This document shows positions 1-43,445 of a DNA stretch of 43,445 nt, piece by piece. The notes below the pieces were generated by a model. It did no database searches. It was given only the letters and a program-made list of their open reading frames with translations, and was not told the DNA's origin. Positions within the stretch are counted from its first letter, which is position 1. Every line of letters begins with the position of its first letter. Made by a program: the position numbers and the translations under genes. The stretch covers positions 554,169-597,613 of the forward strand of contig NZ_LMHM01000018.1 in the NCBI RefSeq assembly GCF_001427785.1, written 5' to 3'. The stretch comes from Lysobacter sp. Root690 (GTDB taxonomy: Bacteria; Pseudomonadota; Gammaproteobacteria; Xanthomonadales; Xanthomonadaceae).

Positions 1-15
1 AGAGATTGTTTAGGG

Positions 16-33
16 CACAGCGGCTGTGTTTTT
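16..33 (+). terminator. Possible rho-independent terminator of an off-window gene
   Basis: A short hairpin (CACAG, loop CGG, CTGTG) is followed directly by five T residues on the plus strand. It would end a plus-strand gene lying to the left of the window. The stem is only 5 bp, so this is tentative. Confidence 0.4.
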
Positions 34-64
34 CTGAACTGAGTACCCGCGCGGGTTTAGCCGT

Positions 65-1225
65 TCAGGCCGCCTCGGCCTCGGGCGGCTCGCCGGCCGA
101 CATCAACACAAACCCCAGCAGCACCGACGCCGCCACGATGCCCGCGGCGACATAACCCACTCCGCCGATACCGATCGCGTCGATCACCCGGCCGCCGACC
201 ATCGCGCCCACCCCGATGCCGAGGTTGGCGCCGGAAATGTTCAGCGACGCGGCGAACGCCGGCGCCTGCGGGGCCGATTTCATCACCCGCACATGGCTGA
301 CCGGGAACAGCGCCGCCTGGGTGATGCCCCACAGCGCCAGGGTCAGCGCGAACAGCGGCAACGAATGAATCGACGGCACCACCAGCACCAGGCCCAACGC
401 CATCGGCACGCTGAAGATCAGCGAGGCGGCCAGCGGGTTGCGGTCGACGATGCGGCCGCCGAGGGTGTTGCCGATCAGGCCGACCGCGCCGAACGCCATC
501 AGCGCCCAGCCGACCACCGAGCCGTCGAACCCGGCCAGCCGTTCGAACAAGTCGGCCAGGTAGGTGTAAGCGGTGAACATGCCGGTGAACAGCAGGATCG
601 ACAGCAGCACGTGACCGCTCACACGCGGATCGCGCAGCACCTGAAACTGCTCGAGCAGCTTCATCTGCGGCTTGTCGGCGCGGCTGTCGGGCAGAAACAC
701 GAACAGCAAGGTGGCCTTGAGCAAGGACGCGATCGCCAGCGCGACGAAGGCCGCGCGCCAGCCGAACGCATCGGCGATCAAGGTACCGGTCGGCACGCCG
801 ATCACGGTCGCGCAGATCACGCCGAACGAGATCACCGAGATCGCGCGGCCGGCGCGTTCCTGGCCGACCAGATCGACCGCGGTTTCGCTGGCCAGCGCCC
901 AGAACACCGGCACGCCGAGCGCCGGAATCACCCGCGCGAACGCCAGCACGCCCAGGTTCGGCGCGATCGCCGCGATCAGGTTGGACGCGGCGAACAACAG
1001 CAGCACCACAATGAACAAGCGCTTGCGTTCGAAGCGGGAAAAATACGCGGTCAGAAACGGGCCGCTGGCGGCGACCGCGAACGCGAACAAGGTCACCAGC
1101 AGACCGGCCTGCGACACGCTCACGTTCAGATCGCGCGCAAGCGAGGGCAGCAGGCCCACGAGGATGAATTCGGTCGTCAGCACGGTGAAACCGGCCGCCG
1201 ACAGCAAGATGATGGGCAACAGCAC
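65..1225 (-). CDS. MFS transporter, DHA1 (drug:H+ antiporter) type
   Basis: Inner-membrane transporter of the major facilitator superfamily, 386 aa with the chosen start. The protein is a run of about twelve hydrophobic segments. The first cytoplasmic loop after TM2 carries the MFS-type SRFERKR charged motif, and the N-terminus (TTEFILVGLLPSLARDL) resembles the AraJ/NepI/YdhP-like DHA1 exporters. The start is the GTG at 1225, because GGAG sits 6 nt upstream of it and the protein begins right at TM1. The frame stays open to a TTG at 1417, but the extra 64 residues are low-complexity and not membrane-like. Substrate cannot be told from sequence; drug, sugar or nucleoside efflux are all possible. 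It is monocistronic, with no related neighbour. Confidence 0.9.
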   Translation of the reverse strand: MLLPIILLSAAGFTVLTTEFILVGLLPSLARDLNVSVSQAGLLVTLFAFAVAASGPFLTAYFSRFERKRLFIVVLLLFAASNLIAAIAPNLGVLAFARVIPALGVPVFWALASETAVDLVGQERAGRAISVISFGVICATVIGVPTGTLIADAFGWRAAFVALAIASLLKATLLFVFLPDSRADKPQMKLLEQFQVLRDPRVSGHVLLSILLFTGMFTAYTYLADLFERLAGFDGSVVGWALMAFGAVGLIGNTLGGRIVDRNPLAASLIFSVPMALGLVLVVPSIHSLPLFALTLALWGITQAALFPVSHVRVMKSAPQAPAFAASLNISGANLGIGVGAMVGGRVIDAIGIGGVGYVAAGIVAASVLLGFVLMSAGEPPEAEAA

Positions 1226-1749
1226 GGGACACTCCGCAGATGGGATCGCCGCGGCCAGGCGAATGCCGGGCCGGAGCGGGGTTCGGGGGAAGGAAGAACG
1301 CAGAAGGTCGAAGGCGCGCCGCGTGCCGGCGCATGGACCCACTTTAGGAAACGGCGGCACGCCGATAAACCGCGCCGCGTTGTTCGCATTGTTCTGGACG
1401 AAGGACGATGCGCGCAAGCCTTGGCGATCGTGGGCTTGGCGAATTCATCGCGAATCGGGACTCTAAATCCCGAATGACGGGCTTATCGCCTGCGTCGTCG
1501 AGCCAATACAATCGGGAAAAAAATATCGGCCATGCTCATCGCCGCTATGGCTCGGTGATACATGAGCAGATGCCGATCGCCTGAAACCGCACCCACCCGA
1601 TCGCCGGCGCGAAGAACGCAGCAAGCATCGCAGCCAGGGCATGCACCGCGGCCACTGCAAGAGGATACCCAAGACAAAGATTATCCGTGCATGCGATGAA
1701 AAATTGCGTCATAAGCATGTCGGCGGTCATTCGCAACACACAAGGAAGC
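1226..1749. other. Intergenic region, divergent promoters expected
   Basis: This 524-bp gap separates the minus-strand MFS gene from the plus-strand small membrane gene. Its right half (about 1480-1750) is less GC-rich than the surroundings. Short open frames exist on both strands (for example 1545-1802 minus) but none shows convincing codon bias or a ribosome binding site. No RNA gene or repeat was recognised. Confidence 0.5.
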
Positions 1750-2019
1750 ATGAGCGTGCCCCAGCCAGACGAACCGCGCCCTCGGGTCAAACAGGAGCGC
1801 ATCCCCTACTTTTTCCTGGCCGCGGTGTCGATGCTGTTTCTGCAAAGAATCGCGAAACTCTGGAACGGCCCGTTCTTCGGTCCGAATCTCTACGACGAAT
1901 TGGCGATCGCGGGCGCTGTCCTCGCCGTCGTTTCATTGCTTTTGCGCGAGCGGCTGTGGCTCTTGTCGGCCATTATTCTGACGGCCAATCTCTTCATCTT
2001 GTCGCTGAAGTTCTGGTAA
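1750..2019 (+). CDS. Small membrane protein of unknown function
   Basis: An 89-aa protein that I do not recognise. After a charged, proline-rich N-terminus (MSVPQPDEPRPRVKQERIP) there are two to three hydrophobic segments, roughly residues 20-33, 50-66 and 68-86, with RERL between the last two. That suggests a small inner-membrane protein. The ATG at 1750 is chosen because AAGGA lies 4-8 nt upstream; the frame extends 63 nt further upstream without a ribosome binding site. Base composition is less GC-rich than that of neighbouring genes. No operon partner: wrbA starts 170 bp downstream with its own ribosome binding site. Confidence 0.65.
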   Translation: MSVPQPDEPRPRVKQERIPYFFLAAVSMLFLQRIAKLWNGPFFGPNLYDELAIAGAVLAVVSLLLRERLWLLSAIILTANLFILSLKFW

Positions 2020-2189
2020 CGCGGTAACGAGCACCGTTCGGGGCACGATCGCGCCATGGCGCTTGAATCGCGCGGCGTCCGGCGGGCCGTTCCCACGAAC
2101 GACCGCCTCGCTTCCTCGCCTGTCGTCACATCATTTGCAAGCGCGCCGGCCTAGCCTTGGTGGTTGATCCCCAACCCGAGGCGACGATC

Positions 2190-2789
2190 ATGGCGAAGGT
2201 CCTGGTGTTGTATTACTCCGCTTACGGTCACTGCGAAAAGATGGCCGAAGCGGTGGCCGAAGGCGCGCGCGGGGCCGGCGCGCAGGCCGATATCAAGCGC
2301 GTTCCCGAACTGGTGCCCGAGGACGTCGCGCGCAAGTCGCATTACAAGCTCGACCAGGCCGCGCCGATCGCGCAGATCGCCGACCTGGAGCAGTACGACG
2401 CGATCGTGATCGGCACCGGCACGCGCTTTGGTCGCATGAGTTCGCAGATGGCCAATTTCCTCGATCAGGCCGGCGGCCTGTGGGCCAAGGGCGCGCTGCA
2501 CGGCAAGGTCGGCGCCGCGTTCACCTCGACCGCGACCCAGCACGGCGGCCAGGAAACCACCTTGTTCTCGATCATCACCAACCTGCTCCACTTCGGCATG
2601 GTGATCGTCGGGCTCAACTACGGCTATGCCGGGCAGATGCGTCTGGACGAAGTGACCGGCGGCTCGCCCTACGGCACGACCACGATCACCGGCGGCGACG
2701 GCTCGCGTCAACCTACGCAGAACGAGCTCGATGCGGCGCGTTACCAAGGCCGCGAGGTCGCCGAGACGGCGAAGAAACTGCACGGCTGA
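2190..2789 (+). CDS. wrbA: NAD(P)H:quinone oxidoreductase WrbA
   Basis: Flavodoxin-fold FMN enzyme that reduces quinones by two electrons with NAD(P)H, thought to limit redox cycling during oxidative stress; cytoplasmic tetramer in the family. The 199-aa length is the family norm. The phosphate-binding loop near the N-terminus ([19 protein letters not shown]) and the family signatures [19 protein letters not shown] and [13 protein letters not shown] are all present, followed by the C-terminal [20 protein letters not shown] typical of WrbA. The ATG at 2190 fits the start of the first beta strand (AKVLVLYY), preceded by a GAGGCGA ribosome binding site; 11 further upstream codons are open but add nothing family-like. 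A perfect hairpin follows the stop codon. Confidence 0.96.
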
Positions 2790-2807
2790 GCTCGGTCGCG
2801 AATCGGA

Positions 2808-2828
2808 CGGGGCGATGTTCGCCCCGTT
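2808..2828 (+). terminator. Hairpin terminator after wrbA
   Basis: Perfect 8-bp stem CGGGGCGA / TCGCCCCG with a TGT loop, 18 nt after the wrbA stop. Only two T residues follow, so it may be a weak intrinsic terminator or an mRNA 3' stabiliser. Confidence 0.5.
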
Positions 2829-2945
2829 CCTCGCTCAACAGGCTCGCTAAACAGACTCGATCAGCTGGATTGCGTCGACTGACTCGCTTCAACCGAGTCG
2901 GTTCGACTCAATCGATTCAATCCCGCTTGGCTAAAATCAATCCAC

Positions 2946-5084
2946 TCAAGCCGGTTCGACCGCATCGCGATACACGCCATCGAGCGCCAGCACCAGCAGC
3001 GCCATCCGCTCGGGCAAACGCGCCGGATCGACCGCGCCCGCCGCATCGACGGCATCGCCGAGCAGGCCGGCGATGCGGCGCAGGCCGGCGTGTTCCAGAC
3101 CGGTCGCTAATGCGCGCATGCGTTCGCGCGCGGCTGCGTTCTGATGACGCAGTCCCTGCCGCAGCCACGCCGCCAATTGCTGACGGGTCTGCTCGACCTG
3201 ATGCGCGAGCGCACTGCCGGTGTCATCGAGCACCTGCATCGGCAAGGCTTGCGCCGGCGCCGATTCGGCCTGCAGCACCAGCGCGCGTTGCTCGGTGATC
3301 AGCGCCAGCGGCAGCAATTGCAGATGCCCGGCCTGCAGGCGCGCGAGGCCGGCGACCGCGCGCGGCGCGCCCCATTCGCCGCTCAAGACGCGCGCCAGCA
3401 CATCGACCGCGCCGACCGCGGCGGCCGAATGCGGCAAGGCCAATCGCAGGCAATCGGCCGGATCGATTTCGCTCGCGCCCTCTTCGCCGCCGCTGCGCAG
3501 ATGCGCGCGAAAGGTCTGATCGGCCGCGTCCCAGCCCCAATCGAACACCGCGTCGACCGGCAGCACGTGCAGGTGTTCGATCGCCTGCGGCGGACGTACA
3601 AAATCCGGCAAGGCGCGGCGCAGATGCGCGCTCAAGGCGCGCGCGCCGGGTTGGCGCAACGGCGCGCGCAGTTGCTCCCAGGACTGCGGCGCGAGCGGCA
3701 GCACATTGGTCTGGCGCGCGCCGGCGGCGATATCGATCACGCCGTTGGCGCGGCGTTTCGCCCCGCGCGTGACCACCTGTCCGCTGGCGAACTGACGCAA
3801 CGTCTGCCCGGCGATGCGCCGCGCCATCAGCGCGGTCGGCGCCGCGGCCGCACTCGCGTCGGCGCGCGGCCACTGCCGTTCCAGCACGGTCACGCTCTGG
3901 GTATCGGGATCGGCGAACAACACCCGCACGCCTTCCGCCTCCTGGTCTTGCCAGCATTGCGCACCCAGCGACACCAGGCGCAGATGATCCAGCGCGACTT
4001 CGCCCTTGACCCCGATCCCGAAAATCTGGCTCGCCGGCAGCGGCGCGATGCCGCCGTCGGCGCGCGCGCGTCCAGCCTGACGCGCGGCGTCGACGCGCGC
4101 GGTGCATTCGGCGACCGCGTCGAGCAATTGCAAGGGATCGAAGCGGGTCGAACGCGCGTGCTGCGCGATCAGCAGATCCTGTAGGCGCTGCAGCGACGCC
4201 AGCACCCAGCTCCAGCCCAGTTGCGCGCAGCGCTGGCGCAGGCTTTCGAACGGCGCCTCCAGCAGCAGCGGCGATTGGCTCGATCCGTCCATCCACAGGC
4301 GCAGGCACAGTCTGCCGAGTTCGTCGCGCAGCGCTTGCGCCTGCGCGTCGAAGCCGACGATGTCGCCGCGTTCGCCGTGCTGACGCGGTTGCAGTTCGAT
4401 GGTCGCCTCGGCGCCCTCGTCCTGGCTCGTCTGCCATTGCCGGAACGCCCACACCGCCAGCACCACGTGTTCGCAACCGCTGCCCTGGCGGCAATCGCAA
4501 CGCGCATGCAGCAGACTGCTGCGCGAAAAGAACCGCACCGAGCACATCGGCAGGCGCGCGTTCGGCGCGTCGTCGCCGAGCCCGGCCTGCAACGCGATCA
4601 CCGGCCGCGCGGCGGCGAGGCGCGTGGCGATGTCCACGGTCGCGGCGGGGAAAGCGGCGGCGATGGCGGCATCGTCGAAGTCGGCCGGGGTCCAACGCTG
4701 CGGCGTCGCGGCGGCAGCGGGCGCGCTATCGCCCTGCGGATCGCCAACCGCATCGTTCGCGTCGGACACCGGCGCATCGGCCGCATCCGTACTCACCGCA
4801 TCGCGCACCCAACGCTGATAAGCCAACACCAGCGTCACTCGATGCCGGCACAGTCCGCTGGCCGGACAACTGCACACCGCCTCGCGCAAGGACCGGCCCG
4901 CCGCCAAAGTCGCGTGCTGGCCATCGTCGTAATGCGCGCGCACCGCGCCGTCGTCGAGTTCCTCGACCCGCGGCATCCGGCCCTCGTCGAGTTCCTTCAA
5001 TGCGCGCTTGACGAAACCGGCGTTGGCCAGCGCGATCAGCGCATCGGTGGACAGTTCGAGCAGATCCGGACGACGCGGGCTCAT
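2946..5084 (-). CDS. yehQ: SWIM zinc-finger protein, YehQ-like
   Basis: Last gene of the five-gene MoxR/VWA operon; 712 aa. Two CxCxnCxH SWIM-type zinc motifs are visible: C71, C73, C79, H81 (CSCPASGLCRH) and C196, C198, C204, H206 (CDCRQGSGCEH). SWIM domains generally mediate DNA or protein binding. A low-complexity Asp/Ala linker (about 96-130) lies between them, and the C-terminal 450 residues are an unnamed Ala/Arg/Leu-rich region. The ATG at 5084 overlaps the yehP stop by 4 bp (ATGA), which fixes the start and implies translational coupling. The same frame stays open upstream to 6170, but there it runs inside yehP. Function is unknown; by context it is a subunit or substrate adaptor of the MoxR-VWA complex. 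Confidence 0.85.
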   Translation of the reverse strand: MSPRRPDLLELSTDALIALANAGFVKRALKELDEGRMPRVEELDDGAVRAHYDDGQHATLAAGRSLREAVCSCPASGLCRHRVTLVLAYQRWVRDAVSTDAADAPVSDANDAVGDPQGDSAPAAAATPQRWTPADFDDAAIAAAFPAATVDIATRLAAARPVIALQAGLGDDAPNARLPMCSVRFFSRSSLLHARCDCRQGSGCEHVVLAVWAFRQWQTSQDEGAEATIELQPRQHGERGDIVGFDAQAQALRDELGRLCLRLWMDGSSQSPLLLEAPFESLRQRCAQLGWSWVLASLQRLQDLLIAQHARSTRFDPLQLLDAVAECTARVDAARQAGRARADGGIAPLPASQIFGIGVKGEVALDHLRLVSLGAQCWQDQEAEGVRVLFADPDTQSVTVLERQWPRADASAAAAPTALMARRIAGQTLRQFASGQVVTRGAKRRANGVIDIAAGARQTNVLPLAPQSWEQLRAPLRQPGARALSAHLRRALPDFVRPPQAIEHLHVLPVDAVFDWGWDAADQTFRAHLRSGGEEGASEIDPADCLRLALPHSAAAVGAVDVLARVLSGEWGAPRAVAGLARLQAGHLQLLPLALITEQRALVLQAESAPAQALPMQVLDDTGSALAHQVEQTRQQLAAWLRQGLRHQNAAARERMRALATGLEHAGLRRIAGLLGDAVDAAGAVDPARLPERMALLVLALDGVYRDAVEPA

Positions 5085-6202
5085 GCGCGCACCTTCTCGG
5101 CCAGCCACGCCGCCAGTTCGCCCGGCGTCATCGCGCCGACATGCGCGCCGGCGGCCACCAGGCGCGCGGCCATATCGCGATCGAACGCGGGCCGCGCCTG
5201 CGGATCGAGCGCGGCCAGGCCGAGCACCTTGACTCCGGATTCGACCAGCGCCTTGACCCGCCGCACCAGTTCGTACTTGCTGCCGCCTTCGAAGAAATCG
5301 CTGACGAGCACCACGATGGAGCGCGCCGGATTGGAAATCCGCGACTGCGCATACGCCACCGCCTTGGCGATATCGGTGCCGCCGCCGAGCTGCACCTTCA
5401 TCAGCAGCTCGACCGGATCGGCCACGTCCGCGGTCAGATCGACCACGGCGGTGTCGAACGCGACCAAGCGCGTGCTCATGCCCGGCAGATTCCACAAACA
5501 GGCGGCCATCACCGCCGAATGAATCACCGAATCGACCATCGAACCGCTCTGGTCGATCAGCAGCACGATCTCCCAGCGTTCGCTGTGGCGACGACTGCGG
5601 CTGACGAACGCCGGTTTGTCCAGGAACAGGCGGCGGCGTTGCGGATCCCAGCGATGCAGGTTCTCGCGCACGGTGCGGCGGAAATCGAAATTGCGCGCGA
5701 TCCGCTGCGAAGAGCGGCGACGGCGATCGCGGGTGCCGGAAAACGATTGCCGCACCTGGGTCTGCAGTTTCTCCATGATCCGCCGCACCACTTCGGCGAC
5801 CAGCTTGCGCGCCGCCGCCAACACCTGCGGATTCATCAGATGCTTGGTGTGCAGGACCGCGCGCAGCAGCGATTCGGACGGTTCGATGCGTTCGAGCACA
5901 TCCAGGCTGGTGACGATTTCGTCGATGCCGTAGCGCTCTACCGCGTCGCGCTCGAGGCGTTCGATCACCTCCTGCGGAAACAGCGAATGCACGGTGTTGA
6001 TCCAGTCCGGCACGCTCAGCGCCGACGGCCCCAGCCCGCCGCGCTCGCCGCGTTCGCTGCGTTCGGGATCGCGGCCGTACAGCCATTCCAATGCGGCGTC
6101 GGCGGCGGCGAGTTCGCCTTGCGGCGCGCCCAGGCTCGGATCGGCGGCTTCGCCGAGCAGCAGGCGCCAACGTTGCAGCGGATCGGGCAAGTCCAGGCTC
6201 AT
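5081..6202 (-). CDS. yehP: VWA domain protein with intact MIDAS, YehP-like
   Basis: 373 aa, with a C-terminal von Willebrand factor A domain from about residue 210. The metal-ion-dependent adhesion site is complete: D217-x-S219-x-S221 (DQSGS), T276 in GGGTD, and D302 in VSDFFEG. The N-terminal 200 residues are helical and end in a very basic stretch (RDRRRRSSQRIARNF). In MoxR-VWA pairs the VWA protein is usually the adaptor that presents a client to the AAA+ ring; that role is inferred here. The start at 6202 overlaps the yehM stop by 4 bp, and the stop overlaps the yehQ start by 4 bp, so stoichiometric coupled expression is likely. Similar in length to E. coli YehP. Confidence 0.92.
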   Translation of the reverse strand: MSLDLPDPLQRWRLLLGEAADPSLGAPQGELAAADAALEWLYGRDPERSERGERGGLGPSALSVPDWINTVHSLFPQEVIERLERDAVERYGIDEIVTSLDVLERIEPSESLLRAVLHTKHLMNPQVLAAARKLVAEVVRRIMEKLQTQVRQSFSGTRDRRRRSSQRIARNFDFRRTVRENLHRWDPQRRRLFLDKPAFVSRSRRHSERWEIVLLIDQSGSMVDSVIHSAVMAACLWNLPGMSTRLVAFDTAVVDLTADVADPVELLMKVQLGGGTDIAKAVAYAQSRISNPARSIVVLVSDFFEGGSKYELVRRVKALVESGVKVLGLAALDPQARPAFDRDMAARLVAAGAHVGAMTPGELAAWLAEKVRA

Positions 6203-8694
6203 TGCGCGGCCTCCTCGTCGGCGATCGCGTCCAGGCCCCACTCGCGCAGACGTTGCAGCACCTGCGCTTCGATCCGCGCGGCCGCGGCGACCTGGGCCGG
6301 ATCGGCGGCGAGCGTGGCGGTCAGCGCGCGCTGCGACAGGTGATCGGCGCCATGCAGGCGCAGCACGCTGTGCGCCAGTTCGCCGCGTTCGCGCGGCGGC
6401 AGCCAGGCGAATGCGCCGCGCATCGCCGGCAGCGCCAAAACGAAGTCGGCGTCGTCGAGCGCACCGATCAGGCGGTCGAGCCCGCTGACGAATTCGCGCT
6501 CCTGGGTCAGCCGTTCGCGCGCCAGCGACACCAGCCCGGTCAACGCATCGCCGAGCCGTGCTGGCGCGAGCGCGCCGAGCAGATGCAGCGCCTGCGCGAT
6601 ATCGTCGGGTTCCTGCCCGCCGCGGCCGGCATGCAGATCGAACAAGGCGCCCAGCGCGGCGCCGCGTCCGAGCGGATCGGCCTGCGGGTCCAGCGCCTTG
6701 CGCCGCAGCACCGCCAGCGCGCGCGCCGGTTCGATCTGCAGCCGCGGTCCGCGCCGCGGCGTATCGGTATCAGTGTCGTTGTCGACATCGGCATCGGCCA
6801 GCGCGTCGCGCACGATGTCGCGCAGCACGGCGATGGTGCGCAGGTGCGGGCCGGCGTCGGCCGCGACGATGCTCGCGGCCGGTTCCAGCAACCACAACGC
6901 GCGATCGAAGCCGGCTTCGATCGTCGCCGCCAATACCGGCGCGCCGCTGATATCGAGCAGGTCGCCATGCCGCCACAGCGCATGGATCAACTCCAGGGCC
7001 GCGCCGATCGCCTCCAGCCGCGGCTCGGCGCCGATCGCCGCGCGCAGATCGCGCAGCAAGCCGTCGCTGACCTCGGCCAAGCCGGCGAATGCGGCCGCAT
7101 CCAGTGCCTGCGCCAGCGGTTCGACCCGGCCCTGCGCCGCGCGCAGCCGTTCTTCCAGGCGCGCGCGCGCCGCATCGAGCAAGGTCGCGCCGTACGCGCC
7201 GGCTTCGATCAAGGCCGCCTGCTGCTCCAACGGCGCGCGCAACTGCCACAGCTCGCGGCGTTCGCCCGACATTGACAGCCGCGGGCCCTGGCGACGCTCG
7301 ATTCCCGGAATCTGCAACAGCAAAAGACGGTGCAGCACCCGACTGCGCGCCCGATCGGCGCTGTCGAGCAGATCCAACCGACGTTCGCCGTCGAACGTCA
7401 GACCGTGCGCGGTCAGTTCAGCCTGCACCGAAGCCAGCAACGGCGGCTGCGGCGTGCCGGGCGCGAGCAAGCCGACCGCGTCGCCGGCGATCACGTCCAT
7501 GACCTGCATCAGCACCGGATCGGTGCCGGCACGGATCGGCCCGCGATAACTCCACGGCAAGGGCGCGTCGAGCGCGTCCTTGACCAGCGCGCCGGCGATC
7601 GCGTCGAGCCAGTCCGAACGCAGCGGATCGGCATGCCCGCGCAGACGCGCCAGCGCCTGCGCGTGGGTATGCACGGCGACGAAATCCGCGGTCGAGGCCG
7701 GCAGGTGCTTGCCGCGCAAGCGCGCCAATACGCGTTGCAGCATGCGCAGGCCGGCCTGGGCCATGCCCGATTCCCACACCCATTGATAGAACGCCGGCGA
7801 CGACATGCCCGACGCATATCCGGTGAACGCATCCAGGCGCTTGAAACCGTAGGGCACCAGGAACGAGCCGTAGCGCAACGGCGGCGCCTGCGCGGACGCG
7901 GATTGATCCTGCGCATCGTCAGCGAGATCGAGTTCGGGCACCGGCGTGGCCGGGCAACGCAACCCATCATCGTCGCGACCGAACGTTTCGACGTCGACCT
8001 CGCGCCACATCCGCGCCAGGGCCGGCGCGTGATAGCCGCCGCACACCACCAGCACCGGCCCGTCCTCGCGCGCCATCGCCCAGGCGATCCAGCGCGCCAT
8101 CATCTCTTCGCGCGCGGCGTTGCCGGGCGAACCCGGATCGTCGTGGCGCAGATGTTCGAAGTACGTGTGCAGCCGCTGCGCCAAGGCTTCGTCGGGACCG
8201 TCGAGATCGTGCGGCGCATCCTCGAACAGGTGGTCCCACAACGCGTCGCGGCCGTCGATCGACAGCCGTCGCGACAGTTCGTCCTCATACGCCTCGGCGC
8301 GATCGTGCGCCTGCGCATCGGCTTCGTCGGCGTAGCGGTTGGGCAGCTCAGCGAAGGCCTCGTGCCAGGCCGGCAGATCAATGAAACGCGCCTGCGCGCC
8401 GACTTCGCGGGCGACGCTGAGCGCCTGCCATTCGGGCGAATGCTCGGCGAACGGCGACCACGAGCCGCGATGCAGCGGGCCATGCGACAGATAGCTGTAA
8501 ATCGCCAGCGGCAGACGATGCGGCAGATGCAGTTCGTCGATGCGCGGGTTGAAGTCGGCCGGGCCTTCGATCAGCACATGACGCGGACGCAAGGCGCGGA
8601 TGCACGCGGCCACCAGCCGGGCGCAGGCCGGGCTGTGGTGACGCACGCCGATCACCACCGGCGCGCGCGCGGTCGCCATCGCCGACGCGCTCAC
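6199..8694 (-). CDS. yehM: DUF5682 family protein, YehM-like
   Basis: Large cytoplasmic protein of unknown function, 831 aa with the chosen start. The N-terminus (VVIGVRHHSPACARL, RHHSP at 18-22) followed by VLIEGPADFNP (about 40-50) and later VLVVCGGYHAPAL looks like an alpha/beta domain with conserved His and Glu. It could be an enzyme of the TraB/erythromycin-esterase-like kind, which is speculation. The rest is long, helical and Leu/Ala/Arg-rich. The GTG at 8694 is preferred because it overlaps the yehL stop by 4 bp (GTGA), as at the next two junctions; an ATG at 8679 (5 codons later) is the alternative. A short Asp-Thr run (DNDTDTDTP) interrupts the C-terminal half. Confidence 0.85.
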   Translation of the reverse strand: MSASAMATARAPVVIGVRHHSPACARLVAACIRALRPRHVLIEGPADFNPRIDELHLPHRLPLAIYSYLSHGPLHRGSWSPFAEHSPEWQALSVAREVGAQARFIDLPAWHEAFAELPNRYADEADAQAHDRAEAYEDELSRRLSIDGRDALWDHLFEDAPHDLDGPDEALAQRLHTYFEHLRHDDPGSPGNAAREEMMARWIAWAMAREDGPVLVVCGGYHAPALARMWREVDVETFGRDDDGLRCPATPVPELDLADDAQDQSASAQAPPLRYGSFLVPYGFKRLDAFTGYASGMSSPAFYQWVWESGMAQAGLRMLQRVLARLRGKHLPASTADFVAVHTHAQALARLRGHADPLRSDWLDAIAGALVKDALDAPLPWSYRGPIRAGTDPVLMQVMDVIAGDAVGLLAPGTPQPPLLASVQAELTAHGLTFDGERRLDLLDSADRARSRVLHRLLLLQIPGIERRQGPRLSMSGERRELWQLRAPLEQQAALIEAGAYGATLLDAARARLEERLRAAQGRVEPLAQALDAAAFAGLAEVSDGLLRDLRAAIGAEPRLEAIGAALELIHALWRHGDLLDISGAPVLAATIEAGFDRALWLLEPAASIVAADAGPHLRTIAVLRDIVRDALADADVDNDTDTDTPRRGPRLQIEPARALAVLRRKALDPQADPLGRGAALGALFDLHAGRGGQEPDDIAQALHLLGALAPARLGDALTGLVSLARERLTQEREFVSGLDRLIGALDDADFVLALPAMRGAFAWLPPRERGELAHSVLRLHGADHLSQRALTATLAADPAQVAAAARIEAQVLQRLREWGLDAIADEEAAQ

Positions 8695-9815
8695 GGCAGG
8701 CGGTGCCGCGCCTCGTAATAGGCGCGCCAATGGCTGCCGCCTTTCTTGGCCACTTTCTGTTCGAAATAACGGCGCAGCTTGGCGCGATCGTCGGCATCGT
8801 CCTTGACCACGGTGCCGGCAATGCAGTCGACCAGATCGGCCGGCGAGCCTTCGCGCTGTTCCAGGAACCACGCGCGCACGCCGACTGCGTGGGCGACGTT
8901 GACCGCCTCGGCGGTGGACATCACCGCGTTGAGCCGGTCCATCGCGCCGTCGCTGCGGGCCGCGCCGCTGTCCTTGCCGCGCAGGTCGCGGAAGGTTTCC
9001 ACCAGCAGTTCCAGCACCTGGGTCGGCACCGATTTCGGAATGCCGCTGCGCGCGAGCAACCGCGCCGAGGCCTGTTCGACCAGGGCGAGCTCGCGTTCGA
9101 AATCGAGGATCGGAAACACCGTCTCGAAATCGAAACGGCGCTTGAGCGCGGCGCTCATTTCGTTGACGCCGCGGTCGCGGGTGTTGGCGGTGGCGATGAT
9201 GTTGAAGCCGTCGCGCGCGTACAGCATGCCGTCCTCGCCGGACAGTTCCGGCACCGCCATGACCCGGTCCGACAGCATGCCCAGCAGGCAGTCCTGCACT
9301 TCCTGCGGCGCGCGGGTGATTTCCTCGAAACGCACGATGCGGCCCTCGCGCATGCCCTGGTACAACGGCGCCGGCACCAGCGCGCGCGGGCTGGGGCCTT
9401 CGTTGATCAGCAAGGCGTAGTTCCACGAGTACTTGATCTGATCCTCGGTGATCGAGGCGCCGCCCTGGATGGTCAGGGTGGACACGCCGCTGATCGCGGT
9501 CGCCAGCAGTTCCGACAGCAGCGATTTCGCCGTGCCCGGCTCGCCGACCAGCATCAGCCCGCGGCCGGTGGCGAGCGTCACCAGCATGCGTTCGATCGAC
9601 GCGACCGGCGCGACGATCTTGCGCTCGATACTCAGGCCGTCGTCGCCGAGCACGAACGCGCGCGCGGCTTTCAGGCTTAGCGCCCAGCCGGGCGGACGCG
9701 GGTCGCGGTCGCTCGCGGCCAAGCGCGCGAGTTCGTCGGCGTGCAGCAGTTCGGCCGGCGGGCGTTGCAGATGCGACGGCGTGGATGCGGGAGTAACGGT
9801 CGGAGTCTTGGCCAT
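8691..9815 (-). CDS. yehL: MoxR-family AAA+ ATPase, YehL-like
   Basis: 374-aa AAA+ ATPase of the MoxR group, which acts as a hexameric chaperone or remodelling motor together with a VWA partner. Walker A is GEPGTAKS at residues 91-98, Walker B is IVRFEE at about 160-165, sensor 1 is the Asn of ATANTRD near 211, and the arginine-finger region is ALKRRFDF at 223-230. The N-terminal 70 residues form an extension before the ATPase core. The ATG at 9815 begins MAKTPTVTP. A 63-bp gap separates it from yehI upstream, and its stop overlaps the yehM start. ATP hydrolysis should be intact since all key residues are present. Confidence 0.94.
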   Translation of the reverse strand: MAKTPTVTPASTPSHLQRPPAELLHADELARLAASDRDPRPPGWALSLKAARAFVLGDDGLSIERKIVAPVASIERMLVTLATGRGLMLVGEPGTAKSLLSELLATAISGVSTLTIQGGASITEDQIKYSWNYALLINEGPSPRALVPAPLYQGMREGRIVRFEEITRAPQEVQDCLLGMLSDRVMAVPELSGEDGMLYARDGFNIIATANTRDRGVNEMSAALKRRFDFETVFPILDFERELALVEQASARLLARSGIPKSVPTQVLELLVETFRDLRGKDSGAARSDGAMDRLNAVMSTAEAVNVAHAVGVRAWFLEQREGSPADLVDCIAGTVVKDDADDRAKLRRYFEQKVAKKGGSHWRAYYEARHRLP

Positions 9816-9878
9816 GTGGGCTAGTCGTGTTCCATGAAAGCGGCGAGGTCGATCAGCGCTGACGGGTTAGTTGAAAGC

Positions 9879-12800
9879 TCAGGCGCGCAGCGCTTCGAGG
9901 TCGCGGATCAACTCGCTGGCCGAGATAGGATCGAGCCCGGACAAGCGCTCGGCGGTCTGCATGTTGCCCCAGCTCGACGGTTTGCCGATCTGCACTTCCT
10001 GCAGGGTCTGCTCTGGGTACTCGTCGACCAGGCCGACGATGATGCCCGGGTCGAGGGTCAGCTCGATCACCCAGTCGCGGCCGAGCGGCTTGCTGAAGTA
10101 CCAGATGCCGCCGCCGTCCTGCGCGGTGCCGCGGCGCCAGCCCTTGTTGACCAGGCCGAGCACGCGCCCGGTCGGCACCACCACGCCCTTCCAGCGCAGC
10201 AGCTTGTCCTGCTCGCGTTCGGCCGGATCCAGCGCATGCACGTCGCGGCCCATCTGCGCGAACGGCTGCAGCAGTTCGTAATCGGCGAACAGCTGGCCGA
10301 ACGCTGCCGCGTCGGCGGCCGGCAATTCCAGCGCGTGCGGCAGGCCGATGCGCACGCTGTCGCCGCACGGCAACTCAAAGCCATCATCGCCGGCGGTGGT
10401 GTAACTGGCATCTTCGGCGACGCGGAAACAGGCCTGCAGTCGGCCGCCGTAACCGGCGTCGTCGGCATCGGCCTCGTACACGCCCCAGACCAGGCGCTGG
10501 ACCAGATGGCGCAGCAACGGATGGCCGGCGAGAAATTGCTCGAACACCTCCACCGTCCAGCGGCGCCGGCTGCACATCGCCACTTCCAGCCGCAGCACCT
10601 GCTGGCTGGCGATGGTGCGCACGTCCTTCTTGAGCAGCTTGAAGCGCTCGGTGGCCTGTTTCGACAACTCCGCGTCGTCACTCTTCTTCGGCTTGGGCAG
10701 ATCGGCCAGGCGCGCGCCGTCGCTGTCGCGCACGTACGGCTTGAGCGCCTCGTCGAAACCGACCCGGAACTGACGCGCGCCGAAATCCAGCAGCATCGTG
10801 CCGTGTTCGTCCAGGCCCAGGTCGGGCGCCAGCCGGTCCTCCAGTTCTTCCGCGCTCAGGCCGCGCGCCTGCGCGATCTCTTCGATCTTCTCGCGCGCCT
10901 TGTCCTGCAGGCCCTTGAACTTGACCTTCTGGGCGATGCCGTTGAGCAACATCAAGGCCACGTCGCTGCCGATCCCGGCGAGCACGTCGAGGCCGGCGAC
11001 CGCGCGCGCATGCGCGGCCTCGCCGGGCCAGGCGCGGATATACGGCGTGAGCCGGCGCGCGGTGTCGTCGTTGCCGATCAGCGCCAGCACGTTCATCGCC
11101 CAGCTGTCCTTGGACGGCGCGCCGGCATAGAGCCAGGCACCGAACGCGTCCCAGCCGAAATCGGCCAGCGATTGGGCGATGCAGGCTTCGCGCAATTGCT
11201 CGATCCCCGGATACACGCCTTCGTTGCTCGGAAACGCGAACATCGTGCCGACGTGATCCAGCGCCTGATCCGGCAACGCCTTACCGTTGCGCAGCAGCGG
11301 CCGGCGCCAACCGCGCGGCTGCCAGAACGCCGGCAGCGGCGCGCGTTTGCTCGGATAACGGTCGAGCGGATTCTCGATCAGCATCGCCTCCAGCGCCGCG
11401 CTTACGTCTTCGCGCTGATAGCGCGCGGCGACCTCGCGCAGCAGCGCGCCGTGGCCTTGCTCGTCGAGCAGGCGCAAGCCGGCGGCGGCGCAATCGCGTG
11501 CTTCGCCGGCCTTGCCGATCGCCGGCGCGATCAGGCCGCATGCCGCGTATTCGGGATTGGCCAGCAGCCAACGACGGCCGATATCGCGCACGCTCTTGAG
11601 CTTGGCGAACGCGCGCGCCATCAGCGGCGCGAACTCGACCGTGCCCACGTGCAGCGCCACCTGCAGATGCTCGCTCGGGCGCCGCCGCACCGCCGCGCTC
11701 ACGCCGGGCAATGCCGACAGGCCGAAGCGCGCGAGCATGTACTCCACGCCGTAGTCGCTGTCGCCTTCGCCAGCCAGCGCATTCCACACCGGCACCGCCA
11801 GTTCCTCGGGCAGTTGCCCCACTTCGGTGCCGTCGATCGGCATCCAGCTCCAGCCCGTGGTCTTGCGCACGGCCTTGTAGCGCTGCCACGCATCGACCAG
11901 GGTCTGACTGTCGCGCGCGCGGATCGCCTTCGCGGCGTCCTCGAGGATCGACTTGTCCTTGACGTCGCGACCGTTCAAACCGAGCAGCGCGGCCATCGCC
12001 AATGCGTCGTTGCCGAGCTTGCCGAAACGCTCGCGCTTCCACTGCCCCACATCCTGCGCGGCCTCGCGTTCGGCCGGCGTCCAATGTTCGACCGCGGTCA
12101 GCGGCAGCGGCTCCAGACCGGCCACCGTCAACACCTTCGGCCGCGTGCCGAGCCATGGCGGCGCCGCCAGCACCGGGGGCAATTCGCCGGGTTCGGCGGT
12201 TTCGGCCGGGCCGCTGAGTTGGGCCAGCAGTTTGTCGATGGTCTGCGCCGCGGCCGGACTCAGCCACGGCCGCAACGCCGGCACCTGATCGGCGCGCGCG
12301 CGCAGCAGCGCGGTCAGGCTCGGGCCGAGCAGCACCGCGTCCTTGCCGCCGTTGGCGATGACCCGCGCCAGCCCGACCATCGCCGCGCTCGGCCAACGAT
12401 TCACCGCGCGGGTCAGACGCGCCAGCGTGTTCTTGCTCAGACTGGCCGCGGCCGCCAGCGCTTCGATCGCGTCGGGCGTGCCGATCGCGACCAGCGCCTC
12501 GCCGGCGGCATCGTAGCCGGCACCTGGGGCGAGCCGGTCCAGCGCCTCCACCCCGTGCTCGATCAGCACCGTGGCGATCATGTCCGTGTGGCCGAAGAAC
12601 GGCGTATAGCCGTCGGCCTTGACCTTGCGCGCGATCGCGATCGCGGCCGGATCGGTCGCGCTGAGCTGCAGCCAATGCAACTGCGCCGGCGCGTTGGCGC
12701 CGCCGTAGCGATGGGCCAGCTCGTTGGACAGTTCCGGCCGGTCGGGCAACAGCAGCGCCATGCTGATCTGGCGCGAGGGATGCAATTGCGGCAGCACTTC

Positions 12801-13796
12801 GACGATCCGCTGCACGCACTCGTCGTACAGCGCCAGAGGCGCGGCGGCCAGATGCTCGCGGAACGCGAGTTCGCCTTCACTGAGCGGGCCGCGCCAGCTC
12901 TCGCCGATCGGTCGCTCGGGATCGGCGGTGAGGAAACGTTGATGCGTCTGCGTCGCGCGGTCCCAATCGGTGCCGACGACCAGCGAGCGCTGCACCTCCA
13001 ACAAATGTTCAACCGCCTTGAGCAAGCCATGACGCGCGACGAGGAAACCCACGAACGGCACGCCGGCGTCGTGATCGCCGTAGTACATGGCCAGCGCGAG
13101 CAACGCGGCGGTGGACGCGTCCGAGCCGTCGGGCCGGCGCGATTGCAGGCGTTCGCCGGCCTCGGCCAACGCCGCCTGCCAGGCCGGATCGGTCTTGCTC
13201 AGTTCGATCCGGTTGCCGTTGAGCAGGATCTCGCGCGCGGCCAGCCACAGCTTGAGCGGATCGGTGTCGGCGATCGGCTTGGGATGACGCCGGGTGGGCA
13301 GGGCCAGTTTGATCAGGTCCGGGCCGATGTCGAGCGGTACGCCATCGTTGAGCCACGGCGGTGTGTCGGATGCGGCGGCGACGGGCGCGGTGGTCGCTTC
13401 GGCAACGAGGTTCGTTGCGATGGCGTTCGGCGCGGCGACAGGTGCGGGCTCGGGTGCTGCGACTTGCGCGGCTGCGTTCGTCGATTCGGGCGATGGCGCG
13501 GATGTCGCGACCGTCTCGGCCGCCGGTTCGGGCTTAGGTTTATCGGGCTTGGGTTTTTCGGCGGTCTTGCCGATGCTCGCGCCCGCGGCGGCGACGGACT
13601 CCACATACCCCTTGCCGGTCTTCTCGTCGATCAACTTGATCAGCGCCGCGGCGGCCTTGTTCGCATCGGCGAAGGCCTTGGTCTGGCTCTGTCCGGCGGT
13701 GCCGATGCGGCCCCAGCGGATATTGAGATCGCTACCGTCCTGCTCGGCTTCCCAAAACTTGCTCGAACTGCCTTCCACATACTCGAAACGACGCAT
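9879..13796 (-). CDS. yehI: WGR and DUF4132 domain giant protein, YehI/MolR-like
   Basis: First gene of the operon, 1305 aa. Residues 1-70 are a WGR domain (MRRFEYVEGSSSKFWE, then IRWGRIGTAGQ with WGR at 28-30). WGR domains occur in PARP proteins and in bacterial proteins thought to contact nucleic acid. A Pro/Ala/Lys-rich linker of about 110 residues follows, then a long helical-repeat-like body, and the C-terminal part matches the DUF4132 region of E. coli YehI/MolR. E. coli molR was once linked to molybdate regulation, but the mechanism is unknown. The ATG at 13796 is chosen since AAGGAG lies 5 nt upstream; a GTG two codons earlier (13802) overlaps that ribosome binding site. Confidence 0.9.
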   Translation of the reverse strand: MRRFEYVEGSSSKFWEAEQDGSDLNIRWGRIGTAGQSQTKAFADANKAAAALIKLIDEKTGKGYVESVAAAGASIGKTAEKPKPDKPKPEPAAETVATSAPSPESTNAAAQVAAPEPAPVAAPNAIATNLVAEATTAPVAAASDTPPWLNDGVPLDIGPDLIKLALPTRRHPKPIADTDPLKLWLAAREILLNGNRIELSKTDPAWQAALAEAGERLQSRRPDGSDASTAALLALAMYYGDHDAGVPFVGFLVARHGLLKAVEHLLEVQRSLVVGTDWDRATQTHQRFLTADPERPIGESWRGPLSEGELAFREHLAAAPLALYDECVQRIVEVLPQLHPSRQISMALLLPDRPELSNELAHRYGGANAPAQLHWLQLSATDPAAIAIARKVKADGYTPFFGHTDMIATVLIEHGVEALDRLAPGAGYDAAGEALVAIGTPDAIEALAAAASLSKNTLARLTRAVNRWPSAAMVGLARVIANGGKDAVLLGPSLTALLRARADQVPALRPWLSPAAAQTIDKLLAQLSGPAETAEPGELPPVLAAPPWLGTRPKVLTVAGLEPLPLTAVEHWTPAEREAAQDVGQWKRERFGKLGNDALAMAALLGLNGRDVKDKSILEDAAKAIRARDSQTLVDAWQRYKAVRKTTGWSWMPIDGTEVGQLPEELAVPVWNALAGEGDSDYGVEYMLARFGLSALPGVSAAVRRRPSEHLQVALHVGTVEFAPLMARAFAKLKSVRDIGRRWLLANPEYAACGLIAPAIGKAGEARDCAAAGLRLLDEQGHGALLREVAARYQREDVSAALEAMLIENPLDRYPSKRAPLPAFWQPRGWRRPLLRNGKALPDQALDHVGTMFAFPSNEGVYPGIEQLREACIAQSLADFGWDAFGAWLYAGAPSKDSWAMNVLALIGNDDTARRLTPYIRAWPGEAAHARAVAGLDVLAGIGSDVALMLLNGIAQKVKFKGLQDKAREKIEEIAQARGLSAEELEDRLAPDLGLDEHGTMLLDFGARQFRVGFDEALKPYVRDSDGARLADLPKPKKSDDAELSKQATERFKLLKKDVRTIASQQVLRLEVAMCSRRRWTVEVFEQFLAGHPLLRHLVQRLVWGVYEADADDAGYGGRLQACFRVAEDASYTTAGDDGFELPCGDSVRIGLPHALELPAADAAAFGQLFADYELLQPFAQMGRDVHALDPAEREQDKLLRWKGVVVPTGRVLGLVNKGWRRGTAQDGGGIWYFSKPLGRDWVIELTLDPGIIVGLVDEYPEQTLQEVQIGKPSSWGNMQTAERLSGLDPISASELIRDLEALRA

Positions 13797-13965
13797 CTCC
13801 ACTCCTTGTCGGCCACGCCCTTGGCGCCGATCGCCCGCGTGGATCGGACCAGTTTAGCCGTTGCGCATGTCGTTTCGTGACGCTGTACGCGAAACAAGAT
13901 CGAGTGGCGGGATCCGAACAAGAGGATCGGGCGACGGCATCAGCGGTATCTATCGGCGCCGCGGA

Positions 13966-14316
13966 TCACAGCCACCACAACGCCGCAAGCGCGGCCAACG
14001 CCGGAACCGCCTGCACATAGAAAATCCGGCGGCTGACCGTGGCCGCGCCGTATGCGCCGGCGACCACCACGCAGGCCAGGAAGAAGGTCGCCACATCGAT
14101 TCGCGCGCAGACCAAACCCCACACCAGGCCGGCGACCAGGAAGCCGTTGTACAGGCCTTGGTTGGCCGCGAGCACGCGGGTGATTTCGGCTTTTTCCGGC
14201 GTGTTGCGGAACACCTTCATGCCCAGCGGCTTGGTCCACAGGAACATTTCCAGGACCAGGAAGTACAGGTGCAGCAACGCGACCAGTGCGATCAGGACAA
14301 TGGTGAGCCAATGCAT
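13966..14316 (-). CDS. DUF1304 family membrane protein
   Basis: A 116-aa integral membrane protein with four hydrophobic segments. The N-terminal IALVALLHLYFLVLEMFLW, the basic loop with KVFRNTPEKA, and the second segment NQGLYNGFLVAGLVWGL are the recognisable DUF1304 pattern. Function is unknown; family members are small inner-membrane proteins. The ATG at 14316 has AAGGA 9 nt upstream. It is monocistronic, 169 bp from the yehI start and 204 bp downstream of the epimerase-like gene. Confidence 0.88.
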   Translation of the reverse strand: MHWLTIVLIALVALLHLYFLVLEMFLWTKPLGMKVFRNTPEKAEITRVLAANQGLYNGFLVAGLVWGLVCARIDVATFFLACVVVAGAYGAATVSRRIFYVQAVPALAALAALWWL

Positions 14317-14476
14317 CGGTCGGGTTCCTTGCGCGGGTGGATTCGCGCAAGCATACGGCTTTGTATGGCGGTGGTGGCGTGGGGTTTTGGGGTGCTGCCG
14401 GGCGATGTGTGAGGTGAGGCCGATATCGGAGCGATGTCGGCCTCTTGGTGGTGGCGCCGGGTTGTGCGGTGGCGTC

Positions 14477-14500
14477 GTCGCGGCTCATGCCGCTCCTACA
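14477..14500. repeat. SMAG/REP-like half palindrome
   Basis: A 24-bp GTCGCGGC...GCCGCTCCTACA unit. The same unit recurs at 36146-36172 (with an inverted partner) and at 43257-43280. On the other strand it begins TGTAGGAGCGGC, which resembles the GTAG-headed REP elements known from Stenotrophomonas and relatives. It lies 20 bp downstream of the minus-strand epimerase-like gene. Confidence 0.6.
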
Positions 14501-14520
14501 GTGGGATACGCGGCTTTCGA

Positions 14521-15648
14521 TCAGGTTTTGGCTTTCAAACTTTCGTGCCACGCCTTCAAGACTTCGGCTTCGCGCGTTGCGGCGATGCCGGCCTTCGGCT
14601 TGGCGCGACGTTCTTCGGGCAGGCCGCGCCACCAGTCCAGGGTGGCGCTCACGGTCTCGCGCAACGGACGTTGTTGCAGGCCCGCGGCGCGCGCCTTGGC
14701 CACCGAGGTGCGGCCGAATCCGGCGTATTCGCCGCGCGCGGGAATCCACGCCGGCATGTCCTGCCACGCCGATACTTTCTGCGCTTCGAGGAAATCCGCC
14801 GGCACCCAGGTCACGCTCGACTTGGCCTTGGCGGCGCGCTGGCATTCGCTCAACAGCGCGCCCAAGGTCAGCGAACCGGGCGCGCCGTCGGCGTTGTAGA
14901 TGCCGTAGCGGCCGCCCTCGATCGTCGCCAGCAGGAACGCGGCCAGATCGCGCACGTCGATGAACTGGGTCGGGTCGGCGGCGCTGCCGGGGGCGAGGAT
15001 CTCGCCGCCGCGATCGGCGCGCGCGGGCCAATAAGTGAAACGATCGCTGTTGTCACCGGGGCCGACAATCAGGCCGGGGCGCACCACGGTCGTACGCCCC
15101 GGCAATTCGCGTTCGGCCGCCTGTTCGCACAGCGCCTTGAGGCCACCGTAGGTTTCGCCGGTCACTTCGGTGACGTTCGGATCGGCGAGCACCGCCAGCG
15201 GCGAGGTCTCATCGTTCGGCGCATCGTTCTTGGCGTAGACCGAGATCGTCGACACGATCAGATACTGCTTGACCCGCGAGGCCAGCAGCTTGGCCGAACG
15301 GGTCACGTCCGCGGGCAGGTACGCCGAGGTGTCCAGCACCGCATCCCACTGTCGATCGCCTTCCAGCGCCTTCATGTCGCTCTTGCGATCGCCATGCAGT
15401 TGCTCGATGTCGTTGAACTGCTCGCCGGAGAACTTGTCCGGATTGGTCTTGCCGCGATTGAACAAGGTCAGCGTGTGGCCGTGCTTGCGCGCGATCTCGA
15501 CGAAGTGCGGGCCGAGAAAACCGGTGCCGCCGAGCACCAGCAGCTTGCGCGGCTTGGGTTGCAGGATCGTGCGCGCGGACGACGGCAGCGCGAGCAGGCC
15601 CGCGCCGGCGGCGCCGGCGGCGAGGAAGTCGCGGCGACTGATGCTCAT
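14521..15648 (-). CDS. Tat-exported NAD-dependent epimerase/dehydratase-like protein
   Basis: 375-aa extended short-chain dehydrogenase/reductase fold. The N-terminus is a twin-arginine signal (SISRRDFLAAGAAGAGLLALP), so the folded protein, with its nucleotide, should be exported to the periplasm. The Rossmann loop follows at about residues 36-45 (LLVLGGTGFLGPH). The classical catalytic Y-x-x-x-K appears as YGGLK near 168-172, preceded by Ser in STISVY. The C-terminus has the ISOFLAVONE-reductase/epimerase-like RDLAAFLLATIEGGRYGIYNA. The ATG at 15648 has GAGGTG about 5 nt upstream and overlaps the stop of the upstream nucleotide-transporter-like gene by 3 bp. Substrate is unknown; a Tat-exported member is itself unusual for this fold. 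Confidence 0.87.
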   Translation of the reverse strand: MSISRRDFLAAGAAGAGLLALPSSARTILQPKPRKLLVLGGTGFLGPHFVEIARKHGHTLTLFNRGKTNPDKFSGEQFNDIEQLHGDRKSDMKALEGDRQWDAVLDTSAYLPADVTRSAKLLASRVKQYLIVSTISVYAKNDAPNDETSPLAVLADPNVTEVTGETYGGLKALCEQAAERELPGRTTVVRPGLIVGPGDNSDRFTYWPARADRGGEILAPGSAADPTQFIDVRDLAAFLLATIEGGRYGIYNADGAPGSLTLGALLSECQRAAKAKSSVTWVPADFLEAQKVSAWQDMPAWIPARGEYAGFGRTSVAKARAAGLQQRPLRETVSATLDWWRGLPEERRAKPKAGIAATREAEVLKAWHESLKAKT

Positions 15649-17027
15649 GATTCACCTCGTGCAGGTTGTTGTTCGGAAGAAGGGTCGGAAGACGGAAATT
15701 CGGAAGACGGCCGCGCGCCCGGCAGCCGGCGCTGCGCGCGCACGATGCTCCACGCGCCCGCGGTCATACCGAGCGCGGCGAGCAGGCCGGCGGCGAATAC
15801 CGCCTGGGTGCCGAACAGGGCCACGCCCTTGTGCACCCAGGCGAAGGCAAGATCGGTACCGCGGAACACCGCGGTGTCGATCACCGCCTTGCCCTTGTAG
15901 CGCGACGGCCGGTCCATGCGCGTGTACAAGGTTTCGCGCGCGGGCTTGGCCAGGGCGAATTCGCTGCCGCGCTGCAGGACCTGCACGATCGCGACCATCA
16001 CCGGCACCGGCGAGGCCAGCAGCACGCCGAAGCCGAGCAGCAAGGTCAAACCGGGCATCAGCAAGGCCGGCGCGACGCCGTGACGGTTCAACAGCCAGCG
16101 CGTGAGCAGCAACTGGGTCACGATCGCCAGCACGTTGACCGCGCTGTCGATGCGGGCGAAGTACGCGGTCGCCGCCACCGCGCTGGGATAGAACTCGCGC
16201 GCGATCGCCGCCTGCTGGTTGTAGAGCAAGGTCGCCGCGCCGACGCTGAAGAACAAGGTCACCGCCATCGCGCGCAACACCGGCCGCTGCCATACCAGCT
16301 TGAGCCCGGCCCAGACCGAACCGCCCATCGCGGCTTCGCCGCTGGTCAGCCCCTGCCGACGTTCGCGCGCCATCGCCCACGGCCGCAGTTGCACGATGCA
16401 CAGCACGCATACCGCCAGGAACGCGATCGAGACCAGCAACAGATTCGCAACGCCCAACGGCTGCACCAGCTTCTGGGTGAGCACCGGCCCGATCACCGCG
16501 CCGGCGGTGCCGCCCGCGCCGATATAGCCGTATACCCGCCGCGCCTGCGCGTCGTCGAACACGTCGGCCATGTAACTCCAGAACACCGTCACCGCGAACA
16601 GATTGAACAGCGCGATCCAGACGAAAAACACCATGCCGCGTCCCGGCACCGCAGCGTCGAAGGCCCAGTGGAAGCCGAACAGGCAGGCGATGAACACGAC
16701 GTACACCACCGGCAGGAACACCCGCCGCGGAAACCGCGCGACCAGCGCGCCGTACACCGGTTGCAGCAGCAACATGCTGACGAAGGTGGCGGTGAACAGC
16801 ACCTGCAGCACGAAGTCCTTGAGCTGCCAGCCGTGCGACTGCGCCCAGTCGATCATCGCGTGCGGAAACACCGTCGCGGCATCGTTGGAAGCGCCCATCG
16901 CATCGCGGACCGGGCGCAGCACGTAGTAGCCGCACAGCAAGCAGAAGAAGTACAGCAGCGACCACCACAGCGGCGCGCTGGATGCGGGCGCGGCGTCGAT
17001 ATCGCGCGCTGTCTTCGCGCGGCTCAT
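15645..17027 (-). CDS. ATP/ADP-translocase-like (TLC/COG3202) transporter, copy 1
   Basis: 460-aa polytopic membrane protein with about twelve hydrophobic segments. The opening segment LLYFFCLLCGYYVLRPVRDAMG is characteristic of the free-living-bacterial branch of the nucleotide (ATP/ADP, Npt) transporter family, often annotated simply as MFS. Other shared landmarks are FRAVTVFWSYMADVF-like text after TM4 and RYKGKAVIDTAVFR near the C-terminus. A second copy lies at 19555-20943. The true substrate in free-living bacteria is not known. The ATG at 17027 starts just before TM1. Its stop overlaps the start of the Tat epimerase-like gene, so the two are probably translated together. The C-terminal tail is Ser/Pro-rich (SSEFPSSDPSSEQQP). 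Confidence 0.85.
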   Translation of the reverse strand: MSRAKTARDIDAAPASSAPLWWSLLYFFCLLCGYYVLRPVRDAMGASNDAATVFPHAMIDWAQSHGWQLKDFVLQVLFTATFVSMLLLQPVYGALVARFPRRVFLPVVYVVFIACLFGFHWAFDAAVPGRGMVFFVWIALFNLFAVTVFWSYMADVFDDAQARRVYGYIGAGGTAGAVIGPVLTQKLVQPLGVANLLLVSIAFLAVCVLCIVQLRPWAMARERRQGLTSGEAAMGGSVWAGLKLVWQRPVLRAMAVTLFFSVGAATLLYNQQAAIAREFYPSAVAATAYFARIDSAVNVLAIVTQLLLTRWLLNRHGVAPALLMPGLTLLLGFGVLLASPVPVMVAIVQVLQRGSEFALAKPARETLYTRMDRPSRYKGKAVIDTAVFRGTDLAFAWVHKGVALFGTQAVFAAGLLAALGMTAGAWSIVRAQRRLPGARPSSEFPSSDPSSEQQPARGES

Positions 17028-17253
17028 GCGGCGTCCCGGCCGCGTGCGCGCGAGGTTCGCCGCGCATCGCCCGCGACCTCAGTGTCCACCTCCCCGCCCT
17101 GCCCGCGTGGCTCGCGCATCATGCCGCTCCCGTTCCCCCGCCCAAACTAGCGCCGTCGCCCGGCGCCGACCTCTGCGGATGGTCATCCCAACCTTCGGCA
17201 TGGGTGGTGACGGTTGACACGCTTGAGCGATGAGGGGCTGCCGCGACGTACCG

Positions 17254-18471
17254 CTACTCCTCGGCGTTGCGCCAACGCTCCTCGTTGCGTTTACTCTCAC
17301 TGTATTCCTGCATACGCCCGGGCCGTTGCGCGATGGGCTCGGCGGGATCAATCCTGATGTACTGCGCTCCCGTCCGTGCCATCGCCCGCTGCACCTGCGG
17401 GTGATGCGCGGCGTCGGCGACCACGTAGACGCGCCTGCGATCGAGCCGGCCCGCGGGCACCGAGGCCGCGATTCGCCTCAGGTGCTGCACCAGCACATCC
17501 TGCGACGGACTGGCCAGCAGGATGGTGGAGGAATCGGCGTTCTCGTTCGTCAGATAGCCGGCGAGGCGCTCGAGCGTATCGGGCTGATCCGGATCGCCGG
17601 GCAGTCGGATCACCAGAGAGCGCGCATCGTAGGGCTTCGCGTGACTGTCCAGGCGCAGCGCCGCCTCACCCAGGTATCGGTACCAATCCGACACATCGTC
17701 TCCGCGCGGAGCCAGCAGCGGCGCGCGCAACCACGCTTCATACGCGGCGGCCTCGGCGCGTCGATCGGCTTCGTAGCGCTCCACCGCCTTGAGCGCGCCG
17801 GCCCAGGCCCGCGTGTCGCCCGGCAGAGGCTGGCCGGTGCTCAGATCGAACTGACGCTCGACGTAATCAGGTTCGGCCGACATGCGTTGACCGAAGCGCG
17901 GCACTACTACCTGTAGCAGCAGACGTCGGCCATCGGCGGAAATGCGGTGGTCACCGCCCCATCGGATCGAGCTGACGCTGCGTTCGAGCGTGGCGATGTA
18001 CGGCTTGGGCAGGAAGTCCTTGAGCGCCAACGAGCGCAGCGCCTTTCCGCCGGCATCGTAGATCACCACCACGCGTGGGCCGAAGCCCACGCCGTGCCAA
18101 TCGTCGATCGTGACCGCCTGCCCCGACGGCGACACCAGCGCATCGACCGGCGCCACCTCGTTGAGCAAAGGCCCGTCCCACACCGTGCGCCACTGACCGG
18201 CGTGCAGGCGCTGCATGGTCGCCAGCGCGGTTTTCTGCGTTTCGCCCGCGCGGCCGCCGGCGTTGTCGCGGTCGTCGACCTTGTCCTGGAAATAGTCCAG
18301 TTGACTCGCGATCGGCCGCGGCCGCACCTCCAGCCGCCAGTTACGGTCGGCGGAAAAATAACTTTTGACCACCGGCATCTCCCACGAATCAGCGCGCGCG
18401 GGCGGCGTCCACAACACGCCGATCAGCGCAGACAGCGCAGCGGCGCGCAACAGATTTTCGATCGTGTGCAT
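17254..18471 (-). CDS. Secreted protein of unknown function
   Basis: 405 aa; I do not recognise the family. A Sec signal peptide is visible (hydrophobic stretch AAALSALIGVLWT ending in PPARADS, cleavage probably after ARA). The mature protein contains Asp/Trp-rich beta-like text (RTVWDGPLLNEVAPVDALVSPSGQAVTIDDWHG in short alternating strands, reminiscent of a propeller blade) and a C-terminal alpha/beta part with VYVVADAAHHPQVQRAM. The tail is strongly charged (SESKRNEERWRNAEE). The ATG at 18471 is chosen for its AGGGGA ribosome binding site 4 nt upstream and the signal peptide; the frame is open 60 codons further. It lies alone between the two nucleotide-transporter-like pairs, on the same strand. 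Confidence 0.75.
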   Translation of the reverse strand: MHTIENLLRAAALSALIGVLWTPPARADSWEMPVVKSYFSADRNWRLEVRPRPIASQLDYFQDKVDDRDNAGGRAGETQKTALATMQRLHAGQWRTVWDGPLLNEVAPVDALVSPSGQAVTIDDWHGVGFGPRVVVIYDAGGKALRSLALKDFLPKPYIATLERSVSSIRWGGDHRISADGRRLLLQVVVPRFGQRMSAEPDYVERQFDLSTGQPLPGDTRAWAGALKAVERYEADRRAEAAAYEAWLRAPLLAPRGDDVSDWYRYLGEAALRLDSHAKPYDARSLVIRLPGDPDQPDTLERLAGYLTNENADSSTILLASPSQDVLVQHLRRIAASVPAGRLDRRRVYVVADAAHHPQVQRAMARTGAQYIRIDPAEPIAQRPGRMQEYSESKRNEERWRNAEE

Positions 18472-18676
18472 GCAATCCCCTACATTCGCGCGCGCGTGGT
18501 GACCGCAGTGTTCCGTGACCGCCCTGCCCAGGCAAGGCCCAAAAATTCCGTTTTTTGGCGTAGGCCGACACGTTCCGCGGCCGAAGCGGATCGGCCACGC
18601 TTGACCGCGTCGGTTCGCGAGACTGGCTGCTTGCGCAACGCAGTCGTCCACCTCATCGGCTCGAGTCAGCCGGTAC

Positions 18677-19558
18677 TCAGGGTTTCTGTACCGGCCGGCC
18701 CGCCGCCTTCAACCTCAACCGCGAAATCTCCGGCGGCACCCCGAACCGCACCGGCAGGATGCTGGTGCCGATGCCGGTGGAGACGAACAGGTGCTTGCCG
18801 TGTTCGATCAGATAGCCGCCGGCGTAGCGTTGGTCGGCCGGCAGCACCGGCGTGCCGATCCACGGCAGTTTCACCTGGCCGCCGTGGGTGTGGCCGGCGA
18901 TCGTCAGCGACGCGCGCGCCGGAATGTCCGGGAACAGGTCCGGGTTGTGGGTCAGCGCGATCACCGGTGCGTCGTCGTTGACGCCGGCGAAGGCCTTGCC
19001 GATGTCGTGCGGGCTTTCCCACTTGTCGCCGATGCCGACCATCCACACGCGGCAGTTGCCCAGACGGGTCTGCACGGCCTGGTCTTCGAGCACGATCACC
19101 CCGGCCGCTTCCAGCGCCGCGCGCACCTTGTGTCCGTCCTTCCACCAATCGTGATTGCCGAGCACCGCATACACCGGCTTGCGCGCGGTCAGCGGGCGCA
19201 GGTGCGGCGCCATCTGGTCGGCGGAGATATAGGTACCGCCCAATACGCTCAAAATCACGTAGTCGCCGGCCATCAGCACCGCCTGGGCATCACTCTTGAC
19301 CAGTCTGGCGACGATCTCGTCGAGCTTGTCCAGGCCGTTGTGCGGCGAACCGGTATGCAGGTCGGCGACCACGTCCACGCGCAGGCCTTCGCATTCGCGC
19401 GACCAATGGGGCAAGGCGAATTCGTAGTCGCGCTCGATCAGTTGCCGCGGTTCCCAGAAGAATCCCCAGGCCAGGCACGCGACCGTACACAGCACCAGGG
19501 TGACCAGCACCCGTTGCAGCCATTGCTGGCGCGGCCACGGCCGCCAATCGCGCCTCAT
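18677..19558 (-). CDS. Membrane-anchored metallophosphoesterase
   Basis: 293-aa calcineurin-like phosphoesterase with an N-terminal transmembrane anchor (about residues 17-34). The five blocks of the family are visible: VVADLHTG (D66-x-H68), MAGDYV (GD at 98-99), VLGNHDWW (GNHD 134-137), ALTHNPD, and AGHTHGGQVKLP. These should bind a two-metal centre, and the pattern is like the YkuE/YaeI group, which act at the membrane surface on phosphodiester or lipid-pyrophosphate-type substrates. Substrate is undetermined. The ATG at 19558 overlaps the stop of transporter copy 2 by 4 bp, so the two are a coupled pair; an enzyme cleaving phosphates beside a nucleotide-type carrier is suggestive. Confidence 0.92.
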   Translation of the reverse strand: MRRDWRPWPRQQWLQRVLVTLVLCTVACLAWGFFWEPRQLIERDYEFALPHWSRECEGLRVDVVADLHTGSPHNGLDKLDEIVARLVKSDAQAVLMAGDYVILSVLGGTYISADQMAPHLRPLTARKPVYAVLGNHDWWKDGHKVRAALEAAGVIVLEDQAVQTRLGNCRVWMVGIGDKWESPHDIGKAFAGVNDDAPVIALTHNPDLFPDIPARASLTIAGHTHGGQVKLPWIGTPVLPADQRYAGGYLIEHGKHLFVSTGIGTSILPVRFGVPPEISRLRLKAAGRPVQKP

Positions 19559-20943
19559 GCCCGGGTGGTCTCGCAACGCTCCGCCGCATTGTTGCGCTGG
19601 ACCCAGCGCGCGACCCGCCAGCCGATCACGCCCGCGCCCGCCGCCGCCGCCGCGCTGATGCCGGCCAGCCCGGCCACGCCGACACCGACGCTGCGCAACG
19701 CGACCACGGTGGTCGCCACGGTCACGTCGCCGAACCGCCAGAACGCGGTATCGACCGCGTTCTTGCCCTTGTAGCGCAGGGTGCGCGCGGCGCTGGTGAA
19801 CAGGCTTTCGCGCGCTGGATTGACCATGCCGTAGGCCAGCCCGCGGCTGATCACCAAGGTGATCGCCACCGCCGGCATCGGCGCGATCGTCGCCGCCATC
19901 CCGGCCGGCAGCATCGCGATCAAGGCGCCATAGGCGGGAAACAGTTCGGTCAGCGGCGCATGCGCGTCGGCCACGATCGCGGTCAAGGTCAGGAACGCCA
20001 CCGTCACCACCGACCACACCCCGATCACCGACGCCGCGCCGCGTCGCGACAACAGCCACGGCGTGATCAGCACCTGCATGGTCAGGGCGACGAGGTTGGT
20101 CATCAGGTCCAGGTCGGCGGCGAAGCGCGTGCGCGCCACCGCGTCGGTGAAGGTCGCCTTGGAATAATCCACGACCAGGCCGTAATTGACCGTGCCGATC
20201 CAGTCGCCGAGCAACAGCAGCAGCGCCATCGAGGCCATGAATGGATTGGAGAAGATCTGCTTGAGCCCGTCGAGCATGCCACCGCCGATCGCCGCCTCGT
20301 GCGAGGCCTCGTGCCGGCGCGTGCCGTGGACGCGCGACCACTGCCCAAGCAAGGTCACGAACACCAGCGCCAGGCCGAGCAGCCCCGCCGACACCATCAG
20401 CAGCGGCGCCACTCCGATCCGGTCGACCAGCACCCGGGTCAGCACCGGACCGGCGAGCGAACCGACCGTGCCGCCGACCGCGATCACCGGGAACAACCGC
20501 CGCGCCTGGCCCTCGCTCCAGATGTCGGTCATGAAGCTCCAGAACACCGACACCACGAACAGGTTGAACACGCTGATCCAGACGAAGAACACCGTGCCCA
20601 ATGCGCGCGCGCTCAGCGGCCCGTGTTCGCCGAACAAGGGCATGAACGCGAGCAGGCAGACGATGAAGAAGCCGTACACCAGCGGCACCACCACCCGCCG
20701 CGGATAGCGCGAGACCAGGCCGGAGAACACCGGCGTCAGCGCCAGGGTGGCGATGAAGGTGGCCAGGTAGAACCACGGCAACTGGGTCGAACCGACCGCG
20801 CCGCTGAGTTGGTCGCGCAACGGCCGGATCACGTAGTACGCGGTCAGCACGCAGAAGAAATACCCCACCGAGAACGCGACCGCGCGCCACTCACCGCTAT
20901 GCACTCGCCCGGAGGGCAGGCTGGCGCCTTGAACTGCCGACAT
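19555..20943 (-). CDS. ATP/ADP-translocase-like (TLC/COG3202) transporter, copy 2
   Basis: 462 aa, about twelve transmembrane segments, clearly paralogous to the protein at 15645-17027. The shared landmarks are YFFCVLTAYYVIRPLRDQL at TM1, the WISVFNLFVVSVFWSFMTDIW segment, ARRLFPVIAVGGTVGSLAGP, and RYKGKNAVDTAFWRFGD near the C-terminus. The ATG at 20943 is chosen because CGGAG lies about 7 nt upstream and because the 76 codons open further upstream are Arg/Pro/His-rich and not membrane-like. Divergent from the GMC oxidoreductase gene. Its stop overlaps the metallophosphoesterase start. Whether it exchanges nucleotides or moves another anion cannot be decided here. Confidence 0.85.
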   Translation of the reverse strand: MSAVQGASLPSGRVHSGEWRAVAFSVGYFFCVLTAYYVIRPLRDQLSGAVGSTQLPWFYLATFIATLALTPVFSGLVSRYPRRVVVPLVYGFFIVCLLAFMPLFGEHGPLSARALGTVFFVWISVFNLFVVSVFWSFMTDIWSEGQARRLFPVIAVGGTVGSLAGPVLTRVLVDRIGVAPLLMVSAGLLGLALVFVTLLGQWSRVHGTRRHEASHEAAIGGGMLDGLKQIFSNPFMASMALLLLLGDWIGTVNYGLVVDYSKATFTDAVARTRFAADLDLMTNLVALTMQVLITPWLLSRRGAASVIGVWSVVTVAFLTLTAIVADAHAPLTELFPAYGALIAMLPAGMAATIAPMPAVAITLVISRGLAYGMVNPARESLFTSAARTLRYKGKNAVDTAFWRFGDVTVATTVVALRSVGVGVAGLAGISAAAAAGAGVIGWRVARWVQRNNAAERCETTRA

Positions 20944-21281
20944 TCCGTCGCTCCGTGAGTACAGCGCCGGCGGGCCGCCGGCTTTGCGGGGGTCGTGCTG
21001 TGCGTGTGGTGCTGGGTGGGGCAGGTCGTGCGGGTCGTGCGGTTTGAACGCGGCGCGGCGCGATGCACGGCATGACCGCATCGAACCGCTCGCCGCCCGC
21101 GGCGCCAACGTCGCGGCCATGCGGGTTGCCGGCACGGTAGCCCAAGGCGTCGCATATCGCCACCACGGCATCGGGCGGGATTCCTATCGGCCAGGATGTT
21201 GGGAGCATTTGCTCTAGTTTTGGCGCTTACGGTCGCCCCGTCAGCGCGACGACACACGCCGCGCGCCTGCGGGAATCGCCA
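20944..21281. other. Divergent intergenic region
   Basis: 338 bp between the start codons of transporter copy 2 (minus) and the GMC oxidoreductase (plus); both promoters should lie here. A slightly AT-richer patch (about 21200-21225, GCATTTGCTCTAGTTTTGG) could hold the plus-strand promoter. No palindromic operator or RNA was recognised. Confidence 0.4.
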
Positions 21282-22871
21282 GTGCCCACCGAGTTCGACT
21301 ACATCATCATCGGCGCCGGTTCGGCCGGCTGCGTGCTCGCCAACCGCCTGAGCGAAGATCCCGACGCGCGCGTGCTGCTGATCGAAGCCGGCCCGCGCGA
21401 CCTGCACCCGTTCATCCACATGCCCGCCGGCCTGGCCAAGCTGGTCAACAAGAAAGGCGTGAACTGGGACTACGACACCGCGCCGGAACCGCAGCTCGAC
21501 AACCGCACCCTGTGGTGGCCGCGCGGCCGCGTGCTCGGCGGTTCGAGTTCGATCAATGCGATGTGCTACATCCGCGGCGTGCCCGGCGACTACGACGACT
21601 GGGCCGCGGCCGGCGCCAGCGGCTGGGACTGGAACGGCGTGCTGCCCTATTTCCGCCGCAGCGAGCGCAACAGCCGCGGCGACGACGCGTTGCACGGCAG
21701 CATGGGCCCGCTGTATGTGTCCGACCTGCGTTATACCAACCCGCTGTCGGGCGTGTTCATCGAGGCCGGGCAACAAGCCGGTTTCGCTCGCAACACCGAC
21801 TTCAACGGACCGCAGCAACAAGGCTTCGGTTTCTACCAGGTCACCCAGAAGAACGGCGCGCGCTGCTCCAGCGCGGTCGCTTATCTCGACCCGGCGCGCG
21901 AGCGGCATAATCTGCACGTGGTCACCGGCGCGCTGGTCACCCGCATCAGCATCGAGAACGGCCGCGCCACCGGCGTGATCTACAGCAGCGGCGGGCGTTC
22001 GTATCACCAGCGCGCGGTGCGCGAGGTGCTGCTCAGCGGCGGCGCGCTCAATTCGCCGCAGTTGCTGATGCTGTCGGGCGTCGGCCCGGCCGATGAATTG
22101 CGCAAGCACGACATCGAGGTGCTGCACGACGCGCCGCAGGTCGGCCGCAACCTGCAGGATCATCTCGACGTGTGCACCCTGCAGCACTCGACCCAGCGCG
22201 TCACCTACGACCGCACCGGCGACCTGCGCGTCGCCTTCGACTACTACCTGCGCGGCCACAGCGGCCCCGGCAGCAGCAATCTCGCCGAGGCCGGCGGCTT
22301 CGTGCGTTCGGCGCTCGCGCCGGACGATCGCGCCGACATCCAACTGCATTTCGTGCCGGCGATGCTCGACGACCATGGCCGCCACCGCCTGGCCGGCGAC
22401 GGCTACACCGCGCATGCCTGCTTCCTGCGTCCGCGCAGCCGCGGCCACCTCGATCTGGCCAGCGCCAGCGCCGGCGACAAGGTGCGCATCCACGCCAACT
22501 ATCTCAGCGATCCGGAAGGCTTCGATCTGAAGATGATGCTCGAGTGCGCCAAGCTCTCGCGCACGCTGTTCGCGCAGAAAGCCTTCGACCCGTACCGCGG
22601 CGCGCCGATCTTCCCGGCCCGCACCGACCTCAGCGACGCCGAGCTGATCGAATTCGTGCGCGCCAAGGCCGAGTCGGTGTATCACCCGGTCGGCACCTGC
22701 CGGATGGGCGACGACGAGGCGGCGGTGGTCGACTCGCAACTGCGCGTGCGCGGCATCCAGGGCCTGCGCGTGATCGACGCCTCTGTGATGCCGAGCCTGA
22801 TCGGCGGCAACACCAATGCGCCGACCATCATGATCGCCGAGCGGGCTTCGGATCTGATTCGCGGGCGGTGA
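21282..22871 (+). CDS. GMC-family FAD-dependent alcohol/choline-type dehydrogenase
   Basis: 529-aa glucose-methanol-choline oxidoreductase. The FAD-binding loop GAGSAG is at residues 11-16, followed by RVLLIEAGP; the family block GRVLGGSSSINAMCYIRG and the second signature GALNSPQLLMLSGVGP are present. The catalytic pair is H468 in YHPVGTCRMG and N512 in GGNTNAP. The length and text fit the BetA/AlkJ-like membrane-associated alcohol or choline dehydrogenases rather than oxidases, but no betB or betI neighbour supports choline as substrate. The GTG at 21282 is used, with GGGA about 9 nt upstream, and the protein starts right at the first FAD strand (FDYIIIGAG). Downstream is a long inverted repeat. 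Confidence 0.92.
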   Translation: MPTEFDYIIIGAGSAGCVLANRLSEDPDARVLLIEAGPRDLHPFIHMPAGLAKLVNKKGVNWDYDTAPEPQLDNRTLWWPRGRVLGGSSSINAMCYIRGVPGDYDDWAAAGASGWDWNGVLPYFRRSERNSRGDDALHGSMGPLYVSDLRYTNPLSGVFIEAGQQAGFARNTDFNGPQQQGFGFYQVTQKNGARCSSAVAYLDPARERHNLHVVTGALVTRISIENGRATGVIYSSGGRSYHQRAVREVLLSGGALNSPQLLMLSGVGPADELRKHDIEVLHDAPQVGRNLQDHLDVCTLQHSTQRVTYDRTGDLRVAFDYYLRGHSGPGSSNLAEAGGFVRSALAPDDRADIQLHFVPAMLDDHGRHRLAGDGYTAHACFLRPRSRGHLDLASASAGDKVRIHANYLSDPEGFDLKMMLECAKLSRTLFAQKAFDPYRGAPIFPARTDLSDAELIEFVRAKAESVYHPVGTCRMGDDEAAVVDSQLRVRGIQGLRVIDASVMPSLIGGNTNAPTIMIAERASDLIRGR

Positions 22872-22874
22872 GGC

Positions 22875-22974
22875 CGGGAATCGGGAATGGGGAGTCGGGA
22901 ATCGGAAGGGCAAGAGCCGCGGCGTGCGCGTGGCGCTGCTCTTCCGATTCCCGATTCCCGATTCCCCATTCCCG
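22875..22974. repeat. Long inverted repeat of GGGAATC units
   Basis: Two 34-bp arms (22875-22908 and 22941-22974), each made of CGGGAATC-type units, are inverted to each other with about four mismatches. They flank a 32-bp GC-rich loop just after the GMC gene. A third copy of the second arm lies at about 23016-23044, and related units lie at 24555-24580 and 24663-24700. The transcript would form a very stable hairpin that could end or protect the GMC mRNA. Confidence 0.75.
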
Positions 22975-23153
22975 CCCAAGAGCTGAAATGACGCGCCAAC
23001 GGTGTGGCTTTTACGACTCCCGACTCCCCATTCCCGATTCCCGCCCCACCCATTAATCCCTGCAAAATCAGAATCCTGAATGCGATTGTTGCACAACTCC
23101 CTGAGATCGGCGCTAGAATCGGATCGACCCCGGCTAACCAGGCGCTGCGAGCG

Positions 23154-24554
23154 ATGAAACTCACCTCTTCCCGACGCTCACTCAACCCCTGGCGCCTGGG
23201 CACGCTCGCGGCCCTGCTGACCATGACCCTGGGCTCGACCGCGCAGACCTCGCTGCGCTGGCGCACGCCGGAACCCTCGCAGCCGGTCGCGCGCGCGCAA
23301 GGCTACGACGGCACCGCGCTGCCGGGCCTGAGCGCCGCGCCGCAGGACCTCAATCCGCGCGTGCAGCCGCTGTCGACCGATTTCGACGTGCGTCAGTTCG
23401 AAGCCATGGCGCAAGCGCTGGTCGCCGAGCAACGCATTCCGGGCATGGCGATGGCCATCGTCCACAACGGCCAGGTGCTCAGCGCGCGCGGCTACGGCAT
23501 CACCGACGTACGTAACGCCGAGCCGATCGACGCCCACACCGTGTTCCGCCTGGCCTCGCTGTCGAAGAGCTTCGCCGGCACCCTGACCGGCCTGCTGGTC
23601 AACGACGGCACCCTGCGTTGGGACAGCAAGGTCGTCGACTACATGCCCGGCTTCCAGTTGGTCGACCCCACCGCCGCGCGCAGCCTCACCGTCGCCGACG
23701 TGCTCAGCCATCGGGTCGGCCTGACCCACAACACCTACGACCGCGACCTGGAAAACTACGCCGACTATCGCGTGCTGACCCAGAAACTCGCGTACGCGCC
23801 GATGGCCTGCCAGCCCGGCACCTGCTACGGCTACCAGAACATCGCCTTCAGCCTTATCGGCGACGTGGTGTTCGCCGCCACCGGCGATTTCTACAGCCAA
23901 GAGGTGCAGCGCCGTTTGTTCAAGCCGCTCGGCATGAACGATGCGAGCCTGGGACTTGAAGGCATCACCGCCAGCGCGCGCTGGGCCAAGCCGCACGTGC
24001 GCGCGCGCGGCGGCTGGGCCTCGGTGACGCCGAAGCCGACCTATTACCAATTGCCGCCGGCCGCCGGCGTCAATGCCAGCGCCAGCGACATGGCGCAGTG
24101 GCTGATCGCCCAGACCGGCCATCGCACCGACGTGCTGCCGCTGCCGCTGCTCGCGACCTTGCATCAACCGCTGGTCGATACGCCGACCGAAATCCGCGGC
24201 TCGAGCTGGCGCCGCCAGCGTCTGAGCACGGCCGGTTATGCGCTGGGTTGGCGCGTGTTCGATTACGCCGGCCACCGCGTGGTGTTCCATGCCGGCGCGG
24301 TGCAGGGCTATCGCGGCATGGTCGCGATGCTGCCCGATCGCGACCTGGGCATCGCGGTGTTGTGGAACAGCGAAAGCGGCCTGCCGACCGGCATGCTGCC
24401 GACCCTGCTCGACCGCGCGATCGGCCTGCCGACCGAGCGCTGGCTCGACGTCGACGGCTTCGACGACCCGGGCCTGTACGCCTCCGAAGGCGTGACGCCG
24501 AGCCGCGAGGTCAGTGGCAGTAATGCGCAGAAGGCGACTGCGGCACCGCGGTGA
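23154..24554 (+). CDS. Secreted beta-lactamase-family serine hydrolase
   Basis: 466 aa, class C beta-lactamase/penicillin-binding-protein fold. A signal sequence follows a basic start (MKLTSSRRSLNPWR then LGTLAALLTMTLGSTAQT). The catalytic S-x-x-K is S135-L-S-K138 (FRLASLSKSFAG), the Y-x-N motif is Y227-Q-N229, and the third motif appears as HAG in VVFHAGAVQG, replacing K-T-G as in EstB-type esterases and DD-peptidases. A true beta-lactamase, a D-amino-acid peptidase or an esterase are all possible; the H-x-G form favours an esterase or peptidase. The ATG at 23154 gives the signal peptide; the 50 codons open upstream come from the repeat. A strong terminator follows. Confidence 0.9.
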   Translation: MKLTSSRRSLNPWRLGTLAALLTMTLGSTAQTSLRWRTPEPSQPVARAQGYDGTALPGLSAAPQDLNPRVQPLSTDFDVRQFEAMAQALVAEQRIPGMAMAIVHNGQVLSARGYGITDVRNAEPIDAHTVFRLASLSKSFAGTLTGLLVNDGTLRWDSKVVDYMPGFQLVDPTAARSLTVADVLSHRVGLTHNTYDRDLENYADYRVLTQKLAYAPMACQPGTCYGYQNIAFSLIGDVVFAATGDFYSQEVQRRLFKPLGMNDASLGLEGITASARWAKPHVRARGGWASVTPKPTYYQLPPAAGVNASASDMAQWLIAQTGHRTDVLPLPLLATLHQPLVDTPTEIRGSSWRRQRLSTAGYALGWRVFDYAGHRVVFHAGAVQGYRGMVAMLPDRDLGIAVLWNSESGLPTGMLPTLLDRAIGLPTERWLDVDGFDDPGLYASEGVTPSREVSGSNAQKATAAPR

Positions 24555-24626
24555 AGCCGGGATTCGAGAGTCGGGATTCGAGATTGGCAAAGCAGAAGCA
24601 GGCGTCTCGATTCCTGATCTAACAAC

Positions 24627-24657
24627 AAAGGCCCGCTGATCGCGGGCCTTTGCTTTT
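24627..24657 (+). terminator. Strong rho-independent terminator
   Basis: Perfect 10-bp stem AAAGGCCCGC / GCGGGCCTTT with loop TGATC, followed by GCTTTTTTG. It ends the serine-hydrolase transcript and, being nearly symmetric, could also serve the converging SRPBCC gene. Confidence 0.93.
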
Positions 24658-24684
24658 TTGCGGTTTCGAATCCCGAATCCCCAA

Positions 24685-25218
24685 TCACGAATCCCCGCTC
24701 TCAGCCACCTGCTTGAGCTTCGCCAAGCCCTTGTCGTAATCCTTGCCGACCATGCTGTCGAGCAGCAGGCCGAACCAGCGCGAGACAAGGTTGTTGCCGT
24801 GCTCGCTGTCCAGCGCCCAGGTCACGCGGGTACCGTCGCCTTCGCCTTTCAGGGTAAAGGTACCGGTGGCCTGAGTGCCGTCGAAGTCGAGCGCGTTGAC
24901 GATCTTCTGCTGCGGCACCGATTCGGTGATGCGCTGCGCGCCTTTGCCGACCTTGTCGCCCTCCCAGGCCATCGCCGCGCCGACGCCCGACTCCGGACCG
25001 CTGTAGCTGTACTTCGCGCTCGGCTCCAGTTCGTACCACGGCGACCACTCGTTGAAGCGCTTGTAGGAACCGAGCAAGGCATGCACCTCGCCCGGCGGCC
25101 GCGCGATCGAGATCGACCGCTCGACATGCGTACTCGCCGGCAACAGGAAGCCGCCGACCACGAACACCACCGCGAGCAGCACGACCAGATAAAGCAGTCC
25201 CTTGAACAAACCTTTCAT
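24685..25218 (-). CDS. Membrane-anchored SRPBCC (polyketide cyclase/START-like) protein
   Basis: 177 aa. An N-terminal transmembrane anchor (LLYLVVLLAVVFVVGGFLL, about 8-26) is followed by a helix-grip SRPBCC domain. The typical start is VERSISIARPPGEVHALLGSYKRFNEWSPWYE, with the family W-S-P-W motif, and later GDGTRVTWALDSEHG. Such domains bind hydrophobic ligands; the substrate is unknown. The ATG at 25218 has GGGGGA 5 nt upstream. Monocistronic and convergent with the serine-hydrolase gene across the terminator at 24627. Confidence 0.9.
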   Translation of the reverse strand: MKGLFKGLLYLVVLLAVVFVVGGFLLPASTHVERSISIARPPGEVHALLGSYKRFNEWSPWYELEPSAKYSYSGPESGVGAAMAWEGDKVGKGAQRITESVPQQKIVNALDFDGTQATGTFTLKGEGDGTRVTWALDSEHGNNLVSRWFGLLLDSMVGKDYDKGLAKLKQVAESGDS

Positions 25219-25396
25219 GGTGTTCCCCCGATGGCAGGTGCGAGTTGGATGCGATTGGATGATCGGCTGCGGCCAGCTTTGCGCCGATCCTACCGCCGGC
25301 CACCGCGACGCGAGCGTGCACGGCCCGACTTGCCGACGAGAGGCATGCGACCGAAGTCACGCGTCGGTGAGTTTGGGTGAACGAGGCGTCGAGCCC

Positions 25397-25745
25397 GCTC
25401 CCCACAACGAAGCGCCGACTCATCAACCACCACGTCCTCTCCCAACCATCATCCCCGCGAACGCGGGGATCCAGCGACTTCGACAACCCGCAATGAAGCG
25501 CCGACAAGCCAACCACGAACCCCTCTACCACTCGTCATCCCCGCGAACGCGGGGATCCGGTGACTTTGGGAAACCCGCGACGAAGCGCCGACAAGCCAAC
25601 CACGAAACCCTCTCCCACCCGTCATCCCCGCGAACGCGGGGATCCAGTGACTTTGGGAAACCCGCGACGAAGCGCCGACACGTCAGCAACGAAGCCTTTC
25701 CCATCCCGTCATCCCCGCGCAGGCGGGGATCCAGAGACTTCAGCG
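25397..25745. repeat. Tandem array of ~87-bp units, each with a palindrome
   Basis: Four copies of the palindrome ATCCCCGCGAACGCGGGGAT (the fourth reads GCGCAGGCGGGG) start at 25450, 25535, 25623 and 25710, so the period is 85-88 bp. Between them lies a conserved spacer carrying CGACGAAGCGCCGACAAGCC and CACGAA..CTCTCCCAC. A partial unit precedes the first palindrome, from about 25397. The spacers are copies of each other, so this is not a CRISPR. The palindrome is the widespread REP-like CCCGCG..CGCGGG element; tandem duplication of a longer unit is what is notable. Confidence 0.88.
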
Positions 25746-25969
25746 TCATCCAACAAGGACTGGCGGCAACAACGAGGCCGCCAACGCGACAGACCCGGCC
25801 ACCGGACGGAATCCGGCATTACGAAGGCAGCCGACTACGCGGCATCGCCGACACGTGCGGCAGGACTTTGACACTGCGCGCTCAAGACGTGGACGGACGA
25901 CCCCGGCCCGGCTGGTCGCCCGGACGCTCATCGCGGCGCGAGCCGCCAGCTCGCGAGCGCTAAGGCCCG

Positions 25970-26014
25970 CCACAAATAAAAAACTCTCCCCCCGCCTGGG
26001 CTGCGGGAGGAGAG
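25970..26014 (-). terminator. Rho-independent terminator of the H1-like gene
   Basis: On the minus strand a 12-bp stem (CTCTCCTCCCGC pairing with GCGGGGGGAGAG, one G-U pair) with loop AGCCCAG is followed by TTTTTTATTTGTG. It lies 29 bp after the stop of the histone-like gene. Confidence 0.93.
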
Positions 26015-26042
26015 CTGGATTACGGCAATCGGGTGTTTCTTA

Positions 26043-26504
26043 TTAGATCAGCGGAGCCGGGGTCGCCGGGAGCGCTGCAGCAGCCTTCGGCTTGCGAGCC
26101 TTTTTGGCGGCCTTCTTCGGGGCCTTCTTGGCGGCCTTCTTCGCGGTCTTCTTGGCAGTCTTCTTGGCTGCCTTCTTCACGGTCTTCTTGGCAGCCTTCT
26201 TGGCGGTCTTCTTAGTCGCCTTCTTGGCAGCCTTCTTGGCGGTCTTCTTGGTCGCCTTCTTAGCAGCCTTCTTGGCGGTCTTCTTGGTCGCCTTCTTAGC
26301 AGTCTTCTTGGCGGTCTTCTTGGTCGCCTTCTTCGCGGCCTTCTTGGCGGTCTTGCGGACGGCCTTCTTGGCAGCCTTCTTCACGGTCTTCTTGGCAGCC
26401 TTCTTGGTGGCCTTCTTGGCGACCTTCTTAGCGCCGGCCTTCTTGGCGACCTTCTTGGTCGCTTTCTTGGCGGAGGACTTCTTAGCAGCTTTCTTAACGG
26501 CCAT
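26043..26504 (-). CDS. Histone H1-like Lys/Ala-repeat DNA-binding protein
   Basis: 153 aa built almost entirely from AAKKA, ATKKT and VKKAA units, resembling the C-terminal domain of eukaryotic histone H1 and bacterial AlgP-like proteins. Lys is about 40 percent of residues and there are essentially no acidic residues. Such proteins bind DNA without sequence specificity and compact the nucleoid or tune transcription. The tail is different (ALPATPAPLI). The ATG at 26504 has GAGGAG 7 nt upstream. At the DNA level the gene is a degenerate tandem repeat, so repeat number is likely to vary between strains. Two TGATCA sites (26526-26531, 26536-26541) lie in its leader. A strong terminator follows at 25970-26014. 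Confidence 0.93.
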   Translation of the reverse strand: MAVKKAAKKSSAKKATKKVAKKAGAKKVAKKATKKAAKKTVKKAAKKAVRKTAKKAAKKATKKTAKKTAKKATKKTAKKAAKKATKKTAKKAAKKATKKTAKKAAKKTVKKAAKKTAKKTAKKAAKKAPKKAAKKARKPKAAAALPATPAPLI

Positions 26505-26732
26505 GTGATGGCTCCTCGTCAGTGATGATCAGGAATGATCAGTGGTAGTGCGGTAAGCCCAGTTCAAAGGAACTCTGTGTTGGCAGAGCCGCGGGAGTCG
26601 GACCCGCGTGCAACCGCCGACGCGCTGGGCGCGCCGGAACGGATCGGGGATCGCGTCCGGCCGCAAGCGCGGCGGGACCGATGGCGCATCCGCCGGAAAG
26701 GCGGACGGAGCAGGCCGCCCAAAGGGGCGGCC

Positions 26733-26955
26733 AAACAAAAACCCGGGGCGCCGAACGCGAACCGGGTTGCAAGAAGCAGGTCGTCAGCGATGTCATCAAG
26801 GTTTTGGATGTCATCGGCGGAGAGAGCGTGGCCAACATTTCTGCAGAGGAAGCGAACCCAACGTCCACCGTTTTGACTGTCCAGGCGGAGGTCCGTTTTG
26901 TGCTGCGTGTTGTCGCGCTTGGTTTTCTCACTCTCGTCTGCAGGAAACGTCTGCT
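26733..26955 (-). ncRNA. Candidate ~220-nt small RNA or leader RNA
   Basis: Between a good sigma70-type promoter (see 26962-27012) and a terminator-like hairpin (26740-26768) the minus strand would give a transcript of about 220 nt. The segment is less GC-rich than the genome, and no reading frame in it has Lysobacter-like codon use; a GTG-started frame at 26931 runs through the terminator. I do not recognise it as 6S, tmRNA, SRP RNA or RNase P RNA. It could be an independent sRNA or the attenuated 5' leader of the H1-like gene 230 nt downstream. Inference from signals only. Confidence 0.4.
26734..26768 (-). terminator. Terminator-like hairpin upstream of the H1-like gene
   Basis: On the minus strand AACCCGG (26768-26762) pairs with CCGGGTT (26746-26740) around a 15-nt loop and is followed by TTTGTTTGG. 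It has the form of an intrinsic terminator but there is no clear protein gene before it. Confidence 0.55.
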
Positions 26956-26961
26956 GGGCGA

Positions 26962-27012
26962 AACCTAATCACGCTTTTTATGACTGTCAACAACCCGGCC
27001 TATTTTTTTTTA
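26962..27012 (-). promoter_or_regulatory. Strong sigma70-type promoter with UP-like A-tract
   Basis: On the minus strand a perfect -35 TTGACA (26990-26985) is separated by 17 nt from TAGGTT (26967-26962) as -10. A run of nine A residues (27010-27002) sits at about -47 to -57, where an UP element belongs. Predicted start of transcription is near 26955. Confidence 0.6.
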
Positions 27013-28319
27013 CGGCCGCTCGCCCGGAACGCCGCGCCGATGCCGCGGCGCGCGCGTTCCAAAAACGCGCGCGCGCATCGACGCGTTCGACACGCGTTTC
27101 GTTCGACGTCGCTGAAACCCAAGCGTGGCGCGGCTTTCAGCGCACTCGCGTTTTTTCATTCCGGCTTTTCGAACGCATGCGCGTCGCGCGCGAAGCGTGT
27201 CGCGAACGATTCCGACGACCTGTACCGGAAGAAAAAATTCCTGTCCGCGATGGGCGCCGATTTCGCGTCGCACAAGCCCGACTGCGCGAAAGTGCGCGAA
27301 CTTTTTTCGGCCGCGAGCGGCGTTCGCGACCGCCGCGACGGTGGTCGACGCGGGCGAACGCAACGTTCGCGACGCGACCGAGGCGCGCGAACGCGCCGAC
27401 CGCGACGCGCCGATGCGCGAGCGCTCGCGGCGTTGCCGACACGACCGTTCGTCGGTCTCGAACGCCGACGCATGCCTCCTGTGCACATCGCGTTCGTACT
27501 CGGACGGGCGCGCGCTGGAAACGTTTTTACCTGTCGGCGAAAACTCCGGCGAGGGAGGACAAAGGCGACGCGCGTTCGCCGAGCCGGCCGCCGCGAACCG
27601 AGCCGCGCGCTCGCGTGGTCGTGCCGAGTCGTCGCGCCGACAGCGTTCGCGTCGCGGCAAGCGCCACGCGAAAGTGGCGCCGCGATAAATCGCGCGGCGG
27701 TGCGTCGGCTCGGCACGCCGCGTCGTCCTTCACCAGACCTGCACGCCTGAAGGCGGCGATCGTGCACTGCCGGATCGATGCTCGTCGCGATCGCGCCGTC
27801 GGGATCGGCTGGACTGCGTCGGCCGTTCGCGGCATGCGCGACGAGGTCGCGTGCAATGCGGCAGCGATCGTGCGACGACCGCCACAGGCCAAACCATCGC
27901 GATGAAAATCACCGGAGTTTTTCGCGATTCGCGCGAGCGCGCATGCATCGTCGAGTGCATGGGCGATGCGTTGTCGATGGGTTGCGCCGACCGGTGTGCG
28001 ATGAGAACGCCCGACCGGATCCTCGTCGAGACGATCGCAACCGCGCGCCGTCGGCATATCGCGGACGTCGGTTCGACCGCCGCTCGCCGCGCTCATCGGC
28101 GGACCGGCGCGGCGCCCGATCGTTCATCGTCGCCGTCGCGTCGGTCCGCGGCGCGCGGCGATGCCACTTCGGATTCGCACTTCGCAATCACGCCTCGTGT
28201 CGACCCGCGCGGCGCGATCGAGACCGCCTCAGCGCCGTCGGCAAGCGCATCACCACAAACGAAACGGGGAGCGAGTCCCGGGCGCCGCGATCGCGGGCCG
28301 GTCCTGCGCTCCCCGTGGA
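27013..28319. other. 1.3 kb CpG-rich region without a recognisable gene
   Basis: No frame on either strand looks like a protein: the open frames are Arg/Ala/Thr-rich, overlap in several frames and lack third-position bias. The DNA is dense in TCGCG, CGCGA and GCGCG. No RNA gene, repeat array or mobile element was recognised. The longest frames (27527-28096 minus, 27125-27688 plus) match no family I know. Confidence 0.5.
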
Positions 28320-28341
28320 CCGCGGCCGTTGCCGGCCGCGG
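28320..28341 (-). terminator. GC hairpin after gcvH
   Basis: A perfect 9-bp stem (CCGCGGCCG / CGGCCGCGG) with loop GCAA on the minus strand, 8 bp beyond the gcvH stop. No T tract follows, so it is either a weak terminator or an mRNA end stabiliser. Confidence 0.5.
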
Positions 28342-28349
28342 CGGGTGGA

Positions 28350-28745
28350 TCAGTGGTCGTCTTCTTCGAGCAGCTCGGCGTAGTCGTCGGGCGCGAGCAG
28401 TTCGTTGAGCTGGTCGGGTTCGTCGATCTCGACGGTGTAGATCCAGCCTTCGCCGTAGGCGTCTTCGTTGATCGTTTCCGGCTTGTCCGCCAGCGCGGCG
28501 TTGACCGCGGTCACGGTGCCGGAGACCGGCGCGTACACGTCGGAGGCGGCCTTGACCGACTCGACCACGGCGCTGGCGTTGCCCGCTTCGACGCGGTCGC
28601 CGACGTTGGGCAGTTCGACGTAGACCAGGTCGCCGAGCAAGCCCTGGGCGTGGTCGGAGATGCCGACGGTGACTTTGCCGTCGCCTTCGACGCGGGCCCA
28701 CTCGTGGGATTTCATGAACTTCAGATCGCCGGGGATTTCACTCAT
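28350..28745 (-). CDS. gcvH: Glycine cleavage system H protein
   Basis: 131-aa lipoyl carrier of the glycine cleavage complex; it shuttles the aminomethyl group from P protein to T protein and the electrons to L protein. The lipoylation site is K65 in [17 protein letters not shown], the standard H-protein signature, and the protein starts with the typical [14 protein letters not shown]. Length is the family norm. The ATG at 28745 has GAGG 6 nt upstream. It lies 213 bp downstream of the isomerase gene and about 850 bp downstream of gcvT, on the same strand. No gcvP is in the window and no glycine riboswitch was seen before it. Confidence 0.97.
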
Positions 28746-28958
28746 GGCTGGCCTCGAACGTTGCGGGAGCGGCGGGTAATGGCGCGTAGTTTAACGATGC
28801 CGGGCCGCTGTGGGAGGGGTAAACGCAAAAGCGGGGATCACAAAGCGCGAATCGGGTTGCGGGATTTGAGGAACGGCCGCAAGTACGCGGCGCAAGACGG
28901 CGTCGCGCCGGAACTTTACCTCACGCCGCAACACGTCCGGGAGCGACCAGCGAAACGT

Positions 28959-29582
28959 TCAACCGGCATCGGCCGTGAACGGTTCGCGGCCGGTGAGCAG
29001 CGCCTCGCGCAGCGCTTCGACCCGGTCCTGACCCCAGAACGGTTCGCCGTCGAGCACATAACCGGGCAGGCCCGGCAGGTCGGCGGCGATCGCGGCGCGG
29101 GTGTTGCCGCGATAGATCGCGGCGACCTCCTCGCCTTCGGCGGTGGCGAGCGTCGCATCGGCATCGTGACCGGCATCGCGCAACAGGCCGGCGACGGTGT
29201 CGCGGTCGGCGAGGTCGCGGTCGTGCGCCCAGATCGCGCGGAACGCGGCGTCCATATAAGCGGACGGATCGCGGCCCTGCCGATCGAGCGCGATCGCGCA
29301 GCGGTCGGCCAGGCTCGGGTCGACCGGAAAGAACTTCGGCGCGAGGTTCAACGGCACGCCGCGTTGCTGGCGCGCGCGCTGCAACTCGATCAGGCGATAG
29401 CGCTGGCGCGCCGGCGCGCGCTGGCCCAGCGGCAGGCCGCCGTTGGCCTCGAACAGTTCGAAGATCCGCACCGGCTTGTAGACCAGGGTCGCGCCGGCCT
29501 CGCGCGCGGCCGCGAGCAGCGGCGCGTGCCCGAGGTAGGCGTACGGCGAGATCAGACTGAAGTAGTAATCGATGCGGGGCAT
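28959..29582 (-). CDS. DsbA-fold 2-hydroxychromene-2-carboxylate isomerase-like protein
   Basis: 207-aa thioredoxin-fold protein of the NahD/kappa-class glutathione transferase group. The N-terminus IDYYFSLISPYAYLGHAPLL has S-P-Y where DsbA has C-x-x-C, so it is not a thiol oxidase but a glutathione-dependent isomerase or transferase type. The C-terminal LPGLPGYVLDGEPFWGQDRVEALREAL carries the cis-Pro loop and the GQDR block of the family. The aromatic pathway for which NahD is known is absent here, so the real substrate is open. The ATG at 29582 lies 10 bp after the gcvT stop, with TGAGGT 7 nt upstream, so it is probably cotranscribed with gcvT. Confidence 0.88.
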   Translation of the reverse strand: MPRIDYYFSLISPYAYLGHAPLLAAAREAGATLVYKPVRIFELFEANGGLPLGQRAPARQRYRLIELQRARQQRGVPLNLAPKFFPVDPSLADRCAIALDRQGRDPSAYMDAAFRAIWAHDRDLADRDTVAGLLRDAGHDADATLATAEGEEVAAIYRGNTRAAIAADLPGLPGYVLDGEPFWGQDRVEALREALLTGREPFTADAG

Positions 29583-29592
29583 GCGCGCGACC

Positions 29593-30729
29593 TCAGGCGA
29601 GTACGCCGTCCTGCGCCTGGCCGTCGCGCACGAACGGGAACTTGACCACCCGCACCGGCACTTCCTTGCCGCGAATGTCGACCCGCACGTTGCCGGCGGC
29701 GCCCAGCGCGATCTCGCCGGCCGGCACGCGCGCGAACGCGATCGACTTGTTCAGCGTCGGCGAGAACGTGCCCGACAGGATCTCGCCTTCGCCGTGCGCG
29801 GTCAGCACCTTCTGGCCGTGACGCAGCACGCCCTTGTCGTCCATCACCAGCGCGATCATCTGGCGCGCGGCGCCGGTGGCCTTGAGTTGTTCCAGCGGGC
29901 CACGGCCGATGAAGTCGCGCGGCGCACCGTCGGCGCCGCTGTCGAGGGCGATGGTCCAGGCCAACGCGGCTTCGTACGGCGAGACGCTGTCGTCCATGTC
30001 CTGGCCGTACAGATTCATGCCCGCTTCCAGGCGCAGGGTGTCGCGCGCGCCCAGCCCGGCCGGCTTGACGCCCGCGGCGAGCAGCGCGTCCCACAGCGCG
30101 ACCGCGCGGTCTTCGGGCACCACCACTTCGAAACCGTCTTCGCCGGTGTAACCGGTGCGGGCGATGAACAGCGCGATGCCGTCACTGGTCTGCGCGTCGC
30201 CGGCGACGAACTTGCCGAGCTTGCCGATCCGCGCGCGATCTTCCTCGCGCAGCAGGCCGACCACCTTGTCGCGCGCGTTCGGGCCCTGCACCGCGATCAT
30301 CGCCAGCTCCGGACGCTCGGTCACCGACACGTCGAACGCCTTGGCCTGCTCGCCGATCCACGCCAGATCCTTCTCGCGGGTGGCCGCGTTGACCACCAGG
30401 CGGAAATAGCTTTCGTCGAGGAAGTACACGATCAGGTCGTCGATCACCCCGCCCTGCGGGTTGAGCATGCAGGTGTACAGTGCCTTGCCCGATTTCTGCA
30501 GCTTGTCGACCGAGTTGGCGACCAGACGGCGCAGGAACTCGCGCACGCGCGCGCCGCGCAGGTCGACCACGGTCATGTGGCTGACGTCGAACATGCCGGC
30601 GTCGCGGCGCACCTGATGGTGCTCTTCGATCTGCGAGCCGTAGTTGATCGGCATGTCCCAGCCGCCGAAATCCACCATCTTGGCGCCGAGTGCGCGGTGG
30701 GCGTCGTTGAGGATGGTCTTCTGGCTCAT
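29593..30729 (-). CDS. gcvT: Aminomethyltransferase, glycine cleavage T protein
   Basis: 378 aa. It releases ammonia from the aminomethyl group on lipoyl-GcvH and transfers the carbon to tetrahydrofolate. Recognisable blocks are [21 protein letters not shown] at the N-terminus, [17 protein letters not shown], the folate-site region [15 protein letters not shown], and [13 protein letters not shown], followed by the [15 protein letters not shown] segment with the catalytic Asp region. Length is normal. The ATG at 30729 is supported by family alignment ([19 protein letters not shown]). It leads the gcvT - isomerase - gcvH group. No tandem glycine aptamer was found upstream; instead a REP-like inverted repeat lies there. 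Confidence 0.97.
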
Positions 30730-30896
30730 GGGGCGCTGCCTGCTCGTGGGGGTTTGAGCCGGTGATTATTCCAGAAGCGCGCTGCGTGCGTATTTATGGG
30801 GGTTCGGTACGCGGGCGAATGGTGGTTGGCGGCGGAGGCGGCGTGGCTGTGTGGGACGAGGTTGCGTGGCCTGAGTGGAGCGCGGCGACGAGGTCT

Positions 30897-31005
30897 TTTG
30901 TGGGAGAGGCTTCAGCCCCGATGCTTTTCGCTCGGGTCGCGGTGCTGCTTCGGAGGGCGTGCTCTTCTGAAAGAAAAGCGTCGCGGCTAGCGCCACTCTC
31001 ACAAA
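30897..31005. repeat. REP-like inverted repeat
   Basis: Two 33-bp arms (30897-30929 and 30973-31005) starting TTTGTGGGAGAGGC and ending GAAAAGCG...CTCACAAA are inverted with about seven mismatches. They lie between gcvT and the secreted-protein gene. The rest of this 335-bp gap (30730-31064) shows no gene. Confidence 0.7.
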
Positions 31006-31064
31006 GGTCGGCAGGTGCGGCCGGGCTTCGGGCATTCGCGGTCGGCGGTTTGGCGCGGCCGACT

Positions 31065-31616
31065 CTATTCTTCTTCGGCGCCTTCGTTGTAACAACTTAC
31101 TTCGGTTGGCTTGACCTCGACGAAACGGCCCTTGCGCCGGTCCAGCCGCACCGCCCAGCGCGAGGCGTCGAAGCGTTCGCGCGCGGCCGCGCCTTCGACC
31201 AGGGTGTCGATGATCGCGATCACGCCCGGGTCGCTGATACCGTCGATCATGCAAGTCGAGATCGACACACGCTCGCCGCGCAGCAGCTTGGGGTACGGCA
31301 CCACGTCGGTGATCTTCCAGCGTGCTTCGTTGCCGATCCGGCCGACCAGCTCGGCGGCGTAGAACTTCAGCGAGCGGTCCTCGTTGTCGTCGATCGTGCC
31401 GATGCTGCGCGCGCAGATCTGCTCGGCGCTGCGGCCGGTGCCGACGCAGCCGCCGGTGTTGGATTTGAAACCGTCCGGAAACGGCGGCACGACCTTGCCG
31501 ATCCAGTCGTCGGCGCGTTGCGGCCCACCGGCCGAAGCCGGCGCGACAGCCAGCACCATGGCGAACGCCATCGCCGATGCGCGCAAGCTCGTTGTCGCGG
31601 CGCGCACGGTCGTCAT
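31065..31616 (-). CDS. Secreted protein of unknown function in the qmcA operon
   Basis: 183 aa; family not recognised. A signal peptide is visible (MTTVRAATTSLRASAMAFAMVLAVAPASAGG, cleavage likely after ASA). The mature part has four cysteines (GGCVGTG, EQICARS, STCMIDG, VSCYNEG), which could form two disulfides in the periplasm, and ends in an acidic EGAEEE tail. The ATG at 31616 is only 3 bp after the stop of the NfeD gene, so it is cotranscribed with NfeD and QmcA. The Cys pattern and operon place suggest an exported partner of the SPFH complex, but this is inference. Confidence 0.8.
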   Translation of the reverse strand: MTTVRAATTSLRASAMAFAMVLAVAPASAGGPQRADDWIGKVVPPFPDGFKSNTGGCVGTGRSAEQICARSIGTIDDNEDRSLKFYAAELVGRIGNEARWKITDVVPYPKLLRGERVSISTCMIDGISDPGVIAIIDTLVEGAAARERFDASRWAVRLDRRKGRFVEVKPTEVSCYNEGAEEE

Positions 31617-31619
31617 GGG

Positions 31620-32060
31620 TCAGCCGGCCAGTTCGACCTGCAGGGTCATGCCGTCGGTGCCGATCACCCGCACCGCGGTGCCGGTGGCCAGCTCCGGCCC
31701 GCTCACGTCCCAGAACGCATCGGCGATCTGGACCCGGCCGCGGCCCTGCACGATGCCGCGTTCAAGCACCACCACGCGGCCGATCAACTGTTCGGCGCGA
31801 CGGTTCAACAAGGGCTGGTCGCTCTTGCGCTCGCGGCCGCGGAACCAGGTGCGGTAGACCTGGATCGAGGCGAAGCTCAACACGATGAAGGCCGCGACCT
31901 GCGCCAGCACGGTCAGGCCCGGGAACACCATCGCCAGCGCGAACACCGCGGCCGCGGCGAAGCCGAGCCACAGCATGAACGCGCCGGGCGCCAGCGCCTC
32001 GGCCGCGAACAGCAGCATCGCGATCGCGGCCCAGCTTACGGTCTGCCAGGTCCAGGCCAT
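31620..32060 (-). CDS. NfeD family membrane protein, YbbJ-like
   Basis: 146 aa. Two to three transmembrane segments (about residues 8-30 and 35-65) are followed by a cytoplasmic basic linker (RTWFRGRERKSDQPLLNRR) and a C-terminal OB-fold NfeD domain (EQLIGRVVVLERGIVQGRGRVQIADAFWDVSG...VRVIGTDGMTLQVE). NfeD proteins are fixed partners of SPFH/stomatin proteins; here the qmcA-like gene lies 3 bp upstream. It corresponds to the E. coli ybbK(qmcA)-ybbJ pair. The ATG at 32060 begins just before TM1. Confidence 0.92.
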   Translation of the reverse strand: MAWTWQTVSWAAIAMLLFAAEALAPGAFMLWLGFAAAAVFALAMVFPGLTVLAQVAAFIVLSFASIQVYRTWFRGRERKSDQPLLNRRAEQLIGRVVVLERGIVQGRGRVQIADAFWDVSGPELATGTAVRVIGTDGMTLQVELAG

Positions 32061-32063
32061 GGC

Positions 32064-33020
32064 TCAGCCTCCGCTGCGCAACGGCGGCGGGCCGCCGGCC
32101 GCGCGACTGGGCTGGCGTTCGAGCGCTTCCTTGGCCAGTTCGCCGATGCCGGCGAGCGAGCCGATGATGCCGGCCGATTCCATCGGCATCATCACGAACT
32201 TCTGGTTCGGCGCTTCGGCCAGCGACTTGAACGCCTCGATGTATTTCTGCGCGATGAAGTAGTTGATCGCCTGCACGTTGCCGGCCGAGATCGCGTTGGA
32301 CACCATCTCGGTGGCCTTGGCTTCGGCCTGGGCCAGACGCTCGCGCGCCTCGGCCTGACGGAACGCGGCTTCCTTCTCGCCTTCGGCTTCCAGGATCACC
32401 GACTGCTTCTCGCCCTCGGCCTTGAGGATCGCGGCCTGACGGAAACCCTCGGCTTCCAGAATATTCGCGCGCTTCTCGCGCTCGGCCTTCATCTGCCGCG
32501 CCATCGAGTCGACCAGATCGCGCGGCGGCTGGATGTCCTTCAATTCGATGCGGTTGACCTTCAGGCCCCATGGATGGGTCGCCTGATCGACCGCGTTGAG
32601 CACCTTGGTGTTGATCTCGTCGCGCTTGGACAGCGACTCGTCCAGGTCCATCGAACCGATCGCGGTGCGGATGTTGGTCATGACCAAATTAAGAATCGCG
32701 ATTTCCAGGGTGGCGACTTCATACGCCGCCTTGGCCGCGTCCTGCACCTGGAAGAACACGATGCCGTCGACCTTGACCACCGCGTTGTCCTTGGTGATCA
32801 CGTCCTGGCTGGGGACTTCCAGCACCTGCTCCATCATGTTGATCTTGCGGCCGACGCCGTAGATCACCGGCATCAGGAAATGCAGGCCCGGGTCCATGGT
32901 GTGGGTGTAGCGGCCGAAGCGCTCGACGGTCCACTGATAACCCTGCGGCACCATGCGCACCGTCTTGAACAGCAGGATCACGCCCGCGAATACCACCACC
33001 ATCGCCAGAAACGTTCCCAT
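32064..33020 (-). CDS. qmcA: SPFH/Band 7 membrane protein QmcA
   Basis: 318-aa stomatin-like protein with an N-terminal membrane anchor (about 3-19) and a Band 7/SPFH domain (RMVPQGYQWTVERFGRYTHTMDPGLHF...GRKINMMEQVLEVPSQDVITKDNA). The following coiled coil is rich in EAEG and KAEGEKQ repeats (about 185-250), which drives oligomerisation. It closely resembles E. coli QmcA, which forms large membrane cages and associates with the FtsH protease and with membrane microdomains. The ATG at 33020 has GGGGAG just upstream; an ATG five codons earlier (33035) is also possible. It is divergent from the ECF sigma gene and heads the qmcA-nfeD-secreted protein operon. Confidence 0.94.
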   Translation of the reverse strand: MGTFLAMVVVFAGVILLFKTVRMVPQGYQWTVERFGRYTHTMDPGLHFLMPVIYGVGRKINMMEQVLEVPSQDVITKDNAVVKVDGIVFFQVQDAAKAAYEVATLEIAILNLVMTNIRTAIGSMDLDESLSKRDEINTKVLNAVDQATHPWGLKVNRIELKDIQPPRDLVDSMARQMKAEREKRANILEAEGFRQAAILKAEGEKQSVILEAEGEKEAAFRQAEARERLAQAEAKATEMVSNAISAGNVQAINYFIAQKYIEAFKSLAEAPNQKFVMMPMESAGIIGSLAGIGELAKEALERQPSRAAGGPPPLRSGG

Positions 33021-33112
33021 GAACTCCCCCTCCATGCCTCGTCCGAGGCCGCCAGTATAGGCCGTGCGGGTGCCTGCGACCCTTCACGCCCTTGCTGCAT
33101 CCTTGTATTCGA

Positions 33113-33748
33113 ATGCCAGCCGAACCCACCCCATCGCCCTCGCCCGGCCCGCTGCCCGCCCCCTCATCGGAGCGGCCGCTGTCGAGCTTCGCCATCGACG
33201 TCCCGGAGACGTTGCTGACGCGCGCGCGCAACGGCGAGGGCGCGGCGTTCGAGCAGATCTACCGCTGGTTCGAACGACCGGTGTTCACCCTGGCGATGCG
33301 GATCGCCGGCGATCGCGACGAGGCCACCGACGTGCTGCAGGAGACCATGTTGAAAGTGCTCACGCGGATCGGCGACTTCCGCGGCCACCTCGACGGCAGC
33401 GGCACGCCGTTCTGGGGCTGGTTGCGCCAGATCGCGGTCAACGAGGCGCTGATGCGGCTGCGCAGCCAGCGCCGCCACGAGCACGCGGTCGAACCCAACG
33501 ACGAACACCTGGCCGACGACCGTCTGCCGCCACCACCGGCCGCCGCCGATGCCGCCGCGCTCGGCCGCGCCCTGGCCCAGTTGCCGGCGCCGACCCGCAG
33601 CGTGCTGTGGCTGTACCACGCCGAGGGCTATACCCATGAGGAGATCGCGACGTTGATGCAACGCACGCCGAGCTTCTCCAAATCGCAACTCGCGCGCGGC
33701 TCGCGCCGCCTGCGCCTGTTGCTGGAACCGGAGCAGGCCCATGCCTGA
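33113..33748 (+). CDS. ECF-type RNA polymerase sigma factor
   Basis: 211 aa. Region 2 is at about residues 40-105 with DRDEATDVLQETMLKVL (69-85), the core-binding and -10 recognition helices. Region 4 is at about 150-205 (ALAQLPAPTRSVLWLYHAEGYTHEEIATLM), a helix-turn-helix for the -35. The normal S-x-x-T-V-K-S turn is replaced by TPSFSKSQLARG, which lengthens the segment. A Pro/Ser-rich N-terminal extension of about 25 residues precedes region 2. The ATG at 33113 lacks an obvious ribosome binding site; a TTG at 33092 is an alternative start. It overlaps the next gene by 8 bp, typical of a sigma/regulator pair. Confidence 0.9.
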   Translation: MPAEPTPSPSPGPLPAPSSERPLSSFAIDVPETLLTRARNGEGAAFEQIYRWFERPVFTLAMRIAGDRDEATDVLQETMLKVLTRIGDFRGHLDGSGTPFWGWLRQIAVNEALMRLRSQRRHEHAVEPNDEHLADDRLPPPPAAADAAALGRALAQLPAPTRSVLWLYHAEGYTHEEIATLMQRTPSFSKSQLARGSRRLRLLLEPEQAHA

Positions 33749-34703
33749 TCGAAACCTTCCCGACCCGCGCGGCGCCGCGCCGCAGGACTGGCCGACCGCG
33801 TTCGCGCAGTTGCCGGCGGAAACGCCGCCGGCCGACGGCTGGGCGCAGGTCGCCGCGCGTCTGGCGTCCGCGGCGAACGCCGCGCCGCCGGCCGGCGACA
33901 TGGCTTCGTCCGCGTTGCCCGCGACCGGCCGGATGACGGCCACGCGTCGCCATGTACCGCACCGCCGCCGCTGGGCGATGGCGGCGATGCTCGCCGCGGC
34001 GCTGCCGCTGGCGTGGTGGCTGAGCCAGCGCGGCGCCGATCCGATCATGCCGGCGACGCAACCGGCGCAGGTCGTGCACACCCAGAATCCGTCGCCCGAT
34101 CGCGTGATTGCGAACCCGCCGCTGTCACCCTCGACGCAACCGCAGCCCGACCCGGGCAAGTTGGCCGACACCGGCGAGCGCAGCACCGATCACGCGGCCG
34201 ACCATGCAACCGACCGCGCGACGGATCGTGCGATCGCCACCGCGCCGAACCCATCGAACGACGCCAACAAGCCCGCACCGCGTACCGCCAAACCGCAACG
34301 CGACGCATCGCCCGGAACCCGTGAACGCCGAGCGCCGACGCGCCTGGCCGCAAACGAAACCGCGCCGACGCCGCAAGCGCTCGCGAACAACGACAGCGAT
34401 GCGATCGTCCAACGCATCGGCGAACTGCAGGCGCAGTCGGCGCAGTTGGAAGCGCTGATCGCCGCCAGTCGCGACGACCGCGTCGCCAGCGCCACCGCGG
34501 CGGTCATGAGTTCCGAACTCGACCAGCGCCTGGGCCTGATCGACGCCACCCTGATTGCCGCGCCGCTGCCGGCGTCGCAGCGCCTGTCGCTGTGGCAACA
34601 GCGCGTCGGCACGCTGCGCGCGCTGGCCGGGGTAGAAAGCACGCAACGCTGGTTCGCCGCGCAAGGCGAACGCTACGACGACGCACTGGTGCGCGTCGAC
34701 TGA
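33741..34703 (+). CDS. Single-pass membrane protein, probable anti-sigma factor
   Basis: 320 aa. A cytoplasmic N-terminal part (about 1-76, ending in a basic RRHVPHRRR stretch) is followed by one transmembrane helix (about 77-96) and a long, low-complexity, Pro/Ala/Thr/Asp-rich periplasmic region with HAADHATDRATDRA-type repeats. The C-terminal 100 residues are predicted helical (RIGELQAQSAQLEALIAAS). No zinc-binding H-x3-C-x2-C motif is visible, so it is not a classical ZAS anti-sigma domain. The role is inferred from its overlap with the sigma gene and its topology. It starts at an ATG at 33741, inside the sigma gene, and ends 30 bp before the PDZ gene. Confidence 0.8.
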   Translation: MPDRNLPDPRGAAPQDWPTAFAQLPAETPPADGWAQVAARLASAANAAPPAGDMASSALPATGRMTATRRHVPHRRRWAMAAMLAAALPLAWWLSQRGADPIMPATQPAQVVHTQNPSPDRVIANPPLSPSTQPQPDPGKLADTGERSTDHAADHATDRATDRAIATAPNPSNDANKPAPRTAKPQRDASPGTRERRAPTRLAANETAPTPQALANNDSDAIVQRIGELQAQSAQLEALIAASRDDRVASATAAVMSSELDQRLGLIDATLIAAPLPASQRLSLWQQRVGTLRALAGVESTQRWFAAQGERYDDALVRVD

Positions 34704-34733
34704 TTCCTCTTCACCGCCGTACCGGAGAACGAC

Positions 34734-36065
34734 ATGGCCCGCGCCATCACCCACTTGCGCCGTACGCTTCCGCTGCTGCTGGCCGCGGCAATCGGCAGCG
34801 CGCTCGCGCACGACAATCCCAAGGACGCCGGCGCCATCGACGCCGCGCCGCCGACCGCCGCCGCCGCCCCGACCCGGGTGCACAGCTACTACTTCGTGAG
34901 CCGCGGCGACGCGGCCACCTCGCGCCAGTTCGCCCAGACCCGACAGTTCGCTCAGGCCTATTCGCGCAACCGCACCGAACTGGGCGCGCTGCCCGATCCG
35001 GTGACCAAGCCGACCTTGATCCGCGACGACCTGCGTGGCCCGCAACTCGGCGTGATCCTAGCGCCGGACGCGAAAGCCGGTGTGCGCATCGTCGCGGTCA
35101 CCCCCGACAGCGCCGCGGCCAAGGCCGGATTGCGCAGCGGCGATTCGCTGCTTGGCGTGGGCGACAAGAGCATCGCCGGCGCCGACGGCTCGGCCCGTCT
35201 GGCGAATGCCCGCGCGTTGCTCGGGGTGCTCGAACCGGGCAAGCCGGTGCGCATCCGCTATCAGCGCGACGGCAAGCCGGCCAGCCTGACCGCAACGCCG
35301 CAGCTTGGCGAGCGGGTGATGGTGTTCGAGAACGACGACGGCTCGCAGTTCGTGACCAACGGCGAACTCGTGGTCCGGCGTTTGCGCAGTGGCGAATCGG
35401 AAGTCTCCGCCGACAGCATCGAATACATCGCGGCCGAGCCGATGATGGCGCCGCGCATGCACAGCGAGATCATTCGTCTGAATGCGGATTGCAAGAACAA
35501 GCCCTGCCCGCTGCCGTCGATCAGCGAGGCTCTGCGCTGGAACGGGCTCAATCTGGCCTCGGTCGATGCCAAGCTCGGCCGCTACTTCGGCGCCGACCGC
35601 GGCGTGCTGGTGCTCAGCGCCGGTCCCGAGCTCAAGGGCCTGGAAGCCGGCGACGTGATCCAGAGCATCGACGGACGCCAGGTCGACAGCCCGCGCGAAG
35701 CGATGGCGGCCCTGCGCGGCAAACCCGATGGCGGTCAGGTCGAAGTGGCGTATCTGCGCGACCGTGCCAAGGCCAAGAGCACGATCAAGGTGCCCAAGGC
35801 GATCGCCTGGGCCCCACCGCCGCCGCCACCGCCGGCTCCTCCCGCTCCGCCGAGGCCGCCGAGGTCGCCAGTGCCACCCGCGCCGCCCGCGCCGGTGGCT
35901 GCGCCTGGCGCGCCGGTTCCGCCGGCTCCACCGCCGCCGCCGCCCCCGCCGCCGCCGGCACCTCCGCACGGCCTGCTGCTGCCCGCGCCGGGCGCGGCAC
36001 CGGTCGCACCCGCGGCGCCGGTGTGGGCGTCGACCGGACAGGCCGGGGCGACTCGCGTCGATTGA
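34734..36065 (+). CDS. Secreted double-PDZ protein with polyproline tail
   Basis: 443 aa. Signal peptide (RRTLPLLLAAAIGSALAHD, cleavage near residue 25). Two PDZ domains: one at about 104-187 (QLGVILAPDAKAGVRIVAVTPDSAAAKAGLRSGD) and one at about 275-352 (GRYFGADRGVLVLSAGPELKGLEAGDVIQSIDG). The last 85 residues are extremely Pro/Ala-rich (runs of 7-8 prolines), perhaps a cell-wall-spanning or extended linker segment. There is no protease domain, so it is not a DegP/DegS protein by itself; PDZ domains bind C-termini of other envelope proteins. The ATG at 34734 has GGAGAACG upstream. Third gene of the sigma/membrane-protein/PDZ operon. Confidence 0.9.
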   Translation: MARAITHLRRTLPLLLAAAIGSALAHDNPKDAGAIDAAPPTAAAAPTRVHSYYFVSRGDAATSRQFAQTRQFAQAYSRNRTELGALPDPVTKPTLIRDDLRGPQLGVILAPDAKAGVRIVAVTPDSAAAKAGLRSGDSLLGVGDKSIAGADGSARLANARALLGVLEPGKPVRIRYQRDGKPASLTATPQLGERVMVFENDDGSQFVTNGELVVRRLRSGESEVSADSIEYIAAEPMMAPRMHSEIIRLNADCKNKPCPLPSISEALRWNGLNLASVDAKLGRYFGADRGVLVLSAGPELKGLEAGDVIQSIDGRQVDSPREAMAALRGKPDGGQVEVAYLRDRAKAKSTIKVPKAIAWAPPPPPPPAPPAPPRPPRSPVPPAPPAPVAAPGAPVPPAPPPPPPPPPPAPPHGLLLPAPGAAPVAPAAPVWASTGQAGATRVD

Positions 36066-36145
36066 AGCCGACGCTGTCGGAGCGAATGATTGGCGAGCGA
36101 ATGATTGCCAAACGCGTCGTTAGAGTTGCGTCGTAAGCGGGTGTC

Positions 36146-36229
36146 GCGGTCGCGGCTTGCGCCGCTCCTACATTCGGCCTGCGGCGCAACTCCGCTCCAG
36201 ACTGCAGGAGCGGCGCGGGCCGCGACCGC
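36146..36229. repeat. SMAG/REP-like inverted repeat pair
   Basis: Two 27-bp arms (36146-36172 and 36203-36229) of the form GCGGTCGCGGC...GCCGCTCCTRCA, inverted to each other with three mismatches. The element is related to the single units at 14477 and 43257. The rest of the 407-bp gap (36066-36472) holds only the terminator at 36321. Confidence 0.8.
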
Positions 36230-36320
36230 AAATCCGCCCGCGCCGGCGAAACTGGATCGCGCACGTTACCGCACACCACTCGTCTGTAAGAACGCCAACA
36301 CAATAAACGTCAACGCAATT

Positions 36321-36352
36321 AAAAGGCCGGGCATCGCTGCCCGGCCTTTTTT
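36321..36352. terminator. Bidirectional rho-independent terminator
   Basis: A 13-bp stem AAAAGGCCGGGCA / TGCCCGGCCTTTT with loop TCGC and a following TT serves the plus-strand PDZ operon. The A-run before it also makes a U-tract for the converging minus-strand heme locus. Confidence 0.95.
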
Positions 36353-36472
36353 ATCAGCTCGAATACAACCTCAGGCGCTATGCGTCGACACACGCACAAC
36401 ACCAGAGTCGCAATAGGTCAGCGACGTAATCGCAGCCTCGATCGCTACGCGGACCACGGCAACCACGACGGC

Positions 36473-37462
36473 TCACTTAGCCGGCGGCGACTGCTCAGGA
36501 CCGGCGGTATCGGCCGGCGCCTTGACCACCCACTTGGCGAACACCGCGTCGATTTCCTTGTCGGCCACCGGCTTGCCTTCTTCCAGCTTGCCGGCCTGTT
36601 CGAACAACGGAATGATCATCGCCATGCCGTCGACCTTGGTCTTGAGCTGCACACCCGGCGCCTGGTCCAGGTACACGTTCCAGTGCGCGCGCACCTTGGC
36701 CCAGTAGTCCTTGGTCGCGTCCCAGTACTTGTAGGCCGGCTTGAAGTCGACGTCCTTGGTCTTGACGTAATCGTTGAAGCCGAACTCGCGCGCCAGTTCT
36801 TCCTGGGTGCCGTCGGGCTTGCGCAGCACCTTGGTGTTGTATTGCTCGTGGGTCCAACCGTTCGGGGTCAGGGTGTGGCGGTTGATCGCCGCGACTGCGT
36901 TGTAGTCGCTGCGCTTGGTGTACTCGCGCCGCGGCAGCGGACGCCAGCTCGGATCACTGGTCCAGGTGGCGACGTTGTTGCGGTAATCCCAGCGGCCGGT
37001 GCCGCAGTAGCGCGGCGCGTCGCTGACTTCATACACGCACTGGGTCCAGGCGCCGCGATTGAGCTCGGCCGGGATCGTGCGCACGTGCCAGGTCTGGTCG
37101 GCGCTGAATTCGAAACGCTGCGGCGCCTCGAACACCCAGTCCTGACGCCAGTGCTTGGTGACGTGGCCGCTTTTGCCGTCGACCAGGATGTGCTGCAGGA
37201 CGATCCGGCGCGGGCTGTCCTCGACCACGATCACGGTCTCGTTGCCGCCGCTGCGCATCGCCGGCGCGCGTTCGTAGTTCGGCTTGAGCAGCACGGTTTC
37301 GTCGAAAGCGAAATCGACGATGTACTCGCCCTGCATGGCCAGGATCGAAGCGCGGTCGCGCTCGGTCGACACGGCGGCGTTGACGGGAGACAGGGCCAGC
37401 GCGATCGGGCTGGCGCACAGACAAACGGCCAGCACGCTGGCGCGGATTACGGGTTGGGTCAT
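36473..37462 (-). CDS. Secreted DUF6607-type protein of the heme-uptake locus
   Basis: 329 aa with a signal peptide (IRASVLAVCLCASPIALALS, cleavage near residues 24-30). The mature protein is rich in Trp, Tyr and Asn (VFEAPQRFEFSADQTWHVRTIP; EYTKRSDYNAVAAINRHTL), which suggests a beta-rich periplasmic or outer-membrane-surface protein. The pattern fits the DUF6607 family, which I recall as associated with TonB receptor loci; function unknown. The ATG at 37462 gives the signal peptide; the frame is open further upstream into the next gene but without a membrane signal. It is the last gene of the heme cluster and ends at the terminator at 36321. Confidence 0.8.
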   Translation of the reverse strand: MTQPVIRASVLAVCLCASPIALALSPVNAAVSTERDRASILAMQGEYIVDFAFDETVLLKPNYERAPAMRSGGNETVIVVEDSPRRIVLQHILVDGKSGHVTKHWRQDWVFEAPQRFEFSADQTWHVRTIPAELNRGAWTQCVYEVSDAPRYCGTGRWDYRNNVATWTSDPSWRPLPRREYTKRSDYNAVAAINRHTLTPNGWTHEQYNTKVLRKPDGTQEELAREFGFNDYVKTKDVDFKPAYKYWDATKDYWAKVRAHWNVYLDQAPGVQLKTKVDGMAMIIPLFEQAGKLEEGKPVADKEIDAVFAKWVVKAPADTAGPEQSPPAK

Positions 37463-37518
37463 GGCTGAACTCGATGCTTCTCGGTTGGCTATATAAAAGG
37501 AAAGGATTGGATCGGGGA

Positions 37519-38097
37519 TCAGGCGAATTGCGCCGGTCGCGCTTCGTCGCTCAGGCGCGAGGCCATGCAGCAGCACACGTGGGCCTGGGTCTGCAGGCGC
37601 GCGCCTTCGCCGCTGGCGATACGGCGCGCATGCGCTTGTCCCAGCGGCGACAGTTCGGCGGTGTCGGCGACGAGGATGCAATGCCCGGCGTCGTCGCGCA
37701 GCACGTGCAGGCGCAGCACTTCGGCCTGCCAGCGCCCGCGCAGGCGACGCAGCCAGCGCCGACGCAATCCGGCCCAGGCGCCGCCGCGGGCATCCGCGCC
37801 CTGGACCATCGGCAACTTCGCCGCGGCGTCGTCCCAGGCCAGGAAATCGCTGTCGGGCAGCAGATACAACCGCCAGCACACGCGACCGGCGGCGTTACGG
37901 AACACCAGCGCTTCGCACGAGGACTCGCCGTCGAGGCGGGTCATGCGCTCGGCGCTGGCCGCCTGCAGCCAGCCATCGAGCGCGTCGCGATGGCGGCGCG
38001 GGTACACGCACAACACCGTCGCGACCGCGGCCAGCCGTTCCGGCGCCGGCAGGCCGGCGCGTTCGGGCAGGTTCGCGATCGACGACGGCGCGCGCAT
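37519..38097 (-). CDS. Small cytoplasmic protein with C-terminal HVCCCM motif
   Basis: 192 aa with no signal peptide; family not recognised. It begins right after the TonB receptor (2-bp gap) and so is cotranscribed with it. The middle has alternating Trp/Leu/Arg-rich text (ALVFRNAAGRVCWRLYLLPDSDF). The C-terminus has H173 and a triple cysteine (C175-C177) in QAHVCCCMAS, a possible metal or heme ligand cluster. Because of its place between the receptor and the DUF6607 gene it may handle heme or iron after import, but that is inference. The ATG at 38097 is chosen because of the tight spacing to the receptor stop. Confidence 0.75.
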   Translation of the reverse strand: MRAPSSIANLPERAGLPAPERLAAVATVLCVYPRRHRDALDGWLQAASAERMTRLDGESSCEALVFRNAAGRVCWRLYLLPDSDFLAWDDAAAKLPMVQGADARGGAWAGLRRRWLRRLRGRWQAEVLRLHVLRDDAGHCILVADTAELSPLGQAHARRIASGEGARLQTQAHVCCCMASRLSDEARPAQFA

Positions 38098-38099
38098 GC

Positions 38100-40400
38100 T
38101 TACCAGCTCACCGACACGCTGGCGCCGACATTGCGGCCCGGCGCGCTGTAGCGGTCGATCACCGTGCTGGTCGCGGCGATGCCCGGCAGGTCGCCGGCGT
38201 CCCAATAGGTCTTGTCCCCGAGATTGAATACGCCGACGTTGACCTTGGCACCCGGCGCGAAATTCCAGTGCGCGAGCAGATCGAGCACGCCGTAACCCGG
38301 CGCGGCGAAGCGGTTCGGCGCCGGCAGATCGTCCTTGCGCTTGGCGAAGCGGCCGGCCAGTTCCACGCCCCACACGTCGCGGTCGTAGGCCAGGCCCAGG
38401 GTCGCGGTCAACGGCGCGATCGATTCCAGCGGACGATCGGCGGCCTTGTCCTCACCCTTGCTGTACGCCGCCGCGCCGCGCAGCGACCAACCGGCCCAGG
38501 CCGGCGAGAACTCGCCGAAGTCGACACCGCCGCGCAGTTCCACGCCGCGGATGCGCGCCTTGGCCACGTTCTGCGACTGGAACACGATCAACGGCGTCCG
38601 CGGCGGCGCGCTGACCTGACGGTTGGATTCGATGAAGTCCTTATAGTCGTTGTAGTACGCCGACAGCTGCGCATACACGGCCTTGCCGCTGAAGCGCAGG
38701 CCCAGTTCGTAGCCGTCGCTGGTCTCGGGCTTAAGGTTCGGGTTCGGAATCGCGGTGTAGCCGAACTGCAGATTGGTGAAGCCCAGATTGACGTCGCTGT
38801 AGGGCGGCGCGCGGAAACCGCGCTGGTAGCCGCCGTACACCGACCAGTCCTGCGAGAAGTGCCAGACCGCGCCGAGCTTGGGCGACACGCTGGTCTTGCT
38901 CAGGTCGCTGACGACCACGCCGGGATTGTCGGCGGTGAAGATCGCATCGCGTTGCGGACGCAGTTCGTAACGATCCACGCGCACCGCCGGCACCAGCCGG
39001 AACGCGCCGTCGGCGAACTGGATTTCGTCCTGCACGAACACGCCGGCGCTCTGGGTCTTGCTGACCGGGAAATCGCGCACCGGGAAGGTATCGGGCGAGA
39101 TCACGTTGGTGCTCACGCCGGTGGTCAGATTGATCCCGCGGCCGTCGCGCTTCTGGCGGAACTCGGTGTTTTCGTATTCGAAGCCGTAGGTCAGGGTGTG
39201 CTCGACCGAACCGGTGGCGAAGCCCTTGTGCGCGGTGGCTTCGGCGCCGTACACGCGCTGGTCGAAGTTGAATTCGCGCAGGCGCAGGGTCGGGCTGATC
39301 TCGCGGCCGCCGACCACGCTCACTCGCTGCTCGCGGGTGCGTTGGGTGGTCTCGCTGTCCTGGCGGTAGATCTGCCAGCGCAGCGAATCGGCGAAGGCGC
39401 TATCGAGCGAATCGATTTCGTGGGCGAACGCGACCCGCGCGCGGGTCTGGTGATCGTTGCCGGTCTGCGACAACACCCGCACCGCCGGCGCGCCCGGCGC
39501 CGACAGCGCAGTGCCGCGCGCAGTGAACACCTCGGTGTCGGTCTGGTCTTCGCTGCCTTCCAAGGTCAGGCGGAAACGCTGGTTGTCGCTGGGCGCGTAC
39601 ACCAGCTTGGTCAGCAGGCTGCGGCCGTCGTTGTCCTGCGGGTTGGGCGTGGTGCGGCTGGCGTCGAGGGTGTTGCGCTTGCCTTGGTTCTCGGTTTCCT
39701 GGCCCTGATGGTGATTGACCACGACCAAGCCCGACCAGCGCTCGCCGCCGAACGCCGCGGTGGCGCCGCCGTACAGGCCGTCGTTCTGGCTTTCGACGCC
39801 TAGCTTGAGGCCGAAGTACGCGTTGGCGCCGTCCTTGAGGTAGTCCTCCGGGTCCTTGGTCACGAACGAAACCACGCCGCCGAGCGCATCGGAGCCGTGC
39901 AGCGCGCTGCTGGGGCCGCGCACGATCTCGACTTCCTTGACCGTGTCCAGATCGACGAAATTGCGTCCGGCGTTGGAGAAGCTGCCGATACTGAAGCTGT
40001 CGGAGACCGAGATGCCGTCGACCAGCACGCGCACGCGATTGCCGCCGAGGCCGCGGATGCGGATGTCGCCCAGGCCGAAGCGTTCGCGATTGGAACCCAC
40101 GACGATGCCGGGTTCGTAGCGGAACAGGTCCTTGATGTTGCGGGTGAGTTCGTTGTCCATGCGCTCGCGGTCGATGGCGCTGACCGTGGCCGGCACGTCC
40201 TGCACCGCGCGCTCGGTGCGGGTGGCGCTGACCACCACGCGCTGGAGTTCGTTGACGTCGGCGCCGTCGGGCGCGGGCGCATCGGCGGCGAGCGCGGCGG
40301 CCGGCAGCGCGAGCAACAACGCCAGGGCCAGCGCGGAACGCGCGGGGACGACAACGGGGAAAACGCGCGGACGCGCGGCAACACTAAGGACGCGGGACAT
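38100..40400 (-). CDS. TonB-dependent hemoglobin/transferrin/lactoferrin-family receptor
   Basis: 766-aa outer-membrane receptor that should import heme or iron with energy from TonB. A signal peptide (about 1-39, ending in AAALAAD), a TonB-box-like LQRVVVSATR (52-61), a plug domain (IKDLFRYEPGIVVG ... RIRGLGGNRVRVLVDG ... VEIVRGPSSALHGSDALGG) and a 22-strand barrel ending in Trp (SVSVSW) are visible. The heme-receptor landmarks FRAP (529-532) and NPNL (553-556) are present, but the histidine that lies between them in HemR-like receptors is absent, and no plug His in the usual place is seen. Cotranscribed with the two genes downstream. The ATG at 40400 gives the signal peptide. Confidence 0.93.
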   Translation of the reverse strand: MSRVLSVAARPRVFPVVVPARSALALALLLALPAAALAADAPAPDGADVNELQRVVVSATRTERAVQDVPATVSAIDRERMDNELTRNIKDLFRYEPGIVVGSNRERFGLGDIRIRGLGGNRVRVLVDGISVSDSFSIGSFSNAGRNFVDLDTVKEVEIVRGPSSALHGSDALGGVVSFVTKDPEDYLKDGANAYFGLKLGVESQNDGLYGGATAAFGGERWSGLVVVNHHQGQETENQGKRNTLDASRTTPNPQDNDGRSLLTKLVYAPSDNQRFRLTLEGSEDQTDTEVFTARGTALSAPGAPAVRVLSQTGNDHQTRARVAFAHEIDSLDSAFADSLRWQIYRQDSETTQRTREQRVSVVGGREISPTLRLREFNFDQRVYGAEATAHKGFATGSVEHTLTYGFEYENTEFRQKRDGRGINLTTGVSTNVISPDTFPVRDFPVSKTQSAGVFVQDEIQFADGAFRLVPAVRVDRYELRPQRDAIFTADNPGVVVSDLSKTSVSPKLGAVWHFSQDWSVYGGYQRGFRAPPYSDVNLGFTNLQFGYTAIPNPNLKPETSDGYELGLRFSGKAVYAQLSAYYNDYKDFIESNRQVSAPPRTPLIVFQSQNVAKARIRGVELRGGVDFGEFSPAWAGWSLRGAAAYSKGEDKAADRPLESIAPLTATLGLAYDRDVWGVELAGRFAKRKDDLPAPNRFAAPGYGVLDLLAHWNFAPGAKVNVGVFNLGDKTYWDAGDLPGIAATSTVIDRYSAPGRNVGASVSVSW

Positions 40401-40746
40401 GCAGTCGGACTCGGTTGTATGGGTTTTGGACCGAGGCGGGCTGGCGTCCGATGCAAAGACTTCGTTGCAGGACAGGGCTGGCAGCCTGGGAGAGAGAGGG
40501 TGCTGGCGAGTCGGCGTACCGACGCGCCGCGCCGCGTCGATCCCGGGACGGGAATGAGGACGCGGTGCGGCGGTGACGCGGGCGATGGGGCGGGCTTGCA
40601 GCGTTGGGCTCAGCGGGCTCGGGGTCGGGTGGCTGCGTTGTGCTTTGGACGTTTTAGTCCGGGGCCTTTGGCGGTCGGGTCGAACTCGGGCTTGTGGGTT
40701 GGATGTTGCTGAGGGGTGCTTGGCTGGGTGCGCGCCGTTCGCGGGG
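40401..40746. other. Spacer between hemP and the TonB receptor
   Basis: 346 bp on the transcript between the hemP stop and the receptor start. It carries no second Fur box that I can see and no gene; it probably contains a leader or a secondary promoter for the receptor. Confidence 0.4.
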
Positions 40747-40995
40747 TTACTTGGTCAGGATCAGCTTGTCGTTACGGGTATGGCGCAGGCGATAGACCTC
40801 GCCGCCGTGACGGATCAGCACTTCGCGCGCGCCGCGCAGCAGCGCGGTGCTTTCGACCAGGACGCCCTGGGCGGCGGCGACCACGGCCGAGGCCATGGCG
40901 GTCGGCGCGGTGGCATCGACGGCGGGGGTCGCGACGGCGGACAGGGGACGATCGGTACGGGGTTTCAGCTGAAGCACCGGGTTGCGCAGAGACAT
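40747..40995 (-). CDS. hemP: Hemin uptake protein HemP
   Basis: 82 aa. The C-terminal half LLRGAREVLIRHGGEVYRLRHTRNDKLILTK is the HemP signature (small basic protein ending in L-I-L-T-K), found at the head of heme-uptake operons. HmuP-type proteins act as activators of the heme receptor gene, probably by binding the receptor promoter; which role it has here is not shown. The N-terminal 45 residues are Pro/Ala-rich and variable. The ATG at 40995 is chosen because it starts MSLRNPVLQL and lies 28 nt below the predicted transcription start with a Fur box in the promoter; the open frame runs 42 codons further, into the Fur site, so the longer form is unlikely. Confidence 0.9.
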   Translation of the reverse strand: MSLRNPVLQLKPRTDRPLSAVATPAVDATAPTAMASAVVAAAQGVLVESTALLRGAREVLIRHGGEVYRLRHTRNDKLILTK

Positions 40996-41029
40996 GGCGG
41001 TGGCTCGTTCGGGGGTGGGCTCCCGAATG

Positions 41030-41057
41030 ATGATAATGATTCTCATTTGCCAGTCAA
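41030..41057 (-). promoter_or_regulatory. Fur-controlled promoter of hemP
   Basis: On the minus strand TTGACT (41057-41052) and TATCAT (41035-41030) are spaced by 16 nt. The stretch 41050-41032 (reads GCAAATGAGAATCATTATC) matches the 19-bp Fur consensus GATAATGATAATCATTATC at 16 of 19 positions and overlaps the -10. Fur with iron should block transcription. Confidence 0.85.
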
Positions 41058-41113
41058 CACGCAAACACACAAATCTGCGACTGCAGTCATGCAGAAGACG
41101 TCCAGGCCCCTGT

Positions 41114-42139
41114 TCAGGCAAAGGCGTTCTCGACCCGCTGCCAGCCGGCCTCGTCGATTTTCTCGAGCAATTCCAGCGCCTGCAGGTTCTGCAGCAGTTG
41201 CTCGCTGCGGCTGGCGCCGAGGATCACGCTCGACACATGCGGGTTACGCAGGCACCAAGCGATCGCCAGCGGCGCCTGCTCGACCCCGAGCTCGCGCGCG
41301 ACCGCGCCGAACGCGGCCACTCGCTCGATCCGGCGCTGATCGGAACTGCCGACCGCGATCCGGCGCAGCCAGTCCTTGTCGGCATGCTCCAGCCGGCCGC
41401 GCTCGGCGCCGTCCTTGCCGTCGCCTTGCTTGCCGTCGCCCTGTTTGTCGTCGGCGTGCGCCGACAGCGCGCCGTACTTGCCGGTCAGCAACCCCGAGGC
41501 CAGCGGCGACCAGATCGTGGTGCCCAGTCCCAGCTCGGCGTACAGCGGCGCGTATTCGAGCTCGACCCGATCGCGATGCAGCAGGTTGTATTGCGGCTGC
41601 TCCATGCTCGGCGCATGCAGATGATGGGCGCGCGCGATCTTGTGCGCTTCGCGGATCAACCCGGCCGGCCACTCCGAGGTACCCCAGTACAGCACCTTGC
41701 CCTGACGGATCAGCGCATCCATCGCCCACACGGTTTCCTCGATCGGCGTGTCCGGATCGGGACGATGGCAGTAGTACAGATCGAGATGCTCGACACGCAG
41801 CCGACGCAGCGCATCATGGCAGGCTTCGGTGATGTGCTTGCGCGACAAACCCTTCTGGGTCGGAGCCGGCTCCTCGACCGAGCCGAAGAAGACCTTGCTG
41901 GACACGCAATAACCGTCGCGCGGCAGGCGCAGCTCGGCGATGACCTCGCCCATCACCCGCTCGGCCTCGCCGTTGGCATACCCTTCGGCGTTGTCGAAAA
42001 AGTTGATGCCGTGATCCCACGCCGCGGCGATCAGTTCGCGCGCGGTGTCGCGGCCGATCTGCGCACCGAAGGTAACCCAGGCGCCGAACGACAGCGCCGA
42101 CAGTTGGAGGCCGGATGAACCCAGGCGACGGTATTGCAT
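41114..42139 (-). CDS. Aldo/keto reductase, potassium-channel-beta-subunit type
   Basis: 341-aa NADPH-dependent aldo/keto reductase (TIM barrel). The catalytic tetrad is suggested by DNAEGYANGEAERVMG (Asp and Tyr), SSKVFF (Lys) and YYCHRPDPD (His). The NADPH-binding end reads NPHVSSVILGASRSEQL, as in Kv-beta and YghZ-like enzymes. The ATG at 42139 has GGGAG 5 nt upstream; the frame opens 11 codons earlier without support. An unusual insertion, DDKQGDGKQGDGKDG, lies after GLLTGKYGAL and is encoded by short DNA repeats. Substrate unknown; such enzymes usually reduce reactive aldehydes. Not obviously part of the heme cluster downstream. Confidence 0.93.
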   Translation of the reverse strand: MQYRRLGSSGLQLSALSFGAWVTFGAQIGRDTARELIAAAWDHGINFFDNAEGYANGEAERVMGEVIAELRLPRDGYCVSSKVFFGSVEEPAPTQKGLSRKHITEACHDALRRLRVEHLDLYYCHRPDPDTPIEETVWAMDALIRQGKVLYWGTSEWPAGLIREAHKIARAHHLHAPSMEQPQYNLLHRDRVELEYAPLYAELGLGTTIWSPLASGLLTGKYGALSAHADDKQGDGKQGDGKDGAERGRLEHADKDWLRRIAVGSSDQRRIERVAAFGAVARELGVEQAPLAIAWCLRNPHVSSVILGASRSEQLLQNLQALELLEKIDEAGWQRVENAFA

Positions 42140-42215
42140 GGACACACTCCCATCGGAACGTTGATTGCACACATGCTACGCCGATGATTACTCAGACCAA
42201 GGGCGGAATACGCGG

Positions 42216-43154
42216 ATGCCGGTGAAGACCCGAGGCCTGATCGTGAGCCTGATCGCGATCGCCGTGGCCTTGCTGGGCTGGCAGTTGTGGCGTTCGCGCG
42301 CGCCGATCGCGGCCGCGCCCACCGCGGTCGGCCAAAGCGACGCGGCAGCGCAAGAACCACCGGCCGCGCCGGCGAAACCCGCCGACACACCGAGCAAGAT
42401 AGAACCGATCCGCTCCAACTATCGCAATCCGCAGTTGGCCGAACTCAAGAACCGCGCCGACGCCGGCGACAGCCGCGCCTCGTGCCAACTCGGCATGGAA
42501 CTGCTGCGCTGCACCGACGTATCCCCGGCCGAGCAGGTGCTGGCCTCGGCCGAAGAGAATTCGCGTCCGGATCTGCCGCCGGAGCAGCGCGCCTACATGA
42601 CCAAGCTGGAGGACCGCGCGCGTCAGATGATCAACGAATGCCGCAACGCGCCGGCCGATTCGTGGAAACAGGGCAACCACTACCTGCGTCAGGCCGCGCT
42701 CGCCGGCGAACCCGAAGCCATGTACCGCTACGCGCGCGGCGATTCGGTCCTGGTCGACTACACCCACCTGAACTCGCCCGAGTTCGACCGCTGGCGCGCC
42801 GAGGCCGGCAACATGCTGCAGCTGTCGTTCGAGGCCGGCTATCTGCCGTCGGTGTTCGATCTGATGGTCGGCTACAGCGACAACTCATCGCCGCTGACGG
42901 GTTTGATCGCGAACGACCCGACCAAGGCGCGGGCGATGCGTCTATTGATTTCGCGCCTGGCCGGCAAACCAGCGGATCGGCCCGAGTCGCGCTACGCGAG
43001 CCTGGAACCGGCCGCGACGGCGTTGGCGTCGCAGTGGCAGCGCGATTATTTTCCGACGGTGAAGCCGCCGTTGCAGAAGATGCCGCGGCTGATGCCGGCG
43101 GGGTTCGCTTCGTTGTATGCCGATGAAAACAATGAGCCGGCGTGTACGCAGTGA
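42216..43154 (+). CDS. Membrane-anchored protein of unknown function, Sel1/TPR-like
   Basis: 312 aa. An N-terminal transmembrane anchor (about 7-24, LIVSLIAIAVALLGWQLW) is followed by an Ala/Pro-rich linker (about 28-65) and a helical body with repeat-like units (LAELKNRADAGDSRASCQLGMELLRC; LRQAALAGEPEAMYRYARGD) that look like degenerate Sel1 or TPR repeats. This points to a protein-binding scaffold in the periplasm. The ATG at 42216 has GGCGGA about 8 nt upstream; 17 codons are open before it. It is divergent from the aldo/keto reductase across 76 bp. I do not recognise a named family. Confidence 0.75.
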   Translation: MPVKTRGLIVSLIAIAVALLGWQLWRSRAPIAAAPTAVGQSDAAAQEPPAAPAKPADTPSKIEPIRSNYRNPQLAELKNRADAGDSRASCQLGMELLRCTDVSPAEQVLASAEENSRPDLPPEQRAYMTKLEDRARQMINECRNAPADSWKQGNHYLRQAALAGEPEAMYRYARGDSVLVDYTHLNSPEFDRWRAEAGNMLQLSFEAGYLPSVFDLMVGYSDNSSPLTGLIANDPTKARAMRLLISRLAGKPADRPESRYASLEPAATALASQWQRDYFPTVKPPLQKMPRLMPAGFASLYADENNEPACTQ

Positions 43155-43256
43155 GTTGAGGTTCGTTTGTGGCGAAGGCTCCGATCGCGTGGCTGGCATA
43201 AGCGGCAACGATTGTCGCGGCTATGGCAGAGGTTGCGACGTTGTCGTGGTGGCGCA

Positions 43257-43280
43257 GTCGCGGCTTGCGCCGCTCCTACA
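43257..43280. repeat. SMAG/REP-like unit
   Basis: GTCGCGGC...GCCGCTCCTACA unit, nearly identical to 36146-36172 and related to 14477-14500. Confidence 0.7.
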
Positions 43281-43301
43281 GGGTGGCCATGCGGCCATGG
43301 C

Positions 43302-43341
43302 TTGGCTTTGGCTTTGGCTTTGGCTTTGGCTTTGGCTTTGG
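43302..43341. repeat. Hexanucleotide tandem repeat (GGCTTT)n
   Basis: About six and a half perfect copies of GGCTTT in the 291-bp gap after the last gene. It is not inside a credible reading frame. Simple repeats like this change length easily. Confidence 0.9.
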
Positions 43342-43417
43342 ATCGAGTCTGAAGCCTTGCAGTTCATCCAGCGCTGCGAAGCCACGCACTCGCGTTAGCA
43401 ACAGCACACCCGAAGGG

Positions 43418-43438
43418 CGGCGTGCAGGATGCACGCCG
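43418..43438. terminator. Hairpin near the right end
   Basis: Perfect 9-bp stem CGGCGTGCA / TGCACGCCG with loop GGA. No T tract; it may belong to a gene beyond the window. Confidence 0.35.
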
Positions 43439-43445
43439 TGCGCCA

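Follow-up and report, generated by a model that had tools for sequence, protein, structure and literature searches.

The N-terminal part of the DUF5682 protein encoded in a five-gene MoxR/VWA operon of Lysobacter sp. Root690 looks like a hydrolase domain of the TraB/TIKI/ChaN superfamily, which is the main new result of the analysis of the window (the whole stretch of 43,445 nucleotides that was analysed). The operon comprises five minus-strand genes at positions 2946-13796, with coordinates, strand and order as originally predicted. From high to low coordinates, these genes code for a WGR-HEAT-DUF4132 protein (YehI-type, 9879-13796, 1305 aa), which is the fifth-slot protein of the type I operons described below, a complete MoxR AAA+ ATPase (YehL-type, 8691-9815, 374 aa), the DUF5682 protein (YehM-type, 6199-8694, with 831 aa from a GTG start at 8694 or 826 aa from an ATG start at 8679), a CoxE-type VWA protein with a MIDAS site (YehP-type, 5081-6202, 373 aa) and a long SWIM zinc-finger protein (YehQ-type, 2946-5084, 712 aa). 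The Pfam E-values were 5.5e-48 for DUF4132 and 7.9e-17 for WGR in the first protein, 1.2e-34 for AAA_5 in MoxR, 1.8e-100 for DUF5682, 1.5e-63 for VWA_CoxE and 8e-06 for SWIM.

The DUF5682/VWA and VWA/SWIM junctions are plain 4-bp overlaps, both ATGA. The MoxR/DUF5682 junction is a 4-bp overlap (GTGA) only if the GTG start is used, the ATG start leaving an 11-bp gap, and the DUF4132 and MoxR genes are separated by a 63-bp spacer (9816-9878). The claim of three 4-bp overlaps and one 63-bp junction therefore holds in the window, with a GTG start needed at one of them, but it does not extend to the wider loci. In the two genus relatives compared (L110 and L111) the three overlaps and a similar spacer were kept, in agreement with their expected conservation. 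Among scorable junctions, window included, a start giving a 4-bp overlap was available in 13 of 69 (MoxR/DUF5682), 39 of 67 (DUF5682/VWA) and 27 of 41 cases (VWA/SWIM), so that tight packing is general and an overlap of exactly 4 bp is not. The operon was absent in four examined genus relatives, in which the flanking genes lie near each other, and this defines an approximate presence/absence block at 2791-13967. No exact 11-mer common to the two end regions of this 11-kb block was found, and it was not retained as a mobile element. In a first Pfam scan of the window neighbours only one in nine frames matched a family, and a second frame set was tried.

In the ATG form of the DUF5682 protein, the TraB/TIKI/ChaN-like domain lies within about residues 1-300 and is followed by a mainly helical C-terminal part (model pLDDT 89.8). 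The GxxH, E, R and GxxH motifs of the superfamily are present in order, and R13, H14, H15, P17, E38, R190, E191 and H217, among them residues of catalytic type, are invariant in 75 sequences (77 good rows, less L017, L030 and L074, plus the window protein). H14, E38, R190 and H217 align in hhalign with the H, E, R and H of TraB and were also unvaried in four loci without the full operon. The hhalign value of DUF5682 was 86% against TraB (E 5e-6 for one comparison) and 69% against ChaN, compared with 74% between TraB and ChaN, two superfamily members, and at most 1.4% in reversed-profile controls. Only 2% was obtained with an 11-row set from the TraB/PrgY/gumN Pfam family, most of it from the GumN side; this set itself gave 28% to ChaN and 95% to TraB. 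The Pfam DUF5682 model revealed 12 further sub-cut-off places in relatives, and the four examined were TraB-like, one scanned match reaching 1.2e-28 with TraB and 9e-05 with DUF5682. The N-terminus alone gave E 0.0074 with ChaN/Tiki (PF04187), under the cut-off.

Searched against a viral structure library, the model matched a TraB family protein best, with prob 1.00, E 0.009 and a TM of 0.44 by target length. In the PDB fold search, run with a model that reaches beyond the N-terminal domain, nothing was found at E <= 0.001, a value that the viral-library match likewise exceeds, and the 50 matches listed were mostly helical-repeat proteins, with TIKI, TraB, ChaN and Ere proteins absent among them. 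Neither DUF5682 by itself (best E 0.16) nor the 75-row profile gave a credible match in PDB sequence searches; the best match of the profile (E 0.016), to an ATP synthase b subunit, fell in the helical part. The full 2His/2Glu set of TIKI is not present in DUF5682, V12 standing where GExH has its first E when positions are matched by eye; matched in the same way, this position is T in the TraB set. Active-site roles for such His, Glu and Arg residues have been described in a TIKI endopeptidase (PMC6254334). With the TraB/TIKI/ChaN/EreA superfamily, DUF5682 shares the ordered H, E, R and H motifs and a profile and weak fold similarity, whereas its own C-terminal helical part, its tie to an AAA+ motor and the lack of E in the first motif set it apart. 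The superfamily likeness stands, and peptidase activity is not implied by it. The original prediction had identified the family correctly without giving it a role; judging from the predicted hydrolase domain, DUF5682 is likely to be the enzyme of the system.

The alignments of the other proteins contained 35 of 71 rows for MoxR, 33 of 72 for VWA, 32 of 39 for SWIM and 33 of 44 for DUF4132, plus the window protein in each case. MoxR residues G91, P93-K97, E164, E165, N211, R226 and R227 were invariant in the 36 sequences; we take them to be Walker A, Walker B, sensor 1 and the arginine finger, all of which are intact. The best PDB profile match of MoxR was midasin. The MIDAS motif of the VWA protein (DxSxS...T...D) is also intact, with D217, S219, S221, T251, T276 and D302 invariant in 34 sequences, and its PDB profile search gave no match at 0.01. 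A complete MoxR and an intact MIDAS had both been anticipated. An intact MoxR AAA+ protein and a CoxE-type MIDAS VWA protein in one operon are also found in NorQ-NorD, CoxD-CoxE and RavA-ViaA, whereas the constant partners here are TIKI-like, SWIM and helical-repeat proteins.

Conservation of the operon was analysed in 80 loci fetched with DUF5682, the top 80 among at least 560 relatives, which were found in many phyla. Of the 67 loci whose flanks reach 5.5 kb or more on each side, 63 contained MoxR, VWA, SWIM and a fifth-slot protein, which was DUF4132 in 38 of them, DUF5691 in 23 and both in 2; in loci L023 and L047 DUF4132 was on the other strand. Strict co-occurrence of all five families, as had been proposed, is contradicted by this replacement of DUF4132. 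The constant part is MoxR, DUF5682, VWA and SWIM, and the fifth slot is filled by DUF4132 (type I) or DUF5691 (type II). The window operon is of type I. The FastTree trees of MoxR, VWA and DUF5682 (66, 65 and 65 labelled rows, respectively) each contain a single change between types I and II, and the operon is thus found as two congruent types. The choice of loci by DUF5682 makes the 80 loci silent on the other genes where DUF5682 is lacking, a question addressed for one phylum by a set of 200 genomes. DUF5682 and VWA were found in an identical set of 10 of these, MoxR in this set and one further genome, and DUF4132 in 7 of the set plus one other genome, so that without DUF5682 DUF4132 and MoxR occurred once each. 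DUF5691 was over the cut-off in 4 genomes, every one with DUF5682. At ten of the 11 DUF5682 places in the 10 genomes, one of the two fifth-slot families lay nearby on the contig that carries DUF5682; the eleventh (G167) is divided between two contigs, DUF4132 and VWA lying on the one without DUF5682. Co-occurrence of the core families is near-obligate, which supports the view that a MoxR ATPase and a MIDAS VWA protein belong to one conserved functional unit. In four Planctomycete/Acidobacteria-type loci DUF5682 is found without MoxR, VWA or both, and the hydrolase may therefore act alone there.

The predicted double SWIM stood for the first motif (CxC..CxH; C71, C73, C79, H81), present in 32 of 33 aligned long SWIM proteins, but the second was found in only 17 of the 33. 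The best match in the SWIM PDB profile search was only 0.33. Short and long SWIM proteins are possibly related (hhalign 58%). SWIM and DUF5691 form one open frame in L080 and L084; L030, a candidate DUF5682-VWA fusion, was not counted, its DUF5682 end being in another frame, and a hidden relationship of DUF5691 to SWIM or DUF4132 was unsupported (hhalign 0.1% and 6%). The family profile of the DUF4132 protein contains HEAT-like stretches, and its PDB profile matches were mostly HEAT-repeat designs and HEAT proteins, with the WGR region matching 2ra8 at 0.02. Residues 640-1305 were modelled (pLDDT 90.5); nothing was found for this model in the PDB at E <= 0.001, and the 50 matches listed were mostly helical repeats. 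The protein also has a C-terminal alpha/beta part. WGR was detected in 11 of 34 DUF4132 proteins among rows with some N-terminal trimming. In N-terminal pieces that had been re-cut, five of which were not extendable, the count was 13 of 45, and WGR appears to be optional in these proteins. The proposal of a nucleic-acid-related target bound through WGR and SWIM is weakened because WGR is optional; SWIM fingers are able to bind protein too.

Taken at about an even chance, the operon would encode a cytoplasmic, ATP-driven machine in which MoxR and VWA, as remodellers, drive or gate a dedicated hydrolase of the TIKI type, the target being chosen by the SWIM and helical-repeat proteins. Within one complex, the MoxR ring would pull or twist the VWA co-chaperone, which, via its MIDAS site, would grip the DUF5682 protein or its helical-repeat partner, and this grip would open, activate or feed the hydrolase domain, which may cut peptide or ester bonds of the substrate. 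Scaffolding and target choice would fall to the SWIM zinc-finger protein and to the helical-repeat protein, which is DUF5691 in type II and DUF4132, with WGR or lacking it, in type I. MoxR-VWA mechanics have been described for NorQD (PMC13036017), and a jumbo-phage MoxR-vWA pair is also coupled to a hydrolase (PMC7824862), although there a phage-borne metallopeptidase is fused to the vWA domain and here the TIKI-like protein is separate. Metalloenzymes are the clients of MoxR-VWA pairs of known function (PMC13036017, PMC9976466), and MoxR and VWA might accordingly insert metal into, or mature, DUF5682 as their client enzyme, as NorQ/NorD do for NO reductase, DUF5682 then working alone. The CoxE type of the VWA protein and the retention of DUF5682 in the loci lacking MoxR or VWA agree with such maturation, but it leaves the constant SWIM and helical-repeat partners and the two congruent types unexplained, and the metal need of TIKI-fold enzymes varies (PMC6254334), which makes it rather unlikely.

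A module of the DNA-damage response that works on proteins at sites of damage, where WGR and SWIM would recognise DNA or DNA-protein, is an improbable reading of the operon. E. coli molR has been listed as LexA-regulated (PMC11039860, PMC3978071, PMC4576408), and a CTGGATAAAATTACAG site was located in E. coli, but it ends 9 bases before yehF, rather than before yehI-Q, and is one of 14 in the stretch, where 9.2 are expected. No LexA-like box was found before the window's operon. In 23,112 bases upstream of scorable operons there was no clear enrichment of CTGTN8ACAG (10 sites, ratio 1.7, p 0.09); for three other LexA patterns the counts were 0, 0 and 2. In D. radiodurans, DRA0166 (DUF4132) and DR2173 (WGR) are DdrO targets with an IrrE-dependent rise on mitomycin C (PMC8533742). 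In Deinococcus taeanensis, a palindrome of the DdrO type (3 mismatches) lies upstream of the type II operon, ending 19 bases from it, and is the only site in 19.4 kb at 3 mismatches (2 strand matches seen versus 0.14 expected, 5 of 200 shuffles reaching 2), but the operon start of L061 (Trueperaceae) has no comparable site, and WGR is optional. The published DNA-damage link covers DUF4132/WGR relatives, not this operon.

The parallel drawn with E. coli was borne out: MG1655 carries the same five families in the same order, yehI-(yehK)-yehL-yehM-yehP-yehQ, with a DUF5682 protein 48% identical to that of the window. Unlike the window, E. coli has yehF and a yehH pseudogene upstream and yehK between yehI and yehL, and the yeh genes are near-core there, whereas the window's operon shows presence/absence within its genus. 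This presence/absence, an Iodobacter plasmid copy that adjoins restriction genes and the overall likeness to ternary systems (motor, co-chaperone and a third enzyme) would fit a role in conflict or phage defence, with MoxR-VWA as the trigger and DUF5682 as a toxic effector held in check, a quite improbable interpretation. The ternary systems of Kaur et al. 2020 (PMC7159879) also combine MoxR, VWA and a third constant protein, but their third components are VMAP, iSTAND, FtsH or beta-propeller proteins, in place of DUF5682 here, and the part of that paper covered contains no word starting with TraB, TIKI, EreA, SWIM or Yeh. By Pfam, none of the five window proteins has an FtsH or beta-propeller domain. 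PADLOC gave no match in the five proteins and, at 1e-10, matches in at most 5 of the 122 nearest flanking frames, which were chosen by a simple longest-frame rule, so that some may not be genes. In a control of 65 farther frames 34 PADLOC families were found, each in one member, and the exact number of matching frames in this control is therefore uncertain. The predicted enrichment next to defence genes was not borne out, few defence neighbours being found. Moreover, yehM is present in 5284 of 5426 E. coli genomes with 2 of 5291 places on plasmids, no relative was found in viral contigs, and the putative active site is unvaried in the 75 sequences. With no known defence family, few defence neighbours and little mobile spread, though with a neighbour control that is hard to count, the operon does not look like an anti-phage island.

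A regulator of molybdate utilisation, as suggested by the old molR name, by the 1990 work cited in later papers and by a CoxE-type VWA family named for CO-dehydrogenase genes, is very unlikely, since no neighbour family apart from DUF5691 was present in more than 7 of the 80 loci, and therefore no molybdenum gene is a constant neighbour, and moeA and moeB were unchanged in the part of the Deinococcus DdrO-depletion data covered (PMC8533742).

As had been stated for its biochemical role, no function of the five-gene set or of E. coli yehI-Q was described in the literature searched, even though its genes were detected in about 97% of the searched E. coli genomes and relatives occur in many phyla. 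DUF5682, its largest constant protein of undescribed role, is now tied to a hydrolase superfamily, which provides a candidate active site to test, and the split into two types tells the parts of the machine from the exchangeable ones. It is a tentative and unlikely extension that the operon represents a new class of ATP-dependent machine, proteolytic or ester-cutting, whose TIKI-superfamily hydrolase would be fed or switched by a MoxR ring and a MIDAS co-chaperone, and not by an unfoldase of the Clp, Lon or FtsH type, with the helical-repeat proteins DUF4132 or DUF5691 as exchangeable adaptors, SWIM for targets and DNA-damage control in some lineages. Should MoxR-VWA drive DUF5682, a MoxR system would here be linked to a cutting enzyme of its own.

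Inspection of gene coordinates and family profiles confirmed that the operon is composed of five minus-strand genes at positions 2946-13796 of the window, located where originally proposed and each belonging to the family assigned to it, namely WGR-DUF4132 (YehI-type), MoxR (YehL-type), DUF5682 (YehM-type), VWA (YehP-type) and SWIM (YehQ-type). The VWA/SWIM and DUF5682/VWA junctions are ATGA overlaps, the MoxR/DUF5682 junction is a GTGA overlap if the start is the GTG at 8694, with 11 bp left if it is the ATG at 8679, and 63 bp separate the DUF4132 and MoxR genes. Conservation of these junctions, expected in the original prediction, was found in both genus relatives compared (L110 and L111). 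No NCBIfam model matched the operon proteins at its cut-off, and no PADLOC match was obtained at 0.001. Elsewhere in the window, positions 14440-14530 belong to a dispersed short REP-like repeat that matches at 53 other places in the same genome and at dozens in several relatives from the genus, a TonB-dependent receptor is located at 38100-40400, and other frames match a flavodoxin-fold protein, an epimerase, MFS transporters, a GMC oxidoreductase, a beta-lactamase-fold protein and GcvT.

A scan of genome contigs with DUF5682, chosen as bait for its specificity, has revealed at least 560 relatives, and the record titles of the best 80 loci include Proteobacteria, Bacteroidota, Actinobacteria, Planctomycetes, a cyanobacterium, Lachnospiraceae and others. 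Gene maps of these 80 loci, drawn from iterated profiles of the five proteins, showed two versions of the operon: type I, DUF4132-MoxR-DUF5682-VWA-SWIM, with the order sometimes rotated or DUF4132 elsewhere within the locus, and type II, short SWIM-DUF5691-MoxR-DUF5682-VWA, in which DUF5691 was identified by Pfam (7.5e-77 and 6e-138 for the two proteins scanned). Among the 67 of the best 80 loci whose flanks reached 5.5 kb or more on each side, 38 were type I, 23 were type II, two contained DUF4132 and DUF5691 together and four lacked at least three parts. The latter (L027, L032, L034 and L035, from Planctomycetes and Blastocatellia) contain DUF5682 without most of its partners and with its invariant residues kept. 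When all 80 loci were considered, 40 type I, 24 type II and two double loci were complete, the other 14 being these four and ten more whose flanks were short. The expectation that the five families occur together therefore stood in that the operon is complete in most DUF5682 loci, but not for its fifth member, since DUF5691 is found instead of DUF4132 in 23 of the 67. DUF4132 is on the opposite strand in two loci (L023 and L047), and SWIM and DUF5691 are joined in one open frame in L080 from Nocardia vulneris, where it is 957 aa long, and in L084. The two double loci, L057 and L064, are from Bacteroidota, a possible bridge between both types.

A co-occurrence analysis independent of the bait was carried out by searching one set of 200 genomes of the window's phylum separately for each family. 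DUF5682 was found in 10 genomes, VWA (at 1e-20) in the same 10, and MoxR (at 1e-30) in these 10 and in genome G138, in which none of the other six profiles matched within the 18 kb inspected. DUF4132 was present in eight genomes, seven of them with DUF5682 and the eighth (G007) without the other families in 12 kb, and DUF5691 in five, four of them above the cut-off and all four among the DUF5682 genomes. DUF5682 occupied 11 places, one of them (G167) divided between two contigs, and G196 contained one type I and one type II locus. As related genomes are not independent, no significance has been given to the overlap of families beyond completeness. A YehL-type MoxR without DUF5682 (L165:8741-9928) lies beside a frame that combines a type II/IV secretion ATPase with a methyltransferase domain. 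FastTree trees were constructed for MoxR (68 rows, 66 labelled), VWA (67, 65 labelled) and DUF5682 (67, 65 labelled), leaving loci with both fifth-slot genes unlabelled and excluding L030. The type label changed only once on each tree, so the core proteins remain with their own type.

No publication containing the word DUF5682 or DUF5691 was found in the literature searched. Invariant residues in 75 DUF5682 sequences include R13, H14, H15, P17, E38, P40, S81, P82, E83, D101, R190, E191, M194, G214 and H217. The Pfam DUF5682 model matched relatives 12 times below its cut-off, roughly over profile positions 126-234; the four inspected were all in TraB-like proteins, and the one scanned matched TraB_PrgY_gumN at 1.2e-28 and DUF5682 at 9e-05. 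The first 250 residues of DUF5682 matched PF04187 at 0.0074, under the curated cut-off; Pfam's description of this family is Tiki superfamily, ChaN. In profile-profile comparisons, whose E-values are for single comparisons, DUF5682 gave 86% against six TraB-like rows and 69% against 22 ChaN rows (TraB versus ChaN, 74%), with reversed profiles at no more than 1.4% and MoxR or VWA comparisons at no more than 0.4%. Counting against the superfamily, DUF5682 reached only 2% with 11 mostly GumN-side rows, which gave 28% with ChaN. In the whole-protein model (pLDDT 89.8), the N-terminus is alpha/beta and the rest mostly helical; the model's top match in a viral structure library was a TraB family protein, and the matches listed from the PDB were mostly helical repeats. 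Residues H14, E38, R190 and H217 align on the H, E, R and H of TraB. Two His, two Glu and one Arg are reported as needed in a TIKI endopeptidase (PMC6254334), and at the first of these Glu DUF5682 has V12. Membership of DUF5682 in the TraB/TIKI/ChaN superfamily is considered highly probable, and retention of a putative catalytic activity is rather likely.

Among 5426 E. coli genomes, sequence matches were found to yehM in 5284 (5166 at 80% cover or more), to yehI in 5283 (5177) and to yehQ in 5300 (5267). DUF5682 matched in 24 of the 80 nearest relatives of the window, 15 of them above the cut-off, and in 9 of 20 genomes searched within the genus it was above the cut-off, three scoring like the window and six like the other group. 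Five of the eight non-window genus loci were fetched with long flanks, two being type I (L110 and L111) and three type II (L107-L109). The flanking genes occurred without the operon in four genus relatives examined, the matching parts being 0.16-1.0 kb apart there and 11.2 kb apart in the window, and two of them (G207 and G217) contained a type II locus elsewhere in the genome. The E. coli counts and these empty flanks indicate that the operon is near-core in E. coli, and gained or lost in the window's genus. Matches were present in 35 of 72,556 plasmid records, some of them chromosome-sized. One E. coli IncF plasmid (L173) carries the chromosomal block from yehI to mlrA between IS26 copies, beside resistance genes. 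A search of 50,697 phage records gave one match, to an unverified contig of faecal origin labelled Bacteriophage sp. with MoxR-DUF5682-VWA (L174:166-4876); this contig is probably bacterial DNA, and none of 11 pattern matches in viral contigs was a relative.

A LexA-like sequence, CTGGATAAAATTACAG (L002:13450-13465), ends 9 bases before E. coli yehF, the gene that molR1 presumably denotes, and L019 has a comparable upstream site at much the same distance; none was found near the start of the window's operon. Three publications list molR as a member of the LexA regulon (PMC11039860, PMC3978071, PMC4576408), and others report DRA0166 (DUF4132) and DR2173 (WGR) as mitomycin C-induced DdrO targets (PMC8533742) and slow growth after double deletion of molR1 and lepA (PMC4245954). 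In Deinococcus taeanensis, the SWIM gene of a type II locus is preceded by a DdrO-type palindrome with three mismatches (L172:4723-4739), which ends 19 bases upstream of it; this locus has an additional small gene between MoxR and DUF5682. The LexA, DdrO and lepA reports have no direct bearing on the MoxR-DUF5682-VWA genes. In the literature searched, all five yeh genes are named in one publication, a genome-reduction announcement.

The operon is a MoxR-VWA system with intact MoxR and VWA motifs, in which the MoxR protein fits the YehL subfamily of MoxR ATPases, and judged by sequence it would also be a TIKI-superfamily system. As far as could be judged from part of Kaur et al., it does not match their four ternary systems. 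MoxR rings are described as acting via VWA partners, and in NorQD a finger of the VWA domain enters the MoxR ring pore and a linker is remodelled (PMC13036017). WGR, proposed in the original prediction as a nucleic-acid-binding subunit, was found in only 13 of 45 N-terminal fragments of DUF4132 proteins (11 of 34 in another count), so any DNA binding that it provides is not system-wide, and that role is weakly supported. Comparison of DUF4132 and DUF5691 profiles gave 6%, no clear relationship, and their exchange without clear kinship fits an adaptor role for the fifth slot. The constant companion of MoxR and VWA is predicted to be a hydrolase; in the simplest mechanism, the MoxR-VWA motor would alter the state of DUF5682 or feed it, and the target would be chosen by SWIM and the helical-repeat protein.
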